Source: Methylocaldum marinum
GTDB taxonomy: Bacteria; Pseudomonadota; Gammaproteobacteria; Methylococcales; Methylococcaceae
Assembly (NCBI RefSeq): GCF_003584645.1
Contig: NZ_AP017928.1
Location: forward strand, 5,593,501 to 5,657,500
Reading direction: 5' to 3'
DNA: 64,000 bases
Shown here piece by piece: positions 1-64,000 of the stretch; positions within the stretch are counted from its first letter, which is position 1; every line of letters starts with the position of its first letter. Position numbers and translations under genes: made by a program. Under the pieces are notes generated by a model that saw only the letters and a program-made list of their open reading frames with translations, was not told where the DNA came from and did not search any database.

Positions 1-420
1 GAGCTGGTTGAGCTTTTCGTGGCCGAGTTCAACGCGAAGGCCGGCAAGCACGTCAAGGTGGTTCCGGAAGCCGCCTGGGCGGAACTGCGGGCGCACGACT
101 GGCCCGGCAACGTGCGGGAATTGCGTAATGTCATCGAGCGCTGCGTGCTGTTCGCCGAGGGTCCGCAGTTGCCTGCCGAATGGCTGCAGTTGCGCCGCAA
201 CGACGCCAGAGGGATGCCCGCGGACGATACGGCGACGGCGGACGGAGTGTTCATTCCGCTGGACGGGAGCATGGCGCTGGACGACATGGACTGTTACATC
301 ATTCGAACCACTCTGGAGCGCCACGACGGCAACGTCACCGCCGCCGCCCGCGCCCTCGGCGCGACCCGTGAAACGCTGCGCTACCGGATACGGAAATACG
401 GACTGAAAGAATCGAGCTGA
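1..420 (+). CDS. Sigma-54-dependent response regulator, C-terminal part (cut by window edge)
   Basis: The frame is open from base 1, so the N-terminal receiver and most of the AAA+ domain lie outside the window. What remains is the end of a sigma-54 activator: the conserved WPGNVREL stretch (about residues 36-43) and a Fis-type helix-turn-helix at the C-terminus (NVTAAARALGATRETLRYRI, roughly residues 112-131). This is the NtrC-family arrangement, in which the HTH binds an upstream enhancer and the AAA+ domain remodels the sigma-54 holoenzyme. The target genes cannot be told from this fragment. It converges on the minus-strand gene that follows. Confidence 0.88.
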   Translation, partial: ELVELFVAEFNAKAGKHVKVVPEAAWAELRAHDWPGNVRELRNVIERCVLFAEGPQLPAEWLQLRRNDARGMPADDTATADGVFIPLDGSMALDDMDCYIIRTTLERHDGNVTAAARALGATRETLRYRIRKYGLKESS

Positions 421-465
421 ACGGTCGATCGACCTCCAGGGTCGAGTCCGGTGAAGGCCGTACGC

Positions 466-501
466 GTGGTTCAGAACCACGAGAGACGGGGGGTTCTGAA
501 C
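466..501. repeat. Two adjacent short palindromes between convergent genes
   Basis: A perfect 15-bp palindrome (GTGGTTCAGAACCAC, 466-480) is followed 11 bases later by a related shorter one (GGTTCTGAAC, 492-501). Both lie in the gap between two converging genes. They could form a bidirectional transcription end or a protein site; there is no T-tract that would make a classical terminator. Confidence 0.35.
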
Positions 502-530
502 GCACGGCGAAATGTTTTCTGCGGGGCCGG

Positions 531-1070
531 CTAGGCAGAATGAGCCGACGGTTTCCGCTGCGCCACGTCGTGCGGCCGGGTTTTGACGAACAGGTCGAAG
601 CCCAGCCAGAGCAAAAGCCAGCCCGGCACCTTTTCGAGCATGAGTCCATTCCGGACTATAGACCAGAGCCCAGCTCCGACGAAGGTCAGCGGCAATACGG
701 TCCGAAGATCAACCGAAAGACCGAACCAGCGGCTCAGGCGGCGATTGAGATCATCGATCGCCTCATTCACCGTTAATGTCGTCTCGGGCGAAGCGACCGA
801 AGGCGCGTGCGTCACGCCTTCTACGATGACGTCGAGATCTTGAAGCGATTTGAGGATTCCGGCCTTGTCGCAGCGGCTGGAATCGTAATGCACCGTGAAG
901 CTTCCCGCGGTCGGGTTCACGTGCACGCGGGAAACTTCCGGCTTCGCTTCCAATGCGCTCTTTATCCGCTCGAGGAGCGCGGGATTATGGCGGGTGTGAA
1001 GGGATTTCAGCCGTACCCGTCCGGCCGTGGCGCTGGCCATCCACGCCCGATGCGTCTTGCGTGAGCTCAT
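531..1070 (-). CDS. HMA-like domain protein with C-terminal membrane segment
   Basis: The protein has 179 residues. The start at 1070 is chosen because a strong AGGAGG ribosome-binding site sits about 8 bases upstream; the same frame stays open further upstream without any such signal. Residues about 15-65 read like a ferredoxin-like heavy-metal-associated fold (GRVRLKSL, then VSRVHVNPTAGSFTVHYD), but the metal-binding CxxC is absent, so metal transfer is not supported. Residues about 120-160 include a hydrophobic stretch that probably anchors the protein in the membrane. Similar HMA_2-like proteins occur beside cation transporters, but none is next to this one; the function is unknown. Confidence 0.75.
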   Translation of the reverse strand: MSSRKTHRAWMASATAGRVRLKSLHTRHNPALLERIKSALEAKPEVSRVHVNPTAGSFTVHYDSSRCDKAGILKSLQDLDVIVEGVTHAPSVASPETTLTVNEAIDDLNRRLSRWFGLSVDLRTVLPLTFVGAGLWSIVRNGLMLEKVPGWLLLWLGFDLFVKTRPHDVAQRKPSAHSA

Positions 1071-1393
1071 GACAACCGCCTCCTGTTCGTTGCCGACACA
1101 ACTCAGACCGGAATTCCGAATGGAGTATCCCGCTTCAACCGGTCTTACCACCGGCAGATCCGCTACTGAAAATCGACAATAAACGACCTCGACCAGGCGC
1201 AGTAGCCTTCGCGATCGGCGCTTCGGGCCGGGTTCAAATCCACCACCGCCGTGGGGGACTTGAACCAGTCCCCATTCCATCGTCTCGATCGAGAGATGAT
1301 ACGTTTTCAAAATCAATTGGATAGATCTGCGTTTGAGCATGGCACAGAAGTCGCTTCAGCGCACCCGGTTATTGTAACTTTGGGAGTGCGACC
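1071..1393. promoter_or_regulatory. Divergent intergenic region
   Basis: This 323-base gap separates the divergently transcribed HMA-like gene and the SulP transporter gene, so it should hold both promoters. No clear -35/-10 pair stands out. It contains a hairpin (GGGGAC at 1254-1259 pairing with GTCCCC at 1267-1272) and a tRNA-T-arm-like GGTTCAAATCC (1220-1230), but no cloverleaf can be built around them. Confidence 0.4.
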
Positions 1394-3094
1394 ATGCCTT
1401 CGAACCAAGCTTTGCGCAGGATGCCACGGACCGGTTTGCAGGGACTCTTGGATCATTGGCGGTCGGACCTCGTCTCCGGCTTTCTGGTGTTTCTGATCGC
1501 TCTGCCGCTGTGTCTCGGCATCGCCATGGCCTCGGGTTTTCCGCCCATGGCCGGGATCATCAGTGCCGTGATCGGCGGCGTGCTGGTTTCCCGAATCAAC
1601 GGTTCCTACGTCACCATCAACGGCCCCGCCGCGGGACTCATCGTGGTGATCCTCTCGGCGGTGCAGTCCCTGGGGCAGGGGGACGCCATGGCGGGTTACC
1701 GCTATACCCTGGCCGCCATCGTGGTGGCGAGCGTGCTGCAGATCCTGATGGGCGTCTTCAAAGCCGGCAAGCTCAACGCCTATTTCCCGGCTTCGGTGGT
1801 GCACGGCATGCTGGCCGCCATCGGCATCATCATCATGGCCAAGCAAATCCATGTGATGCTCGGGGTGAAGCCGGAAGGCGGCGAAATTCTCTCCGCCATC
1901 GCCGAGATTCCGCGCAGCGTGATGAACGCCAATCCGGAAATCGCCCTGATCGGCTTGCTCGGCCTGGTCATTCTGATGATCTGGTCCTGGGTCAAGCATC
2001 CTTATCTCAAGATGATCCCCGCCCCCTTGATCGTGGTCGTGGTCGGCATGACCCTGGGCCAGGTTTTCGATCTGGATCACAAGCACGTCTACCTGTTTCT
2101 GCCGCAGGAGGAATTCCTGCCGCGCCACGAATACACGGTGGGGCCGAAATTCCTGGTGTCGCTTCCGGAAAACGTGCTGGCAAGCTTCTATTTTCCGGAT
2201 TTCTCCAAAATCGCGACGATTGAGTTCTGGGGGGCGGCGGTATCGATCTGCCTGGTCGGGAGTCTCGAATCGCTGCTGAGCGCCGCGGCGGTGGACAAGC
2301 TCGATCCTTACAAGCGCCATTCGGATCTGAACCGCGATCTCACTGCGATGGGGGTGGGGAATCTTCTGTCGAGCGCCGTCGGGGGGCTTCCGATGATCGC
2401 CGAGATCGTCCGTTCCTCGGCCAACATCCATAACGGCGCCAAGACCGCCTGGGCCAATTTCTTTCACGGTGCGTTCCTGGGGGTGTTCGTGCTGTTCTTC
2501 CCCAGGCTCATTCACGAAATCCCGCTGGCCTCGCTGGCGGCGTTGCTGGTTTACACGGGGTTCCGCCTGGCCTCGCCCAGGGAATTCGCCAAGGCCATGG
2601 GTATCGGCAAAGAGCAGCTGGCGCTGTTCTGCATCACGATTTTGGCGGTCCTCGCCACCGATCTGCTGGTGGGCGTATTCATCGGCATCGTGGCCAAGCT
2701 GGCGATTCACATTCTTCGCGGCGTGAACGTCAGGAACCTGTTCAAGATCAACTACACGCTCACGCAAACCTCGCCCGGCGTTCATCACGTCCGCATCGAC
2801 GGATCGGCGATTTTCTCCAATTTCATCGGGCTGAAAAGCGAGCTGTCGACCTTGCCCGAGGGCCAAACGGTGATTTTCGACTTGTCGAACGCCTATCTCA
2901 TCGACCACACGGTCATGGCGTTCATCGACCATTTTCGCCACGACTATCAAGACCGGGGCGGCCGCTGCGAGATTCGCGGCTTGGAAAACCACCGGCCCTA
3001 TTCGAATCATCCGCTCGCTGCGCGCCGGCGGAAAACGGCCGAAGGGAAGCGTGCGACTCAACGGTTTGGTCTCGAGACTGTCAAGCACGGCTGA
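1394..3094 (+). CDS. SulP-family inorganic anion transporter with STAS domain
   Basis: This is a 566-residue membrane transporter of the SLC26/SulP family, which moves sulfate, bicarbonate or other anions across the inner membrane. The N-terminus shows the family pattern: SGFLVFLIALPLCLGIAMAS, then the glycine-rich INGSYVTINGPAAGL. About 10-12 hydrophobic segments follow up to about residue 440. A C-terminal STAS-type domain (about 455-540) contains the expected VIFDLSNAYLIDHT strand-turn. The substrate is uncertain; bicarbonate-type SulPs look similar, but no carbonic anhydrase gene is adjacent. After the STAS core the tail is basic and poorly conserved-looking. Confidence 0.9.
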   Translation: MPSNQALRRMPRTGLQGLLDHWRSDLVSGFLVFLIALPLCLGIAMASGFPPMAGIISAVIGGVLVSRINGSYVTINGPAAGLIVVILSAVQSLGQGDAMAGYRYTLAAIVVASVLQILMGVFKAGKLNAYFPASVVHGMLAAIGIIIMAKQIHVMLGVKPEGGEILSAIAEIPRSVMNANPEIALIGLLGLVILMIWSWVKHPYLKMIPAPLIVVVVGMTLGQVFDLDHKHVYLFLPQEEFLPRHEYTVGPKFLVSLPENVLASFYFPDFSKIATIEFWGAAVSICLVGSLESLLSAAAVDKLDPYKRHSDLNRDLTAMGVGNLLSSAVGGLPMIAEIVRSSANIHNGAKTAWANFFHGAFLGVFVLFFPRLIHEIPLASLAALLVYTGFRLASPREFAKAMGIGKEQLALFCITILAVLATDLLVGVFIGIVAKLAIHILRGVNVRNLFKINYTLTQTSPGVHHVRIDGSAIFSNFIGLKSELSTLPEGQTVIFDLSNAYLIDHTVMAFIDHFRHDYQDRGGRCEIRGLENHRPYSNHPLAARRRKTAEGKRATQRFGLETVKHG

Positions 3095-3164
3095 TATCCA
3101 TCGCAAGTCTCCGAGCCATGTCTTTGTTCTTAGCCCATATCAGTTTTTGAACGACACGACCACC

Positions 3165-3530
3165 ATGCCTTTCTCCCCGTTGTGCATAGCCTTGGTCCGG
3201 TTTGCCGAGCCCTTGACCGGGACGCTGGAAACCGAGGCCCAGGCCGAATGCCTCATCGACACGCTGCGCGGCTGTTCTCGACGGCGGGTCGAATTGGACT
3301 TCACTGGTCTCACCGACGCCAGTTGCGCGTTCTGTGACGCATTTTTCCGGCTCGCTGAATGCGAGCTTCCGGAAACCTGGCTCGTGCCCCGGCGTTACGA
3401 CGACCTCTGCCCGTGTTTTGTCCACAGACTGGTGAGCCGCTTGGAGCGGATGCGTGAAAAGACCTGGATCAGGGGATGCGAGTCGTTCGTCTCCGCAGCC
3501 GATCCCGGCAAGCGGTCTTCAACCGCGTAA
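3165..3530 (+). CDS. Small STAS-like protein (hypothetical)
   Basis: This 121-residue ORF begins 70 bases after the SulP stop. The chosen ATG at 3165 opens the conserved-looking part; an in-frame ATG at 3051 would overlap the transporter. No strong ribosome-binding site is visible. The middle (VELDFTGLTDASCAFCDAFF, about residues 47-66) resembles the strand-loop of STAS-like (DUF4325-type) domains, suggesting an anti-sigma-antagonist-like fold or a regulatory partner of the transporter. It is cysteine-rich for its size. The assignment is weak, and it could be a remnant of a longer transporter tail. Confidence 0.4.
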   Translation: MPFSPLCIALVRFAEPLTGTLETEAQAECLIDTLRGCSRRRVELDFTGLTDASCAFCDAFFRLAECELPETWLVPRRYDDLCPCFVHRLVSRLERMREKTWIRGCESFVSAADPGKRSSTA

Positions 3531-3914
3531 TGCTCCGAAGTTCGGGATCGCCCGCCGCAGAGCTTTACACTGCGGTTTAGCGGTGCGGATTGGGAAACTT
3601 GTAGATACCGTCTTGGAAATCAAGAGGCAAGCCACGGGTCGAGCGCCGTAATGCCGCGAAGGGATTCGCGACCTACAGCGGCACGGTTGTAGGTCGGCAA
3701 TCCTTTGCCGACGTACACGGTCGATCGGCCCTTTATGTCGGGAAAGGATTCCCGGCCTGCACTTTAAGGAAGCTCTAATTTAGTCTCCAATTCGGAGAAG
3801 CGACCTGCGCAACTGAGTGATCTAACAGGCCTTCACCCAACCCTTGCCCGGAGGGTAATGGCTTATTCAGGGCTTCCCAAGAGTGGTACATTGCGTTCGA
3901 TCGATTGGTTCGTT
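3531..3914. other. Intergenic region with palindromic repeat
   Basis: This 384-base gap lies between the convergent STAS-like ORF and the phoX-like gene. Its main content is the 72-bp repeat at 3689-3760. A related half-unit (GGGATTCGCGACCTACA, 3661-3677) precedes it. No gene is supported here. Confidence 0.6.
3689..3760. repeat. 72-bp dispersed palindromic repeat, copy 1 (REP/BIME-like)
   Basis: Two 24-nt arms (3689-3712 and 3737-3760) form an imperfect inverted repeat. Each arm is itself a short hairpin around AATCCTT. A second copy of identical total length lies at 32299-32370. The 24-bp central spacer differs between copies while the arms are conserved, as in REP pairs mobilised by RAYT transposases. 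Confidence 0.75.
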
Positions 3915-5801
3915 TTATTTCCAGGCCGGCAATGCGCCTTCGCGCGTACCGATGTAACCGACCACGGCGCGTTGCAGGTGGTGCCATTTTTCGTTCAGTT
4001 TCGTGATCACCAGGTCTCTGTCGGGCGCCTTGTAGCTTTTATTCACGTCCTCGCCGGGATGCTGGAAATTGCTCATGATGTAAGAAAAGCCGTGGGCATT
4101 CTCCACAACTTGCAGGCCGGCTGCTTCAGCCCCGACCGGCACTGACAGGATGCGCGCCAAGCGGCGGCTGTCGAGGTTGTAGGCCCAGACGTAGTTATTG
4201 TTGCGGCGGCTGGTGTCCTCGCCGATGAAGAGCGTGCGGCTCACCCGTGAGAACTTGAGATTGTCCGGCCCGCAAACCTTGTCCTGTTCGCAGCGGTTGC
4301 CTTCAGCGTCCTTTCTGTCTTCGCCGTTGCCGTTCTTGCCCAGCCATCCGCCCAGAAGCGCAGGTACGGATTTCATGGTGGATGCTACAAAGCGGCTGTC
4401 GATACCGGCTCGGTGGCCGTCCATCAGTTTCAGCTCGTAAACCGCCCCGCCGTCGTTTTGAGGCAGGCGAATATCGCCGGTGTCGTCAGCCATGCCCTTC
4501 TCGATGCGGGAGATGGCGACGAAGGCCTTGCGATCCACCGGATCGTGGGTAACGCCTTCCATTTTGGAGAATTCCGTGGTGGCTCCCAGATAGGCGGCAT
4601 ACCTGCGGGTCTCCAGAAAAGCCGCGGCTTTCTCCATGTGGGGCTTGAGCCGCAGCCATTCGGTGCCGGTGTAGGTGACGACTTTCTTGTAGCCGTGTTC
4701 GTTGGGTTCGGTGTTGCTGGCGTCGAAGATGTCGTTGAACTTGATGCCTTCATCCACCATGGCCCTGATTTCGGCATCGGAGGCGGAACCCAGCCGGATC
4801 CAGCTCAGCTTCGCCGCGCCACCGTCCGATGCCGCGGTCTGCTTCCATTTGGCCGCGTAAAGCGTCCCCGAGGACAGATCGCCGGGCCGGTCGGCGACGA
4901 ACATGAACAGCCCGGTATTGATCCCGTCGTCGCCCATGTATGCGGTCCGGCGATCAGGCATGATTTCGGCCAGTTCGCGGGAAAACCGGCCGAGCACGTA
5001 GTGCTTGGCCGCCGATGCGGTCCCGTTGGCGTCGATTTTCACCTCGGGCACCAAACCGTAGTGGTAGGGATTGGCCCGGGCGGGATCGCCGAAATAATAC
5101 CGGCTGAAGCTATCGATATCGGTGGTGTCGTCGCTGTCCTCTGCTTTGCTGCCGCCGCCCCGGACTTTGGCGTCCGGTTCGTATTCTTCACTGCCGAGAT
5201 GGGTGTTCCAGGGTGAAATCGACGCGGCACAGGCGATCCAAAGGCCGTTCACATTGCCGAAACTGATGCTCCGATAGTCCGCGACTTTTAGGGCGCCGGT
5301 GAATTTGTCCTGGTCGAGCCTGGCCAGGCTCGCGGTGGCGGGAAGCTTGCTCCAGAAGCGTCCGGTCTGCCCGGCGGGCGGCAGTTCCTTGTATTCGTAC
5401 TGGGTGACCAGGGCGAGGGTCTCGTTATGAACCGGATCGGCCGCTTTCATACCCGGTATCACCATCAGGGAGTTGCCGTCCGGAGAATCGGAGGCGATTT
5501 GACCGTAAGCGTCGGTCAGCGGGTGGTCATGGTCATCGCTCAAGCCGCCTACGATATGCCCGGTTATTGAATCGGTAGTGCCCATCAGTTCGTGATAGCT
5601 CAGATCGTAGATTCGGCTTTGACCGTTGCGGTAAATCAATTTCAGGCGGGCTTTGGTGTAGACATCGGTTTTTTCCTCGGCCGTGACGGGGGCAGGCATT
5701 CCGATGAACTCGATCGATTTGAGGGTAGGGGCGGCATCGGCCGAGCCGGCAAGAGTCAACAACGTGAGTACCGACGAAGCGGCTACTGCAAAAGCTTTCA
5801 T
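3915..5801 (-). CDS. PhoX-family (DUF839) secreted phosphatase
   Basis: The protein has 628 residues with a clear signal peptide (MKAFAVAASSVLTLLTLAGSADAA-type, cleavage near residue 23), so it is probably periplasmic. The body reads as a DUF839/PhoX beta-propeller: an early GLSDDHDHPLTDAYGQ-like segment, EEYEPDAK near residue 205, HYVLGRFSRE and YMGDD about residues 268-295, and a late SRTLFIGEDTSRRNNN segment (about 535-550). PhoX proteins are Ca2+/Fe-dependent alkaline phosphatases, often induced by phosphate limitation. Activity on phosphomonoesters is inferred from the family, and some DUF839 members have no proven activity. No Pho box was recognised. It stands alone on its strand. Confidence 0.85.
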   Translation of the reverse strand: MKAFAVAASSVLTLLTLAGSADAAPTLKSIEFIGMPAPVTAEEKTDVYTKARLKLIYRNGQSRIYDLSYHELMGTTDSITGHIVGGLSDDHDHPLTDAYGQIASDSPDGNSLMVIPGMKAADPVHNETLALVTQYEYKELPPAGQTGRFWSKLPATASLARLDQDKFTGALKVADYRSISFGNVNGLWIACAASISPWNTHLGSEEYEPDAKVRGGGSKAEDSDDTTDIDSFSRYYFGDPARANPYHYGLVPEVKIDANGTASAAKHYVLGRFSRELAEIMPDRRTAYMGDDGINTGLFMFVADRPGDLSSGTLYAAKWKQTAASDGGAAKLSWIRLGSASDAEIRAMVDEGIKFNDIFDASNTEPNEHGYKKVVTYTGTEWLRLKPHMEKAAAFLETRRYAAYLGATTEFSKMEGVTHDPVDRKAFVAISRIEKGMADDTGDIRLPQNDGGAVYELKLMDGHRAGIDSRFVASTMKSVPALLGGWLGKNGNGEDRKDAEGNRCEQDKVCGPDNLKFSRVSRTLFIGEDTSRRNNNYVWAYNLDSRRLARILSVPVGAEAAGLQVVENAHGFSYIMSNFQHPGEDVNKSYKAPDRDLVITKLNEKWHHLQRAVVGYIGTREGALPAWK

Positions 5802-6131
5802 GGTCAGAGATGTTTGGAAAGGGGCAAACGCTAATCGACGTTTGTTACGGTTTTATGACAGGCAGCGGAAGTGTGTCCTACGACGCATCACCGTGTTGTT
5901 CTGGCTAAAAGTACGTCTTCGCACTGCATGCCCGAAATTGCGGTATTTCCTTGAATTCGATTTGATATTATGCTTCCGGACCGGAATTCATGGGTGGCTT
6001 TTGCCGCCCATGGATCCGATCCGGAAATTCCCATCACGATTTGGGATGAAACGTGCTCATGTCCGCGGATTGCTTCGGCAGCCGTCGGATTCGCCTTCTT
6101 AACCGACTATTTTTTACGGAGTCAATCGTTC
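5802..6131. promoter_or_regulatory. Divergent intergenic region
   Basis: This 330-base gap lies between the divergent phoX-like gene and the PEP-CTERM-like gene. It is more AT-rich than its surroundings around 5880-5980, as expected for promoters. No defined binding site was recognised. Confidence 0.35.
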
Positions 6132-6821
6132 ATGAAGACGCTAATCGGTGTAATGACAGGCACTCTCGTCTTTTGCAGCAGTATTTCGGCGCAAGCCGCT
6201 CTGTTGGAAGGGCAGTCGGTCTATTTCCAATTCGCTGACGAGGATCTCGAGTACTTCGGGACGCCAACCGTCGAGGGCGATAGCCTGGCTTTTGATTTTT
6301 CCGGTATCTCTGCCGCTTCGTCCTCCGCGAGTCAAAGAGAAGTTCTGGAATTTCAGGTTCTCGCCAAAGCCGGCTACCAGGTCGACAAATTCCACCTGAG
6401 CGAGGGCGGCGACTACTCGCTGGCGGGAAAGAACAGCAGCGTTTCGGTCAACAGCCGGCTGAGGCTGGACGATTTTACCAACGACGAGCTGTTCCGCGAG
6501 TCCACTGAAAAATCGTTCCGGCTCGGCGGCACCGGCGGGGAAAAGGAGGGAAGCTGGAATGCGCTTTTCGAGCTGGCCGTCGCCAACAGCGAAGAACTCG
6601 ATGTCCTGTTGACAACCATGCTGTGGGCTATGCCGGCGGGCACCGGCGGTGATGCCAGGATTGATCTGAACTCGATCCGCGTGAGCATTAGCGCGATTCT
6701 GACCGGCGGCGAACCGGCTCCGGTACCGCTGCCCGCGGCCGTATGGCTGCTGGGTGCCGGGCTGGTCGGCTTGACCGGCGTGGCTGCCCGGAATCGCCGC
6801 GGCGCCTTCCTGCACGCTTGA
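6132..6821 (+). CDS. Secreted protein with PEP-CTERM-like sorting signal
   Basis: The protein has 229 residues. The ATG at 6132 is preceded by ACGGAG and opens a signal peptide (MKTLIGVMTGTLVFCSSISA, cleavage near AQA). The body is beta-rich without a recognised fold. The C-terminus has the tripartite sorting pattern: VPLPAAVWLLGAGLVGL, a short hydrophobic helix, then a basic ARNRR end. This is a common variant of the PEP-CTERM/exosortase signal, so the protein is probably processed and exported to the cell surface or extracellular matrix. An exosortase is not in this window. Confidence 0.78.
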   Translation: MKTLIGVMTGTLVFCSSISAQAALLEGQSVYFQFADEDLEYFGTPTVEGDSLAFDFSGISAASSSASQREVLEFQVLAKAGYQVDKFHLSEGGDYSLAGKNSSVSVNSRLRLDDFTNDELFRESTEKSFRLGGTGGEKEGSWNALFELAVANSEELDVLLTTMLWAMPAGTGGDARIDLNSIRVSISAILTGGEPAPVPLPAAVWLLGAGLVGLTGVAARNRRGAFLHA

Positions 6822-7068
6822 ATCAGTCATCGGCCGGTAAGCCCCGCATGTTTTTCGGGGTACTGACAAGTGTCCCGTCAAGCTGATCGCGGACTACGGC
6901 CCTCCCTTTCTTCGTCGTGATGCGGGACTGCATCGCAACAGCCTACCGCGACCGGGGTATAAGGATCATGCCTTTGGTCGTTCTTCGCCGGAGGAAGCTT
7001 CGACTGTCCGGTCCGGTTGCGTCGGACTTTTCCCGGCGGATCCGAGCGGTCAACCGTCCTTTCGGGGA

Positions 7069-7698
7069 TTATCGGTAAAGCCGTTTGCTTTCGATAAAGC
7101 GCAGAACCGGCTCCGGAATCAAATAGCGGGCGCTTTTGCCCGATCTCACGGTTTCCCGAATGCGGGTCGCGGAAATATCGAGCTGGGTGACGTCCACGAA
7201 GTGGATCGATCCATGCGGTCGAAGGCTCAATGCAGCCGCATGCTCGGCGCTACGCTCCGCTACATATTGCGCCAAGTCTCCCGTGAAGTCCGGTGCCGTA
7301 CCCGGCCGCCGCATGACGACGATGTGGGCGAGTTCGAATAATTCCCGCCAGCGGTGCCAGCGGGGAAAGCCGTTGACGGCGTCGAGTCCCGCGATCAGGC
7401 ACAAGGGTCGGTTTCCGATCTCCGTTCGAAAGGATGCGAGTGTTTCCACCATGTAGGATGGCCCCTGCCGGTCCAGCTCCCGGGTGTCGATGCTAAACCC
7501 GGGCTCGGCATCATGCAGGGCCAGCTCCAGCATCTTGAGGCGAAGCGCGGGGTCGGCTTCAGGTTCGGCACGATGGGGCGGCAAACGGCAGGGTACAAAG
7601 CGGATCTCATCCATTCCGGCCCCTTCCTTGACTTCCAGTGCCGTCCGCAGATGGCCGTAGTGGATGGGATCGAAGGTTCCGCCGTAGATGCCGATCAT
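7069..7698 (-). CDS. nadD: Nicotinate-nucleotide adenylyltransferase
   Basis: This 209-residue enzyme forms nicotinic acid adenine dinucleotide from nicotinate mononucleotide and ATP in NAD biosynthesis. The start at 7698 opens the nucleotidyltransferase motif MIGIYGGTFDPIHYGHLR, with the GxFxPxHxGH ATP-binding signature. The C-terminal ISATRIRE motif (about residues 176-183) is also present. The length is normal for the family. It is last in a minus-strand cluster (leuS, lptE, holA, proA, nadD). The partners rsfS and rlmH, which often follow nadD in gammaproteobacteria, are not downstream; a PEP-CTERM-like gene converges instead. Confidence 0.95.
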   Translation of the reverse strand: MIGIYGGTFDPIHYGHLRTALEVKEGAGMDEIRFVPCRLPPHRAEPEADPALRLKMLELALHDAEPGFSIDTRELDRQGPSYMVETLASFRTEIGNRPLCLIAGLDAVNGFPRWHRWRELFELAHIVVMRRPGTAPDFTGDLAQYVAERSAEHAAALSLRPHGSIHFVDVTQLDISATRIRETVRSGKSARYLIPEPVLRFIESKRLYR

Positions 7699-7890
7699 GC
7701 GTACTTTCTTAGACTGCGATGGTTGAGCCGAAATGCAGGACCAATCGGCCTGCGTACCGATGGAAATGCGCAGTAGGCCGGGAATCCTGGCCCAACGCAA
7801 CCGGTTCGTCGGCAAGGGATCGCCAACCTAGGGCACCTGAGGCGCGAAGCCGTCCGGCGGGCTACGCTAACCCGCTCAACAAACGGCCTA

Positions 7891-9153
7891 TCAAGTGCGG
7901 ATATGTCCATCGCCCAGGACGATGAATTTCCGGGTGGTCAGTCCTTCCAGTCCCACCGGGCCGCGGGCGTGCAGTTTATTGGTGCTGATGCCGATCTCGG
8001 CTCCCAGGCCGTATTCATAACCGTCGGCGAACCGGGTGGATGCGTTGACCATCACCGAGCTGGAATCCACCTCCCGGAGGAAACGGCGGGCGCGGGTGTA
8101 ATCCTCGGTCACGATCGCATCGGTGTGCTGCGAACCGTGCCGGTTGATGTGGTCCAGCGCCTCGTCGAGCCCCTCGACCACGCGGATGGACAGGATCGGC
8201 GCGAGATATTCGGTGCCCCAATCTTCCTCGGTCGCCGGAATGCAGTCCGGCAGGATCCGAAGGGTTCTCGGGCAGCCGCGGAGTTCCACGCCTTTTTCCC
8301 GATAGAGATGCGCCAGATCCGGCAGCAGAATGGGCGCGACGGGAGCGGCAATCAGCAAGGTTTCCATGGCGTTACAGACACCGTAGCGCTGGGTTTTGGC
8401 GTTCAGGGCGACTTGAATGGCCTTGTCGAAATCGCAGCGGTCGTCGATGTAGACGTGGCAGATGCCGTCCAGGTGTTTGATCACCGGAATCCGGGATTCT
8501 TCGCTGATGCGCTCAATCAGGCTTTTGCCGCCGCGCGGCACGATCACGTCGACATGGCGTTCCATGCGGATCAGTTCGCCGACCGCCGCGCGGTCGGTGG
8601 TTTCGATGAGCTGCACGGCATCGCGCGGCAGTCCGCCCTGTTCCAGACCCTCGCGTATGCAGTCGGCGATGGCCTTATTGGAATGTATCGCTTCGGAACC
8701 GCCGCGCAGGATGCAGGCGTTGCCGGATTTGAGGCATAGCGCCGCCGCGTCGGCGGTCACGTTGGGGCGGGATTCGTAGATGATCCCGATGACGCCCAAA
8801 GGCACTCGCATCCGGCCCACCTGGATGCCGGACGGCCGATAGCTGAGGTCGGTGATTTCGCCCACCGGATCGGGAAGCGCGGCGACTTCGCGAAGTCCTT
8901 GAGCCATGGCGGCGATGCCTTTCTCGGTGAGTTCCAGCCGGTCCAGCATCGCGCTGTCGAGTCCTCGTTGCCGGCCGGCCTCGAGATCCTTCCGGTTGTC
9001 CGCCAACAAGGCTTGCGTCTTGTCTTGCAGGGCGTCGGCGATGCCCAGGAGGGCGCCGTTCTTTGCGCCGGTTTCCGCGCGGCTCATGGCACGGGAGGCT
9101 TCGCGAGCCCGCTCGCCTACCGTGAGCATGTAAATCTGGATGTCATTTTGCAT
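7891..9153 (-). CDS. proA: Gamma-glutamyl phosphate reductase
   Basis: This 420-residue NADPH-dependent enzyme reduces L-glutamyl-5-phosphate to glutamate-5-semialdehyde, the second step of proline synthesis. Visible family motifs are [14 protein letters not shown] (about residues 105-118), the [14 protein letters not shown] stretch, and NAMETLLI with [20 protein letters not shown] near the C-terminus. The catalytic cysteine is in the [11 protein letters not shown] segment. The start at 9153 gives the usual N-terminus; a TTG ten codons upstream (9183) is an alternative. It lies between holA and nadD, as in several methanotrophs and Pseudomonas-like clusters. Confidence 0.95.
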
Positions 9154-9274
9154 GGGTCGATGAGGAACGGTTGATGGGTTCAATGAAAAACGGTCGTTGC
9201 GCCGAGTCCGGGCACGGTTTCTTCGCGAGGGCTGGCGCTGGACATGTTGCGGACCGGAGCCCGGAGCGAAAGCC

Positions 9275-10306
9275 TCAGCCGACGCTCGCCATGACTCGAG
9301 CTCCCGGGGGCGCGGCGAGGCTGATGCAGACCGACAAAAGCGCCTCCCACGGTTCGCCCGTTTCCATGCCTTTAATCACTCTATCCGCCTTTGCGCTGAG
9401 CAGTAGAGACCGTTGGACGCCGTCGCGGTTCAGGCGTTGCAGCGCCTGGAGCACGGTCGGTTTGCGCTTGTCCCAGACCTGGCATTTGGCCAGCGCCGAT
9501 TCGGTCGGGGTGCCTTGGGCGAGCAGCGCCATGATATTGCCGATCAGGCGAATGTCCCGGGTCAGTGCCCAGAGCGCGACCGCCGGCGCTATGCCTTCCG
9601 CCTTGAGCCCTGCGAGTACGCGGCAGGCTTTCGCGGTATGGCCGCGCAGGGTTTCTTCGGCAAGGTCGAACACGTCGTAGCGCGCGCTGTCGGCAACGGC
9701 CTTGACGATCTGGTCGTCGTCGATCTTGCCCTCGCCGTACAAGATGCGCAGCTTTTCGATTTCCTGGGCGGCCGCCAGCAAGTTGCCCTCGATGCGGGCG
9801 GCCAGAATGCGTATGCCCGAGCGGTCGGCCAACAATCCCCTCGCATTCAGGCGGCGGTCCAGCCAGCGCAGCAATTGCTCGCCCTCCAGGGGCCAGACCT
9901 GGACCACGATCCCGATCCGGTCAATGGCCTGGTACCATCGGCTTTTCTGTTCGGCACCCGCGATCTTTGGGCTGCTGACGATGAGGACGGCGTCTTCCGC
10001 GGGCCGCTCGGCATAACGTACCAGGGCCGCGCCCGCTGTTTTGTCCGGCTTCGCCGGGAGGCGCAGGTCCAAAATGCGTTTTTCCCCGAACAGAGAAAAC
10101 GAATCGGCGGCTTCCTGTAACAGGCTCCAGTCGAAACCGGTGTCGGCGTAGAACACTTCGCGGCTGCCGTAGCCGGCGTTTCGGGCCGCCAGCCGTACCG
10201 CGTCGGCCGCTTCCGCGAGTTGCAGCGGCTCGTCCCCGCTCAGGAAATAAACCGAAGCCAGGCGCTTCTTGAGTTGTCCTCCCAGTTGTTCGGCGGAGAG
10301 TTTCAC
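9275..10306 (-). CDS. holA: DNA polymerase III delta subunit
   Basis: This 343-residue subunit of the clamp loader opens the beta sliding clamp. The N-terminus [20 protein letters not shown] is the characteristic delta-subunit opening. The AAA+ fold follows without a functional Walker A motif, as expected for delta. Length is normal (E. coli 343). Its ATG overlaps the lptE stop by 4 bases, so the two are translationally coupled. Confidence 0.95.
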
Positions 10307-10827
10307 GATTCGTCTTCAGGCGGGCGGTTCAGTGCATAAGCCAAGCGGCGAAACATAAGTTCGGCGGCCTCGCGCTGCATCTCCTGCTGGATCTGGACTT
10401 CTTCATGGGTTTGACTGAGAGGCGAGGTCTGATCGTTGAAATAGTCCCGTTTCAGCTCGATTTCTTCACGCGGCAGCAGGATTTCACCCTGGGGCGTGGT
10501 GACCTCATAGACCAGCCGATAGCTCAAATCGAACAGGTTGGCACGGCCTTGCTTGCTCAGACCGATGGGGCGGCGATCCTGTCTGACGTGGACGACGTGA
10601 ATCACGGCGCCGGCCTGGCCGGGAGTCGCCGTGACGCTGCCCCCGGTGTAGGACAAGATCCGTGAAAATTCCCGCAGGAACGGATCGCCTCGGCCCACGC
10701 CTTCCACAAAAAAAGTTTTCGCGAGCATCGTGGGCGGAAGGCTGCCGCGAAGATGGTATCCGCAGGCGGAGAGCATCACGGCGAGAATCGCCGAAACCGA
10801 TGCCGTTATGAAAGATCGTCTTATCAT
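10303..10827 (-). CDS. lptE: LPS-assembly lipoprotein LptE
   Basis: This 174-residue outer-membrane lipoprotein plugs the LptD barrel that inserts lipopolysaccharide. The signal peptide ends in the lipobox LSAC (Cys about residue 22), followed by GYHLRG, the standard LptE start. The C-terminal helix has Q/E-rich repeats (EEVQIQQEMQREAAELMFRR). It starts 3 bases after the leuS stop and overlaps holA by 4 bases, the typical leuS-lptE-holA operon. Confidence 0.94.
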   Translation of the reverse strand: MIRRSFITASVSAILAVMLSACGYHLRGSLPPTMLAKTFFVEGVGRGDPFLREFSRILSYTGGSVTATPGQAGAVIHVVHVRQDRRPIGLSKQGRANLFDLSYRLVYEVTTPQGEILLPREEIELKRDYFNDQTSPLSQTHEEVQIQQEMQREAAELMFRRLAYALNRPPEDES

Positions 10828-10830
10828 GAT

Positions 10831-13656
<2,826 letters not shown>

Positions 13657-13697
13657 TCAATTCGCTCTGGAGGCCGTGTGTCCAGATCCAAGATAGG

Positions 13698-13850
13698 GGG
13701 GTTAGGCGCGTATCGCATCGAGTCCGCAACCTTCCTGCGGTGTTTCCGCGCGCCGTAACCCACCGAACAAGGCCGCGGAACCGGTGGGTTACGGCGCGCC
13801 GAGAGTCCGGCGGCCAGGCAGGCTTCTTGGCGGCGCGCCTAACCCACCCT
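13698..13850. repeat. Cluster of GGTGGGTTACGGCGCGC-type inverted repeats
   Basis: A perfect 18-bp inverted repeat (13748-13765 against 13782-13799, 16-nt spacer) is flanked by further degenerate arms. These are GGGGTTAGGCGCG near 13698 and GGCGCGCCTAACCCACC near 13830. This nested arrangement is typical of dispersed intergenic palindromes in GC-rich proteobacteria. It could form large hairpins downstream of either neighbour. Confidence 0.65.
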
Positions 13851-13898
13851 ACTAATCCTGGGCCTGGATGAACCGCGACTTGCAGGTCCCTTGATAAA

Positions 13899-13903
13899 AG
13901 CAC
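13899..13903. repeat. Target-site duplication AGCAC, left copy
   Basis: The five bases directly outside the left terminal inverted repeat are identical to the five bases outside the right one (24496-24500). Tn402/Tn5053-family transposition makes 5-bp duplications, so this marks a clean insertion. Confidence 0.9.
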
Positions 13904-13928
13904 TGTCGTTTTTAGAAGATGACTGCAC
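13904..13928 (+). repeat. Left terminal inverted repeat (IRi) of the transposon
   Basis: This begins TGTCG and ends GACTGCAC, differing from the right end at positions 5, 10 and 17 of 25. A further related motif (AAGTCGGCTGCATCC, 13939-13953) lies just inside, matching the internal repeats bound by TniA in this family. Confidence 0.88.
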
Positions 13929-13985
13929 GAAATATCAAAAGTCGGCTGCATCCTACGTCGGGTTGATTTCCCCATGACCCATGCT

Positions 13986-14957
13986 CTAACTGCAAGTAGA
14001 TGGGGCCTTACCAAGCTTTGGCACCAATTGCATGTAGATCACCGAGGCGACCAGCTCGACCATCGTTTGCGTCACGATGATGGCCGGCAGTAGGGGAATG
14101 GCTCACGGCACCGCCAGGGCCAGCGGCAGCACCACCAGGGAATTGCGCGTGGCCGAGCTGAACGCCACGGCGCGGCCGGCCGGCGCTTCCAGCCGGGCCA
14201 CGCGGGCGACTGTCCAGCCGATCAGGGGCGCAACCACGGCGAAGGCCACGTAAAGAGGCAGGACGCGCAAGGCGGCCTCGATGGCGGCCCCGAGCTGCGG
14301 CACCACGGCCGCCACGACGATGAACAGCACCAGGGCGGTTGCCGGCACTGGCAGCAGGCCCAGGCCGGCCGCGACACGCGCCCCGGCCTTGCTTCGCGCT
14401 GCCCATACCTGCACCACGGCGGCCGACGCCAAGGGAACGGCGATCAGCCACACGAAGGCATGAACGAACGGGCCGAGCTGCACTAGGTCGGCCGACGCAT
14501 CGCCTAGGAACACGCCGAGATAGACCGGCAGCAGCAGCATTTGCGCGATGAGCAGCGCCGGCGTAGAAGCCAGCAGCAGGCGGGCATCGGCGCGGCCGAT
14601 ATGCGAGAACGTCACCACGTAGTCGATGCAGGGCGTCAGCAGCACAAACAGCACGCCGAGCCTCACCATCGGGTCGGGCGGCAGGAACTGCACCAGGAGC
14701 GCGACCAGCAGCGGCACGACCACGAAATTGGACACCATCAGCGCGCCCAGGAAGCGAATGCGCGTGAAGGCGCGGCCGAGGTCGGCAAGCGGCACCTGCA
14801 AGAAGGTGACGAACAGCATCAGGGCCAGCGCCGGATTTATCGCCCCTTCCAGGGCATCGGTGCCACGTACCAGGGATGCGACCACGGCCGCAAGGACGAC
14901 GGCGGCGAAGTAGATGATGACTTGATGGTGTTCAAGATGGTCTCGAAGGCTGCTCAA
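13986..14957 (-). pseudogene. BASS/ACR3-like arsenic-type permease, interrupted by a stop codon
   Basis: The reading frame from ATG 14957 encodes a polytopic membrane protein of the bile acid:sodium symporter superfamily. It is closest in feel to arsenite-efflux-like permeases (LLTPCIDYVVTFSHIGRADA about residues 106-125; AFSSATRNSLVVLPLALAVP at the end). A TGA at 14103-14105 stops it after 284 residues. The same frame then continues without interruption (AIPLLPAIIVTQTMVELVA) for 38 codons to a TAG at 13986. A single GGA-to-TGA change would explain this. The last transmembrane helix is therefore lost. It is cargo between the left transposon end and the Tn21-type terminus. Readthrough or residual function cannot be excluded. 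Confidence 0.8.
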
Positions 14958-15001
14958 TTTATGGTTCTCTTTAGCGGATCAAGGGGGAGATCAATCAGGT
15001 G

Positions 15002-15039
15002 GGGGTCGTCTCAGAAAACGGAAAATAAAGCACGCTAAG
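15002..15039. repeat. Tn21-subgroup 38-bp terminal inverted repeat
   Basis: The 38 bases starting GGGGTCGTCTCAGAAAACGG match my recollection of the terminal repeat of Tn21/Tn501-type transposons. Its inner end overlaps the merR stop codon (15035-15037), exactly as at the mer end of those elements. It marks where a Tn21-like mer module was joined to the Tn402-type backbone. Confidence 0.85.
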
Positions 15040-15469
15040 GCATAGCTGACCCCGCCAGACTTTCTCCGCCCTGTAGCGACGCAATCAGCGGGCAGGAAAC
15101 ATTCCCCTGCCGTGAGTGACAGGCGCACACGAGTTCGGACAGCACGGTTTCCATGCGCGCCAAGTCGGCCATCTTCTCGCGCACGTCTTTGAGCTTGTGC
15201 TCGGCCAGGCTGCTGGCTTCTTCACAGTGCGTGCCATCGTCGAGCCGCAACAACTCGGCAATCTCGTCCAGGCTGAAGCCCAGCCGCTGGGCTGATTTCA
15301 CGAATCGCACCCGCGTCACGTCCGCCGCGCCATAGCGGCGAATGCTGCCATAGGGCTTGTCCGGCTCGTGCAACAAGCCCTTGCGCTGATAGAACCGGAT
15401 GGTCTCCACGTTGACGCCGGCGGCCTTGGCAAAAATGCCGATGGTCAGGTTTTCAAAATTGTTTTCCAT
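15035..15469 (-). CDS. merR: Mercury-responsive transcriptional regulator MerR
   Basis: The protein has 144 residues, the standard size. The start at 15469 opens [20 protein letters not shown], almost identical to the Tn501/Tn21 MerR N-terminus. The N-terminal winged helix-turn-helix is followed by the long dimerisation helix. The three Hg(II)-binding cysteines are present: GTHCEE (about 82), ELVCACHS (117) and NVSCPL (126). It represses and, with Hg(II), activates the divergent merTPCADE promoter by untwisting its 19-bp spacer. Confidence 0.97.
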
Positions 15470-15474
15470 ACCGC

Positions 15475-15505
15475 TTGACTCCGGACATAAGTACGGAAGT
15501 AAGAT
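15475..15505 (+). promoter_or_regulatory. mer promoter/operator
   Basis: A -35 TTGACT (15475-15480) and a -10 TAAGAT (15500-15505) are separated by 19 bases, the overlong spacing that MerR corrects. The spacer holds the operator dyad TCCGGAC...GTACGGA, with one mismatch relative to the Tn501 dyad in the left half (G instead of T). Confidence 0.9.
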
Positions 15506-15540
15506 TACGCTATCCAATCCAAATTTGAAAGGACAAGCGT

Positions 15541-15891
15541 ATGTCTGAACCACAAACCGGGCGCGGCGCGCTCTTCGCCGGCGGGCTGGCCGCCATCCTC
15601 GCCTCCGCTTGCTGCCTCGGGCCGCTGGTTCTGATCGCCTTGGGGTTCAGCGGGGCATGGATCGGCAACCTGACCGTGCTGGAGCCGTATCGCCCGATTT
15701 TCATCGGTGCAGCGTTGGTGGCGTTGTTCTTCGCCTGGCGGCGCATCTACCGCCCGGTGCAAGCCTGCAAGCCGGGTGAAGTCTGCGCGATTCCCCAAGT
15801 GCGAGCGACTTACAAGCTCATTTTCTGGGTCGTGGCGGTGCTGGTTCTGGTCGCGCTCGGATTTCCCTATGTCATGCCATTTTTCTACTGA
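15541..15891 (+). CDS. merT: Mercuric ion transporter MerT
   Basis: This 116-residue inner-membrane protein has three hydrophobic helices and carries Hg(II) into the cytoplasm. The Cys pair in helix 1 (Cys24-Cys25 in ASACCLGPL) and the cytoplasmic-loop cysteines (Cys76, Cys82) are conserved. It is the first gene of the structural mer operon, preceded by GAAAGGAC. It receives mercury from periplasmic MerP and hands it to MerA. Confidence 0.97.
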
Positions 15892-15903
15892 TCGGAGTTC
15901 ACC

Positions 15904-16179
15904 ATGAAAAAACTGTTTGCCTCCCTCGTGCTCGCCGCCGTTGTTGCTCCCGTGTGGGCCGCTACCCAGACCGTCACGCTGTCCGTACCGGGCATGACCT
16001 GCTCCACCTGCCCGATCACCGTCAAAAAGGCGATTTCCAAGGTCGAAGGCGTCAGCAAAGTTGCCGTGACCTTCGAGACGCGCGAAGCGGTGGTCACCTT
16101 CGATGATGCCAAGACCAGTGTGCAGAAGCTGACCAAGGCAACCGGAGACGCGGGCTACCCCTCCAGCGTCAAGCAGTGA
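15904..16179 (+). CDS. merP: Periplasmic mercury-binding protein MerP
   Basis: This 91-residue protein has a signal peptide ending near residue 19 (PVWAA) followed by a single HMA domain with GMTCSTC (Cys33, Cys36). It sequesters Hg(II) in the periplasm and passes it to MerT or MerC. It starts 12 bases after merT, with a CGGAG ribosome-binding site. Confidence 0.97.
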   Translation: MKKLFASLVLAAVVAPVWAATQTVTLSVPGMTCSTCPITVKKAISKVEGVSKVAVTFETREAVVTFDDAKTSVQKLTKATGDAGYPSSVKQ

Positions 16180-16206
16180 GCCACTGAACCCTAACTTGGG
16201 GCGATC

Positions 16207-16629
16207 ATGGGACTGATCACACGCATTGCCGACAAAGCTGGCGCGCTTGGCAGCGTTGTTTCCGCGATGGGCTGCGCCGCGTGCTTCCCGGCCATCGCCA
16301 GCTTGGGCACGGCCATCGGCCTCGGTTTTCTACAGGAATACGAAGGGCTGTTCATTTCCACGCTACTGCCGCTGTTCGCCATCGTGGCTTTGCTGGCGAA
16401 TGCACTGGGCTGGCTCAGTCATCGCCAATGGCACCGCAGTCTGCTCGGCATGATCGGGCCAGCCATCGTGTTCGCCGGAACTGTCTGGCTGCTTGGCAAC
16501 TGGTGGACCGCACGGCTCGTATACACCGGCCTGGCGCTGATGGTCGGCGTGTCGATCTGGGACTTGGTTTCGTCGGCACATCGCCGTTGCGGGCCGGACG
16601 GTTGCGAACTCCCCACGAAACAAGGCTGA
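16207..16629 (+). CDS. merC: Mercury transport protein MerC
   Basis: This 140-residue protein has four hydrophobic segments. The helix-1 cysteine pair (Cys23 and Cys26 in MGCAACFPAI) and the C-terminal pair (CGPDGC) are kept, as in Tn21 MerC. It is an additional inner-membrane Hg(II) importer. Its presence, with MerF absent, places this operon with Tn21-type rather than classic Tn5053-type mer gene content. Confidence 0.96.
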   Translation: MGLITRIADKAGALGSVVSAMGCAACFPAIASLGTAIGLGFLQEYEGLFISTLLPLFAIVALLANALGWLSHRQWHRSLLGMIGPAIVFAGTVWLLGNWWTARLVYTGLALMVGVSIWDLVSSAHRRCGPDGCELPTKQG

Positions 16630-16668
16630 CGGCGTGAGTCGGCAGCCAACACAGAAAAGGAACGATGA

Positions 16669-18354
<1,686 letters not shown>

Positions 18355-18371
18355 GAAAAAGGAGGTGTTCG

Positions 18372-18737
18372 ATGAACGCCTACACGGTGTCCCGGCTGGC
18401 CCTTAATGCCGGGGTGAGCGTGCATATCGTGCGCGACTACCTGCTGCGCGGACTGCTGCGGCCGGTGGCGTGCACCCCAGGCGGCTACGGCCTGTTTGAC
18501 GAGGCGGCCTTGCAACGGCTGTGCTTCGTGCGGGCTGCCTTCGAAGCGGGCATCGGCCTCGATGCGCTGGCGCGGTTGTGCCGGGCACTCGATACGGCGG
18601 ACAGCGACCAGGCCGCAGCGCAGCTTGCCGTGCTGCGCCAGTTCGTCGAACGCCGGCGCGAAGGGTTGGCCGATCTGGAAGCGCAGTTGGCTACCCTGCC
18701 GACCGAGCCGGCACAGCACGCGGAGAGCCTGCCATGA
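18372..18737 (+). CDS. merD: Mercury operon co-regulator MerD
   Basis: This 121-residue MerR-family protein has an N-terminal helix-turn-helix ([20 protein letters not shown]). It starts at 18372, 17 bases after merA, behind AGGAGG. MerD is thought to displace MerR from the operator and switch the operon off. Its stop overlaps the merE start (ATGA). Confidence 0.96.
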
Positions 18738-18970
18738 ACGGCCCCGAGCGCTTGCCGACCGGGACACGCAAGCCGTTCACCGGCTATCTGTGGGGCGCGC
18801 TGGCCGTGCTCACCTGTCCCTGCCATTTGCCGATTCTCGCCGTTGTGCTGGCCGGAACGACAGCCGGCGCGTTCCTCGGAGAGCATTGGGGTATTGCAGC
18901 CCTCACGCTGACCGGTTTGTTCGTTCTGTCCGTGGCGCGGTTGCTGCGCGCCTTCCGGGGCGGATCATGA
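18734..18970 (+). CDS. merE: Mercury resistance membrane protein MerE
   Basis: This 78-residue protein has two hydrophobic helices and a CPC motif in helix 1 ([12 protein letters not shown]). It is coupled to merD by a 4-base overlap and to the following urf2 remnant in the same way. It is implicated in transport of inorganic and organic mercury. Confidence 0.94.
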
Positions 18971-19865
18971 TGACCTCGCACCCCGCCGGATGGACAGCGA
19001 CCGAGTTGGCGCAGGCGGCATCCGAGCTTGGGGCTGCTGTCACCCGGCCAGTTCCTGCCACTTGCCGAGTCGTCCGGCCTGATGCCGGAAATCGGCGCGT
19101 GGGTGCTGGGCGAAGCCTGCCGTCAGATGCGCGAGTGGCAAGCATTGGCATGGCAGCCGTTCCGGCTCGCCGTCAATGTCTGCGAGCCAGGTCGGGCCGA
19201 GGTTCGACGCCGAGGTAAAGCGGGTGCTGGCCGATATGGACTTGCCTGCCGAGCTGCTGGAGATCGAGCTGACCGAATCGGTCGCCTTCGGCAATCCAGC
19301 TCTGTTCGCCGCCTTCGACGCCTTGCGCGCCATCGGCGTGCATTTCGCGGCCGACGACTTCGGCACCGGCTATTCCTGCCTGCAACATCTGAAGTGCTGC
19401 CCGATCACCACGCTGAAGATCGACCAATCGTTCGTCGCCAGGCTGCCGGACGATACCCGCGACCAATGCATCGTGCGGGCGGTGATCCAGCTCGCGCATG
19501 GGCTGGGCATGGAGGTAGTGGCCGAAGGCGTGGAAACGCCCGACAGCCTTGCGTGGTTGCGGCAGGCCGGCTGCGACACGGTGCAGGGCTTTCTGTTCGC
19601 CAAGCCGATGCCGGCGGCGGCCTTCGCCAGCTTCGTCAACCAATGGAGAAACACCACCATGAACGTCAACGAACCGAGCACCGCTTGCTGCGTGTGCTGC
19701 AAGGAAATCCCGCTCGATGCCGCCTTCACCCCGGAAGGGGCTGAGTACGTCGAGCACTTCTGCGGGTTGGAGTGCTATCAGCGCTTCCAGGCACGGGCCA
19801 TTACTGCGACCGAAACCAGCGCCAAGCCGAGCGCTTGCGATTCGCCGCCGTCAGGCGGAGGCTGA
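18967..19865 (+). pseudogene. Decayed urf2 (EAL-domain protein of Tn21/Tn5053-type elements)
   Basis: The start overlaps merE (ATGA), as in Tn21. Pieces of the known EAL protein appear in different frames. The N-terminal TATELAQA is joined directly to [20 protein letters not shown], implying an internal deletion of about 45 codons. After NV (about 19175) two bases are missing, and the rest ([34 protein letters not shown]) continues in a third frame. The terminal [14 protein letters not shown]...CGLECYQRF (DUF3330-like) is intact to the stop at 19865. An internal ATG could still express the EAL C-terminal half, but the domain lacks its N-terminal EAL motif. Confidence 0.85.
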
Positions 19866-19872
19866 CTACTTG

Positions 19873-20487
19873 TCAGGTGCGGTTGAGTAGTTTCGTCCCA
19901 TCTGGGCGCAACTCGCCTTTTGGGGAAATGTGTCGGTACAGGGTCTGTCGCGTGATGCCGAGTTCCTGGCACAGGTCGCCGACCTTGGTTTCGGGCTGGC
20001 ACATTGCGGCCATCGCCAGGCGCAGCTTGGCGGCCGTCATCTTGAACGGCCGGCCACCTTTCCGACCGCGCGCCCGTGCCGAAGCCAGGCCCGCCATGGT
20101 GCGCTCGGCAATCAGTTCGCGCTCGAACTCGGCCAGCGCGGCAAAGATGCCGAAGACCAGCTTGCCGGCGGCAGTCGTGGTGTCGATGGCCGCACCGTGG
20201 CCGGTCAGCACCTTCAGTCCGACACCACGGCCGGTTAGGTCGTGGACGGTATTGATCAGGTGGCGCAGGTCACGCCCGAGCCGGTCCAGTTTCCACACCA
20301 CCAGCGTATCCCCCTCGCGCAGCGCCTTTAGGCAGCTCGCCAAGCCGGGGCGGTCCTCGCGTTTGCCGGATGCCTGATCTTCATAAAGATGCGCCGGATC
20401 GACTTCGGCGGCGATCAGCGCATCGCGCTGCAAGTCGGTTGCCTGGGAGCCATCCGCCTTCGACACCCGCATGTAGCCGATTAGCAT
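19873..20487 (-). CDS. tniR: Serine resolvase TniR
   Basis: This 204-residue small serine recombinase resolves transposition cointegrates at the adjacent res site. The catalytic serine is Ser9 in YMRVSKADGSQ; the LDRLGRDLRHL helix and a C-terminal Hin-like helix-turn-helix (VGDLCQELGITRQTLYRHI) follow. The length matches Tn5053 TniR. It is transcribed from the res region, together with the other tni genes on the minus strand. Confidence 0.95.
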   Translation of the reverse strand: MLIGYMRVSKADGSQATDLQRDALIAAEVDPAHLYEDQASGKREDRPGLASCLKALREGDTLVVWKLDRLGRDLRHLINTVHDLTGRGVGLKVLTGHGAAIDTTTAAGKLVFGIFAALAEFERELIAERTMAGLASARARGRKGGRPFKMTAAKLRLAMAAMCQPETKVGDLCQELGITRQTLYRHISPKGELRPDGTKLLNRT

Positions 20488-20547
20488 GTTTCACCTGTCA
20501 CATATACGTTCGATTATGTGACAGTGTGAACCGGAAAGTTCTGGCCG
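20488..20547. promoter_or_regulatory. res site with perfect 9-bp inverted repeat
   Basis: The 60 bases between tniR and tniQ hold a perfect dyad, TGTCACATA (20496-20504) and TATGTGACA (20515-20523), with a 10-base spacer. A further half-site (TTGTCACTTA) follows inward. This is the expected position of the TniR recombination site, where cointegrates are resolved. Confidence 0.8.
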
Positions 20548-21765
20548 TCAAAATTTGTCACTTAACCCGTCATTCTGTCTAAGACATGCAAAGGGTCCAT
20601 CAAGATCGTAATGTGACAGAAATTCCGGGGGGATGCCTTCCTTCGCGAAGGTGGCGCGCAACTGTTCCAGGGAAGCGGGGTCGCGCCGACCATAGGAAGC
20701 CAACGCGAACAGCGAGCGCGCCGTCTCGGGGTCGTGCCGCGCTTCAATGATGGCCTCATCAATGGCCTTGACCGCACGCTGCCAGTGATCGACGGGTTCG
20801 GGCTTCGGCGCTTTCGCCGGCAGGCCACTGGTGAACCCGGCTTGGGGCTCGGCCCAGAACAGCTTTGCATGCTCGCCTGGCGGACTTATATCCCTCACCT
20901 CAATCAAGCTGATTGCCGTTGCCGCCGCCTCCAGCATCTGCAACCGTACTGCCGGGTTCAGGGTTTCATACGGTCGCCACAGACTTTGCCCAGCACGCAG
21001 CGGATGCCCGCAGCCTTCCCAGACTTGGCGGAAATACCCCGCGCAGGTTCCGCACGTCGAAAGCGGGGTGTTCAGCTCATCGAGCAGCGTGCGTAGCAGC
21101 CGAAACCACAATCCAGCGTGAATGCGTCGGCGCGGCAGTTCCACGTGGCCAGTCGTCAGTGCCTGCCAGGTACGCCGGTCCATCACCGCAATCGCGTCGC
21201 TGGCGGTGCGCGGCGCAGTATCGGCGTTCTCCCAGCCGAGAAACCGCCCAGGCACGCCCCAATAGGATTCCAGCCAGCAGCCATGCAGCGGGCAGCTCAG
21301 CATCAGGGGCAGCTTCCATGCAAGCAGTACGGCTTGGTTTGCCGGGTCGTTCAGACAGAGCGGACAGGCGCGATGTATCGGCTGGCTCGGCAGCCAGGCA
21401 CGCCAGCTCGTGATGGATCGGGTCCTACGGCGGAGTCTCGGCAGCAGCACCGAGAGCTGGAACGCATAGGTTTTCAATGCGTCTGGAATCTGATCATCAA
21501 GGCTGTCCAGTAGCCAAGGCACCCAGCCGGCGAAACTCATACAACGCAGCCGGTCCGGCTCGATGCCGCTCCGCTGGGAGAGCATCGCCAACAGCGCCAG
21601 TGGCGGCGCGGTGTCCAGGTCATCAACCTGAGCGTGACCAAGATCGTGCTCCAGCAGCTCGGACACCTCCATGTGATAGCAAAGGGCCACGCGGTTGAGC
21701 CACGAAGACAAGGCTTCGCCTTCCCTGGGAGCCGGATGCAGTGGCCAGCGTGGCGCTGGCTTCAC
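20548..21765 (-). CDS. tniQ: Transposition protein TniQ
   Basis: This 405-residue protein is of the TniQ/TnsD-like family and is needed for target-site choice and cointegrate formation. The GTG start at 21765 overlaps the tniB stop (ATGTGA) and gives VKPAPRWPLHPAPREGEALS, the family N-terminus. A longer upstream frame exists but overlaps tniB. Zinc-binding cysteine clusters are visible (CPLCLND about 134-140; CPLH and CGTCAG). Confidence 0.94.
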   Translation of the reverse strand: MKPAPRWPLHPAPREGEALSSWLNRVALCYHMEVSELLEHDLGHAQVDDLDTAPPLALLAMLSQRSGIEPDRLRCMSFAGWVPWLLDSLDDQIPDALKTYAFQLSVLLPRLRRRTRSITSWRAWLPSQPIHRACPLCLNDPANQAVLLAWKLPLMLSCPLHGCWLESYWGVPGRFLGWENADTAPRTASDAIAVMDRRTWQALTTGHVELPRRRIHAGLWFRLLRTLLDELNTPLSTCGTCAGYFRQVWEGCGHPLRAGQSLWRPYETLNPAVRLQMLEAAATAISLIEVRDISPPGEHAKLFWAEPQAGFTSGLPAKAPKPEPVDHWQRAVKAIDEAIIEARHDPETARSLFALASYGRRDPASLEQLRATFAKEGIPPEFLSHYDLDGPFACLRQNDGLSDKF

Positions 21766-22670
21766 ATCAGTTCCCGTTCGAATTGCCGCCGCCGCTCGCT
21801 GGGACCGGTGTAATCGGCCATGCTGAGCGTGCGATGGTTGATCGCTTCCTCGCCGCTCTCCACGGCGACGATGGCCGCCGCCATCAGCAAGTGCGCCAGT
21901 TCGCCGATGGTGCCCTCGCTGCGCGTGAGCAGGTAGCGGGCCATGTCCAGCGTGGCAATCTGGGAGGGTCGCCGCAGCGGCAGCGACGCGGCGAAGCTGG
22001 CCAGCAGTGAGCAGCAATCGTCGTTGGCCTCCCACACCGGCAGCAGCATCGGCTCGAAGCGGTTTTCCAACTGGTCATCCGAGCGGATGGCCAGGTAGGC
22101 GTCGCGCGTGCCGACCCCGACCAATGGGATGCGCAGATCATTGCCGAGGAAGCGCAGCAGGTTGAGAAATTCACGCCGGTTGACGCTGTTGCCGGCCAAG
22201 ACGTTGTGCAGCTCGTCGATCACCAGCATGCGCACGCCGACCTTGCGCAGCAACGCCAGCGCCAGTTGCTCCATTTCCGGCAGCCGTGGGCGCGGGCGCA
22301 ATGGTGCCCCCATCGCGGCGAGCAGCGCGACGTAGAAGCGGATCACCGACGGCTCTGACGGCATCTGCACGACGAGCACCGGCATGTGTTCCTGGTCCGC
22401 GTCGGAGCTGGCCGGATGCGTGCGCCGGAATTTCTCGATGATCATCGACTTGCCGTTGTTGGTCGGGCCAACCAGCAGCAGGTTGGGCATGCGTTGCTTG
22501 TTTGGCCATGCATACAGGGTTTCCAGCCGGTTCAACGCTTCGACCGCTCGCGGGTAGCCGATCCAGCGGTCGGCGCGAAGGCGCTGGATGCGCTCGTCCG
22601 CCGGCAACCGCGCAAACCCATGCGCCGCCGGCAGTAGGTGGGGCAAGTCGATGATGGGATATTCGTCCAC
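21762..22670 (-). CDS. tniB: Transposition ATPase TniB
   Basis: This 302-residue AAA+ ATPase works with TniA as a target-activating regulator, analogous to TnsC/MuB. Walker A is GPTNNGKS (about residues 67-74) and Walker B is MLVIDELHNVL. The GTG at 22670 gives the established Tn5053 length; a GTG three codons upstream (22679) is an alternative that overlaps tniA. It ends overlapping tniQ. Confidence 0.95.
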   Translation of the reverse strand: MDEYPIIDLPHLLPAAHGFARLPADERIQRLRADRWIGYPRAVEALNRLETLYAWPNKQRMPNLLLVGPTNNGKSMIIEKFRRTHPASSDADQEHMPVLVVQMPSEPSVIRFYVALLAAMGAPLRPRPRLPEMEQLALALLRKVGVRMLVIDELHNVLAGNSVNRREFLNLLRFLGNDLRIPLVGVGTRDAYLAIRSDDQLENRFEPMLLPVWEANDDCCSLLASFAASLPLRRPSQIATLDMARYLLTRSEGTIGELAHLLMAAAIVAVESGEEAINHRTLSMADYTGPSERRRQFERELM

Positions 22671-22672
22671 GG

Positions 22673-24352
22673 CTACCACTCCTCGATCTGGTCGAACGGT
22701 TTGGCCGGTGGCAGGTTGTCTGCATGCGGATCAGCAACGTCCGTTTTCGGCGGAATCGGCTTGTCCGGCGGAGGCGATGCCTTGAGGTGCTGGCGTCGAT
22801 CCGCGTCACGCCGCGCCTTGCGCGTGGCCTTCTGTGCGGTGGTCACGATCTCGCGCATCTGCCCGATCATGCGGAACAGCGCCGACTCATCCACCTGTTC
22901 GCGTCCCTGCTGCCGCAATTTCGTCAGCGCCTGCCGTTGTTCCCAGAGGGTGACAGCCGGGTGCGACAAGGTACGGTAGGGGATTTCCAGGTAATGCTGC
23001 CCCTCCGGTTCCAGCACCCAGATACGGCTGATGTCGCGGGGGTCACGCCGGATCAGGAAAGCGGGCAAGCGGTCGCGTCGTGCGATCCACGGTTTGAGCG
23101 CATCGGCGTAGTAGTGAATGTGGTCGATGACAAAGCCGGTGCGGGTCAGCGTGCGGCGGATGATCGGCAGAAAATCGACCAGGAAAGCCGTAGCGCGAGT
23201 GACGACGACCGGCACGCCGACACGCGCTACCGCCTCGGCCCAGCGCGCGGCCGGCGGTTGGAGCAGGCCGTTATGCACGGAGCCGTGATAGGTGCCGACC
23301 GCCAAGGCGAGCCAGCGCTCCAACTCGCGCAACGTCAGAGCAGCCATCTTCTCAGAGGCGTACTCCCCGCGCTGGCTGGGGTTGGAGAAGGTCGTTCCCG
23401 GCAATTCGTCGTGAATCATTTGCATCGCCGTGCCGATGATCCGTTCCACGATGCCGCCGTAGTGGGGCTGCCCGGGCGGACGATAGTCCAATTGGATGCC
23501 ATGCTGCTCGCAGCCACGGCGCAGGGCCTCGCTTTTGAACTCGGCCGCGTTGTCCAGGTAGAGCAGCCTGGGCTTGCCGCTCATCGGCCAATCCATTTCT
23601 ACATTGAGCCCCTCCAGCCAGGGACGCTTGTCGCAGGCAGAGTGCGCGAGGCACAGGCCGACCGAAACGGCGGACGGCGCCTCCAGCGTGACCACCATGC
23701 CGAGCACGCAGCGGGTGAACACATCGATGGCGACGGTCAGATACGGGCGGCCAATCGGTTGCCGGTCGCCCTCGTCCACCACGATCAGGTCAATGACCGT
23801 GTGGTCGATCTGTATCTGTTCCAGCGGCAAGGTGACTGCCGGCGGGACGCCGCCGACACCTTGCAGGTCGCGGGAGGCATCCTGGCCTTCCCGGCGGCGC
23901 ATGGTTTTGAGTGGATCGAGGGTGGCTATCCGCAGCGCCACGGTGTTGCGCGCCGGCACCCGCAGTTTGTGCGTTTTGCATGCCTGCGCGACCTCGCGGT
24001 GGAACGCTGCCAGGCTGCGCTTCTGCTTGGTCAGGAAGCGCTTTTGCAGCTGCTCGCGAATGATGCGCTCGACCGGCTCCGGCAAGCGCCCCTTGCCTTT
24101 CCCGCCGCCGGACTGGCCGGGAACCAGGTCCGTCACAAGCCCAGCACCTTGCCGGGCACGCCGGATCAGGACATACACCTGCCGCCTGGATAGGCCCAGC
24201 GCTTGAGCAGCGGCATCGGCGGCTTCATGCCCAACCACTTCAAGCGCTGCCAGCGGCCCGATGATTTCGGTCCGGTGCCGGGCCTGCGCCCATGCCGCAT
24301 CGGGCAGGGTGGCCACGCCTTGCTCGGCAATTGGTAATGTGTCTGACGCCAT
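22673..24352 (-). CDS. tniA: DDE transposase TniA
   Basis: This 559-residue integrase-type transposase has an N-terminal helix-turn-helix (ALGLSRRQVYVLIRRA) and an RNase H-fold core. Catalytic Asp residues are in QIDHTVIDL and LYLDNAAEF, and the Glu in HYGGIVERIIG. The ATG at 24352 (MASDTLPIAEQG) gives the standard length; an upstream in-frame start at 24445 is unlikely. It lies immediately inside the right inverted repeat and leads the tni operon. Confidence 0.96.
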   Translation of the reverse strand: MASDTLPIAEQGVATLPDAAWAQARHRTEIIGPLAALEVVGHEAADAAAQALGLSRRQVYVLIRRARQGAGLVTDLVPGQSGGGKGKGRLPEPVERIIREQLQKRFLTKQKRSLAAFHREVAQACKTHKLRVPARNTVALRIATLDPLKTMRRREGQDASRDLQGVGGVPPAVTLPLEQIQIDHTVIDLIVVDEGDRQPIGRPYLTVAIDVFTRCVLGMVVTLEAPSAVSVGLCLAHSACDKRPWLEGLNVEMDWPMSGKPRLLYLDNAAEFKSEALRRGCEQHGIQLDYRPPGQPHYGGIVERIIGTAMQMIHDELPGTTFSNPSQRGEYASEKMAALTLRELERWLALAVGTYHGSVHNGLLQPPAARWAEAVARVGVPVVVTRATAFLVDFLPIIRRTLTRTGFVIDHIHYYADALKPWIARRDRLPAFLIRRDPRDISRIWVLEPEGQHYLEIPYRTLSHPAVTLWEQRQALTKLRQQGREQVDESALFRMIGQMREIVTTAQKATRKARRDADRRQHLKASPPPDKPIPPKTDVADPHADNLPPAKPFDQIEEW

Positions 24353-24470
24353 GCTCACACCTCGCTTTGGTGCACACGAGTATTGAGCATAGTCGAGATT
24401 GGTGCAGATAACTTCTGATATTGCGTGGTCAGGAGCCGACTGCACACCTGGCGTTACGCCCAGTTAATTG

Positions 24471-24495
24471 GTGCAGTCGTCTTCTGAAAATGACA
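24471..24495 (-). repeat. Right terminal inverted repeat (IRt) of the transposon
   Basis: On the minus strand it reads TGTCATTTTCAGAAGACGAC followed by TGCAC, the canonical Tn402/Tn5053 terminus. Related internal motifs (GTGCAGTCGGCTCCTGAC on the minus strand, 24428-24445) lie inside it. Confidence 0.93.
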
Positions 24496-24500
24496 AGCAC
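24496..24500. repeat. Target-site duplication AGCAC, right copy
   Basis: This is identical to 13899-13903 and directly abuts the right terminal repeat. Confidence 0.9.
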
Positions 24501-24521
24501 GCCCCGACCCGAATAAGCCCT

Positions 24522-24550
24522 TTGACAGATTGTCTTACGCTTGCTCTACG
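24522..24550 (+). promoter_or_regulatory. Candidate promoter of the lemA operon
   Basis: A perfect -35 TTGACA (24522-24527) is followed after 17 bases by TCTACG, a weak -10. It lies only 22 bp outside the transposon end, so the insertion spared it but displaced any sequence upstream. Confidence 0.4.
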
Positions 24551-24610
24551 TAGCACACTTTACGGATTCGTTCTCCGGACGACGTCCGACTGCCTTTTCG
24601 GGAGAAACAC

Positions 24611-25228
24611 ATGCGCAAGTTGATTTTGGCCCTGGTTTTCGTACACCTGCTCTTGCTGAGCGGATGCGGATACAACACCTTGCAGCAGCAGGACGAACAG
24701 ATCAAGGCGAGTTGGTCGGAGGTTTTGAACCAGTATCAGCGCCGGGCCGATCTGGTGCCCAATCTGGTCAACGTGGTGAAGGGGTACGCCGGGCACGAGC
24801 GGGAGGTGCTGACCCAGGTGACCGAGGCGCGTTCCAGGGTGGGGTCGGTTCAGGCCACGCCGGAGCTCTTGAACGATGCGCAGGCATTTTCCCGGTTCCA
24901 GGCGGCTCAGGGCGAATTATCCAGCGCATTGTCGCGCTTGATGGCGGTGGCGGAGAACTATCCGCAGCTCAAGGCGGACACTTTGTTCCGCGATCTGCAG
25001 GCGCAGCTGGAGGGGACGGAAAACCGCATCACCGTGGCGCGCAATCGTTATATCGCGGCGGTACAGGACTATAACGTCACGGTCCGCTCTTTCCCCACCA
25101 ACATCACGGCGCGGGTTTTCGGCATGGCCGTCAAGCCGAACTTCGCGGTGGAGAACGAACGGGAAATCTCCCGGCCGCCCGCGGTCGATTTCGGCATGCC
25201 GGCCCCGGCGCCCGCTCCGGCCCAATAG
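24611..25228 (+). CDS. lemA: LemA-family lipoprotein
   Basis: The protein has 205 residues. The signal sequence ends in a lipobox (LLLSGC, Cys about residue 19), so the protein is probably membrane-anchored by lipid. The helical-bundle LemA domain shows NQYQRRADLVPNLVNVVKGY, then LQAQLEGTENRITVARNRY and YNVTVRSFP. A GGGAGAA ribosome-binding site precedes it. LemA proteins are usually encoded with TPM-domain proteins, as here; the molecular function is not settled. The C-terminus is an Ala-Pro tail. Confidence 0.92.
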   Translation: MRKLILALVFVHLLLLSGCGYNTLQQQDEQIKASWSEVLNQYQRRADLVPNLVNVVKGYAGHEREVLTQVTEARSRVGSVQATPELLNDAQAFSRFQAAQGELSSALSRLMAVAENYPQLKADTLFRDLQAQLEGTENRITVARNRYIAAVQDYNVTVRSFPTNITARVFGMAVKPNFAVENEREISRPPAVDFGMPAPAPAPAQ

Positions 25229-25239
25229 GCGAACGTTCG

Positions 25240-26091
25240 GTGATTTCGAATATGCTGCCGGTCTGGATTTTTGCCATGCTTCTGGCGCTGGTCGGGTTCG
25301 ATGTTAAGGCGGAAGTGGCGGTACCGCCGCTCCAGGCGCGCGTGACCGATCTGACCGGAACCCTGAAGGCGGACGAAAGAGCGGGGCTGGAAAGCCGGTT
25401 GGCGGCGTTCGAGGGGGAAAAAGGCAGCCAGATCGCGGTCCTGCTGGTGCCCACCACCGAGCCCGAGACCATCGAGCAATATTCCATTCGTGTCGCCGAT
25501 GCCTGGAAGCTGGGGCGCAAAGGGATCGACGACGGCGTCCTGATCCTCCTGGCCAAGCAGGACCGGACCGTCAGGATCGAGGTCGGGCGCGGGCTCGAGG
25601 GCGCTATTCCCGATGCCGTCGCCAACCGGATCGTGGAGGATGTGATGATTCCGTTTTTCAAGCGCGGCGATTTCTACGGCGGCTTGTCCGAAGGCATCGA
25701 CAGCCTTTTCGCCCTGATTCGCGGGGAGCCTCTGCCCGAACCTGCTCGTGGTGAGAGGACTCCGAATTCGGATTGGGGCGGTCTCTTTGGGCTTTCGATC
25801 CTCGGCGGCATCTTCGGCGGCCGGATCCTCCGATTTCTGTTCGGGCCGCTTTTGGGCGGACTCATCGCCGGAGCGGGCGCCGGAGTGTTGGTCGCGCTTT
25901 TCGGTCTGCCGATCCTTTTTTCCCTGTTCGTCGGCTTCTTCGTCTTCATGGCGGTGTTCGGCGGCATCGGCCGGGTAGGACCCGGCGGTTGGTACGGCGG
26001 GCCCGGCGGATTCGGCGGCTCCTCCGGAGGGGGAGGATTCAGAGGAGGCGGCGGCGGTTTCAGCGGCGGCGGAGCTTCGGGGCGCTGGTGA
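25240..26091 (+). CDS. TPM-domain membrane protein (YgcG-like)
   Basis: The protein has 283 residues. It has a signal peptide, then a TPM domain (about 25-165; VTDLTGTLKADERAGLESRL, QIAVLLVPTTEPETIEQYS, GIDDGVLILLAKQDRTVRIEVG). Hydrophobic segments (about 180-245) and a Gly/Ser-rich tail (GGGGGFSGGGASGRW) follow. The GTG at 25240 is used; an ATG four codons later (25252) is equally possible. TPM/YgcG proteins are predicted envelope proteins. This one ends with TGATG overlapping the next gene. Confidence 0.88.
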   Translation: MISNMLPVWIFAMLLALVGFDVKAEVAVPPLQARVTDLTGTLKADERAGLESRLAAFEGEKGSQIAVLLVPTTEPETIEQYSIRVADAWKLGRKGIDDGVLILLAKQDRTVRIEVGRGLEGAIPDAVANRIVEDVMIPFFKRGDFYGGLSEGIDSLFALIRGEPLPEPARGERTPNSDWGGLFGLSILGGIFGGRILRFLFGPLLGGLIAGAGAGVLVALFGLPILFSLFVGFFVFMAVFGGIGRVGPGGWYGGPGGFGGSSGGGGFRGGGGGFSGGGASGRW

Positions 26092-26600
26092 TGTTCAAGC
26101 AATTCGGTCGTATCCTGAAGCATCTGTGTTACGGTCCCTGGCGGCTCCGGCGGGTTCTGCCGCCGCACACGCTTGAAGCCGTTACCGAGGCGATCCGCGA
26201 GAGCGAGACGAACCACGGCGGAGAAATCCGCGTCGCCGTCGAAATTGCGCTTGATTGGCGACGGCTGCTGCGGCGCGAGACGCCGCGGGAAAGAGCCTTG
26301 GAAGTGTTTTCCGACCTCCGCGTCTGGGACACGGAACGGAATAACGGCGTATTGATTTACCTGCTGCTCGCGGACAGGGACGTTGAAATCGTCGCCGACC
26401 GCGGCATCGACCGGCTGGTCGGAGCGGAAGCCTGGGAGCAAATCTGTCACGAGATGGAAGCGGCTTTTCGGAAAGGCGAGTTCGAAGCGGGTATCCTGGC
26501 CGGCGTTCGCGCCGTGGGCACCTACCTGGAACGGCACTTTCCGGGCCCGGATCCGCACGGTGACGAACTCGCCAATCGTCCGGTCATCATCGACGATTGA
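26091..26600 (+). CDS. Second TPM-domain protein
   Basis: The protein has 169 residues. Its ATG shares a base with the preceding stop. It contains a TPM-like core without a signal peptide (HTLEAVTEAIRESETNHGGE, RNNGVLIYLLLADRDVEIVA, then a helical AFRKGEFEAGILAGVRAVGT). It probably acts with the preceding TPM protein and LemA in an envelope complex. Paired large and small TPM genes behind lemA are common in proteobacteria; the function remains unassigned. Confidence 0.85.
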   Translation: MFKQFGRILKHLCYGPWRLRRVLPPHTLEAVTEAIRESETNHGGEIRVAVEIALDWRRLLRRETPRERALEVFSDLRVWDTERNNGVLIYLLLADRDVEIVADRGIDRLVGAEAWEQICHEMEAAFRKGEFEAGILAGVRAVGTYLERHFPGPDPHGDELANRPVIIDD

Positions 26601-26699
26601 TTTCCTTCAGCCGCTACTCCAGGGCGCGTCCATTTTTTTGATTGATCGAATTGCTGCCGATTTTTGCCATTCATTGATTAGTTTTTCCGGAGACCTTTC

Positions 26700-28208
26700 A
26701 TGACCGAAGCATTGTTGATTGCCAAAGGCCGGAGTTCCCTTTCCCTGCTGCCGTCCATGGCCAACCGTCACGGCCTGATCAGCGGCGCGACCGGTACCGG
26801 CAAGACCGTTACGCTGCAAGTGTTGGCGGAGCATTTCAGCCGCATCGGCGTGCCGGTGTTTTTGTCGGACATCAAGGGCGATTTGTCAGGGCTGAGCCAG
26901 CCCGGGGAAACCAGCCCGAAACTGGCCGAGCGCCTTTCCTCGCTCGGTATCGAAGATCATGCGTTCGGAGGGTTTCCGGTGGTTTTTTGGGATGTCTTCG
27001 GCGAACAGGGACATCCGGCGCGGGCGACGATTTCCGAGATGGGACCCTTGCTGCTGGCGCGCATGCTCAATCTGAACGAAACCCAGGAAGGCGTGCTGCA
27101 CCTGGTGTTCAAAATCGGGGATGATAGTGGATTGCTGCTGCTCGATCTCAAGGATTTGCGTGCAATGCTCCAGTTCGTCGGCGAAAACGCGGGGCAATTC
27201 ACAACCTCGTACGGCAATATCTCGGCGGCCAGCATCGGCGCCATACAGCGCGGTCTGATAGCCCTGGAAAGCCAGGGCGGAGACCGGCTGTTCGGCGAGC
27301 CCTCCCTGAACATCGACGATCTGATGCAAACCGCGCCGGACGGGCGGGGCGTGATAAACATTCTTGCCGCAGACAAACTCATGCAGGCGCCGAAAGTTTA
27401 TGCCGCGTTTCTGCTCTGGCTGCTGTCGGAGCTGTTCGAACATTTGCCGGAAGTGGGCGATCGCGACAAACCCAAGTTGGTGTTCTTCTTCGACGAGGCG
27501 CATTTACTGTTCGACGACGCGCCCGATATCTTGCTCGACAGGATCGAGCAAGTGGTGCGCCTGATCCGCTCCAAGGGCGTGGGGGTTTATTTCGTGACCC
27601 AGAACCCTCTCGACGTGCCGGACAAGGTTTTGGGTCAGCTCGGCAACCGCGTTCAGCACGCACTCAGGGCCTTCACACCGCGCGACCAGAAAGCGGTCCG
27701 TGCGGCGGCGGAAACCATGCGCGACAATCCGGAACTGGACGAGAAAACCGTCATTACCGAGCTGGGCGTGGGCGAGGCTCTGGTCTCGCTACTCGATGAA
27801 AAAGGCCGCCCGCATATCGTCGAGCGAGGCTTCATTCTGCCCCCGCAGAGCCGGATCGGCCCGACTGATGCGGCCCGGCGAAAACAACTCATCGAGGAGT
27901 CGCCCATCGCCGGATATTACGAAAAGGCCGTGGACCGGGAGTCGGCTTACGAAATGCTCAAAGCGCGTGCGGCCGAGGATCTCCGGCAAGGGACCGAAGA
28001 AGTCGGCCGTCCTGCTCCCGGTTCGGCAGCCGGGAGCATTTTCGATACGCTCGGCAGCATCTTGGGCACTTCTTCTCGGCGCAAGAGCAAACAGCGCGAA
28101 TCCGCCATGGAAGCCTTCGCCAAGAGCGCCGCCCGCAGCATAGGCAGCGAACTCGGCCGCCAGCTTCTGCGGGGCGTGTTGGGATCTTTGAGCGGAAGAC
28201 AAAAGTAG
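26700..28208 (+). CDS. HerA-like ATPase (DUF853, YjgR-like)
   Basis: This 502-residue P-loop ATPase has Walker A GATGTGKT (about residues 29-36), DIKGDLSGL, Walker [13 protein letters not shown] (about 260-271) and a sensor-like [13 protein letters not shown]. This is the pattern of the DUF853/HerA_C family represented by E. coli YjgR. Members are hexameric motor-like ATPases of undefined cellular role. The C-terminal 90 residues are Ser/Arg-rich. It is preceded by CCGGAG and stands apart from the lemA group by 99 bases. Confidence 0.88.
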
Positions 28209-28448
28209 GGGCAAAGTGGCGAGACGCGGCGGATGGTAGATTGAGAGGCAAGGCGAATCGATCCGACCGCCGATCCGCATCGTCTAGCCGCTCGCCGGGT
28301 GGGGCGGACAGGGGGCGTCCGGCATGAACCGCATCGACTTTGAACGACGCCTCGGGTGTGCAGCGGTCCTCGAACCCGTCATCGGGCGGACTTCGATGAG
28401 GGTTTCGACTTTTGGCTATTCTTTACGTTAACTAATCCGGGAGTCGAG

Positions 28449-28643
28449 ATGTTTTATGAAGTGAAGCCCCTGGTACTGATTCTGATCGGTGCCGCCGTCG
28501 TGATGAGCCGGACCTCCTTGGCGATTCCGTTTGCCGTGCTCTTGATCGGTCTCGGCGCATTCATCATGGGCATGCGTTTTATTTATCGCTCCGAAAGAGT
28601 TACCAGGGCAAGAGCCGCTTCACGGCAACGAAAGAATTTCTGA
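28449..28643 (+). CDS. Small two-helix membrane protein
   Basis: The protein has 64 residues and starts at ATG 28449 after GGGAG. Two hydrophobic stretches (LVLILIGAAVVM and IPFAVLLIGLGAFIMGMRFI) are followed by a basic tail. No family was recognised. Confidence 0.6.
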   Translation: MFYEVKPLVLILIGAAVVMSRTSLAIPFAVLLIGLGAFIMGMRFIYRSERVTRARAASRQRKNF

Positions 28644-28736
28644 GATTCCGGGCAGCCCTGTTGAGGCAGGTTGTACGGAGATCGAGCAGGATGCCCGAGC
28701 TCTCCGCTGTGAAGCCATCTACGGCGATGCCGGGGC

Positions 28737-31412
28737 TCAGGGTGTTCCCGTCATTCTGCTCACACCTTTCCTCAATTCCTCCATGAACAGCATTCCCAGC
28801 GCAAACGGCAGGGTAAACAGCCAGACGTCCGGCGCTATCGGCGTGGTGCCGAAGATCCGGTTGCCCCAAGGCGTGTAATCGATGAAAAGGATCAGGCCGA
28901 TTTCCAGCACGATGCCGATCAGGATCAAACGGTTATTGAAAAGGGGAGAGCGGAACAGGGACCGGTTCGGATGCTTGCACAGAAAGACGTTCACGATCTG
29001 CATGACGATAATGGCCGACAAGCAGGCTGTGGTGGCCCGGAGATACGTCGGGTCGTCGCGCGCCAGGCTCCGGCCGTATTGCCAGCCGGCAGCCTGGAGC
29101 ACGTAGAAAAACGCCGCCATGGCGGCGAGGGCTTCGAGGACTCCGAGGAAGAGGTAGGCGTGTGTCAGCAGCGGCCACCGGAGGAGTTTTTCCCTGGCCG
29201 ATCGGGGCGGATTCTTCATGCACTCCGGGTCCGGACGATCCGCGCCCAAGCCCAGCGCCGGCACCATGTCGGTGCCGAGGTCGACCGCCAGAATCTGGAT
29301 GATGGTCAGGGGCAGGGGAATGCTGAACAGAGCGAAAGCCAGATAAGGCACGAGTTCGGGAATGTTCGACGTGAGGATATAGGACATGAACTTGCGGATA
29401 TTGCCGAACACCGCCCGTCCTTCTTCGATGGCGCTGACGATGCTGGCGAAATTGTCGTCCAGGAGGATCATGTCGGCGGATTCCTTGGCGACATCGGTTC
29501 CGGCGATGCCCATGGCGATGCCGATGTCGGCGGTTTTGAGCGCCGGAGCGTCGTTGACGCCGTCTCCGGTCACCGCCACCACGTGCCCCTTGCGTTGCAA
29601 AGCCTCGACGATGCGCATTTTCTGGTCGGCGCCGAGCCGGGCGAAGATGATGTCCTCTTTGTCGAGAGCGAGCTGGAGCTGTGTATTCGACAGCCGCCGG
29701 AGATCGTCGCCGGTAATGACGTAGGGGTGATCGCTCGCGAGCAGGCCGATTTCCCGTGCGATGGCCCTGGCGGTGTGGGGATGGTCGCCGGTGACCATGA
29801 TGACCTTGATGCCTGCTTGCAGGCATTTCTCGATGGCGGCCGGCACTTCGGGACGGGGCGGATCTTCGAGGCCCACCAGCCCGGTCAGCGTGAGGTTTTC
29901 CTCCAACCGATCGCGATCGAAGCCATCCGAGATTTGGCGATGGGCAAAGGCGAGGATGCGAAATCCGTGTTCCGCCAAGGTTTCCTGGGCGTCGATGAAG
30001 CGGCGGCGTATCTCCTCGGTCAGCGGCACGGTCCGCTTGCCGATCTCCACGTCGGAGCACAGCGGCAGTACGGTTTCCAGGGCGCCTTTCGTGTACAACA
30101 GGTTTCCGGCCGGCGTGCGGCTCAGAATCGAAAGGCGCTTCCGCTCGGTGTCGAACGGGACTTCGTCGAGTTTCGGGTAAACCGCGGTGTCGTCCAGGAA
30201 CCGTTCCGCCATCCGCACCAGCGCAATCTCCATGGGGTCGCCGAGCAGGTCCCGCTTTCCGTCGCGGACCGTTTCTTTCAGGTTCTGACAGTTGCGCGCA
30301 CACTCCCAGAGCCCCGGGTAGTCTGTCGCCATCCGTTCGTCGATATCCTCCGGACATCGAATTTCGTTGTCGAGAAAGATTCGTCTCGCGGCCATGCGAT
30401 TCCGGGTCAGGGTACCGGTCTTGTCGGTGCAGATGACCGTGGCCGAACCCAGCGTTTCGACCGAAGGCAGATGTCTCACCAGGGCATTGCGTCTGGCCAT
30501 GCGCTGGGTGGCCATGGCGAGGGAGAGGGTGACGGTGGGCAGCAAGCCTTCCGGGACGTTCGCAACGATGATGCCGATGGCGAAGATGAAATCCTGCCAG
30601 AACGACAGCCCGGCTGCCCGGCCGATGAAAAAGAAGCCGATGCCCAGCGAGACGGCCAGCATGCCGACCAGCCGGCTCAGGCGAACGATCTCTTTTTGTA
30701 GGGGGGACACGGCTTCGCCTGCGGCTTGAGTGAGATGGGCGATCCTCCCGAATTCGGTGTGCATGCCGGTGTGGAAGACGACCGCCCGGCCTTCTCCGGA
30801 CACCACGGCTGCGCCCGCCAGCAGCACGTTGCGCGCGTGAATCAGCTCGTCGGTCACCGAGGGTTGCGCGTCTCGGGCCTGGGGTAGCGCTTCGCCGGTT
30901 ACGGTAGCGTTGTTCACCCTCAGGGCGAAAGCTTCGAGCACCCGGCAGTCGGCGGGGACGTTATCGCCTTCCTGCAGCAGGATCGTGTCGCCCGGCACGA
31001 TGTCGGCAGCTTCTGCAAGCCGCACGCTGCCTTCCCGCACAATCTTGACCTTTAACGGCAAGAGCTTTTGCAGCGCGGCGATGGCCCGTTCGGCCCGGTA
31101 TTCCTGCCAAAATGAGAACAGTCCGTTGACGATGATCACGCCGAGGATGGCGAAACCCAGGGTGTCCATACCTTCGCCGGGCGCTTTCCAGTCCCCGAAG
31201 AACGCCAGGGTCGCGGCGAGCCAAAGGAGGATCGCGAAAAAATGAGTGAATTGCCCGGCGAAGCGCAACGTGACGGATTTCCGTTCGAATTCGGTCAGCC
31301 GATTGGCGCCGTATTCCCGGAGGCGGCGGGCGGCTTCGGTTTCACTGAGCCCTTCGCGTCCGGCGTGCAGGCTTCGCAAGGCTTGCTCCGGTTGAAGGTG
31401 ATGGATTTTCAT
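28737..31412 (-). CDS. Cation-transporting P-type ATPase (P2 type, Na+/K+-ATPase-like core)
   Basis: This 891-residue pump has a cation-ATPase N-domain (MKIHHLQPEQALRSL...GLSETEAARRLREYGANRL), the actuator motif TGEALP, the phosphorylation site DKTGTLTRN, the hinge TGDGVNDAPAL and ten predicted transmembrane helices. The TM4 signature is PEGLL, followed by TVTLSLAMATQRMARRNALV. This resembles animal Na,K-ATPases (PEGLL) more than SERCA-type pumps (PEGLP). The ion is not determinable here; Na+, Ca2+ or H+ are possible. The start at 31412 is chosen by alignment to the family N-terminus. It is convergent with the small membrane protein gene. Confidence 0.9.
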   Translation of the reverse strand: MKIHHLQPEQALRSLHAGREGLSETEAARRLREYGANRLTEFERKSVTLRFAGQFTHFFAILLWLAATLAFFGDWKAPGEGMDTLGFAILGVIIVNGLFSFWQEYRAERAIAALQKLLPLKVKIVREGSVRLAEAADIVPGDTILLQEGDNVPADCRVLEAFALRVNNATVTGEALPQARDAQPSVTDELIHARNVLLAGAAVVSGEGRAVVFHTGMHTEFGRIAHLTQAAGEAVSPLQKEIVRLSRLVGMLAVSLGIGFFFIGRAAGLSFWQDFIFAIGIIVANVPEGLLPTVTLSLAMATQRMARRNALVRHLPSVETLGSATVICTDKTGTLTRNRMAARRIFLDNEIRCPEDIDERMATDYPGLWECARNCQNLKETVRDGKRDLLGDPMEIALVRMAERFLDDTAVYPKLDEVPFDTERKRLSILSRTPAGNLLYTKGALETVLPLCSDVEIGKRTVPLTEEIRRRFIDAQETLAEHGFRILAFAHRQISDGFDRDRLEENLTLTGLVGLEDPPRPEVPAAIEKCLQAGIKVIMVTGDHPHTARAIAREIGLLASDHPYVITGDDLRRLSNTQLQLALDKEDIIFARLGADQKMRIVEALQRKGHVVAVTGDGVNDAPALKTADIGIAMGIAGTDVAKESADMILLDDNFASIVSAIEEGRAVFGNIRKFMSYILTSNIPELVPYLAFALFSIPLPLTIIQILAVDLGTDMVPALGLGADRPDPECMKNPPRSAREKLLRWPLLTHAYLFLGVLEALAAMAAFFYVLQAAGWQYGRSLARDDPTYLRATTACLSAIIVMQIVNVFLCKHPNRSLFRSPLFNNRLILIGIVLEIGLILFIDYTPWGNRIFGTTPIAPDVWLFTLPFALGMLFMEELRKGVSRMTGTP

Positions 31413-31595
31413 ACCGTCTGCTCGCTGAATCGGTCCGACCAACGCTTTGCCCGCCGCGAGTTTCGGGGCTTTCGTGAAGCGGCGGAAATATGTACAGAAA
31501 AAGAAGTTATATGCTATAAACCCGGCGCTATCACACCGATGTTTCATTACGCGGACAGTCAGAACCCTCTAAACTAAACACTCGGTTTATAAGAT

Positions 31596-32255
31596 ATGAC
31601 CAATCAATCCTTCGATAAGAGTCGAATTTCTCTTCTAAAAGGCGGTCTTTGCGCCTTCTCGATCGCGATCGCCGGGCTGATGGCCGGATGTGATTCCGGT
31701 CCGGGCGGCAGCGCTTCCGCGCCGGCCGTATCGGAAGCAAGAATCAGCGGAAGCGTTCGGGACCAGCACGGCGCGGTGACCGATGCCAAGATCGAGGTAC
31801 GGGACAAGAACGGCCAGTTGGTGACGTCGACGGCACTGACCGGCAGCTCGAGCCAGTATTCCGTCACCGTTCCCGCGGGCACGGCCTATCCCATCGTGCT
31901 CACCGCCATTCCGAACAATCCCGCTCCGGGCCGCGGTCCGGTCAAGGCCGTGGTGACCAGTTCTCTCGCCGATACCATGGACATCACCGATGTCACCACG
32001 ATCGTGGTCGACTCGGCCATGACCTTGGGCGGCTTGACCGAAGCGAATATCGCCAAGGCATCCGGCGGCGCCATCGGCTTGCGGCAGCGGCAGGGCGTCA
32101 GCGCGGGAGCGGGCGGCGGCGGTGCCGGGCCCGGTCAGAGCGGCGGCGGTGTCAGCCGCGGCGGACACGGCGGCCACGGCGAGCACGCCGGTTCCGGTTC
32201 AGGGTCGCCTTCGCCCAACAGCGGCTCCGGCCAACAACCCCAGCAAAACCAATAG
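31596..32255 (+). CDS. Lipoprotein with carboxypeptidase-regulatory-like domain and Gly/His-rich tail
   Basis: The protein has 219 residues. A signal sequence ends in LMAGC (lipobox Cys about 32). Residues about 48-115 look like a transthyretin/carboxypeptidase-regulatory beta-sandwich (ISGSVRDQHGAVTDAKIEVR, SSSQYSVTVPAGTAYPI). The last 60 residues are Gly/Ser/His/Gln-rich (GGVSRGGHGGHGEHAGS), possibly a metal-binding or flexible tether. No strong ribosome-binding site precedes the ATG. The function is unknown. Confidence 0.65.
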   Translation: MTNQSFDKSRISLLKGGLCAFSIAIAGLMAGCDSGPGGSASAPAVSEARISGSVRDQHGAVTDAKIEVRDKNGQLVTSTALTGSSSQYSVTVPAGTAYPIVLTAIPNNPAPGRGPVKAVVTSSLADTMDITDVTTIVVDSAMTLGGLTEANIAKASGGAIGLRQRQGVSAGAGGGGAGPGQSGGGVSRGGHGGHGEHAGSGSGSPSPNSGSGQQPQQNQ

Positions 32256-32298
32256 CGCCAGCATCGTAGATACCGTTTCGACGATCACGATGCACGTC

Positions 32299-32370
32299 GT
32301 AGGTCGGCAATCCTTAGCCGACACAGCCGGTGGTGCGACCCGTTGCGTCGGGAAAGGATTCCCGGCCTAC
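32299..32370. repeat. 72-bp dispersed palindromic repeat, copy 2 (REP/BIME-like)
   Basis: Same arms and total length as 3689-3760; the left arm differs by one base and the right arm differs near its outer end. It lies between the convergent lipoprotein gene and the histidine kinase gene. Confidence 0.75.
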
Positions 32371-32454
32371 TCAACGCCGTAACGATCCCCTTTCTTCCCC
32401 AAGGATAGGGGCGGTATGTCGGGATTTGCCTTAATCAATCGATCTTTTACCAGT

Positions 32455-34125
32455 TCACTTTCCGGACAGGGTTTGCGCCGGCGACAAACCCGGCAAGATC
32501 GGCAAGCGGACCACGAATTCGCTGCCTTGCCCTGGACCGGAACTCGATACGTCGACGGTTCCGCCGTGCATTTCCACCAAACTGCGAACAACGGTCAGGC
32601 CGATGCCGAGGCCGCCTTGCGATCGGTCGAGGGTGCGCTCGGCCTGGATGAAGAGATCGAAGACGTAGGGCAGGGTCTCGGGGGGAATGCCGAGACCGGT
32701 ATCCCGTATGCGGAGAACGATGTGGGAGCCGTCCCGGGTCGCGGTAAGCCAGAGGGCACCGCCCTTCGGCGTGTACTTGGCGGCATTGTTCAGCAGATTT
32801 CCCAAGACCTGGACCAGCCGAACGCTGTCGCCCCTCAGATAGACCGCCGTGGACGGGAGAGTGACGGTGAATGCGTGTTTTCGTTCATCGAGGAGCGGAC
32901 GCGTGACTTCGATGGCGCGCGCAACGATTTCACCCAATTCGACGGTGTCCTTCTGGAGCTCGACCTTGCCGCGCGTGATGCGGGAAACGTCGAGCAGGTC
33001 GTCCACCAATCTCACCAGATGGGCGGTCTGTCGGTCGATGACATCCTCGGCCCAGCAGTGCTGCGGGTGGTGCGGGTCGATCTTCTTGAGGAGGCGTACC
33101 GCATTTCGTATCGGCCCCAAGGGGTTGCGCAGCTCGTGGGCCAGCATGGCCAGGAATTCGTTCTTGCGGTGGTCGGCGTCCTGCAATGAATTTTGAGCCC
33201 GTATCAGGTCGTCGATGTCCGAACATGAACCGAACCACTTGACGATTCTGCCGGCATCGTCGCGAATCGGACGGGCGCGGCACAGAACCCAACGGTATTC
33301 GCCGTCTCTGTGGCGCAGCCGGTGCTTCATCTCGTACGGCTCGCCGGTCCGTAGGCAATGTCTTCGGTGGGCGTTTACCCGTTCCACTTCTTCCGGATGC
33401 AGTGCCTGCGTCCAGCTCAGGCCCTTCTTCGAATCGTATGATTGCCCGGTGAATTCCTGGAAGCGCGGGTTGGTATAGTCGACCCGGCCATCGGGACAGA
33501 CCGTAAAGACGATATCCGGCACCGTCTCCGCCAGGGCAAGAAAGCGCTGCTTGGTCAGGCGCAGTGCCCGCTCCACCCGGGTGCGCTCGGCGATTTCCCG
33601 CCGCAGGGTTTCGTTGGCTCGGGTCAGCTCCGAGGTGCGTTCCCGCACCCGCGCTTCGAGTTCGGAGTACGCCAGGCGCAAAGCTTCCTGCGCCCGCTTC
33701 CGCTCGGTGATCTCATGCCATTTGCCCATAGTGCATTTGACGATTGCCGGCAGGGCGGCCAGAGTCGCCTCGGATTTGACGAGATAGTCCAGAGCGCCGG
33801 CTTTCATCGCCTCGACTGCGATCGTTTCGCTTCCGTAGCCGGTCATGACGATGACCGGATAGGGCCTGTCCGAATCTTTCTGCGGCAAAAGCTCGGTCCC
33901 CTGTCCATCCGGCAGGCGCAAATCGGTGATCACGATGTCGGGCAGATCGGCTTCAAGCGTTTCGCGCGCTTCCCGGAGCTGACGCGCAACGGTGAGACGA
34001 ATCGGTTCCCCGTGGGTTTCGAATGCTCTCTGAATCAGTTCGGCATGGCTCGGGTCGTCTTCGGCCAAGAGGATGTGAAGAACGGCTTCGGTCCCCAGCG
34101 CCGTTGTGGGTGGTTCAGGTTTCAT
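32455..34125 (-). CDS. Hybrid sensor: receiver-PAS-histidine kinase
   Basis: The protein has 556 residues. An N-terminal receiver domain ([14 protein letters not shown]; phospho-acceptor Asp in [13 protein letters not shown]) is followed by a coiled coil (about 145-190). A PAS domain (about 195-320; [11 protein letters not shown]) and a HisKA/HATPase module come next: H box [17 protein letters not shown] box [11 protein letters not shown] boxes DTGLGIPPE and GGLGIGLTV. There are no membrane segments, so it is cytoplasmic. Its start overlaps the preceding response regulator by 11 bases, making it the last gene of the signalling operon. Confidence 0.9.
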
Positions 34126-34579
34126 GGACAGAGCGTTCGGACCAGGGGTAATGATTCCAGGCCAGCCAGTAAAAACCCAAGTCTTCCATCATCCGGGCGA
34201 AATTGTCGAAATCGACGGGCTTGACCAGGTAGCTGTTGGCATGGCCGCCGTAGGCTTTGGCGACGTCCTGCTCGGCGGAGGAGGTGGTGAGAATCACGAC
34301 CGGAAGCGTCGCGATGCTCGGCGATTTTCTGATCCTGCCGAGGACTTCCAGACCGCCGATTCGGGGAAGGTTGAGGTCGAGCAGCACGACATGCGGCCGC
34401 GGGCTGGTTTGCGGATCGGCATACGCGCCCTGTCGCAGAAGATATTCCAGGGCTTCCGCGCCCTGGCTGACATGATGGATACGATTCACAATCCGGTGTT
34501 CCTGAAAACAGCGGATGACCAGTTCGGCATGATCGGGGTTGTCTTCGACCAGCAGGATATTCAGGACCTCTCCGTTCAT
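34115..34579 (-). CDS. Single-domain response regulator (Rcp1-like)
   Basis: The protein has 154 residues. It is a stand-alone receiver with LLVEDNPDHAELVIRCF, phosphorylatable Asp in VVLLDLNLPRIGG, and the KPVDFDNFARMM switch region. There is no output domain. Such receivers usually pair with phytochrome-like or PAS kinases, matching the kinase gene that overlaps its start by 4 bases (ATGA). Confidence 0.9.
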   Translation of the reverse strand: MNGEVLNILLVEDNPDHAELVIRCFQEHRIVNRIHHVSQGAEALEYLLRQGAYADPQTSPRPHVVLLDLNLPRIGGLEVLGRIRKSPSIATLPVVILTTSSAEQDVAKAYGGHANSYLVKPVDFDNFARMMEDLGFYWLAWNHYPWSERSVHET

Positions 34580-36057
34580 CTTCGATTCCCCAGGGAAAAA
34601 TAGAACGTGCAGCCGTGCCCGGCGCCTTCCGAGTCCACCCAGAGCCTGCCGCCGTGCACCTCGATGATGCGCTTGACGATGGCCAGGCCGATTCCGGTGC
34701 CTTCCGTATTCGGATCGAGCCGCTCGAACAGTCCGAAGATCTTCGGATGGTAATCGGGCTCGATGCCGATGCCGTTGTCGCGCACGAAATAGGCGATTTC
34801 GCCTTGTTTCGTTTCCGTTCCGATCTGGATCAAGGGCTGTTCCTGGTCGCCCATGAATTTGACCGCGTTCTCGATCAGGTTGAGCCAAACCTCGAAAATC
34901 CGCTTCGGATCGCCGAGTGCGTCGGGCAGGTCGGGGGTGATTTCGATCCGTAGTCTGTTCCCCGGAATCCTCTCCCCCACGAGTTCGATCGCCTCATGCA
35001 CGAGCGCGCGCATGCAGATCCTTTCGGGCGGACTGACTAAGCGGCCGATACGGGACAGTTCCAGCAGATCGTCCAGCAGCGTCTGCATTCGGCTGGCCGC
35101 CGCACGAATCCGCCGGATGTCTCCGCGCATACGTTCGAAGTCGCCCCGCAGCGCACTCTGTTCCAGCATGCCCGAAAACCCCTGTATGGTAATCAACGGG
35201 CTCTTGAGATCGTGCGATGCGGTGTAAATGAAGCGCTCCAGTTCGGCATTCTTCTCCGTCAGCTGTTCGAGGAGAGCGGTCTGCTGCTCCTGCGCTTTTC
35301 GACGTTCCGTCACGTCTCGAATGATCCCGGTGAACAGGCGGTGATCGCCGACCGGGGTTTCGGCAACGGCCAGTTCGATGGGAAACGTGGTCCCGTCCCG
35401 GCGCAGCCCCAGGACTTCGCGGCCGATGCCGATGATTCGGCGTTCGCCCGTGCTGAGATAACGGGCGATGTAAGCATCGTGCTTCTCGCGAAAGGGAGAG
35501 GGCATCAGACAGGCGATGTTGCGGTCTTTGATTTCCGCCCCAGCGTACCCGAACATACGTTCGGCCGCGGGATTGAAGTCCTTGATGAGGCCTCGCTCGT
35601 CGATGACCACGATGGCATCGACGGCGGTTTCCAGAATTGCCCGCAGCCGGACCGTCTGGTCCGCCAAGGCTTCCTCGGCAAGTTTGCGGCGGCTGGTGTC
35701 GTGGACCGTGGCCAGAACGAAAGGGCCTTGATCGCCTTGCAGGAGGATTAGACTGATATCGGCGGGAAACTCGGTTCCGTCCTTGCGCAAGCCGAAAAGT
35801 TCCAGATCTTCCCCCATCGGACGGGAGCGGGGATGTTCGGCATAACCCGCGCGCCGCTCCCGATGCCGCACTCTAAAGCGTTCCGGCATCAGATCCTCGA
35901 CCGAGAGTGTTTCCAATTCTTTGCGGGCATAGCCGAAGAGGCTTTCCAACGCGGGATTGGCAAACAGGATGTTTCCCTCGAGATCCGTAATCGCCATGCC
36001 ATCCAGGGCCGACTCCAGCCACAGGCCGAAGTTCTTCTTTTCCAGCAGGAATTCCAT
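34576..36057 (-). CDS. PAS-PAS sensor histidine kinase
   Basis: The protein has 493 residues from ATG 36057; an ATG at 36108 would add 17 residues that do not look conserved. Two PAS domains (about 8-125 and 128-245) start with MAITDLEGNILFANPA and IVVIDERGLIKDFNPAAERM. A HisKA domain (H box ASHDLKSPLITIQGF) and HATPase (NLIENAVKF; DNGIGIEPD; GTGIGLAIVKRI) follow. No transmembrane helices are present. The H box has the phytochrome-kinase style, and it probably signals to the overlapping single-domain regulator. Confidence 0.9.
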   Translation of the reverse strand: MEFLLEKKNFGLWLESALDGMAITDLEGNILFANPALESLFGYARKELETLSVEDLMPERFRVRHRERRAGYAEHPRSRPMGEDLELFGLRKDGTEFPADISLILLQGDQGPFVLATVHDTSRRKLAEEALADQTVRLRAILETAVDAIVVIDERGLIKDFNPAAERMFGYAGAEIKDRNIACLMPSPFREKHDAYIARYLSTGERRIIGIGREVLGLRRDGTTFPIELAVAETPVGDHRLFTGIIRDVTERRKAQEQQTALLEQLTEKNAELERFIYTASHDLKSPLITIQGFSGMLEQSALRGDFERMRGDIRRIRAAASRMQTLLDDLLELSRIGRLVSPPERICMRALVHEAIELVGERIPGNRLRIEITPDLPDALGDPKRIFEVWLNLIENAVKFMGDQEQPLIQIGTETKQGEIAYFVRDNGIGIEPDYHPKIFGLFERLDPNTEGTGIGLAIVKRIIEVHGGRLWVDSEGAGHGCTFYFSLGNRR

Positions 36058-36140
36058 GGTGAAACGCCAGAAGACCGTTAAGAGACCCTTGGTTGGTAAG
36101 CTGCGCATTCCATTTTAAGGTAGCCGCAGTAAGAAAATTC

Positions 36141-36773
36141 TTATTTTTCCAGGGTGATCAGTCCGTGACGCAGGGCGAGATGGGTGAGCTGCACGACATT
36201 CGTGAGCCGGAGTTTCCGCATGAGATGCGTTTGATGCACGCTGACGGTTTTGGGGCTGGTGTGCAGGAGTTCGGCGATTTCGGCCACGGAATGCCCTTGG
36301 GCCAGATGGCAGAAAACCTCGAATTCGCGCGGCGTCAGGAGTTCCACGGGGTTTTGCCGGACCGCCTGGGGCGACTCGGCTCGTTTCTGGAGCTTGTCGA
36401 AGAAGGCGCCGCCGCTGACGACGATCCGGGTCGCTTCGACGATCGATTTGGCCGCGCTCCGCTTGCCGATATACCCCTTGACGCCGGTTTCGCGTGCGCG
36501 CTCGATCAGTACTTCGCTTTCGTAGGCGGAAAACATCAGAATCCTCGCATGAGCATCGCGTTTCAGGATTCTGCGTGCCGCTTCGAGGCCGCTGATGCCC
36601 GGAAGGGCCATATCCATGACGACGATACTCGGCTGGCGACGGCTGTATGCCTGATAGGCTTCTTCTCCATCCGCCGCCTCGGCCAGCACGGAAATATCGG
36701 GGGCCTGCTCCAGCAGGCGCCGGTAACCGCTGCGTACGACCGGATGATCGTCGACCAGCAGTACGGTGATCAT
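36141..36773 (-). CDS. NarL/FixJ-family response regulator
   Basis: The protein has 210 residues. The receiver has VLLVDDHPVVRSGY and Asp in IVVMDMALPGISG. A C-terminal LuxR-type helix-turn-helix follows (LLTPREFEVFCHLAQGHSVA, then TVSVHQTHLMRKL). The ATG at 36773 overlaps the stop of the CBS-GAF kinase by 4 bases, so that HisKA_3 kinase is its likely partner. Confidence 0.93.
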   Translation of the reverse strand: MITVLLVDDHPVVRSGYRRLLEQAPDISVLAEAADGEEAYQAYSRRQPSIVVMDMALPGISGLEAARRILKRDAHARILMFSAYESEVLIERARETGVKGYIGKRSAAKSIVEATRIVVSGGAFFDKLQKRAESPQAVRQNPVELLTPREFEVFCHLAQGHSVAEIAELLHTSPKTVSVHQTHLMRKLRLTNVVQLTHLALRHGLITLEK

Positions 36774-38425
36774 GGTCTGGCCTGGCTCGGGATTTCGATT
36801 GCCACGCAGGTTCCCTGCCCACTCTGGCTTTCCACGCTGAACACTCCGCCCAGCGCTTCGACGCGTTCGCGGACGCCCAGCAATCCGAGTCCCCGCTTCG
36901 CTTCCCGGGACGACAAACCGACGCCGTTGTCCTTGATCAATAGGCGCACGGAATCGGAGTCGGCGGGCGGTGGCCCGAAATGGCGCTGACACGCTTCTCC
37001 CTGACATGCGGCGCTCTCGCAAACGGTGATCTCGGCTTGCGTCGCCCGGGCATGCCTCCCGATGTTGCTCGCGCATTCCTGGACGATTCGATAGGCCGTG
37101 ATCCCGAGGGTTTCATCGAGAGCGCCGAGATCACCGATGATGGTCAGTTTCCAACTGATCTTGCGATAATGCGAGCGGTAGTCGTTGACCAGCTCTTCCA
37201 GTGCCTCGGCCAGCCCCAGTTGATCGAGCAGGGGCGGGCGCAGATTCTCGATCAGGCTGCGCACGGTGTCGTGAAAACGGGTCAGCAAGGCATCGACGGT
37301 TTGCGCGCAGCGATGAATCTCGGGGTGGCACTGTGCGCTGAGCGACGACATCATTGCGAGGTCCGCCTGCATCGCGGTCAGGTATTGACCGAGCTCGTCG
37401 TGCAGTTCGCGCGCTACGCGCTTGCGCTCTTCTTCCTGGGCTCTGAACAGTTTTCGGGTCAGCAAGCGGTTTTCGTTCAGCAAGCGCTGCGTTTCCTGCT
37501 CGGCTTTACGCCGTTGCGCCTGTTCGCGCGACTGAATCAGGGCGAGCGCCAGGCTGTGCGCGAAAGTGGTGGCGAGCACCTCGTCTTCCTCGGTAAAGGC
37601 CTCGCCGTTGAGTTTGTCGCACAGATAAACGCGGCCGTATACCTTGCCGTCATCGGCGATCGGTACGGCCAGAAGGGTTTTCATCGGCGGGTGGCCGGGC
37701 GGAAATCCCGCCGATCGGGAATCGCGAGTCAGATCGTCGAGCCGCAACGACTGGTTTGTCTCAACCACCACGCCCAGCAGTCCTTTCCCTTTCGGCCAAT
37801 GGCCGATGCGCTCGATGTCTTCGCGACCGATGCCGGTGACGAAAAAGCGTTCCAGCCTGCCCTGCTCGTCAACGATGCCCACCGCGCCGTAATGCGCGCG
37901 CAACAGGGTCGCCAGCACATGGATGCCGTGTTGCGCCATGTCTTCTTCTCCCTCGACATGGGCCATCAAGGCCATCAGCGTACGGGACGCCTGGTTGAGT
38001 TCTCCGAGCCGGGTCGACCACTGGCGAAGCTGCCGCTGCTCCTCTTCGAGCGTGGCCGAAAGCATTTGATAATGATCGAGCAATCGCTCGAGCAAACGCG
38101 GACGGGTCACGGCTCCGATGAAGGCGCCGTCATCGTCCACTACCGGCAAGATTGACTCGTTCTCCCGCTCCATGAGAGTAAGCGCTGCGGCGATGGATGT
38201 CTTCCGTTCCAGGCAGGGCAGAACCATTCTCGGAACGAGATCGGCGAAGATGCGGTCAGGTGCCTGGGCGATTTCCTCACTGGTCACGAAGCCTAGGAAT
38301 TGGCCGCTTCCCGAAGCAAAGACCGCGAAGACGGCCGGTGTGGCAGTCTTGCCGAGCCTCGGGCGTTCTTCGTCCGTGACCCTGATTAGCCCGTCCGCCA
38401 AGGCGTCCAGGATGGTCGGTTGCAC
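36770..38425 (-). CDS. CBS-GAF histidine kinase of the HisKA_3 (NarX-like) type
   Basis: The protein has 551 residues. It has an N-terminal CBS-pair-like region (about 1-120; LERKTSIAAALTLMERENES, LPVVDDDGAFIGAVTR) and a coiled segment. A GAF domain follows (about 170-310; LLRAHYGAVGIVDEQGRLE, LLAVPIADDGKVYGRVYLCD). The HisKA_3 dimerisation box is ERKRVARELHDELGQYLTAM and the HATPase has DNGVGLSS and GLGLLGVRERVEAL. CBS domains usually bind adenine nucleotides, so this kinase may sense energy state or a small ligand; that is inference. It is coupled to the LuxR-type regulator downstream. Confidence 0.9.
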   Translation of the reverse strand: MQPTILDALADGLIRVTDEERPRLGKTATPAVFAVFASGSGQFLGFVTSEEIAQAPDRIFADLVPRMVLPCLERKTSIAAALTLMERENESILPVVDDDGAFIGAVTRPRLLERLLDHYQMLSATLEEEQRQLRQWSTRLGELNQASRTLMALMAHVEGEEDMAQHGIHVLATLLRAHYGAVGIVDEQGRLERFFVTGIGREDIERIGHWPKGKGLLGVVVETNQSLRLDDLTRDSRSAGFPPGHPPMKTLLAVPIADDGKVYGRVYLCDKLNGEAFTEEDEVLATTFAHSLALALIQSREQAQRRKAEQETQRLLNENRLLTRKLFRAQEEERKRVARELHDELGQYLTAMQADLAMMSSLSAQCHPEIHRCAQTVDALLTRFHDTVRSLIENLRPPLLDQLGLAEALEELVNDYRSHYRKISWKLTIIGDLGALDETLGITAYRIVQECASNIGRHARATQAEITVCESAACQGEACQRHFGPPPADSDSVRLLIKDNGVGLSSREAKRGLGLLGVRERVEALGGVFSVESQSGQGTCVAIEIPSQARP

Positions 38426-38766
38426 TAATACGTGTCCTCCAGGTGCAATTCCGTTTCGACATCGAGGTGAAGGATCTCGGTGTCGTCCATGAGCGGCTTG
38501 ATCCGCTGAAGCACGAATTCGATGAGTTGCTCCTTCGGAATGCGCCTCAGAACGGCTTCCCGCACCAGAATGTCGCTGATGACCTCGTCTTCCAGCTCGA
38601 TGTGAGCGAACGGGTAAGCCAGCAAAAGAGAGAGCGATTTCCGGATGGCGTTACAGCCGATCGTGGCACGGCGTCCCAACACCAGCCCCTCGTGAACAGG
38701 CGGGATCTTGAATTCTCTGATGCGGGCGCGCAGGGTGTATTTGGTGGTCAATCTATTTTCTCGCAC
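38425..38766 (-). CDS. Hypothetical protein leading the signalling operon
   Basis: The protein has 113 residues with a GTG start at 38766. Its stop shares a base with the start of the CBS-GAF kinase, so it is probably co-transcribed. The sequence is charged and soluble, with an acidic C-terminus (DDTEILHLDVETELHLEDTY); no family was recognised. It may modulate the kinase. Confidence 0.65.
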   Translation of the reverse strand: MRENRLTTKYTLRARIREFKIPPVHEGLVLGRRATIGCNAIRKSLSLLLAYPFAHIELEDEVISDILVREAVLRRIPKEQLIEFVLQRIKPLMDDTEILHLDVETELHLEDTY

Positions 38767-39477
38767 GGCTAGTGTTCTGTCTCTGAATTAATCGCGATAA
38801 GGCTCGGAGTTCCGAAAAATGACTTCTTCCGGCTGCCGCGGATTAAGATTAAGTCAGCGCTCCCGGAAGGTAAATTGCCGGTGTCGATAACGCCACGATT
38901 TCGCGGCTTGAGGGGCTCGGCAGGGCCGCGATTTCGGCAACCCGCGAAGGATGTGGACAGCCCGTGTATTTCCGCGAGTCCGGGAAAGGTTTGGCGCGTT
39001 CGGCACCCGCTCGGAAGGAAAGCGTTTCTCGATAGTGCAGGCCGACATTAGGGTCCGTCGGCGCCGGGCACGCCATTCTGCTGCGGTCGTGATACAGCAT
39101 GTCGATTCCGCACCGGCTTCGGATTTGTACATCCTCCTTGGATCGGCGCTTTGCGATTTAGTTTGGCGCTTCGGCTCTCGGTGTCGATCCGTCAGGTCTT
39201 GCGTGCGATAGAAGGACGGGGTGTCGAGATGACCGGCGAGTGCCGGAGAGCGAACGGGAACGTGCGAAGCACGGCCCGAAGGGCGAGCCTCAGGGATGAG
39301 GCGAGAAAATCGGCCTCGCCACGCGACGCTGTCCCGCTTCGCTCGCGAGTCCGGGGCAGCCCATCCCTGGCCTGCCCGCTCGCCGCGTTGCGCCTCGCCC
39401 CGCCGATTTGTCCCAGAGGGAGAGGGCTAATTCAGCGTTTCCTTAAGCCGGGCGAAAAAAGGTCGAAAGCGTGGCTG
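38767..39477. other. Long intergenic region, no supported gene
   Basis: In this 711-base gap, short reading frames at 38849-39132 (minus) have no recognisable protein character, although AGGAGG directly abuts one ATG (39132). The right third contains short arms of G+C-rich inverted sequence but no clear repeat unit. The promoter of the signalling operon should lie near 38767-38830. Confidence 0.4.
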
Positions 39478-39816
39478 TTACTGTTTCACAGCGTTGAGAT
39501 GGGTCATCGCTTCTTCCGCCGCTTTGCCGGCTATCTCGGCATGTCCCATATTTCCATGTTCGATTGCGCTGTCCAGGCTCTTGATCGCCGCGTCGAGATG
39601 CGGGTTGGGGTTGGCCTGATTGGCCGCGGTTGCATGTGTTTTCGCGGTCTCCGCGTGCTGGGCCACGCCTATGGCGTCGCCCTTCTGGCCGCTATCGACC
39701 GCAGCTTGGGCATGTTTCATCGCTTCCGCCTTGTGATCTTCCGCGGCAACCGCGGTTAAGCCGAGCGATAGAGTAAATAGTCCCGCGAGTAATCCGGAAA
39801 AGATTTTTCCACGCAT
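39478..39816 (-). CDS. Small metal-binding protein (SmbP-like)
   Basis: The protein has 112 residues. The ATG at 39816 is favoured because GGAGGA lies at ideal spacing; an ATG two codons upstream would be too close. It has a signal peptide (LLAGLFTLSLGLTAVA) and then His-rich helical repeats (EDHKAEAMKHAQAAVDSGQK, QHAETAKTHATAANQAN, EHGNMGHAEIAGKAAEEAM). This matches Nitrosomonas SmbP, a periplasmic four-helix bundle binding Cu(II) and other metals. In a methanotroph-like organism copper handling is the plausible role. Confidence 0.8.
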   Translation of the reverse strand: MRGKIFSGLLAGLFTLSLGLTAVAAEDHKAEAMKHAQAAVDSGQKGDAIGVAQHAETAKTHATAANQANPNPHLDAAIKSLDSAIEHGNMGHAEIAGKAAEEAMTHLNAVKQ

Positions 39817-39963
39817 CACCATTCCTCCGTTACAAAGTTGTTCTTTGTCAATGCCCCAATATGGAGCAAGCTACAAATATCACGACCTCATAGGCAAGTC
39901 CATCAAAAGTGCGAAATAAGGCGGGCGCGAACAGAGCGCCATTTCGGTTCGCGGAGATCCGGA

Positions 39964-40105
39964 TTATTGTCTTGCGTTTTCGAGATGTACAGCCGCTTTC
40001 TCGGCAGCTTCCCGGCCCTGTCGGCGTGGCCCATCCGGCCCTGCGCGCCGTCGGGGCTATTCATCGCAGCAGTTAGGGCAGGTCGAGCAGAATATCAAGC
40101 CGCAT
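39964..40105 (-). pseudogene. Remnant of a second SmbP-like gene
   Basis: An ATG at 40105 has an excellent AGGAGG site but stops after ten codons. Further on, MGHADRAG in one frame is followed in another by REAAEKAAVHLENARQ and a stop at 39964. Together these parallel the C-terminus of the adjacent SmbP-like protein (MGHAEIAGKAAEEAMTHLNA). At least one frameshift and an internal deletion are needed. It is probably a decayed tandem duplicate. Confidence 0.5.
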
Positions 40106-40173
40106 CGCTTTTTCCTCCTTACTGCTCTGTTCCGAAACAAAGCCGATGGGACGGAAAGTATGCCGAACCACGC

Positions 40174-40572
40174 TTATTCCACATCGCTGGGCTCAAGCTC
40201 GGGTTCCGGCATCTCTTCCGGGATTTCTTCGGGCATCGACGGCTCCTCGGCGCCGGGCACCGGGCTTTCCGGAATTTCGCGTTCGCCCGGTTTCGGGGAT
40301 TCGCTTTCGATTCCGCGGCGTCGGCCCGGTTCCTCCACGCCGCGTTCGCCATTCTTGCGCTTCCCGGTGCCGGGCGTCCGCTGTTCGCTGCCTTCCCGTC
40401 CGGCCGTCTCCCTGACCAGTTCGATGATATCCCCCCTTGTTTTGCCGTTTTCAAAGCCTGTTTTCACGTAGACGGCAACGGCCACGGACCGGGCCGCGGC
40501 ACTCGCCGGATTCAGCCCGAGCAGGGAAATCAATGCGCCTAAGAGCAAGCTGTTGAGAACTGTCGAGCGCAT
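40174..40572 (-). CDS. Secreted Pro/Glu-rich protein of unknown function
   Basis: The protein has 132 residues. The ATG at 40572 is preceded by AGGAGG and starts a signal peptide (MRSTVLNSLLLGALISLLGL, cleavage near ASA). A short folded segment (about 30-65; RSVAVAVYVKTGFENGKTRG) is followed by a low-complexity Glu/Pro/Gly tail to the end. No family was recognised. Confidence 0.6.
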   Translation of the reverse strand: MRSTVLNSLLLGALISLLGLNPASAAARSVAVAVYVKTGFENGKTRGDIIELVRETAGREGSEQRTPGTGKRKNGERGVEEPGRRRGIESESPKPGEREIPESPVPGAEEPSMPEEIPEEMPEPELEPSDVE

Positions 40573-40709
40573 GGCGTACCTCCTTTGCACCAAAGTTCGT
40601 TCCGTGTTTGCGATGTGGCCACGCTTGCATAGTTAACATACGGTAGTTTCTCAGTCTCTAAGGAGATTTACTGAGCGGCGAGGGCACGGCGAGGCTACAA
40701 GTCGAACCT

Positions 40710-41126
40710 TTATCGGCTTTGGCGCTTGATGCGGCTCTCGATCATGATGCACGTATCGGCGACATAGCAGAATCCATGCGAGTCTAGGAATTCGAGATTT
40801 TCCGGGCTGTCCGCTCCGGGTTGCAGCCAAACGTTCATGAGACCCAGATCGAGACATTGCTTCAGGACCGACAGCGTCGCCGGTGGCGGTACGACGAAGT
40901 TGACCAGGGTCGGACTGCGGGGAAGATTCGCAAGGTCCGGATATGCCGGGTCGCCGTCCACGGAAGTGCGATTCGGGTTGACCGCATGAACCCGGTAGCC
41001 CTTGCGCTTCAGATCGCGATAAACGGCATGGCCGAACTTGGTCTCGTCGTCGGTCGCACCGACCACGGCAATGACCGTATCCGGTTCGTCCAGTATGCTC
41101 GCCAGAGCGTCGGGTGACGAAGCCAT
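40710..41126 (-). CDS. CoA-binding domain protein (YccU-like)
   Basis: The protein has 138 residues. A Rossmann-type CoA_binding domain shows VIAVVGATDDETKFGHAVYR, then GYRVHAVNPN, and VWLQPGADSPENLEFL with a conserved Cys near the end (CYVADTCIMIE). This is the single-domain family of E. coli YccU. The start at 41126 opens the domain; upstream in-frame codons look non-coding. Ligand and role are not established. Confidence 0.85.
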   Translation of the reverse strand: MASSPDALASILDEPDTVIAVVGATDDETKFGHAVYRDLKRKGYRVHAVNPNRTSVDGDPAYPDLANLPRSPTLVNFVVPPPATLSVLKQCLDLGLMNVWLQPGADSPENLEFLDSHGFCYVADTCIMIESRIKRQSR

Positions 41127-41235
41127 AACATTAATCCTAGAAACGGTAGTCGGGCGTGGCTCCACCCAAAAGGTGAGAGTGGTCAGAATTCATACGGCTT
41201 TTCCCATTCCTCACTAGGCGGTCGGCTCCCGTTTC

Positions 41236-41808
41236 TCAGGTTGATGTACCGTTGAACCGTCTTGCAATGGCGGGCGCTTCCGCGGCCGGCAAGCGCACGA
41301 CCACGTCTATTTTTTCGCCGAACACGCGCGAGACGATTTCGCCGCCGGCTTTTTCGACCTGGTAGGTCAGCGGCTGAAGATTTGGATATTCGATAGTGAG
41401 CTCGAGTTCGGCATATTCGACATAAGGGATCAGGGAAGCTTTTTCCAGGGCTAGTTTGGCCGTGCCGCCGTAGGCGCGGACCAGTCCGCCCGCTCCCAGC
41501 TTGATGCCGCCGAAGTAGCGGACGACCGCGACCAGGGCATTGACCACGTCGAAGCCGGAAATATGCGCGAGTATCGGTTTGCCCGCCGTTCCGCTCGGCT
41601 CTCCGGCGTCACTGAAATGGGCGATGACGCCGTTGTCGGTCTTGATCCGGTAGGCGAATGCGAGATGGTGCGCCGTCGGATGAGCCGATGCGATTTCGAA
41701 CAGCCGCGAACGCAGCTGCGGTTCGTCGGCGCACGGCAAGGCGTAGCCGATGAAGCGTGAGTGATTCACGGTGAAGCTGGATTCCGATCCCTTTTCGATG
41801 AGATACAT
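41236..41808 (-). CDS. YigZ/IMPACT-family protein
   Basis: The protein has 190 residues. The IMPACT N-terminal domain shows SRFIGYALPC, HPTAHHLAFAYRI, FSDAGEPSGTAGKPIL and VRYFGGIKLGAGGLVRAYG. A C-terminal ferredoxin-like DUF1949 domain follows. YigZ proteins are thought to act on nucleic acid or in translation regulation. The IS element ends only about 15 bp upstream of its ATG, so its native promoter has been displaced. Confidence 0.92.
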   Translation of the reverse strand: MYLIEKGSESSFTVNHSRFIGYALPCADEPQLRSRLFEIASAHPTAHHLAFAYRIKTDNGVIAHFSDAGEPSGTAGKPILAHISGFDVVNALVAVVRYFGGIKLGAGGLVRAYGGTAKLALEKASLIPYVEYAELELTIEYPNLQPLTYQVEKAGGEIVSRVFGEKIDVVVRLPAAEAPAIARRFNGTST

Positions 41809-41825
41809 CGTTTAGAAATACTTAA

Positions 41826-43203
41826 CAGGCTGTTGAAATTCGCCGCCATGCCTTCGGCTTTACCCCTTATCGGCGGCTTAATTTTTAGTGCTGAAGGTCC
41901 TTTTAGCGCTGAAATCCCGGTTCTAGCCGGTTTTCATCCCCCCGCTTGGGGTTCTTGCCGCCTTTCGGCGAATTTTGGGCAGACGCCCGCCTAGGCCGTC
42001 GACCACCGCCAGCCGAACAGCCCACCCAACCGGGTCAGGTTGTAGGCGGCGAACGTGAACACGGTCTGGGCCGCCACCTTCTTCAAACCCCGGAACCGGG
42101 TCTGGCGTAACCCGCCCACGGTTTTCGACCACCCGAAGATTTCTTCCACCCGCTTACGCCTCTTCAGGCGGGTCCGGTAGCCGGGGTGTCGGGTGGTGCG
42201 GCCATCGATGGCGGAGCCTTTTTCCTTCCGGGCGACAGGCGGCGTGACCCGCTGCTCCCGGAGAGCTTGCACGAACTCCGGCACGTCGTAAGCCTTGTCC
42301 GCCCCGACTGTCGCGCCGGGCTTCGTGACGGTGCGACCGATCATGATCTTGGCCGCGTCCCGTTCCGCCGTGCCGGTGGCGTGAGTCACCTCGACATCCA
42401 CGACCAGGCCGGTCCGGTTTTCCATCAGGGCATGGCCCATGAAGCACAGTTGGGCTTTATCCCCTTCGCTTTTCTTGTAAAGGCGAGCCTCCGGATCGGT
42501 GGTCGAGGCGTGGGTCGCATTGGCGCGCTTCTCGCCCTTGAAATCGACGGACGGATTCCGGCCGCCGGCCTCCGGCGGGGGCGAACTGCCATCCTTTTTC
42601 ACAAAGCTCTTCATGGAGGCCCACGCCTGGATCAGCGTGCCGTCCACCGAGAAATGCTCGTCCGACAGAAGGTCCCGCCATTCCGCCAGCAACACGACCC
42701 GCTCGAAAAACAGCCGGGAAATCCGCTCGTTCAGTAACCGATCCCGGTTGGCGCTGAAGGTGGAGTGGTCCCAGACCTCGGCATCCAGCGTCAGCCCGAC
42801 AAACCAGCGGTACAAAAGATTGAATTCGATCTGCTGGACCCACTGCCGCTCGGAGCGGACAGAGAACAAGACTTGGATGAGACTGGCGCGCAGCAGCCGC
42901 TCCGGCGGAATCGACTCCCGGCCGGTCCGGGCATGGAGGGCATCAAATTCCGAGTCCAGCGTGGTCAGCAGAATGTCGACCACGGCCCGGAGCTTGCGAA
43001 GGGGATGATCCTTGGGAATCCGGTCTTCCAAGGTTCGGTAGCTAAAGAGTTCTTCCTGGATCAGGTCGGCACCGCGCATGACAGCGTCCAACGTATCTTG
43101 AAATGATATTATTTTGCCATGACAAACAATCGTTTATGCCTATTTTATGCGCTCCATCCAACGAATTTATCCGGCTTCCAGGACCGAGAAAATCAACAGC
43201 CTG
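41826..43203 (-). mobile_element. IS5-family-like insertion sequence
   Basis: The ends carry CAGGCTGTTGA (41826-41836) and its inverse TCAACAGCCTG (43193-43203). They are flanked on both sides by TTAA (41822-41825, 43204-43207), which fits the YTAR target preference of the IS5 subgroup. Because TTAA is itself palindromic, the boundaries could be placed four bases further out. It contains one transposase gene. It separates yigZ from the PIWI-like fragment and supplies that fragment with its stop codon. Confidence 0.8.
41991..43079 (-). CDS. IS5-family transposase
   Basis: The protein has 362 residues from ATG 43079 (MRGADLIQEELFSYRTLEDR); an ATG at 43091 would add four. The N-terminal DUF772-type region (PPERLLRASLIQVLFSVRSE) is followed by DDE catalytic residues in FSVDGTLIQAWASMKSF, GADKAYD and RVEEIFGWSK. 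The frame is intact, so the element may still be active. Confidence 0.92.
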   Translation of the reverse strand: MRGADLIQEELFSYRTLEDRIPKDHPLRKLRAVVDILLTTLDSEFDALHARTGRESIPPERLLRASLIQVLFSVRSERQWVQQIEFNLLYRWFVGLTLDAEVWDHSTFSANRDRLLNERISRLFFERVVLLAEWRDLLSDEHFSVDGTLIQAWASMKSFVKKDGSSPPPEAGGRNPSVDFKGEKRANATHASTTDPEARLYKKSEGDKAQLCFMGHALMENRTGLVVDVEVTHATGTAERDAAKIMIGRTVTKPGATVGADKAYDVPEFVQALREQRVTPPVARKEKGSAIDGRTTRHPGYRTRLKRRKRVEEIFGWSKTVGGLRQTRFRGLKKVAAQTVFTFAAYNLTRLGGLFGWRWSTA

Positions 43204-43692
43204 TTAAGCCGCGAGTCTAAAATACCGCACAGGATCTATTATGCCGCTGCGGGGGATGGGCGGTATATTTCTGTGAAACTGCTCAGGATCTGTGCTGCTG
43301 TCGGCTGTAAGATTCGCCGCATCCAGAAAATTGCTCTTGGCCGATCCATTGATTCGGCAGATCTCTTCGATATCCGTCTTGCGGAGCGGTCTCTGTAAGT
43401 CCTGGTTGAAAATCAGCTTCGCGTCCATGTCTTCATTAAATCCGCAGAATCCGAGAGAGCGATTGGTCTTGCGCTCGTCGGCGGAACCGGCGATAGGTGT
43501 TTCCATTCTGTGAAGCCAATGCGCCATCACTTCCAAGTCATGCGGCGTGCCGACTACTCCGAGATGGATGCGCGTGCGTCTCGTCTGGGAGTGCTTGTCA
43601 TAGACGCCATAGGTGGAAATGCCCCTGCGCGGGCACACATGCTCGCCTTCGGCGAATTGCAGATGCGGCTCTTTAATGAGCAACAGCTTCAT
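43204..43692 (-). pseudogene. Truncated PIWI-domain (short Argonaute-like) gene, 5' part
   Basis: An ATG at 43692 follows directly on the stop of the SMEK gene (TAAATG). The first about 115 residues resemble the opening of MID-PIWI/short prokaryotic Argonaute proteins: LLLIKEPHLQFAEGEHVCPR, GISTYGVYDKHSQTRRTRIH, LGVVGTPHDLEVMAHWL, and LQRPLRKTDIEEI. After about residue 118 the similarity pattern stops. The tail runs through the 36-nt repeat and ends in a TAA made by the IS target site. The catalytic PIWI part is missing and does not reappear beyond the IS. The family call is from pattern memory and should be tested. Confidence 0.55.
43211..43246. repeat. 36-nt imperfect direct repeat, left copy
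   Basis: It begins GCGAGTCTAAAAT and ends ATGCCG, and matches 46296-46331 at about 27 of 36 positions without gaps, including 13 identical leading bases. It lies between the IS and the broken PIWI-like gene. Confidence 0.45.
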
Positions 43693-45146
43693 TTAACCGA
43701 ACAGCTTTTGTATAGAAGGCGGATCATCGTGCTCTGATTCGTCGGGAAGTGGCTCCCAGAGCGTTTCGTCCAAGAAGGGGGCGCCCTTTAAGGCGACGCA
43801 GTCCCCGAATGACAGAAAGGAATCGCGCTTGCCTTTTTCCGAGAAGAGGTCATCCGTGTCGATAGACCTCAACCACGCAACAAGAAAACGAAAGTGATTC
43901 AGTACAGCACGATTGTTCTCTTTGCGTTTGAGCCAACTCAGATTGGTGTGACCATAACCCGATTTCTTGAAGTCCTCGCCATAACTAAAGAACCAGGTCG
44001 GCGTGATTGACATCAGCCAATCGGAGGCCAAGCGATGGAAATCCACAGAGAATGCCAGGTGTTTTTGCGTCAGTACCTTGGAGGTATTCTTCTTGTTGTA
44101 TTTTCGTTCGAATACCTTACGACTGGACTGCCTGTCACCTCGCCACACCTCGGCACGCACATCACCATCCGTATCGCGCGGCAAAAATACGAACAGCTTA
44201 TCGTCCTTGTACCATGCGACCCGCTCTGAGTAGAGCCTGTGCTGCAGTGAAAAACGCAGCAGCGATTTGAACACTCTTTTGTGGCCTTCGTCGATTCCGC
44301 AGAATTCTCGTGCGGATATTTCCTCGGCAGTCCCCCCTCTTCGATCACGTATCGATAAGGGTGATCCGCAGTATTCAGGTCAAAGAACGTGACTAAGTTG
44401 TCATTGTAGGTTACATAGGTGGACGGAACCGGCGTCATCGCTTGCCGGCAAAACTCACCAATAGTACGCCTTAGGTTGCGCGCTCTCCCTTTTCTGTGTT
44501 TCTCCATGATTTCGTTGGCGACCTGGGCGACGTAAATCACGTTGGGGAAATAAAGTTCCACGAGGTTCCCGGTCAGTACCTCCGAAGGTTCTGCTGGCGG
44601 GTCGATGTCCTCGTCAGACGGTCCGACCGGAATTCCGCGAAGATAAGCCTTGAGAACGTTTACTGCTGCCTGCAATTGCGCGGGCGAAACGAATGGTACA
44701 CGCTGACTCAGGTCACGATAGTCAACAACGTCGGTATCTGCTGAAAAAGAGAAATTGCCATTTGTTACCGCATCAATGGCCGACTGCGAATACCTGTCTT
44801 GCTTGGCGGTGAGGATATAAACGATTAGGCGGTCGTAACGCTTGTGCAAGCCGTGCTTCAAAAATGTCTTCAGAGTGTCTTTTATTTTTGAGAGATCCGC
44901 GGTGGCTGTCACTTGTACTGCGATTCGACCGGTATCATCGGCAAGATCAATGCCCGGAAAATTGCCTTGCTCGGCATTCAGATTACGCAGTCCGGCAAAC
45001 CCGTAGAGCTCGCGCATTACGCCACAGATCACCTGTTCGGCAATCTTGTGGGTATCGTAGAGCTGCATGGCGCTGGCCGATTCCACTTCGTGGCGGAGTT
45101 GGGTTAGCAGCGTCTGGAATTCGTTGATCAAATCGAGGTGTTTCAC
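43693..45146 (-). pseudogene. SMEK-domain nuclease-like gene with a frameshift at a G6 run
   Basis: The GTG start at 45146 overlaps the end of the methylase remnant. The N-terminal half is a SMEK-type domain: LINEFQTLLTQLRHEVESAS, then IAEQVICGVMRELYGFAGLR, NFPGIDLADDTGRIAVQVTA and HKRYDRLIVYILTAKQDRYS. SMEK is a predicted restriction-endonuclease-like domain of anti-phage proteins. At six G residues (minus strand; C6 at 44332-44337) the frame changes. The original frame runs into unrelated sequence and stops at 44070. The other frame continues sensibly (EEISAREFCGIDEGHKRVFK) to a stop at 43693. One lost G restores a protein of about 484 residues. Base composition is less GC-rich than the flanks. 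Confidence 0.7.
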
Positions 45147-45419
45147 CTTATCTCGCCCCTATTGAGCCCATCCCACGCCTCCAGCACCAGATGCCGGGGA
45201 GGGATTCCGAATTTTTTCGTTACCCTTGGGTACGCGCAAGGTTTCGGACGGGTAGCTTTCGCCCAACATCGATTCCGGATCGAGGATGTAGCAGAGATCC
45301 TCGCGAGTGAGGCCATAAAGCTTCTCTGGGCGCCGTGCCAGCGCGGCTGCCGTGGAGCAAACGCCGGCACGCGGTGAAATCGCCAGAGCGCGCCGGCTGC
45401 AAAAGCGCTTGCAGCTCAA
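45143..45419 (-). pseudogene. C-terminal remnant of an Eco57I-type DNA adenine methylase
   Basis: Two frames together give the familiar end of large N6-adenine methylase/restriction proteins. EKLYGLTREDLCYILDPESM followed by YPSETLRV lies in one frame. KKFGIPPRHLVLEAWDGLNR lies in the next and ends with a TGA at 45143-45145. A frameshift sits near 45235. Nothing upstream resembles the catalytic NPPY region; the remnant instead runs into the end of vapC. The stop overlaps the SMEK gene start (GTGA), indicating the two were once one operon. Confidence 0.65.
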
Positions 45420-45497
45420 TCTCGGGGATGTCGGGCTGCCGCGGACTGCCTTCCAAGCGAAGGGTGTTGAAGTGGAGGCTAACGCGAGAAGACATCG

Positions 45498-45914
45498 TCA
45501 CAAAGCCACCACCTGGAAGCCGAAACCTTCGGCGGCGCGACATTGGCGGGCGTCGGCCGAAACGAAGACCTCGGCAGCGCAGGCTAGCGCGGCGCCCAGG
45601 TGGATGGCATCCATGCCCCGCAGGAAGTGGGATTCGAGGGCCTTGCCCGCGTGTTGGACGACCTGCGGCGTGGTGTCGCAAATGAGGGCGTCGGCGATAT
45701 CCGCCATCAAATCGCTCTTGATGATCCGATATTGGGGCTCGGTGAGGCGTCCTTCCCGTTGCAGACGGCAGAAGGCCGAAATTAGTTCGGGAACGGCGAT
45801 GACCGAAAGGGCGAGTTCGCTCGCCCGCTCGCACCAGGCCAGCACCTCGGTGGTGCCGGCTTCGTCGATGTAGCGCTTGGCAAAGGCGGAGGAGTCGAAG
45901 TAGACGCGCATCAT
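45498..45914 (-). CDS. vapC: PIN-domain toxin (VapC-like)
   Basis: This 138-residue Mg2+-dependent ribonuclease toxin has acidic active-site residues in VYFDSSAFAKRY (Asp7), VPELISAFCRL (Glu), RGMDAIHLGAALA (Asp) and VSADARQCRAA (Asp). Its ATG overlaps the antitoxin stop by 4 bases, the usual antitoxin-first order. It lies at the edge of the decayed defence region. Confidence 0.9.
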   Translation of the reverse strand: MMRVYFDSSAFAKRYIDEAGTTEVLAWCERASELALSVIAVPELISAFCRLQREGRLTEPQYRIIKSDLMADIADALICDTTPQVVQHAGKALESHFLRGMDAIHLGAALACAAEVFVSADARQCRAAEGFGFQVVAL

Positions 45915-46132
45915 TCGCCGCGCTCGTCGAGGATCAGCCGGCTGATCTCTTCGCCACCGATGGCGAGCGGGCGCGCTGGGCGCCGTTTCCAGGAAGGAAG
46001 CTCCGCACGAATGGGATGGATCTCGGCGATGGGCCTCCCGTTGCGTAGCACGCGCACGGTTTCCCCTGCCTCTACCAGATCGAAAAACGCCTTGGCATGG
46101 TTGCGAAGCTCAGTGAAAGTGGTCTCGCGCAT
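45911..46132 (-). CDS. vapB: Phd/YefM-type antitoxin (VapB-like)
   Basis: The protein has 73 residues; the ATG at 46132 is at ideal distance from GGAG, and an ATG two codons upstream (46138) is possible. The N-terminal DNA-binding part (ETTFTELRNHAKAFFDLVEA, GETVRVLRNGRPIAEI) is Phd/YefM-like. The C-terminal part (RPLAIGGEEISRLILDERGE) should wrap the toxin. It represses its own promoter in this family. Confidence 0.87.
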   Translation of the reverse strand: MRETTFTELRNHAKAFFDLVEAGETVRVLRNGRPIAEIHPIRAELPSWKRRPARPLAIGGEEISRLILDERGE

Positions 46133-46151
46133 ATGCATTCTCCGTCAGGAA

Positions 46152-46169
46152 ATGTACATAAGTGTACAT
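46152..46169. promoter_or_regulatory. Operator palindrome of the toxin-antitoxin operon
   Basis: ATGTACA (46152-46158) and TGTACAT (46163-46169) form a perfect 7-bp dyad with a 4-base spacer, about 20 bp upstream of the antitoxin start. Phd/YefM-type antitoxins autorepress by binding such palindromes. Confidence 0.7.
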
Positions 46170-46295
46170 CAAAGTTTAAGCCGTCCGCCGGTTCCGATAG
46201 AAACGGTTGGGCATGGATCGTCAGCCCACACCGGCGGGCAGGTGACTGCTCGCCTCCTTATTTCCGGAAATGTTTGGCTAAAAAAGATCAAATCA

Positions 46296-46331
46296 GCGAG
46301 TCTAAAATCGAGCCCCAAATCCATCATGCCG
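46296..46331. repeat. 36-nt imperfect direct repeat, right copy
   Basis: This is the partner of 43211-43246. It overlaps a TAAAAT element that could also serve as a -10 box for the RNase Z-like gene starting at 46366. Confidence 0.45.
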
Positions 46332-46365
46332 TAGCCGGCTTTAAGGCTTTAACAGAGAGACTTCC

Positions 46366-47397
46366 ATGAAACCGGTGTTCCATCCCGAGCTGATCAACGA
46401 CGTGTTCGGCGATCCGGCGGTTTATGTCGATTTTCTGTTCGAAAAGCGCGCCTTGTTGTTCGATTTGGGCGATTTGCGGAATCTGGCGACGCGGAAAATT
46501 CTGCGGATTCGGGATGTGTTCGTTTCTCACGCGCACATGGACCATTTTTTCGGATTCGATTGGCTGATACGGCTCTGCCTCGGGCGGGAAATGCGCATAC
46601 GTCTGTTCGGGCCGGCCCGGTTTCTCGGACAAGTGGAAGCCCGGCTTGCCGGCTATACCTGGAATCTGGTGGAAAACTACGACACGGATTTTACGTTGGA
46701 TGCAACCGAGGTGTTGAGTGATACCCGAGCACGATCCGCCCGTTTTCGCTGTCGAACCGGATTTCGGCGGGAAAACGAGCGCGAACTGGCGTTAAGCGAC
46801 GGCGTGTTGCTCGACGAAGAGAATCTCACGGTCCGATTCTGCCTTTTGGATCACAAGATCCCGTGTCTTGGCTTTGCTCTCCAGGAAAAGCTGCACGTCA
46901 ATATCTGGAAGAACCGCCTGGACGAGCTGGATCTCGAGCCCGGTCCCTGGCTTCAAGGGTTCAAGCGGGCCGTCCTCCACGGACTGCCCGGCAATACGCC
47001 GATGGCCGCCCGGCGGCGCGGAGGGGATGAAACGACGTATCGGCTGGACGATCTGGCCGGAACCATCGCGCACATCTCCACGGGGCAGAAAGTCGCTTAT
47101 GTGACCGATGCCGTTTTTCACCCGGCCAATGCCGAACGCATCGTCGGATTGGGCAAGGGGGCCGACCAGTTCTTCATCGAGGCGGTATTCGGCGACGAGC
47201 TCGCCGAGCGCGCCGCCCGGAAGTTTCACCTGACCGCTGCTCAGGCGGGAAGCCTGGCCCGCTGCGCCAAGGCCAAATTCCCGGTGCCGTTTCATTTTTC
47301 GCCGATTTATCACGACCGTGAAAATGAGCTTAGAGAAGAGTTCGAGCGGGCGTTTCGCGGGCAACTCAATCCATCGCCTTTGCAACAAGGTCTTTAA
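46366..47397 (+). CDS. RNase Z-like metallo-beta-lactamase-fold hydrolase
   Basis: The protein has 343 residues. The metal-binding motif is SHAHMDHFFGF (HxHxDH, about residues 55-60). Later ligand regions are visible in CLLDHKIPCLGFAL, KVAYVTDAVFH and FHLTAAQAGSLA. This is the RNase Z/ElaC-like branch, which in some members matures tRNA 3' ends. The sequence is divergent from classical RNase Z (no PxKxRN-type motif seen), so the substrate is uncertain. Confidence 0.82.
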   Translation: MKPVFHPELINDVFGDPAVYVDFLFEKRALLFDLGDLRNLATRKILRIRDVFVSHAHMDHFFGFDWLIRLCLGREMRIRLFGPARFLGQVEARLAGYTWNLVENYDTDFTLDATEVLSDTRARSARFRCRTGFRRENERELALSDGVLLDEENLTVRFCLLDHKIPCLGFALQEKLHVNIWKNRLDELDLEPGPWLQGFKRAVLHGLPGNTPMAARRRGGDETTYRLDDLAGTIAHISTGQKVAYVTDAVFHPANAERIVGLGKGADQFFIEAVFGDELAERAARKFHLTAAQAGSLARCAKAKFPVPFHFSPIYHDRENELREEFERAFRGQLNPSPLQQGL

Positions 47398-47428
47398 AAC
47401 GCTCGGATTTGCCCCGTTTCTAAAGAAT

Positions 47429-47638
47429 ATGACCGAATCTCAAGGAGGAACCATAGTTGCCAGGCTTGCGGCCACTATTGCAGCCGGGACCACCTATCGT
47501 TTGGCGCCCGGAATGGAGGAAGGGGGCGGCAATCGGGTACCGATCGCGCCGGACGACGTGACTTTGGGCGCAGCGAAATTTCAGGGCCGGCGCGTGGTTG
47601 CGGTAACGGCGCGGTTTCTCGCCGGTCAAAAACAATAA
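47429..47638 (+). CDS. Small hypothetical protein
   Basis: The protein has 69 residues from ATG 47429, without a strong ribosome-binding site. It is Ala/Gly-rich (ATIAAGTTYRLAPGMEEGGG) and has no recognised family. It starts 32 bases after the RNase Z-like gene and could be co-transcribed. Coding status is uncertain. Confidence 0.35.
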   Translation: MTESQGGTIVARLAATIAAGTTYRLAPGMEEGGGNRVPIAPDDVTLGAAKFQGRRVVAVTARFLAGQKQ

Positions 47639-47696
47639 ATCGACCAAAGCCGTCGTGTTCGTGCGAACGGCGTGTCGAAGTCTCGGAGAAACGGCA

Positions 47697-47933
47697 ATGG
47701 TGACGCTTCACGACAAGGATTCCGGTGTATTCATCGGAGAGATCAGCGACCAGCAGCTTCAGCAGCTGATGGACGCTCTGGAGGAAGAGAGCTCGATCGA
47801 CAAGGACTACTTCGTCAATCGGGCCGAGCTGGCGTTCCTGGAGGACCAAGGACTCGACCGGGCGCTGATCGGTTTGCTGCGGACGGCCCTCGGCGACAGG
47901 GAAGAGATGGAGATCGTGTGGGGGACATCGTAA
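47697..47933 (+). CDS. Conserved-looking small acidic protein
   Basis: The protein has 78 residues. The ATG at 47697 follows GGAG. It is acidic and helical: TLHDKDSGVFIGEISDQQLQ, LMDALEEESSIDKDYFVNRA, ALGDREEMEIVW. I recall similar short uncharacterised proteins in gammaproteobacteria but cannot name a family. Confidence 0.65.
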   Translation: MVTLHDKDSGVFIGEISDQQLQQLMDALEEESSIDKDYFVNRAELAFLEDQGLDRALIGLLRTALGDREEMEIVWGTS

Positions 47934-48048
47934 ATCGTGCGGGTAGCCCGGGCATTTCGCATGCCGCCGACGATAAGGCTGCGATCGCCGCGGCGACCCT
48001 TGAGTTCTCTAAGTCTTGCGACTGAGATTTCAGATCCAAGGAGGCATT

Positions 48049-48528
48049 ATGCAAAGCAGAGCCAAGATTCTCGGCCACCCGGCCCATTCCACGCTGATCG
48101 TCTTCCCTCTCGGGCTGCTGGCTACCGGCGTGGTCTTCGACATCATTTATCTGATGACGGACTCTCCAAGTTTCCTGACCGTGGCCTATTGGATGATCGC
48201 GGCGGGAATCATCGGCGGGCTGGTGGCGGCACCGTTCGGCCTGATCGACTGGCTGGCGATACCGAGCCATACGCGCGCCAAATTCATCGGACTCGTGCAC
48301 GGCGTCGGCAACCTGATCGTCCTGCTGCTATTCATCGGAAGCTGGTGGCTCCGGCGGAATATCGACTTCCCCGGAGCCTGGGCCTTCGTCCTGTCGTTTG
48401 CCGGTTTAGCACTGGTCCTGATCACCGGATGGCTCGGCGGCGAGCTGGTGGACCGGCTGGGCGTCGGCGTGGATGACGACGCCGATCTGAACGCGCCGAA
48501 CTCTCTGTCCAAACGGCTGACGCACTGA
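48049..48528 (+). CDS. DUF2231-type membrane protein
   Basis: The protein has 159 residues. The ATG at 48049 follows GGAGG. Four hydrophobic helices are preceded by ILGHPAHSTLIVFPLGLLAT, the conserved H-P-x-H start of DUF2231 proteins. The family often sits with c-type cytochromes or DoxX proteins. The function is unknown; the helix histidines could bind haem or metal. Confidence 0.82.
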   Translation: MQSRAKILGHPAHSTLIVFPLGLLATGVVFDIIYLMTDSPSFLTVAYWMIAAGIIGGLVAAPFGLIDWLAIPSHTRAKFIGLVHGVGNLIVLLLFIGSWWLRRNIDFPGAWAFVLSFAGLALVLITGWLGGELVDRLGVGVDDDADLNAPNSLSKRLTH

Positions 48529-48550
48529 CATCGATGCGGCTGGGCCAGTG

Positions 48551-48943
48551 TCAATCGCGGCCCAGTCTCCTGTCCAGGCTAAGATCGCCGGGGCCATGGG
48601 CGAAAATGACCAGGAAGCCCCCGGCGATCGCAATATTCTTCAAGAACATGATGGTTTGCACCTTGTCGTTGAAATCGAGGTGAAACAACAGTGCCGCTGC
48701 GACGGAAAAACCGGCGAGCGCCAGCGCGAACCAGCGGGTGTACCAGCCGACCGCGATCGCGAGCGCACCGCCGATTTCCAGCAGGATAACCGGCGGCAGC
48801 AACATGCCGGGCACCCCCATGGATTCCATGTAGGCTTGGGTGCCGGCAAAACCGCCGATCTTGTTGAAGCCCGACAACAGAAAAATAATGGCTATGAAAA
48901 TCCGCCCGATGAGTTCGGCGTAGCGGGACAGGTTCGGGGACAT
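48551..48943 (-). CDS. DoxX-family membrane protein
   Basis: The protein has 130 residues with four hydrophobic helices. The N-terminal ELIGRIFIAIIFLLSGFNKI and the LEIGGALAIAVGWYTRW segment are DoxX signatures. The family includes quinone-linked oxidoreductase subunits. It is convergent with the DUF2231 gene; GGAGG lies upstream of its ATG. Confidence 0.9.
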   Translation of the reverse strand: MSPNLSRYAELIGRIFIAIIFLLSGFNKIGGFAGTQAYMESMGVPGMLLPPVILLEIGGALAIAVGWYTRWFALALAGFSVAAALLFHLDFNDKVQTIMFLKNIAIAGGFLVIFAHGPGDLSLDRRLGRD

Positions 48944-48958
48944 GCGGCCTCCTTCCGG

Positions 48959-49213
48959 TCAGTGGGTACGTTGCCAGATCAACTCGCCGTTTCGGTATAC
49001 CACTTTGATGCGGTGGAGTGGAATAGTGTGTTGCCCGCCTTCTGAGTCGGTGAGCTCGAACACGCCGGGACGATCCGGGGGAAAGCCGATGCTTTTCATC
49101 GGAATCACGACGATCGTCTTCTCGACGCGGTCGTAGTAGCCGATGGAGAAGGCAGCCCGCCCGAAGTCTTCGTCCCAGCGGATGCGGTTAAGCAAATCTT
49201 GTATGGGAAGCAT
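48959..49213 (-). CDS. DUF504 protein
   Basis: The protein has 84 residues from ATG 49213 (MLPIQDLLNRIRWDEDFG), with GAGGGG upstream; an ATG at 49249 would add twelve. The family pattern is complete: IGYYDRVEKTIVVIPMKSIG, IPLHRIKVVYRNGELIWQR. DUF504 proteins occur in archaea and bacteria, often in RNA-processing or RNA-repair contexts. An rtcA gene lies 9 kb away in this window. It precedes the DoxX gene by 15 bases. Confidence 0.85.
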   Translation of the reverse strand: MLPIQDLLNRIRWDEDFGRAAFSIGYYDRVEKTIVVIPMKSIGFPPDRPGVFELTDSEGGQHTIPLHRIKVVYRNGELIWQRTH

Positions 49214-49317
49214 TGCTTTGGCCCCTCGTTCTGATAGCTCATTGGACAAATCCCGCGACCTGCGTCCGGCAGAAGTTTCACGGCCGATTAAAATTAAAGC
49301 CTAGTCAATCGGATTCA

Positions 49318-50103
49318 ATGAGAAATTCCATGCAAAAAGCCTTGGCCGAGGCACTGGATCGGGCACCCATGGGCGTCGCGGTCGTGCGCGATCGGCGAAT
49401 AGTGTGGGTGAACCAGCGCTTGGCCCAGTGGTTCGACCTGGACCGGGATCGGTTCGCTAGGTCCGGTCCCGAGTGCCCGGAGGACGTCGGCCTGGGCGTC
49501 CTGTTCGCCGGCGCCGGTAATGTTCGGGTCGCCTGCCGTGGCGGCCCGGTCTGGCTGCGGCGCGAGCTTGCCGTATTGGCCGGCGGTCTTGACGCCTATT
49601 TTTTCGAGGACGTGACCGAAAGGGTGCGGATCGAACAGGATCGCAGCCGTCTTCAAGAGTTGGCCGCCGCCTTGCACACCAAGGACGAGGAAACCGGGCT
49701 CTTGAACCGTAATGCCATTCTTCAAGCCTTGGACGGTCACGTGAGCCGCAGCCGGCGCTACGGCAATCCTTTGGCGGTGATTCGCGTCAGGCTGGAGCCG
49801 CCCCGTGGCGCAGTATCGCCGGGAAGCAAGCTGCGCGAAATCGCCCAGGAATTCAACGCGCAGCTGCGCTGGGCCGATCAGGTCGGCCGCCTGGACGAGA
49901 CGGCCTTCCTGCTGATACTTCCGGAGACCGCCCGCACCGATGCGGACGTTCTTGCCGCCAAGTTCGGCCGGGAAAGGGTAGCCCTGGCCAGTGCCGAAAG
50001 CTGGCGAATCGATTGTACGGTCGCTTCCTGGCAAAAGGGCGATGACGCGAAAAAGCTCATGCAGCGCCTTAATTCCGAGCCGCGCGGACCGAAGTTATCG
50101 TGA
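49318..50103 (+). CDS. PAS plus degenerate GGDEF protein upstream of cyaA
   Basis: The protein has 261 residues. The N-terminus (RAPMGVAVVRDRRIVWVNQR) is PAS-like, followed by FFEDVTERVRIEQDRSRLQE as linker. The C-terminal half has a GGDEF-domain start (DEETGLLNRNAILQALDGHV). Where the active site should be, however, it reads GRLDETAFLLILPET, so the GGDEF signature is lost. It is probably a sensory or c-di-GMP-binding module without cyclase activity. Its stop overlaps the GTG of cyaA by 4 bases, suggesting that it influences cAMP synthesis. Confidence 0.75.
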   Translation: MRNSMQKALAEALDRAPMGVAVVRDRRIVWVNQRLAQWFDLDRDRFARSGPECPEDVGLGVLFAGAGNVRVACRGGPVWLRRELAVLAGGLDAYFFEDVTERVRIEQDRSRLQELAAALHTKDEETGLLNRNAILQALDGHVSRSRRYGNPLAVIRVRLEPPRGAVSPGSKLREIAQEFNAQLRWADQVGRLDETAFLLILPETARTDADVLAAKFGRERVALASAESWRIDCTVASWQKGDDAKKLMQRLNSEPRGPKLS

Positions 50104-52907
50104 CGGTGACCAGTCTGCGAGCGATAAAGCTCGGCGGTCCGGGCGAGGAAATCGACCGGAAAAGCTTGGCCGCCATCGTTCGGCGTTTCCAAAATCTGCA
50201 TCGGCTTCAGTTGCAGCGCATCCAGGAATACCAGACCTCGCGGCAGCGGAGTTTTCTGGAATTGCTGCCGCTTCTGTTTCACTGCAATCACCCTATGCTG
50301 CCCGGTTTCGTTTCATCCGAAACGCCGGCCGGTATTCAGGACTATTCCCCCGGCCGCCGCAGTCTGCTCGCCGTGAGACGGCTGACCAAGAGTTTCGAAT
50401 ACAAGCGGCGCGCGCTGTTCGAATACCCGATCCATGGCATCTACCTGATGGGTAGCGTCAGCAGCGTTGCCTATTCCCGGAAAAGCGATCTCGATATCTG
50501 GCTGTGCCATTCGAGCACGCTGGACGAACCCCAACTGGACGAACTGCGCCGCAAGGCGGCCGGCGTGGAGACGTGGGCCCAATCCCTTGGATTGGAAGCG
50601 CATATCTTTTTCGTCGACAGCGATCGATTTCGTCTCGGCATCGGCACCCCCATTTCTACCGAGAGCTGCGGCAGTGTGCAGCATCATTTGCTGCTTGAGG
50701 AGTTCTATCGCACCGGCGTTTGGCTGGCGGGCCGCGCCACGGCCTGGTGGGTGGTGCCGCCCGACCACGAGGATCGGTACGGAGAATACCTGAGGCACTT
50801 GAGCGAAAAGCGTTTCATCAACGAAAGCGATTTCATCGATTTCGGAGGGCTCGAATCGATCCCGCCCGATGAATTCCTGGGCGGTACGCTTTGGCATTTG
50901 CACAAGGCGATCGACGCGCCGCACAAGTCCTTGCTCAAATTGTTCCTGATGGAGAGCTACGCCAGCCAGTATCCCCGCACCCGATGGCTCTGTACCCGCT
51001 TGAAGACAGCGGTCTATGGCGGAAGTCTGGACGATCGCGAACTCGACTCCTATATTCTCATGTACCGGGAGGTGGAGCGGTATTTGTCGGAGCGGGGCGA
51101 GCGCGAGCGTCTCGAACTGGCGCGGCAGTGCTTTTATCTCAAGCTCAACGAACTGGTGAGGTCCGGCAGGGACGCGGAAGCGGAGAAGCGCCGGAGACAG
51201 GAAACCCTGACCGCCATGGTGCACGCCTGGGGATGGTCGCCCCAGCGTGTCCGGGATTTGGACGAGCGCCGGCACTGGACGGTGATCAAAGCTTTGCAGG
51301 AGCAAAAAGTGATAAGCCAGGAACTCACCCGAAATTATCGAACGGTAAGGCAGTTCGCTTCCAAGCATGCCGAGATGGGAGGTTCGGCCGGAGAGGAAAT
51401 CAAGCTCCTGGGGCGCAGGCTCTCCGCGGTTTTGGAGCTTAAGCCCGGCAAAGTGGAGAAGTTGAGCTTCGACAGCGGCGACCGCATCGAGCCGAAAGAT
51501 TTTTCGGTGCACGAAGCCTGCCTGGCGGACGGCGAAATGGGATGGATCTTGTACCCCGGGCGGATCGCGCCTGCGGATGCGGAAAAGGCGGCCTATCTGA
51601 AAAAGGCCCGTAGCCTGGTCGAACTGTTGGCCTGGCTGTCGCTCAACCGCCTTCACGACCGCAGCGCCGATCTTTTTCTGGAAACCGTCGCAAGCGCGTT
51701 GACGTCCTTGGAGCTCAGGAACATTTTGCGTGCGCTGAACGGTTTTGTCGCGTCACACCGGAACGAGCCGGAAGATCTGGACGATTACGGGAGACCTCCG
51801 CGCGTGGTGGCCGCGGCATTGTTCGTCAATCCGGGAATAGACGTCGATGCCGGCCGCCGCGACGGATTCAGAATGGCCAGCAATCGTCATGATGCGTTGA
51901 GTTATGGCCACGAGCGAATCAATCTCGTCCATCAGGTCGATGCCATGTTCCTGACCTCATGGCGCGAAACCCTGGTCAAGCGATATCAAGGCCTGCACGG
52001 CTTCCTCGATTGTCTGGCGGATCTCGTGAACGAATCGCTCTCCCATGAGCCGGTCGTCGAGTGTTTCTGTTTCGTTCCCGGCCGTGCCCGCACCATTGCC
52101 TTAAGAGTCAAGGCGTTATTTCAGGATCTGCGCGCGGCGTTCTCGAAGTCCGACAACGCGCTGCGCTATGTCTTGCGGGGCGGATCGGAGTTCTACCTGT
52201 TCGACGGGCAAGGCGCGAGCGTCCGGTTTTGGAGCGTTCCCGATATCGAGCGTCTGCATGCCGAATTATCGGCTGCGCGGGCTGTTTTTTCGCCGGTCGT
52301 TTTCGATCCCGCCGCCCTGGAAAACGACCCCTTGCCTTTGATCTACGGCCGGAACCGGCCCGGCGTCATTCAGGTGTTCTGCCAGCCGGAACCCGGGCTG
52401 GTGAAGGTTTATATCGTGGACGAGCGGGGCGCCCTGTTCCACAAGAGTCACGAAACGGTCGAGCCTGAACTCTTGTTGGGGCCCTACGCCTCGTTCCTGA
52501 ACGACATTCTGCAACGCTATGTACTCGCCGCCGGAGGAATCGAATATTACCTGGTCGAGCGCCAGCCGTCCGGCGGTTATAGCGTAAAGTCCGCCGGTTT
52601 TCAGCCCGATCCGCTCCGTCGCATGCTGGAAATTCGCGTATTCGCTCAAGCGAGCTCGCCCGGCCGTAGCGCCTATACCATTTTCTGCAACGACACCGAG
52701 TTTTCCTCCATGGACGCGGGACAGGATGTATTCTCCATGGCGGCGGCCCATATCATGCGGCTTCGCCAAAGCGGGGAACGCTATCCGATATATATCACCG
52801 ATATCGATCTGCCGCTTTCCATCCTGGGTGTGGATACGCCGGAAGCGCTGCAGACCATTCACTTTCTCAAATTCAAGGAAAAGATCGAAGAACGGTTGAA
52901 TGCCTGA
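50100..52907 (+). CDS. cyaA: Class I adenylate cyclase
   Basis: The protein has 935 residues with a GTG start. The N-terminal catalytic domain has the nucleotidyltransferase signature GSVSSVAYSRKSDLDIWLCH (Asp130 and Asp132 are the metal ligands; the run starts at residue 118). The long C-terminal regulatory half is also typical of enterobacterial-type CyaA (E. coli 848 residues; this one is longer). It makes cAMP from ATP. It is translationally coupled to the preceding degenerate GGDEF gene rather than standing alone. Confidence 0.93.
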   Translation: MTVTSLRAIKLGGPGEEIDRKSLAAIVRRFQNLHRLQLQRIQEYQTSRQRSFLELLPLLFHCNHPMLPGFVSSETPAGIQDYSPGRRSLLAVRRLTKSFEYKRRALFEYPIHGIYLMGSVSSVAYSRKSDLDIWLCHSSTLDEPQLDELRRKAAGVETWAQSLGLEAHIFFVDSDRFRLGIGTPISTESCGSVQHHLLLEEFYRTGVWLAGRATAWWVVPPDHEDRYGEYLRHLSEKRFINESDFIDFGGLESIPPDEFLGGTLWHLHKAIDAPHKSLLKLFLMESYASQYPRTRWLCTRLKTAVYGGSLDDRELDSYILMYREVERYLSERGERERLELARQCFYLKLNELVRSGRDAEAEKRRRQETLTAMVHAWGWSPQRVRDLDERRHWTVIKALQEQKVISQELTRNYRTVRQFASKHAEMGGSAGEEIKLLGRRLSAVLELKPGKVEKLSFDSGDRIEPKDFSVHEACLADGEMGWILYPGRIAPADAEKAAYLKKARSLVELLAWLSLNRLHDRSADLFLETVASALTSLELRNILRALNGFVASHRNEPEDLDDYGRPPRVVAAALFVNPGIDVDAGRRDGFRMASNRHDALSYGHERINLVHQVDAMFLTSWRETLVKRYQGLHGFLDCLADLVNESLSHEPVVECFCFVPGRARTIALRVKALFQDLRAAFSKSDNALRYVLRGGSEFYLFDGQGASVRFWSVPDIERLHAELSAARAVFSPVVFDPAALENDPLPLIYGRNRPGVIQVFCQPEPGLVKVYIVDERGALFHKSHETVEPELLLGPYASFLNDILQRYVLAAGGIEYYLVERQPSGGYSVKSAGFQPDPLRRMLEIRVFAQASSPGRSAYTIFCNDTEFSSMDAGQDVFSMAAAHIMRLRQSGERYPIYITDIDLPLSILGVDTPEALQTIHFLKFKEKIEERLNA

Positions 52908-53161
52908 TTATCCTGGAAACGGCAGCCGGACGTGCTCGAGTGTGCGGCGGGTACGGAGCGGCTTCATCCGAGCGGTGAAATCGGTAGAGTCGACGACGGC
53001 CGGAATCCATGGGTCGCTTTTACGCCATTCAAGCGGTCAACTGCAGCTTCTAGGATAATGGTTATAAGGAAATAAGCTTGTATTCTTTTTTGTAATTTGA
53101 ATCCCGTCTAAAATGCACGGTTTTTGAACGAAAACAATTTTCCCAGAGCAAAAAAACAATT

Positions 53162-54937
53162 ATGAGTGCACAAGCTTGGCTGGCGGTCGGCGTGGTCTTG
53201 GGGTGCCTTGGTCTGATGCTTTTCACGGCCGCAGCACCTGAGCTGATTCTGCTGGGCGGGGTTGTCGTACTGCTCATGTCCGGCGTACTGTCGCCGGAGC
53301 AGGCCCTGGGCGGTTTTTCCAACGAGGGCATGATCACCGTGGCCCTGATGTACGTGGTGGTGGCGGGCATCCGGGAGACCGGCGGCGTCGATATGCTGGT
53401 TCAGCACGTGCTGGGACGCCCGAAATCCCTACGAGGTGCGTTGCTGCGGCTGATCGTGCCGGTCGCCTCGGTCAGCGCCTTCCTGAACAATACGCCGTTG
53501 GTAGCCGTTTTTTTGCCGGCGGTACTCACCTGGGCAAAGCGCCTGGAGATTTCGCCGTCGAAGCTCCTCATCCCGCTCAGCTACGCCGCGGTCGTGGGCG
53601 GGACCATCAGTCTGATCGGTACCAGTACCAATCTGATCGTCAACGGTCTCCTGCTGCACAGCGGCAGGGAGGGGCTGGGATTATTCGACATTGCCTGGGT
53701 CGGCATTCCGTGTTCGATTCTGATGATGACTTATGTTTTGCTGCTGGCTCCTTCACGCTTGCCGGAACGCAAGCCGGCCAGCGCGGTATTCGAAAATCCC
53801 AAGGAATATACGGTTGAGATGTCGGTTGAAGACAACGGAGCCCTGGTGGGTAAGACCATTGAAGAAGCCGGTCTGCGCCACCTGCAGGGACTTTACCTGG
53901 TGGAAATTGAGCGGGGGGACGAGGTGTTGGCGGCAGTCGGGCCTTATGAACGTCTCCAGCCCGGCGATCGGCTGGTTTTTGCCGGTGTCAGCGATTCGGT
54001 GGTGGAATTGCAAAGAATCAAGGGATTACGTCCGTCGGCCGACAAATCGTTCACCCTTGAGGACAGGAAACATCGCGAGCGCGTTTTGGTGGAAGCGGTC
54101 GTTTCGCCGCAATGCGCCCTGGTGGGCAAAACCATCAAGGAAGGTCGTTTCCGCATGGTCTACGGCGGGTCGGTTATCGCGGTCGCGCGCAACGGGCAGC
54201 GTATCTCCGGCAAGATCGGCGAAATTCGGCTGGAGCCCGCGGACACGCTGTTGCTCAACGTCCGCCCGCCGTTCCTGGAACGCCATCGGAATTCCAACGA
54301 TTTCCTTTTGGTAAGCCAAGTGTCGGAATATCTGCCGGTCCGTCATGAACGCGCGGGTTTAGCCTGGCTGATTCTGGCCGCCGTGGTGCTCAGCGCGTCC
54401 TTCGAATGGCTGAGCATGCTGAAGGCGGCCATGCTCGGAGCGGGGGCCATGCTGTTGACCGGATGCTGTTCCGTTCCGACCGCCAGGACAAGCATGGACA
54501 GTCAGGTTTTGCTCGCTATCGCGGCTTCGTTCGGGCTCGGCAAGGGCCTGGAAATCTCCGGCGCGGCTTCGGGAATCGCGCAAGGCTTTCTGGGGCTCGC
54601 CGGAAACAATCCGCTTTTGGTCCTGGTGCTGTTCTATTTTTTGACCGTCGTGCTGACCGAACTGCTCAGCAACAATTCGGTGGCGGTGTTGATGTTTCCC
54701 CTGGCGCTGGCCATCGCGGACAAACTGGACGTCAGTTTCTGGCCATTCATCGTTGCCGTGATGGTTGCCGCGTCCATGGGGTTTTCCACGCCGATCGGCT
54801 ATCAGACCAACTTAATGGTCTACGGTCCCGGCGGTTATCATTTCACCGATTTCGTCCGTTTCGGTGTTCCCTTGAACCTGTTGATGGGCGTTATCGCGCT
54901 GAGCATTATTCCTTGGGTATGGCCGTTTTATCCGTAG
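53162..54937 (+). CDS. SLC13-family permease with two TrkA-C domains
   Basis: The protein has 591 residues. Membrane halves at about 1-200 and 395-591 flank two RCK/TrkA-C-type domains (about 215-300 and 310-380; GALVGKTIEEAGLRHLQGLY and CALVGKTIKEGRFRMVYGGS). The signature NNTPLVAVFLP and the repeat-two LSNNSVAVLMFPLA are DASS/SLC13-like. Proteins of this layout transport sulfate, dicarboxylates or other anions. A terminal YP and no ATPase partner indicate a secondary transporter. Confidence 0.9.
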   Translation: MSAQAWLAVGVVLGCLGLMLFTAAAPELILLGGVVVLLMSGVLSPEQALGGFSNEGMITVALMYVVVAGIRETGGVDMLVQHVLGRPKSLRGALLRLIVPVASVSAFLNNTPLVAVFLPAVLTWAKRLEISPSKLLIPLSYAAVVGGTISLIGTSTNLIVNGLLLHSGREGLGLFDIAWVGIPCSILMMTYVLLLAPSRLPERKPASAVFENPKEYTVEMSVEDNGALVGKTIEEAGLRHLQGLYLVEIERGDEVLAAVGPYERLQPGDRLVFAGVSDSVVELQRIKGLRPSADKSFTLEDRKHRERVLVEAVVSPQCALVGKTIKEGRFRMVYGGSVIAVARNGQRISGKIGEIRLEPADTLLLNVRPPFLERHRNSNDFLLVSQVSEYLPVRHERAGLAWLILAAVVLSASFEWLSMLKAAMLGAGAMLLTGCCSVPTARTSMDSQVLLAIAASFGLGKGLEISGAASGIAQGFLGLAGNNPLLVLVLFYFLTVVLTELLSNNSVAVLMFPLALAIADKLDVSFWPFIVAVMVAASMGFSTPIGYQTNLMVYGPGGYHFTDFVRFGVPLNLLMGVIALSIIPWVWPFYP

Positions 54938-55022
54938 ACTCCACCGTATCCGAAATGCTTGTCCGCTGGCTTCGAGTTCAACTTTGTATCCTGCCCTGGG
55001 CACCCTTTATCCGGATTCTTTC

Positions 55023-56036
55023 ATGAAATTTCGATATATCTCTTGCCTGCTGATGGTCTTGATTTTCGCCGGCTGCGAGCGGAACACGGAAACCGAACTT
55101 TCCGGGGAGATTCAAGGCACCACCTATCACGTCAAAATGGTTATGGAACAGACCGACGCGACGCCGGAACAAATCAGGGCCGACGTCGAGGCCGTGTTCA
55201 GGCGGGTCGACGAAAAACTGTCGAATTGGCGCGAAGACTCGGAAATTTCCCGTGTAAACCGGCAGCAGACGACCGAGTGGATTTCGGTCTCCCCGGAGAT
55301 CGTTCGCTTGGTGACGATCGCTAAGGATGTCAACCGGAGCTCGGCAGGCTGCTACGATCTTACGGTCAAGCCCTTGTTCGATCTCTGGGGTTTCTCCAGA
55401 CACGAGAATCGGGTGCCGGAACAGCACGAAATCGACCAGGCCGTGGCTCACGTCGGCATGACCAAACTGGAAGTCGATGCGGAAAACGGCCGTATCCGTA
55501 AAACGGATCCCGAATTGACCATCGATTTATCCTCGATCGCCCAAGGCTATACCGTGGGCGCGGTGGCGGAACGGCTCGAAAGTCGCGGGATCCACAATTA
55601 TCTTGCGGAAATCGGCGGCGAGATGAAGGTCAAGGGGCGCAAGGCCAACGGGGCCTCGTGGCGGGTGGCCATCGAAAAACCAAAGCCGATGGTTCGGGAA
55701 GTTCAGCGTATCCTGGAGATCCATCAGGAGAACGGCGCGGCCGTGATGACGTCCGGAACCTACCGAAACTTCTTCGAATCCGGCGGGCAAAGCTATTCCC
55801 ACATCCTGGATCCCAGGACCGGCAGTCCCGTGACCCATAATCTTCTGTCCGTAACCGTTTTACACGACGACCCGACCGTGGCGGACGCCTGGTCCACGGC
55901 TCTTTTATGCGTGGGCGAGATCGCCGGAGCGGAAATCGCCGAAGCGGAGGGAATCAAAGCCTTGTTCATTTACCGGGACGGCGAGGAACTCAAGGAGCAC
56001 ATGAGCAGCCGGTTCCTGAGCCCGACCGAGCCCTAG
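55023..56036 (+). CDS. apbE: FAD:protein FMN transferase (ApbE-like lipoprotein)
   Basis: The protein has 337 residues. The ATG at 55023 gives a lipoprotein signal (MKFRYISCLLMVLIFAGC). The ApbE fold shows MGTTY-like EIQGTTYHVK, DLSSIAQGYTVGAVAERL, NYLAEIGGEMKVKG, and the C-terminal HILDPRTGSPVTHNLLSVTV with AWSTALLCVG. It attaches FMN covalently to threonine of target flavoproteins such as NqrB/NqrC or RnfG. A target gene is not adjacent. Confidence 0.92.
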   Translation: MKFRYISCLLMVLIFAGCERNTETELSGEIQGTTYHVKMVMEQTDATPEQIRADVEAVFRRVDEKLSNWREDSEISRVNRQQTTEWISVSPEIVRLVTIAKDVNRSSAGCYDLTVKPLFDLWGFSRHENRVPEQHEIDQAVAHVGMTKLEVDAENGRIRKTDPELTIDLSSIAQGYTVGAVAERLESRGIHNYLAEIGGEMKVKGRKANGASWRVAIEKPKPMVREVQRILEIHQENGAAVMTSGTYRNFFESGGQSYSHILDPRTGSPVTHNLLSVTVLHDDPTVADAWSTALLCVGEIAGAEIAEAEGIKALFIYRDGEELKEHMSSRFLSPTEP

Positions 56037-56419
56037 AGGGTGCGCGGCGTGGTCGCCATGCGTTCGCCGAAATAATACAGGAGGTGCGATGCGCCCAGAT
56101 AAACCAGGGCGAGGATGAAAAGCGGGTTGATCGGCAGGTTGTTGAGGATGGCGTAGAACACGACGCCACCGGCCGTGAGGAAAAAGATGAGTCCCATGAG
56201 CAGGGCCTCGATGCGGCTCCCCCGGCGGTAACGGAAGTACCAGAGTACGATCTGGCTGATCAAAAGGTAGCCGACCACGATGAACAGGTTGTTCCGTAAA
56301 GGACCGTACAGTCCTTCGGACTCCGGCAGGACCAGGTCGATGTTGGCGAGGACGCCAATCCCCCCGAGGATGGACAGCCCCACGGCAAAATGGAAATTAA
56401 GGGTGATGGCGTGCTTCAT
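56033..56419 (-). CDS. Small membrane protein
   Basis: The protein has 128 residues with four hydrophobic helices (FAVGLSILGGIGVLANIDLV; NLFIVVGYLLISQIVLWYF; EALLMGLIFFLTAGGVVFYA; NPLFILALVYLGASHLLYYF). It overlaps the end of apbE by 4 bases tail-to-tail. No family was recognised. Confidence 0.7.
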   Translation of the reverse strand: MKHAITLNFHFAVGLSILGGIGVLANIDLVLPESEGLYGPLRNNLFIVVGYLLISQIVLWYFRYRRGSRIEALLMGLIFFLTAGGVVFYAILNNLPINPLFILALVYLGASHLLYYFGERMATTPRTL

Positions 56420-56511
56420 TGATTATCCCGATCGCTTGTTGAACGGCTCGCTTCTTCGAGAGACGGGGCGTTCGACGAGTTCCCGTTCCGGTCAAAAGGC
56501 CGGAACCGTGC

Positions 56512-57219
56512 CTACCCTCGCGCGCCGCCGTGGTTTTTCCGGGATACGGCGGGAAGCACGATCAGCAGGCCCAGGAGCATTAGACCGAAGATCACTTCCG
56601 GGGACCAGATGTCCTTGATGTCACTGATTTCGCCTAAAGCCTGCCCCAGGTTGACGTACACGAAACTGCCCGGAATGACACCGATCAGAGTGGCGAGAAA
56701 AAAGGTGCGGGCGCTGATGTTGGTCACGGCCGGTGCCAGATTGACCAGCCAGAACGGGAAAAGCGGTACCAGCCTGAGAAATAGCAAATAGCGAAAGGCA
56801 TCGCCCTCGAACCCTTCCACGATTCGTACGGCCACCGGAGACTGCGACAACTTGGCGTGGGCGAAGTCGGCAAAAACGAAACGTGCCGCCAGAAAAGCCA
56901 GCAAGGCGCCCAGGGTCGACGCGATCACCGTCACCAAAGTGCCCAGCCAGCGTCCGAACAGCACACCCATGGCCAGTGACAGTATTCCACCGCCCGGAAT
57001 GCTGAATGCCGTCGTGGCGATATAGAGCAAGGCCGAGGCGAACAGCATGAGGATGTAATGGTGTTCGGTAAAGTCCATGAGCCGATCGCGGTTTTCCTTG
57101 ATGACGTCCAGGCTCAGCCATTGATTCCCCCTGACAGCGAAGAATGCGGCAAGCACCGCGACAAACAGCAGGATTAGCCCGATTCGGCCGTAAAAGCGTT
57201 TTTGTTGCTCGTCGAGCAT
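56512..57219 (-). CDS. TVP38/TMEM64-family membrane protein
   Basis: The protein has 235 residues. The ATG at 57219 follows GGAGAA. It is a DedA/SNARE-associated-type protein: AFSIPGGGILSLAMGVLFGR, ASTLGALLAFLAARFVFADF, FRYLLFLRLVPLFPFWLVNL, GVIPGSFVYVNLG. The FLRLVPLFPF and GVIPGSFVYVNLG segments are the reentrant-loop signatures. The family functions in lipid scrambling or undecaprenyl phosphate recycling in characterised members; the exact role here is open. Confidence 0.9.
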   Translation of the reverse strand: MLDEQQKRFYGRIGLILLFVAVLAAFFAVRGNQWLSLDVIKENRDRLMDFTEHHYILMLFASALLYIATTAFSIPGGGILSLAMGVLFGRWLGTLVTVIASTLGALLAFLAARFVFADFAHAKLSQSPVAVRIVEGFEGDAFRYLLFLRLVPLFPFWLVNLAPAVTNISARTFFLATLIGVIPGSFVYVNLGQALGEISDIKDIWSPEVIFGLMLLGLLIVLPAVSRKNHGGARG

Positions 57220-57438
57220 GATGGTTCTCCGGCGGAACACGAGGTCAGTATACAGGCGGGCGGAATCGCGCGAAATTGACGTGCCGGCCCGCTTGGGCGA
57301 GTCCGGGCCGCAGGGGAGAGCCATCAAAGCTCGATGCCGATCGGCTGGCGCTTTTTTCCTCGAGGAAAACGGCCGATTACAGCGGCGTCGGCAGCTCGGC
57401 CAGCCCGCACGCAGACCGGCGCGGGCTGGCGAACGATG

Positions 57439-57786
57439 TTATTGCTTCATGCCGTTTTTCAGCGCGTTGAAAAGGGCATTGCCGGCAACTGTGTTATCGC
57501 TTCCGACCAAGATCATGATCATCAAATGGTCGTCCGTCTTCAAGCATTCGACCACGCCGGTGATATGCTCGCTCCAGGAACGGACCGAATCGGCATCCTT
57601 GCTGATTCTGCCCGCTTTTTCCGAAGTCAGTATCGACTCGCCCTTGTCGACGCAATCGGCTTGACTCATGGTTCCACCGTCCAGGTGATCCCACCACATG
57701 CTGGGGGTTGCCGCGGAAGCGGCGAAGGATAGGCTGCTCATCAAAAAGCCGGCGAGGAAGGCGATAATGAAGCGTACTGTGGACAT
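57439..57786 (-). CDS. Secreted hypothetical protein
   Basis: The protein has 115 residues with a strong AGGAGG site and a signal peptide (STVRFIIAFLAGFLMSSLSF, cleavage near ASA). The mature part has two cysteines (QADCVDKG, VVECLKTD) that could form a disulfide, and ends in LFNALKNGMKQ. It is probably periplasmic; no family was recognised. Confidence 0.65.
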   Translation of the reverse strand: MSTVRFIIAFLAGFLMSSLSFAASAATPSMWWDHLDGGTMSQADCVDKGESILTSEKAGRISKDADSVRSWSEHITGVVECLKTDDHLMIMILVGSDNTVAGNALFNALKNGMKQ

Positions 57787-58028
57787 GGAAAAATCCTCCT
57801 TGTTGTTGGAGTCCAGCGAGGGTTGCAGCGGTCGGAGACTCTCGGCCCTAGTGAACTAAACTACCGTCCTGGTGGTTTTCGGCGTAGGCAGCGCATGTGC
57901 GGCTCTCCAGGGGAAAATGCACAGCGACTCGACCTATCCCTTACATTAAGCCACCGTGACGAATTCCAATGCAATGACAAACGCCGATTCTTTTTCTCGA
58001 AGAGCTTGAAGAGTAGGTGACGTAGACC

Positions 58029-59102
58029 ATGGATTTCATCCTTATCGACGGTTCCTACGGTGAAGGCGGCGGCCAGATTCTGAGGACAACGCTATGCCTG
58101 TCCGCGATTACCGGCCGTGCGGTACACATCGAAAACATCCGCGCAAGGCGGAAAAAGCCGGGATTGGCTGCCCAGCATCTGACCGCGGTGTTCGCGGCCG
58201 CCAAGCTTTGCGATGCCGAGCTGAACGGCGCCGAATTGGGTTCCAGGACTTTGCGGTTCGCGCCGCGGATAAAGCCGAGGGCCGGCGAATACCGTTTCGA
58301 CGTGGCGGAAGCGCGGCGAGGGGGCAGTGCCGGGGCGGTATCGCTGGTGCTTCAGACGGTGTTGCTGCCTCTGGCCTTGGCCGAAGGCGATTCCTGTGTC
58401 GTGGCGCGGGGAGGAACGCACGTGCCGCTGAGCCCGTCGTTCGATTATCTCCACGATGTATGGCTGCCCTATTTGAAGCTTATGGGCGTCGGTGCCGAAC
58501 TCAGCCTCGAACGAACCGGCTGGTATCCGATCGGAAAAGGGGAGGTCAGGCTGGAAATCAAGGGAATACCATCGGGAGGGCGACGGAAATTACACCCTCT
58601 GAAACTGGAGGACAGAGGCGAGCTCATCGAAGTCTTCGGCCGCGGACTCGCCGCCAATCTTCCCGAGCACGTGTCGCAGCGCATGGCGCAGCGTGCGGAG
58701 ACTCTGCTGCGGCGCAAGAACATGTCCTGCCGTATCGATGCGGTGCCGGTCCGCGCCGCCTGTCCCGGCGCCGGAACTTTTCTGGTTGCTCGCTACGAAC
58801 GCGCCCTGGCCGGATTCGGTGCCCTGGGCGAGCGCGGCAAACCGGCGGAACAGGTTGCCGAGGACGCCTGCGCGAAGCTGCTGGAGCACGATCATACGAG
58901 CGCGGCGGTGGACGAACATCTGGCGGATCAGTTGGTACTGCCTTGCGCCCTGGCCGACGGCGAGTCGGGTTTCACGGTCGATCCGATGACCCGGCATCTC
59001 GCGACCAATGCCTGGGTAGTGGAGCGTTTCGGTATCGCCGAAGTCGAACTCATATCGACCTCGGCTACAGCCGGATTGGTGCGAGTCTTTCCGAGTCCGT
59101 GA
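58029..59102 (+). CDS. rtcA: RNA 3'-terminal phosphate cyclase
   Basis: This 357-residue enzyme converts RNA 3'-phosphate to 2',3'-cyclic phosphate with ATP. The family start DGSYGEGGGQILRTTLCLSA and RARRKKPGLAAQHLT are clear. The adenylylated histidine is His323 in MTRHLATNAWVVERF. It is followed after 9 bases by polX on the same strand. The RNA ligase RtcB, its usual operon partner in E. coli, is not in the window. Confidence 0.95.
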   Translation: MDFILIDGSYGEGGGQILRTTLCLSAITGRAVHIENIRARRKKPGLAAQHLTAVFAAAKLCDAELNGAELGSRTLRFAPRIKPRAGEYRFDVAEARRGGSAGAVSLVLQTVLLPLALAEGDSCVVARGGTHVPLSPSFDYLHDVWLPYLKLMGVGAELSLERTGWYPIGKGEVRLEIKGIPSGGRRKLHPLKLEDRGELIEVFGRGLAANLPEHVSQRMAQRAETLLRRKNMSCRIDAVPVRAACPGAGTFLVARYERALAGFGALGERGKPAEQVAEDACAKLLEHDHTSAAVDEHLADQLVLPCALADGESGFTVDPMTRHLATNAWVVERFGIAEVELISTSATAGLVRVFPSP

Positions 59103-59111
59103 GCATTCGCC

Positions 59112-60827
59112 ATGCCCGTACGTAACGCCGATATTGCCGCGATCTTCGAAGAAATCGCCGATCTCCTGGAAATCGACGGCGCGAACGTATTTCGGGTCCG
59201 CGCCTATCGCAATGCCGCCCGCATACTCCAGGAACTGGGCAAGGACGTACGTGCGATGGTGAAAAAGGGCGAGGATCTGACCGAATTGCCGGGCATCGGC
59301 ACCGACCTGGCCGCCAAGATCAAGGGAATCGTCGATACCGGCCATTGCAAGGCGCTGGACGAACTCCACAGGCGCTTGCCGCCCGCCATAGCGGAGCTTT
59401 TGAAAATTCCGGGCCTGGGGCCGAAGCGGGTGAGATCGCTTTATCGCGAACTCGGCATTCAGACCCTCGACCAGCTTCGGCGCGCAGTACGCGAGCATCG
59501 AATCCAGGCACTGCCCGGCTTCGGCGAGAAGACCGAAATGCACATCTCGGACGCCCTGGAAGCTCATGGCGGCGGAGCCGGGCGGTACACGCGCGTCGTT
59601 GCCGATCAATTCGCGACGCATCTGCTCGATTATCTGAAACGGGTTCCCGGCGTCGGTCGCGTGGTGATCGCCGGTAGTTACCGCCGCGCCAAGGAGACGG
59701 TGGGCGATCTCGATATCCTGGCGACGGCGGAAGCGGAAAGTCCCATCATGCAGCGTTTCGTCGACTACGAGGATGTCGCGGAGGTGGTGACGCATGGGCC
59801 CACGCGGGCCAGCGTATTGCTGCGCGGCGGACTGCAAGTGGATTTCAGGGTGGTATCGGCGGAAAACTACGGTGCGGCCCTGCATTATTTCACCGGCGGC
59901 AAGGCCCACAATATTGCCATTCGACGCCTGGGGCAGGAGCGAGGTCTCAAAATCAACGAATACGGCGTGTTTCGCGGCGACGAGCGGGTTGCGGGCGATA
60001 CCGAGGAATCGGTTTTTGCCGGCGTCGGACTGCCGTTCATCCCGCCGGAATTGCGCGAAGACCGGGGCGAGATCGAAGCGGCCAGGACAGGGCGTTTGCC
60101 GAAGCTGGTCGAGCTGGCGGACATCAAGGGCGATCTTCATGCCCATACCAAGGCGTCGGACGGCCACAACACCATTCTGGAGATGGCGGGCACGGCGAAA
60201 AGCCATGGCCTCGAATATCTTGCGATCACCGAGCACTCGCGCCGATTGACGGTGGCGCACGGTCTGGATTCGGTTCGCTTGCTCAAACAGATGGACGAAA
60301 TCGAAAGGCTGAACGACACCCTGGACGGCATCGTTCTCCTCAAGGGCATCGAGGTGGATATTCTGGAAGACGGCCGCCTGGACTTCCCTGACGAACTGCT
60401 GGGCCGGCTCGACGTCGTGGTCGGCGCGGTGCACAGCCGGTTCGACCTGCCCCGGAACAAGCAGACCGAGCGGATTCTACGGGCAATGGATCGCCCGCAT
60501 TTCAACATCCTGGCGCACCCTTCGGGACGCTTGATCGGCCGCCGCGAGCCTTACGACGTCGACATGCTGCGCGTGATCCGCAAGGCCCGGGACCGTGGCT
60601 GTTTTCTCGAACTCAACGCGAATCCGGAGCGCCTAGATCTCAGCGATGTTCAATGCAAAATAGCCAAGGAAGAGGGGGTGTTGGTCAGTCTCAATTCTGA
60701 CGGCCATAGTACCCTGGACTTCGGGAACCTGCGCTATGCCGTCGGGCAGGCCCGGCGCGGCTGGCTGGAGTCCCGTGATGTTCTGAATTCCCGTGGTCTC
60801 AACGAACTACGCCGGCTGCTTCGGTAG
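59112..60827 (+). CDS. polX: Family X DNA polymerase with PHP exonuclease domain
   Basis: The protein has 571 residues. An N-terminal Pol-beta-like domain contains helix-hairpin-helix motifs (LPGIGTDLAAKIKGIVDTG; IPGLGPKRVRSLYRELG). The palm has GSYRRAKETVGDLDILATAE (catalytic Asp pair about residues 199-201) and LQVDFRVV. The PHP domain starts near residue 337 with KGDLHAHTKASDGHN and continues with ITEHSRRL, HSRFDLP and HPSGRLIGRR. It fills short gaps in DNA and has 3'-5' exonuclease activity in characterised PolX. Coupling to rtcA suggests a shared nucleic-acid repair response. Confidence 0.95.
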   Translation: MPVRNADIAAIFEEIADLLEIDGANVFRVRAYRNAARILQELGKDVRAMVKKGEDLTELPGIGTDLAAKIKGIVDTGHCKALDELHRRLPPAIAELLKIPGLGPKRVRSLYRELGIQTLDQLRRAVREHRIQALPGFGEKTEMHISDALEAHGGGAGRYTRVVADQFATHLLDYLKRVPGVGRVVIAGSYRRAKETVGDLDILATAEAESPIMQRFVDYEDVAEVVTHGPTRASVLLRGGLQVDFRVVSAENYGAALHYFTGGKAHNIAIRRLGQERGLKINEYGVFRGDERVAGDTEESVFAGVGLPFIPPELREDRGEIEAARTGRLPKLVELADIKGDLHAHTKASDGHNTILEMAGTAKSHGLEYLAITEHSRRLTVAHGLDSVRLLKQMDEIERLNDTLDGIVLLKGIEVDILEDGRLDFPDELLGRLDVVVGAVHSRFDLPRNKQTERILRAMDRPHFNILAHPSGRLIGRREPYDVDMLRVIRKARDRGCFLELNANPERLDLSDVQCKIAKEEGVLVSLNSDGHSTLDFGNLRYAVGQARRGWLESRDVLNSRGLNELRRLLR

Positions 60828-60929
60828 GCTGTTCCGAAGCCCGGCGATGCCCTTTGGACGGCTTTGAAAAAACAAGGAACAAGCGGCTGAACTTTTATCC
60901 GCAAGCGATGTCACAAGGTTTAAGTGTCA

Positions 60930-61047
60930 GGAACGACGCGAACTACTCATCTCCTCCCTTTGAGTAGTGTCATTCACCCGGCATCCCCCCCAAGCCGGGA
61001 CTTCGCTCCGAGGTATATCCCCCCATTTGCCTCGGAGCTTTTTCTTT
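60930..61047 (+). ncRNA. Candidate small RNA: three stem-loops with C-rich loops
   Basis: Three consecutive perfect hairpins occupy the gap after polX. Hairpin 1 (60942-60968) has an 8-bp stem and loop TCTCCTCCCTT. Hairpin 2 (60977-60999) has a 6-bp stem and loop ATCCCCCCCAA. Hairpin 3 (61005-61038) has a 9-bp stem, loop TATATCCCCCCATTTG, and a following T5CT3 tract. The last is a Rho-independent terminator on the plus strand. All loops display C-rich sequence complementary to Shine-Dalgarno sites, as in C-rich-loop regulatory RNAs of other bacteria. The promoter is not identified; it may be processed from the polX 3' end. Confidence 0.6.
61005..61047 (+). terminator. Rho-independent terminator
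   Basis: The stem GCTCCGAGG/CCTCGGAGC (61005-61013 with 61030-61038) is followed by TTTTTCTTT. It ends the candidate small RNA and any polX readthrough just before the convergent engB stop. Confidence 0.8.
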
Positions 61048-61048
61048 C

Positions 61049-61666
61049 TCACGATGCATTCGGTCGAGACATTTCCAGCCAGCGGTCCAGCACGGCCCAT
61101 GCCTCTTCCAGTCCGATGCGCTTGAGCGCCGAAAGAATCTGCAAACTGAAGTTCAGCCCCTGCTGCGCTTTCAATTCGGCTTCCACTGTTCGCAGGGTCT
61201 GAAGCGCTGCCCCGCGGCTGAGTTTGTCCGCTTTGGTCAGCGCGATGTGCAGCGGCAGCTCCCAATGGCGGCACCACTCGATCATGCGGTGGTCGAACGG
61301 GGTCATGGGATGGCGTATGTCCATCACCAGAAACACCCCGCGCAAGGACCGGCGCTCGCTGAAATACCCTTCCAGGGCTTGGCGCCAGTTCTTCTGGATC
61401 GCTTCCGGTACTTGGGCATAGCCGTAGCCGGGGAGGTCGACCAAGCGCCTGTGGTCGTCCACCCGGAAAAAATTGAGCATCTGGGTGCGGCCCGGCGTCT
61501 TGCTGACGCGCGCGAGCGCCTTTTGCTGGGTGATTACATTGATCGCGCTGGATTTTCCGGCATTGGAGCGGCCTGCGAATGCGACTTCGAAGCCTTCGTC
61601 CGGCGGTGCATCGTTCACGTTCGGAGCACTCATCATGTAGCGGGTGTTTCGATAAGAGGTATTCAT
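61049..61666 (-). CDS. engB: Ribosome-biogenesis GTPase EngB/YihA
   Basis: This 205-residue essential-type GTPase acts in 50S ribosome assembly. The G1 motif is GRSNAGKSS, G3 DLPGYG and G4 TKADK. The N-terminus (MNTSYRNTRYMMSAPNVND) aligns with E. coli YihA. The ATG at 61666 is used; one two codons upstream (61672) is possible. It is divergent from the cytochrome gene, the classic engB-cytochrome c4 arrangement of gammaproteobacteria. Confidence 0.95.
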   Translation of the reverse strand: MNTSYRNTRYMMSAPNVNDAPPDEGFEVAFAGRSNAGKSSAINVITQQKALARVSKTPGRTQMLNFFRVDDHRRLVDLPGYGYAQVPEAIQKNWRQALEGYFSERRSLRGVFLVMDIRHPMTPFDHRMIEWCRHWELPLHIALTKADKLSRGAALQTLRTVEAELKAQQGLNFSLQILSALKRIGLEEAWAVLDRWLEMSRPNAS

Positions 61667-61789
61667 GAGCATCGATTCGGTAAATCTGTTGACTTTTGTA
61701 GTCTACCCGTATTTGATTTGCGCTCTAAAACGAGCCGCAGGCCGGCGTAAATTTACTTCAACTTGGTTTTTCTGAGCGAGGGGTCAATA

Positions 61790-62392
61790 ATGGGGAAATA
61801 TGCATTGTGGGTTTGTTTCGTCTTGTTGAGCGGTCATTCCCTCGTTTATGCTCAAGGGGATGCGGCGGCGGGCGAGGAGAAATCGGAGTCCTGTGCCGGC
61901 TGCCACGGCGAGGACGGAAACAGCAATGCACCGATTTTTCCCAAGCTGGCCGGCCAGCACGCATCTTATCTCGCCAAGCAGTTGCACGAATTCAAAAAAG
62001 GTAAACGCGCCAATCCGACCATGACGGCGATGGCGGAACCCTTGTCCGACGCTGACATCGACGATATCAGCGCCTATTACGCCCGGCAGAAGGTCACGCT
62101 GGAAAAGGCGGAGAAGCCGAATCCGCTGGGCGAAAAGATCTACCGCACCGGTAATGCCTCGTCCGCCGTTCCGGCTTGTACCGGCTGTCACGGCCCGGAC
62201 GGGGCCGGCAATCCTTCCGCCAAGTTTCCCGCTCTGCGTGGCCAATATGCCGCGTATCTCGAAAAGACCTTGAGTGATTTCAAGTCGGGCGAACGAGCCA
62301 ACGACGCAAATTCTATCATGCGTGCGATCGCGGCTAAGCTGAGCAGCGAAGAAATCGCCGCCGTGTCCGGCTTCACCGCGGGATTACAATGA
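61790..62392 (+). CDS. Dihaem cytochrome c4-like protein
   Basis: The protein has 200 residues. The ATG at 61790 follows GAGGGG. It has a signal peptide (LWVCFVLLSGHSLVYA), then two c-type haem domains with CAGCH (Cys35, Cys38, His39) and CTGCH (Cys130, Cys133, His134). Axial Met candidates are in ANPTMTAMAEPL and in the second domain's ANSIMRAIAAKL. It is a periplasmic or membrane-associated electron carrier to terminal oxidases. Adjacent dsbA suggests shared periplasmic function. Confidence 0.93.
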   Translation: MGKYALWVCFVLLSGHSLVYAQGDAAAGEEKSESCAGCHGEDGNSNAPIFPKLAGQHASYLAKQLHEFKKGKRANPTMTAMAEPLSDADIDDISAYYARQKVTLEKAEKPNPLGEKIYRTGNASSAVPACTGCHGPDGAGNPSAKFPALRGQYAAYLEKTLSDFKSGERANDANSIMRAIAAKLSSEEIAAVSGFTAGLQ

Positions 62393-62477
62393 GATCCGCG
62401 CCTCGAAATCGCTCAAATTTAGGCATTGTCGACACATTTTTCATGATTTTGGGTTTAAAATCCTAAGCGTTAAGTGA

Positions 62478-62497
62478 GGCCGGGCGAACCCCCGGCC
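62478..62497 (+). promoter_or_regulatory. Stem-loop upstream of dsbA
   Basis: GGCCGGG (62478-62484) pairs with CCCGGCC (62491-62497) over a 6-base loop, about 50 bases before the dsbA start. No T-tract follows, so it is a leader hairpin or a weak transcription end for the cytochrome gene. Confidence 0.4.
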
Positions 62498-62549
62498 GGA
62501 TTTCCGATCACTTTTCCGGTTCGCATCCTTTCAGATTGGAGCTTGTTGA

Positions 62550-63197
62550 ATGAAATCGGCGTTGAGTTTGCTAGCTTGCCTGGTCTTGTTTTCGGTGGCG
62601 TCCATCGCGGCGCCCAAGCCTGAGGAATTCGAAGAAGGCGTAGACTACGAACTGGTAAATCCGCCGCAACCCACGGTCGATCCTTCCAAGGTCGAAGTCA
62701 TGGAGTTCTTCTGGTACGGCTGCCCTCATTGTTATCACTTCGAGCCGGACCTGAACGCATGGCTGAAAAAGAAACCCGACAACGTCGACTTCGTTCGGCA
62801 ACCGGCTGTTTTCAATGCGCGCTGGGCGGCTCACGCCAAGGCGTTTTATACCGCGGAAGTTCTGGGTGTACTGGATAAGGTCCACGCCGATTTGTACGAC
62901 GCCATTCAGAACAAGAAGCAGGCATTGGAGAGCGAGGCGGAACTGGCCAAATTTTTCGTCGGCCACGGCATTGCCGAAAATGATTTTCGCAACGCTTACA
63001 AATCATTTGCCGTGGATACGAAAATGCGGCAGGCCGAAACTGCCGCGGCGCGCTACGGCGTGACTGGAACGCCCAATGTCATCGTCAACGGCAAATACCG
63101 GATCGCCCCTCAACAGGCCAAGTCGTTTCCTCGGATGATCGCCATCATGAACGATTTGATCGAAAAGGAGTCCACTGGGGCAAAAGATATCCAATAA
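62550..63197 (+). CDS. dsbA: Thiol:disulfide interchange protein DsbA
   Basis: The protein has 215 residues with a signal peptide ending near ASIAA. The thioredoxin-fold active site is WYGCPHCYHFEP (Cys58, Cys61). The cis-proline loop is GVTGTPNVIVNGKY. It introduces disulfide bonds into exported proteins, taking electrons that DsbB passes to quinone. Following a cytochrome c gene is a common gammaproteobacterial order. Confidence 0.95.
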   Translation: MKSALSLLACLVLFSVASIAAPKPEEFEEGVDYELVNPPQPTVDPSKVEVMEFFWYGCPHCYHFEPDLNAWLKKKPDNVDFVRQPAVFNARWAAHAKAFYTAEVLGVLDKVHADLYDAIQNKKQALESEAELAKFFVGHGIAENDFRNAYKSFAVDTKMRQAETAAARYGVTGTPNVIVNGKYRIAPQQAKSFPRMIAIMNDLIEKESTGAKDIQ

Positions 63198-63207
63198 CGG
63201 TGTGTAC

Positions 63208-64000
63208 ATGAAAGAAACGTCAACGTCATTCCGCCGGATCGACGGCGAGCAGGTTGGGGGGGCGGTATCATTGAGCACGGCGATGGCCTCGCGAGCCGTC
63301 GCCACGTCCCTGAAGACCAGCGCGGCGGTCAACAAGCGGCACATTCGGTTGGCCAGTTTCAATATCCAGACCGGCATTACGACATCCAGCTACCGGGACT
63401 ACATCATCGGGAGCTGGCGGCATATCTGGCCGTCCCAAAAACGTCTTCCGAACCTGATCCGGATTGCCCATCTTCTCCGATCTTTCGATGTCGTCGGTTT
63501 GCAGGAAGTGGACGGAGGCGGCGTACGCAGTCATCATATCGTTCAGACTCAATATCTTGCGGAAACGGCGGGCTTTGCTTATTGGCATAACCAGGTCAAC
63601 CGTCGTATCGGCAATCTGGCCCTACACAGCAACGGGCTGCTGAGCCGGATCAAGCCCGATTTCATCCATGACTACAAGCTGCCGGGCCTGCCCGGGCGCG
63701 GCGCTTTGCTGGCCCGTTTCGGCGCCGTGGGTGAAGACGCCTTATATTTGTGTATTCTGCATTTGGCCCTGAGCAGGCGTGCCCGTCTCAAGCAGATTGC
63801 GTTTGTCAGCGAGCTGATCCGCGACCTGCCTCATGTCGTATTGATGGGAGACCTGAACTGCGAGCCGAATTCGCCGGAACTCAATCTCCTGACTTCCGCG
63901 ACCGAGCTGTGTGATCCGATGTGCGAGTTGAAAACGTTCCCGAGCTGGCGTCCGCACAAGATGCTCGATCACATTCTGGTAACGCCGAGTCTTCTGGTGA
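63208..64000 (+). CDS. Endonuclease/exonuclease/phosphatase-family protein (cut by window edge)
   Basis: At least 264 residues, open to the end of the window. After a variable N-terminus the EEP fold begins at IRLASFNIQTGI. It continues with FDVVGLQEVDGGG (catalytic Glu), LCILHLALSRRARLKQI, VVLMGDLNCEPNSPEL (Asp/Asn) and the start of the last motif MLDHILVTP (Asp-His). This is the Mg2+-dependent nuclease/phosphatase superfamily; the substrate is unknown. It starts 10 bases after dsbA and may share its transcript. Confidence 0.88.
   Translation, partial: MKETSTSFRRIDGEQVGGAVSLSTAMASRAVATSLKTSAAVNKRHIRLASFNIQTGITTSSYRDYIIGSWRHIWPSQKRLPNLIRIAHLLRSFDVVGLQEVDGGGVRSHHIVQTQYLAETAGFAYWHNQVNRRIGNLALHSNGLLSRIKPDFIHDYKLPGLPGRGALLARFGAVGEDALYLCILHLALSRRARLKQIAFVSELIRDLPHVVLMGDLNCEPNSPELNLLTSATELCDPMCELKTFPSWRPHKMLDHILVTPSLLV

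Follow-up and report, generated by a model that had tools for sequence, protein, structure and literature searches.

Do a DNA methylase, a SMEK-domain protein and a PIWI protein form a new three-gene defence operon in Methylocaldum marinum? This possibility was put forward in an earlier note on a stretch of 64,000 nucleotides, hereafter called the window, which covers positions 5593501-5657500 of the 6.09-Mb genome. We examined positions 43204-45419 of the window on the minus strand. The SMEK gene, the start of a short prokaryotic Argonaute (pAgo) gene and a scrap of a methylase gene were all present where the note had placed them. The stop codon of the methylase relic overlaps the start codon of the SMEK gene, a GTG at 45146, in the sequence GTGA. 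The TAA of the SMEK gene directly abuts the ATG of ORF 43204-43692 (TAAATG). Both junctions are as described before, and the spacing is operon-like. The damage to all three genes was also found again, namely a frameshift in the SMEK gene, a deletion in the pAgo gene and the reduction of the methylase gene to scraps. The features of the locus are listed in Table 1. Very probably it represents, on the chromosome of this methanotroph of the order Methylococcales, a decayed defence island of two neighbouring modules: the remnant of a helicase/Phd-VapC/DrmMI-like methylase module and a SPARDA-class SMEK-APAZ/short-pAgo pair, intact copies of which would work as SPARDA systems.

Table 1. Features of the defence island and its surroundings (positions in the window; E-values where a model name is given).
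Feature	Position	Strand	Remarks
Defence island	41819-46274		Between UPF0029-family gene (41236-41808) and metallo-beta-lactamase-fold gene (46366-47397)
IS5-type insertion sequence	41826-43205	minus	Transposase 41991-43091; NCBIfam transpos_IS5_4 8.3e-82
3' tail of 162-aa ORF	43204-43348	minus	DNA from beyond the pAgo gene, by comparison with G780
Short pAgo (MID-PIWI) gene, 5' part	43349-43692	minus	About 114 codons; PADLOC pAgo_I; PDB short-pAgo chains
SMEK-APAZ gene, nuclease effector of the short-pAgo pair	43693-45146	minus	Broken by one small frameshift near 44337
N-6 adenine methylase relic, DrmMI-like/type IIG-like	45143-45497	minus	Internal fragment and last ~60 aa, in different frames
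VapC-type PIN toxin gene	45498-45914	minus	Intact; Pfam PIN 1e-8
Phd/YefM antitoxin gene	45911-46138	minus	Intact; Pfam PhdYeFM_antitox 1.6e-7

The identity of the SMEK gene was confirmed by a match to Pfam SMEK_N (E = 2.1e-42), and the gene was found to encode an APAZ domain as well, which the first reading had missed. The PADLOC model Aga_REase-PNTD1-PNTD2 was matched by the SMEK half with 7.1e-92 and by the APAZ half with 4.4e-57. Among known structures, the SMEK half as a single sequence matched the nuclease domain of the Kordia Mrr-APAZ protein (PDB 26bh) with 3.8e-19. A SMEK-APAZ profile reached 3.4e-46 with this entry and 3e-31 with the DREN-APAZ protein 9jsb. The APAZ half resembles the DUF4365-/DREN-APAZ chains 9qbp_A and 9jsb_D. 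Since the C-terminal half, past the frameshift, matches the Aga_REase-PNTD1-PNTD2 models and the DREN-APAZ and DUF4365-APAZ structures, the gene at 43693-45146 is, as judged from its sequence, a SMEK-APAZ gene and not a bare SMEK gene. The arrangement agrees with the SPARDA class in two respects: an APAZ domain is encoded next to the pAgo gene, in the C-terminal half of the SMEK gene, and a nuclease effector domain is fused to it, as the SMEK_N and 26bh matches indicate. The nuclease motif region IDL..VQVT..K.K is kept in the window. Here the usual (D/E)XK triad is replaced by QxT and invariant lysines nearby, which are putative catalytic residues.

With the intact gene of the congener genome G780 as reference, a frameshift in a G-run splits the SMEK-APAZ gene of the window into the ORFs 44070-45146 and 43693-44274. 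As a single assembly and a small difference in one homopolymer underlie this call, the frameshift may be a sequencing error.

The assignment of ORF 43204-43692 to the MID-PIWI proteins was likewise borne out. Its residues 1-129 matched PADLOC pAgo_I with E = 5.4e-25, the ORF matched the PDB short-pAgo chains 9om4, 8qlo and 9qbp, and a profile of 13 relatives matched SPARDA Argonautes in the PDB with values of up to 1e-115. Only about 114 of its codons, however, are pAgo. Matches of the ORF to Ntox24 and malonate_delta were weak and below the cut-offs and were rejected.

The extent of the damage became visible by comparison with G780. A profile search revealed an intact SMEK-APAZ gene in this genome (483 aa, L050:9650-11101), directly followed by an intact pAgo gene (473 aa, L050:11102-12523; PADLOC pAgo_I 2.8e-178, Pfam Piwi 1.9e-5). 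The abutting genes occupy the same chromosomal place as in the window, with the UPF0029 and metallo-beta-lactamase-fold flanks common to both, and the two loci align with 86.6% identity over 4 kb. The G780 orthologue is a short pAgo of MID and PIWI domains only, as is characteristic for the SPARDA class. In the window a deletion of ~1.2 kb has removed the pAgo gene from about codon 115 to past its stop codon (L050 11452-12662 are missing); at the junction its ends share the short homology ATCAA. Most of the MID domain and all of the PIWI domain are gone. At its end the 162-aa ORF runs for ~45 aa through downstream DNA that the deletion has fused to it; this stretch is not Argonaute. Unlike the frameshift in the SMEK-APAZ gene, the deletion is a robust call. 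Thus, in G780 both genes are intact and in the window neither is. Because the MID-PIWI core of the pAgo is deleted and the SMEK-APAZ gene is frameshifted, we regard the window copy as a decayed copy that could not work as a defence pair.

The IS5-type element lies immediately 3' of the pAgo fragment and is missing from the G780 locus. Its terminal inverted repeats are located at about 41821-41850 and 43179-43208. Genome-wide, the element was matched 20 times, with at least 16 full-length copies. Most of these matches are full-length and at least 97% identical, which suggests a recent expansion. From its position one might conclude that the insertion itself broke the pAgo gene. However, ~145 bp of DNA from past the pAgo stop, as found in G780, separate the pAgo fragment from the element, and the truncation is the ~1.2-kb deletion with short homology at both ends. 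Therefore, the insertion is not regarded as the cause of the truncation, and a role of this kind is scarcely credible.

Might the SMEK half-protein of up to 358 aa or the pAgo fragment still be of some use to the cell, for instance as a decoy or a regulated nuclease? The conserved SMEK residues are kept, and a dN/dS of 0.18 between window and G780 argues that SMEK was under purifying selection at least part of the time. This signal may, however, date from before the damage; moreover, APAZ is out of frame and the core of the pAgo is lost. A function of the fragments is therefore highly improbable, and the pair of the window is treated as decayed in the following.

Is the combination of SMEK and PIWI genes new, as had been supposed? 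SMEK is listed among the nuclease domains that are fused to APAZ (PMC10810196). SMEK-APAZ and short pAgo (KjAgo) of Kordia jejudonensis form a heterodimer according to Kim et al. 2020, as cited in PMC10810196 and PMC12205087, and weak collateral activity is reported for the Kordia pair (PMC12205087). The effectors of SPARDA systems comprise DREN, SMEK, MRR and HNH (PMC12205087). PADLOC already models both genes of the pair. With the published Kordia pair, the SPARDA effector list, the homologue in PDB 26bh and the PADLOC models at hand, SMEK-APAZ plus short pAgo is an established kind of SPARDA-class system, and the proposed novelty has to be given up. Intact SMEK-pAgo pairs in other genomes, which had been anticipated, do exist: apart from G780 at the same site, adjacent SMEK-APAZ/pAgo pairs were found in Saezia, Methylibium, Novosphingobium, Parabacteroides, Methylomonas, Vibrio tubiashii and others.

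The window shares the two-gene layout and the domains with the KjAgo system of Kordia but carries a broken copy, the intact version being that of G780. In SPARDA systems with a short pAgo and a DREN- or DUF4365-APAZ protein, such as NbaSPARDA and TmuRE-Ago, the pAgo and the APAZ half are alike in sequence, whereas the nuclease domain in the window is SMEK. Guide-RNA-directed recognition of target DNA and collateral nuclease activity are known for relatives (PMC10810196, PMC12205087). The SPARDA mechanism with filaments and collateral activity is documented for DREN-APAZ relatives, but for a SMEK-APAZ pair only weakly.

The methylase relic was compared with N-6 methylases. Over 36 aa at their C-terminus the identity is 61% (E = 1e-11), and an additional internal piece was matched with E = 6e-6. 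On the 1317-residue methylase of Acidithiobacillus caldus these pieces correspond to residues 1256-1291 and 180-229, respectively. Plasmid-borne N-6 methylases were found as relatives of the relic by tblastn, and the full-length relatives match the DrmMI (PADLOC) and type IIG models. On the A. caldus plasmid (p1) the order of the genes is DEAD helicase, helicase, Phd, VapC, N-6 methylase and HNH. Phd, VapC and the methylase scraps follow each other in the same order in the window, where VapC is 83% and Phd 84% identical to the A. caldus proteins. A complete helicase-TA-methylase module was also found in the congener G798 (C43), on a contig different from that of the island site and with a different toxin-antitoxin pair. 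Its helicases match the DpdE/DrmD and DruE models. The toxin-antitoxin pair between helicase and methylase differs by genome, with Phd/VapC in A. caldus and another PIN toxin in G798. Possibly such pairs act as addiction guards inside the helicase-methylase module.

The window agrees in gene order with modules of DISARM-like/Druantia-like helicases and a DrmMI-like methylase. Such a module consists of SNF2/DEAD helicases, methylase and associated genes; the window holds Phd, VapC and methylase scraps only. Compared with the modules on A. caldus p1 and G798:C43 it has no helicases left and hardly any of the methylase, and what remains lies beside the pAgo pair without being a component of it. 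The methylase relic and Phd/VapC are accordingly interpreted as remnants of a separate helicase-TA-DrmMI-like methylase module.

This bears on the proposal of a methylase-SMEK-PIWI unit. In such a three-gene operon the methylase would mark self DNA, and pAgo and SMEK would attack unmarked DNA. The GTGA overlap of methylase and SMEK genes is found in the window and in G780, as co-transcribed genes would have it. In G780, however, the methylase relic is already dead, with stops and frameshifts, while SMEK-APAZ and pAgo are intact. Downstream of the complete methylase modules of the A. caldus plasmid and G798:C43 no SMEK gene was found. Intact copies of the methylase are followed by HNH, an IS, an ATPase or an MqsRA-like pair (assigned by eye), never by SMEK.

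The genes upstream of the pair were compared in 12 loci: G780, Saezia, Methylibium, G259, G383, G283, G339, G769, Methylomonas LL1, Novosphingobium, Parabacteroides and Vibrio tubiashii. Two of these loci, G283 and G339, have a SMEK-APAZ gene that is itself shortened or split. Most relatives came from whole-genome profile searches; a contig scan with the SMEK half of the window yielded one locus (Saezia). A second, class-level profile search returned nearly the same sample and nothing new. No relatives were detected in viral contigs and phage records, and there were no DNA-level matches on plasmids. Directly upstream of the pair, on the same strand, lie a type ISP R-M system in Methylibium (RPME01; 60 bp away), a type I HsdM gene in Methylomonas LL1 (412 bp), a type I HsdR gene in G769 (197 bp) and the BREX gene brxL in Vibrio tubiashii (p123; 41 bp). 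Together with the DrmMI-like relic upstream of the G780 pair, a modification gene is thus found in this position in five of the 12 loci. It is absent from this position in Saezia, Novosphingobium, Parabacteroides, G259, G383, G283 and G339 (7/12). A full-length methylase of the family of the window relic stands beside SMEK-APAZ/pAgo in none of the 12 loci.

The four pairs directly behind other modification systems would fit a functional link. Yet the upstream system differs in kind each time and is missing in most loci, so that the co-occurrence predicted for a conserved methylase-SMEK-PIWI unit was not observed. Together with the dead relic of G780 and the other genes that follow intact methylases, these results largely refute the three-gene operon, which we consider very unlikely. 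The upstream modification genes look like the clustering that is typical of defence islands. Alternatively, SMEK-APAZ/pAgo pairs may preferentially join the 3' end of any modification operon (type I, type ISP, BREX or DrmMI-like), perhaps as a suicidal second layer that fires once restriction is breached. The count of five in 12 loci on which this idea draws includes the overlapping relic of the window; we consider the idea unlikely. Two genes downstream of the Saezia pair (L015:13295-18558) are probably defence genes as well: one product, of 1067 aa, weakly matches reverse transcriptases, and the other has a SEFIR/TIR domain.

In G798 the sequences that flank the island in the window, at 41818 and 46275, directly adjoin each other, which represents the site without the island. 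In G820, Phd and the start of VapC remain as a scar. At one site four congeners thus display four states: no island (G798), a Phd/VapC scar (G820), an intact pair (G780) and a broken pair with an IS element (the window). The locus is a small defence hotspot between the UPF0029 and metallo-beta-lactamase-fold genes. At synonymous sites the window and G780 diverge by about 0.85-0.95 in the flanking genes, by 0.32 in SMEK, by 0.15 in APAZ and by 0.013 in the 5' part of pAgo. This gradient (43349-47397 against L050) suggests that congeners exchanged the defence genes recently, by recombination or transfer.

What would an intact copy such as that of G780 do? How a guide is loaded, a target recognized and nucleic acid cleaved collaterally is transferred here from published relatives. 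By this analogy, the heterodimer of pAgo and APAZ domain would load a small guide RNA. Pairing of the guide with invading plasmid or phage DNA would release the SMEK nuclease, which is of the PD-(D/E)XK type. SMEK would then degrade nucleic acid non-specifically, which would result in abortive, population-level immunity.

With these assignments a candidate for a "new" SMEK-PIWI defence combination is removed, and the methylase is recognized as the relic of a neighbouring system. The series of states at one site within a single genus shows such systems coming and going, and their decay is unusually traceable here. The intact pair of G780 provides methanotroph material for the biochemistry of SMEK-type SPARDA, which has received less attention than the DREN type.

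Follow-up and report, generated by a model that had tools for sequence, protein, structure and literature searches.

Does the gap between a DNA polymerase gene and its convergent neighbor merely separate two coding regions, or does it house a gene for a small RNA (sRNA)? This question is raised by a locus within the 64-kb window (the whole stretch of 64,000 nucleotides that was analysed), where a polX-type DNA polymerase gene (59112–60827, plus strand; Pfam domains HHH_8, DNA_pol_B_thumb and PHP) is followed by a convergently oriented engB/ysxC GTPase gene (61049–61672, minus strand; Pfam MMR_HSR1). The gene for the RNA 3'-terminal phosphate cyclase RtcA (58029–59102) is positioned directly upstream of polX, and genes for a two-domain, c4-like cytochrome c and then for a DsbA-like protein are found beyond engB. 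A first-pass annotation had placed an undescribed sRNA candidate at 60930–61047 in this gap.

Architecture of the candidate sRNA gene

The three hairpins, C-rich loops and terminator that had been described for this region are all present in its sequence. On the plus strand, SL1 (60942–60968) comprises 8 bp and the C-rich loop TCTCCTCCCTT at 60950–60960, SL2 (60977–60999) comprises 6 bp and the C-rich loop ATCCCCCCCAA at 60983–60993, and SL3 (61005–61038) comprises 11 bp, including one G-U pair, and the C-rich loop TATCCCCCCATT at 61016–61027; together with the T-run that follows it (61039–61043, plus strand), SL3 forms an intrinsic terminator. The plus strand of the region folds with −45.5 kcal/mol (z = −5.5), an energy as low as which was reached by none of 200 shuffled sequences. 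While the hairpins were correctly located, the start of the element was not, since a 5' hairpin with GGA in its loop (GUGUC-AGGAAC-GACGC; 60924–60939, plus strand) and a sequence match to a sigma-E/AlgU-type promoter (GAACTT-N16-TCACA; 60889–60915, plus strand) precede it. We infer that transcription starts 5–8 nt 3' of the −10 element. Promoter position, a conserved block, structure and terminator delimit a candidate sRNA gene at 60920–61043 on the plus strand, with a predicted transcript of about 120–125 nt.

The minus strand folds less stably (z = −2.6), and its hairpins lack a T-run in that direction, in agreement with the earlier statement that the opposite strand has no terminator. A simple terminator scan did not report SL3 because its loop exceeds the limit of that scan (8 bases), and a sigma-70 scan found no promoter in the 58–64 kb portion of the window. 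Strong AGGAGG sites in the window had been brought forward as support for the candidate; they occur at chance density (23 seen, 26 expected) and therefore carry no weight. No Rfam family matches the window at the gathering threshold, so that the term undescribed is apt for this particular sequence but not for its kind, which is a described kind of sRNA. The 6.09 Mb source genome, to which Methylocaldum sp. 14B and a Methylococcaceae MAG are closely related, contains one copy of the sRNA gene, and a search of the available literature found no sRNA reported for the Methylocaldum-type group of methanotrophs.

Conservation of structure and gene neighborhood

A blastn search within the order yielded 14 further homologues, and the resulting 15 Methylococcales sequences, including the window copy, were used to build the covariance model R1, which represents the RNA only and leaves out the flanks. 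Three parts are conserved in the oriented alignment of these 15 sequences, namely the two promoter boxes, which are separated by a spacer that varies, a block on the 5' side (GTCNGGAACGACGC) and the hairpins. The homologues differ by loop-length indels that break reading frames; a coding role of the region is hence unlikely and was rejected. By construction, R1 scores highly on the window copy (131 bits, E 1.8e-31; contig positions 5654420–5654546, corresponding to 60920–61046 of the window). It matches 42 of 301 genomes of the order (E<1e-7), and at E≤0.01 it matches 111 of the 369 genomes sampled from the class, representing 89 of 272 genera. Three weak matches in the order (L170, L171 and L174; 22–26 bits) adjoin tRNA-like sequence and were dropped as chance hits. 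The covariance search of Methylococcales and other Gammaproteobacteria that had been proposed as a check thus recovered homologues in both order and class, and loops and stems are conserved among these relatives.

The proposed compensatory changes in the stems were also found. In 35 Methylococcales sequences, 96% of the cells are paired and 15 of 23 base pairs show compensatory change, while sliding the partners reduces pairing to 22–52%. Class-wide, all 23 pairs show compensatory change, with 426 compensatory cells compared with 113 in shuffles. Since both the order and the class alignment were fitted to the structure, the slid controls weigh most. The SL1 helix is paired in 100% of the 35 sequences and has compensatory changes in 6/6 pairs across the class; the corresponding numbers rise from 4/6 pairs in Methylococcales to 6/6 in the class for SL2, and from 9/11 to 11/11 for SL3. 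In the 5' hairpin, 98% of the cells are paired in the 35 sequences and two of five pairs show compensatory change. Its GGA loop is kept in nearly all Methylococcales homologues and possibly represents a CsrA-type site or a structural cap.

The three loops of the hairpins SL1 to SL3 remain C-rich in most matches. Their core columns are almost pure C or pyrimidine (85–100% C in the core C columns of SL2), and in the folds of 65 of 83 class matches three or more hairpin loops are C-rich. Stems vary between lineages while the C-rich loops persist, as one would predict for loops that carry the function. We also inspected the engB locus of 28 Methylococcales genomes, nearly all of them without an R1 match; f6 and f8 denote two of the family labels used here (f1–f8). 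In the f6 genomes (L209–L212), a GAACTT box is present upstream, preceded in two of them by a PolA-like C-terminal end, and the 5' hairpin and the C-rich loop of SL1 are kept. The SL2 and SL3 loops of these genomes have lost their C-runs while that of SL1 has not, suggesting that SL1 is the core pairing site. Two f8 genomes possess the promoter and two hairpins with C-containing loops, and most other f8 genomes have neither promoter nor hairpins beside engB. The sRNA gene has therefore disappeared, relocated or undergone reduction in some lineages.

The neighborhood of the gene is conserved as well, and this synteny constitutes independent evidence because R1 holds no flanking sequence. The usual gene order is polA, sRNA, convergent engB and cytochrome c4. 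A convergent engB gene lies downstream of 31 of 49 matches in the order and of 60 of 83 in the class. polA is found upstream of 12 of the 49 order matches; it occupies this position in several other Methylococcales families, and polX does so only at the four loci of the window's genus. When 1.5–1.7 kb flanks were inspected at 73 class loci, six of which were fetched with the ErsA model and not with R1, engB was present in 54, polA in 48 and both genes in 37; 70 of the 73 loci adjoin at least one of polA, engB and cytochrome c4.

Three side observations concern particular loci. Tandem arrays of two to four sRNA genes, mostly at the polA-engB locus, occur at L077/L154, L117, L149, L142 and L151; several of the copies have their own GAACTT-type promoter, and the gene has thus been locally amplified. 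The contig DYIL01000067.1 (locus L002) belongs to a MAG with the title Methyloversatilis universalis, but its polX, engB and cytochrome c4 genes resemble those of Methylocaldum (84–86% identity) and the contig falls in the genus of the window; this MAG (G077) is probably mislabelled or mixed. In the Pseudomonas-type genome G461 (locus L172), ErsA follows polA, and the next 4 kb lack engB and contain a sigma-factor-like ORF instead, so that the link to engB has been broken there.

Predicted promoter, proposed mode of action and competing explanations

The promoter site of the sRNA gene is the only match to GAACTT-N16-TCNNA in the 64-kb window (about 0.5 expected). All of the first 15 homologues carry GAACTT or GAACTC, 16 or 17 bases and TCNNA, at a short and nearly fixed distance from the conserved block. 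The strict pattern is present upstream of 80 of 132 distinct model matches and at 42 of 73 class loci, compared in each case with 0.2% of shuffled sequences; a relaxed pattern is found at 61 of 83 class matches (1.8% in shuffles). These boxes match the sigma-E/AlgU-type consensus. The source genome encodes an ECF sigma factor (rpoE) followed by RseA and RseB, and also Hfq. Because no obvious GAACTT-type site is present in the 400 bp upstream of its own rpoE gene, control of the sRNA by sigma-E is something that we infer from the sequence of the boxes.

By the comparative evidence, the predicted sRNA gene is real, a new member that is ordinary in kind. We consider it probable (roughly 0.78) that it encodes a free-standing, sigma-E-controlled, trans-acting sRNA that is a homologue, and not a mere look-alike, of the polA/engB-linked sRNAs sX13 and ErsA. 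An RpoE/AlgU-type sigma factor would transcribe it from GAACTT-N16-TCACA, as the conservation of this site suggests, and the transcript of about 120 nt would end at SL3, judging from the terminator sequence. Its three hairpins, for which covariation argues, would expose the C-rich loops; by analogy to sX13, these would bind target mRNAs by base pairing at G-rich Shine-Dalgarno sequences or at such motifs in the start region, and so block their translation. Since loops of this anti-Shine-Dalgarno type fit any strong Shine-Dalgarno sequence, a list of predicted targets that lacked conservation would amount to noise. The 5' hairpin may contribute stability or bind a protein, and the type of promoter, together with the example of ErsA, points to a role in envelope stress.

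The most serious alternative to homology is that the RNA is a convergent C-rich-loop sRNA without common descent with ErsA and sX13, whose loops alone create the cross-matches to Rfam models. When Rfam was run with lax settings, anti-hemB, ar14, 6C, Scr3202, ErsA and sX13 all aligned over one footprint, each below its cut-off; the fact that ar14, 6C and Scr3202 score too, the occurrence of C-rich or CUCC loops in other sRNA families and the low sequence identity to ErsA and sX13 are compatible with such a convergence. The agreement between Rfam models could indeed in part reflect a shared C-rich composition, but the shared locus is not explicable in this way. Orientation and the order of the three hairpins are shared in addition to the polA-engB locus, and often the promoter type too. 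Moreover, the ErsA, sX13 and anti-hemB models, run independently on the genomes of the class, identified many loci that R1 had picked as well, so that the link between these RNAs amounts to more than composition. Intermediates are recognised by several independent models; the four-copy array between polA and engB at L077, for instance, is matched not only by R1 but also by the sX13 (48.3 bits), anti-hemB (41.8 bits) and ErsA (37.1 bits) models. Conversely, R1 scores 37–39 bits on three sX13 loci above the Rfam cut-off, all of them located after polA, 40 bits on an sX13-like locus (49.5 bits by the sX13 model) and, weakly, 19 bits on a Pseudomonas-type ErsA. We therefore regard convergence as rather improbable.

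Less probable still is that the region represents the 3' UTR and terminator of polX plus a spacer against engB, the C-rich loops being either accidental or part of a processed, 3'-UTR-derived RNA. In favor of this explanation, the polX stop codon is followed after about 210 bases by a good terminator, SL3, and little space separates polX from engB. However, the sRNA has a dedicated, conserved promoter, and in relatives the gene that precedes it is polA, an amylase-like gene or yet another gene, findings that also make a mere readthrough from polX less likely; furthermore, the two upstream hairpins, which are superfluous for termination, covary and keep their C-rich loops.

Known CsrA sponges carry several GGA loops. 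A CsrA/RsmA sponge acting through the GGA loop of the 5' hairpin, which nearly all Methylococcales homologues possess, or through the GGA-bearing opposite strand, where CsrA-type sites had been suggested earlier, is very improbable and was rejected as the main function of either strand, since the expressed strand has only this single GGA loop, 5' hairpins across the class do not keep GGA, and the opposite strand folds more weakly and lacks a terminator.

Relationship to catalogued RNAs

The usual view is that sRNAs are replaced quickly in evolution, and the catalogues treat ErsA, sX13 and anti-hemB as distinct families, each confined to particular lineages. Whether the polA locus encodes sRNAs elsewhere was a question raised by the study on sX13 (PMC3771888); for about one third of the sampled gammaproteobacterial genomes the answer is yes, often with a common promoter type. 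Methanotrophs gain a candidate envelope-stress sRNA, and the R1 model can be used to annotate many genomes.

sX13 (RF02232) of the Xanthomonadaceae has three stable hairpins with C-rich loops in about 115 nt, and the window copy also has three. Experiments have shown that the C-rich loops of sX13 mediate the repression of mRNAs carrying G-rich motifs, in an Hfq-independent manner, and the sX13 gene lies downstream of polA, as does that of Spot 42 (PMC3771888) and as do many of the RNAs related to the window copy. Several of the gammaproteobacterial loci found by R1 are also found with the sX13 model. The window copy differs from sX13 in being located downstream of polX and not directly downstream of polA, and in scoring 18.2 bits by the sX13 model compared with a gathering cut-off of 50. 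The strict sigma-E-type promoter was absent from the true sX13 loci examined.

ErsA (Pseudomon-1; RF01719) shares with the window RNA the C-rich loops. It is encoded between polA and engB, and its expression is switched on by sigma-22, an envelope-stress factor (PMC8575079). The window copy adjoins engB but has polX upstream, and polA precedes other Methylococcales homologues. A Pseudomonas-type ErsA copy located after polA has a GAACTT-N17-TCATA site upstream, and the window copy likewise carries, at the sequence level, the AlgU/sigma-22-type promoter that is a feature of ErsA. Differences are that ErsA has two C-rich hairpins, the window copy three, and that the latter scores 21.4 bits (E 0.036) against a gathering cut-off of 50. 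The best Rfam score on the window belongs to anti-hemB (Burkholderia RNA 7; RF02837), with 29.1 bits (E 3.8e-5); this model covers 81 positions, and the window copy stays under its gathering cut-off of 49.5. Among 185 class genomes, 73 contain a match to this model, in many cases at polA/engB loci that R1 detects too.

The other comparisons are more distant. The ar14 or 'cuckoo' CCUCCUCCC sRNAs of Alphaproteobacteria and the 6C RNA of Actinobacteria also have repeated hairpins with C-rich loops, but the window copy reaches only 24.9 bits with ar14 (RF02344; gathering score 58.8) and 24.8 bits with 6C (RF01066; gathering score 47), and nothing points to a common locus. Spot 42 (spf; RF00021) resembles the window RNA solely in the chromosomal position beside polA (PMC3771888), and its covariance model has no match in the window up to an E-value of 10.

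The window copy combines an R1 match, three covarying C-loop hairpins and an engB/polA flank, the features by which we define a polA/engB-linked C-rich sRNA family. ErsA, sX13, possibly anti-hemB, and the Methylococcales copy look like one ancient and widespread family of this type that has been split in the databases. More tentatively, and as a scenario that we find possible but would not favor, a single sigma-E-driven C-loop sRNA may have resided in the polA-engB gap since the early Gammaproteobacteria; ErsA, sX13, the anti-hemB-type RNAs and the Methylococcales copy would be its descendants, tandem arrays would have formed in several lineages, and Spot 42 would be a remodelled enterobacterial descendant or a replacement.
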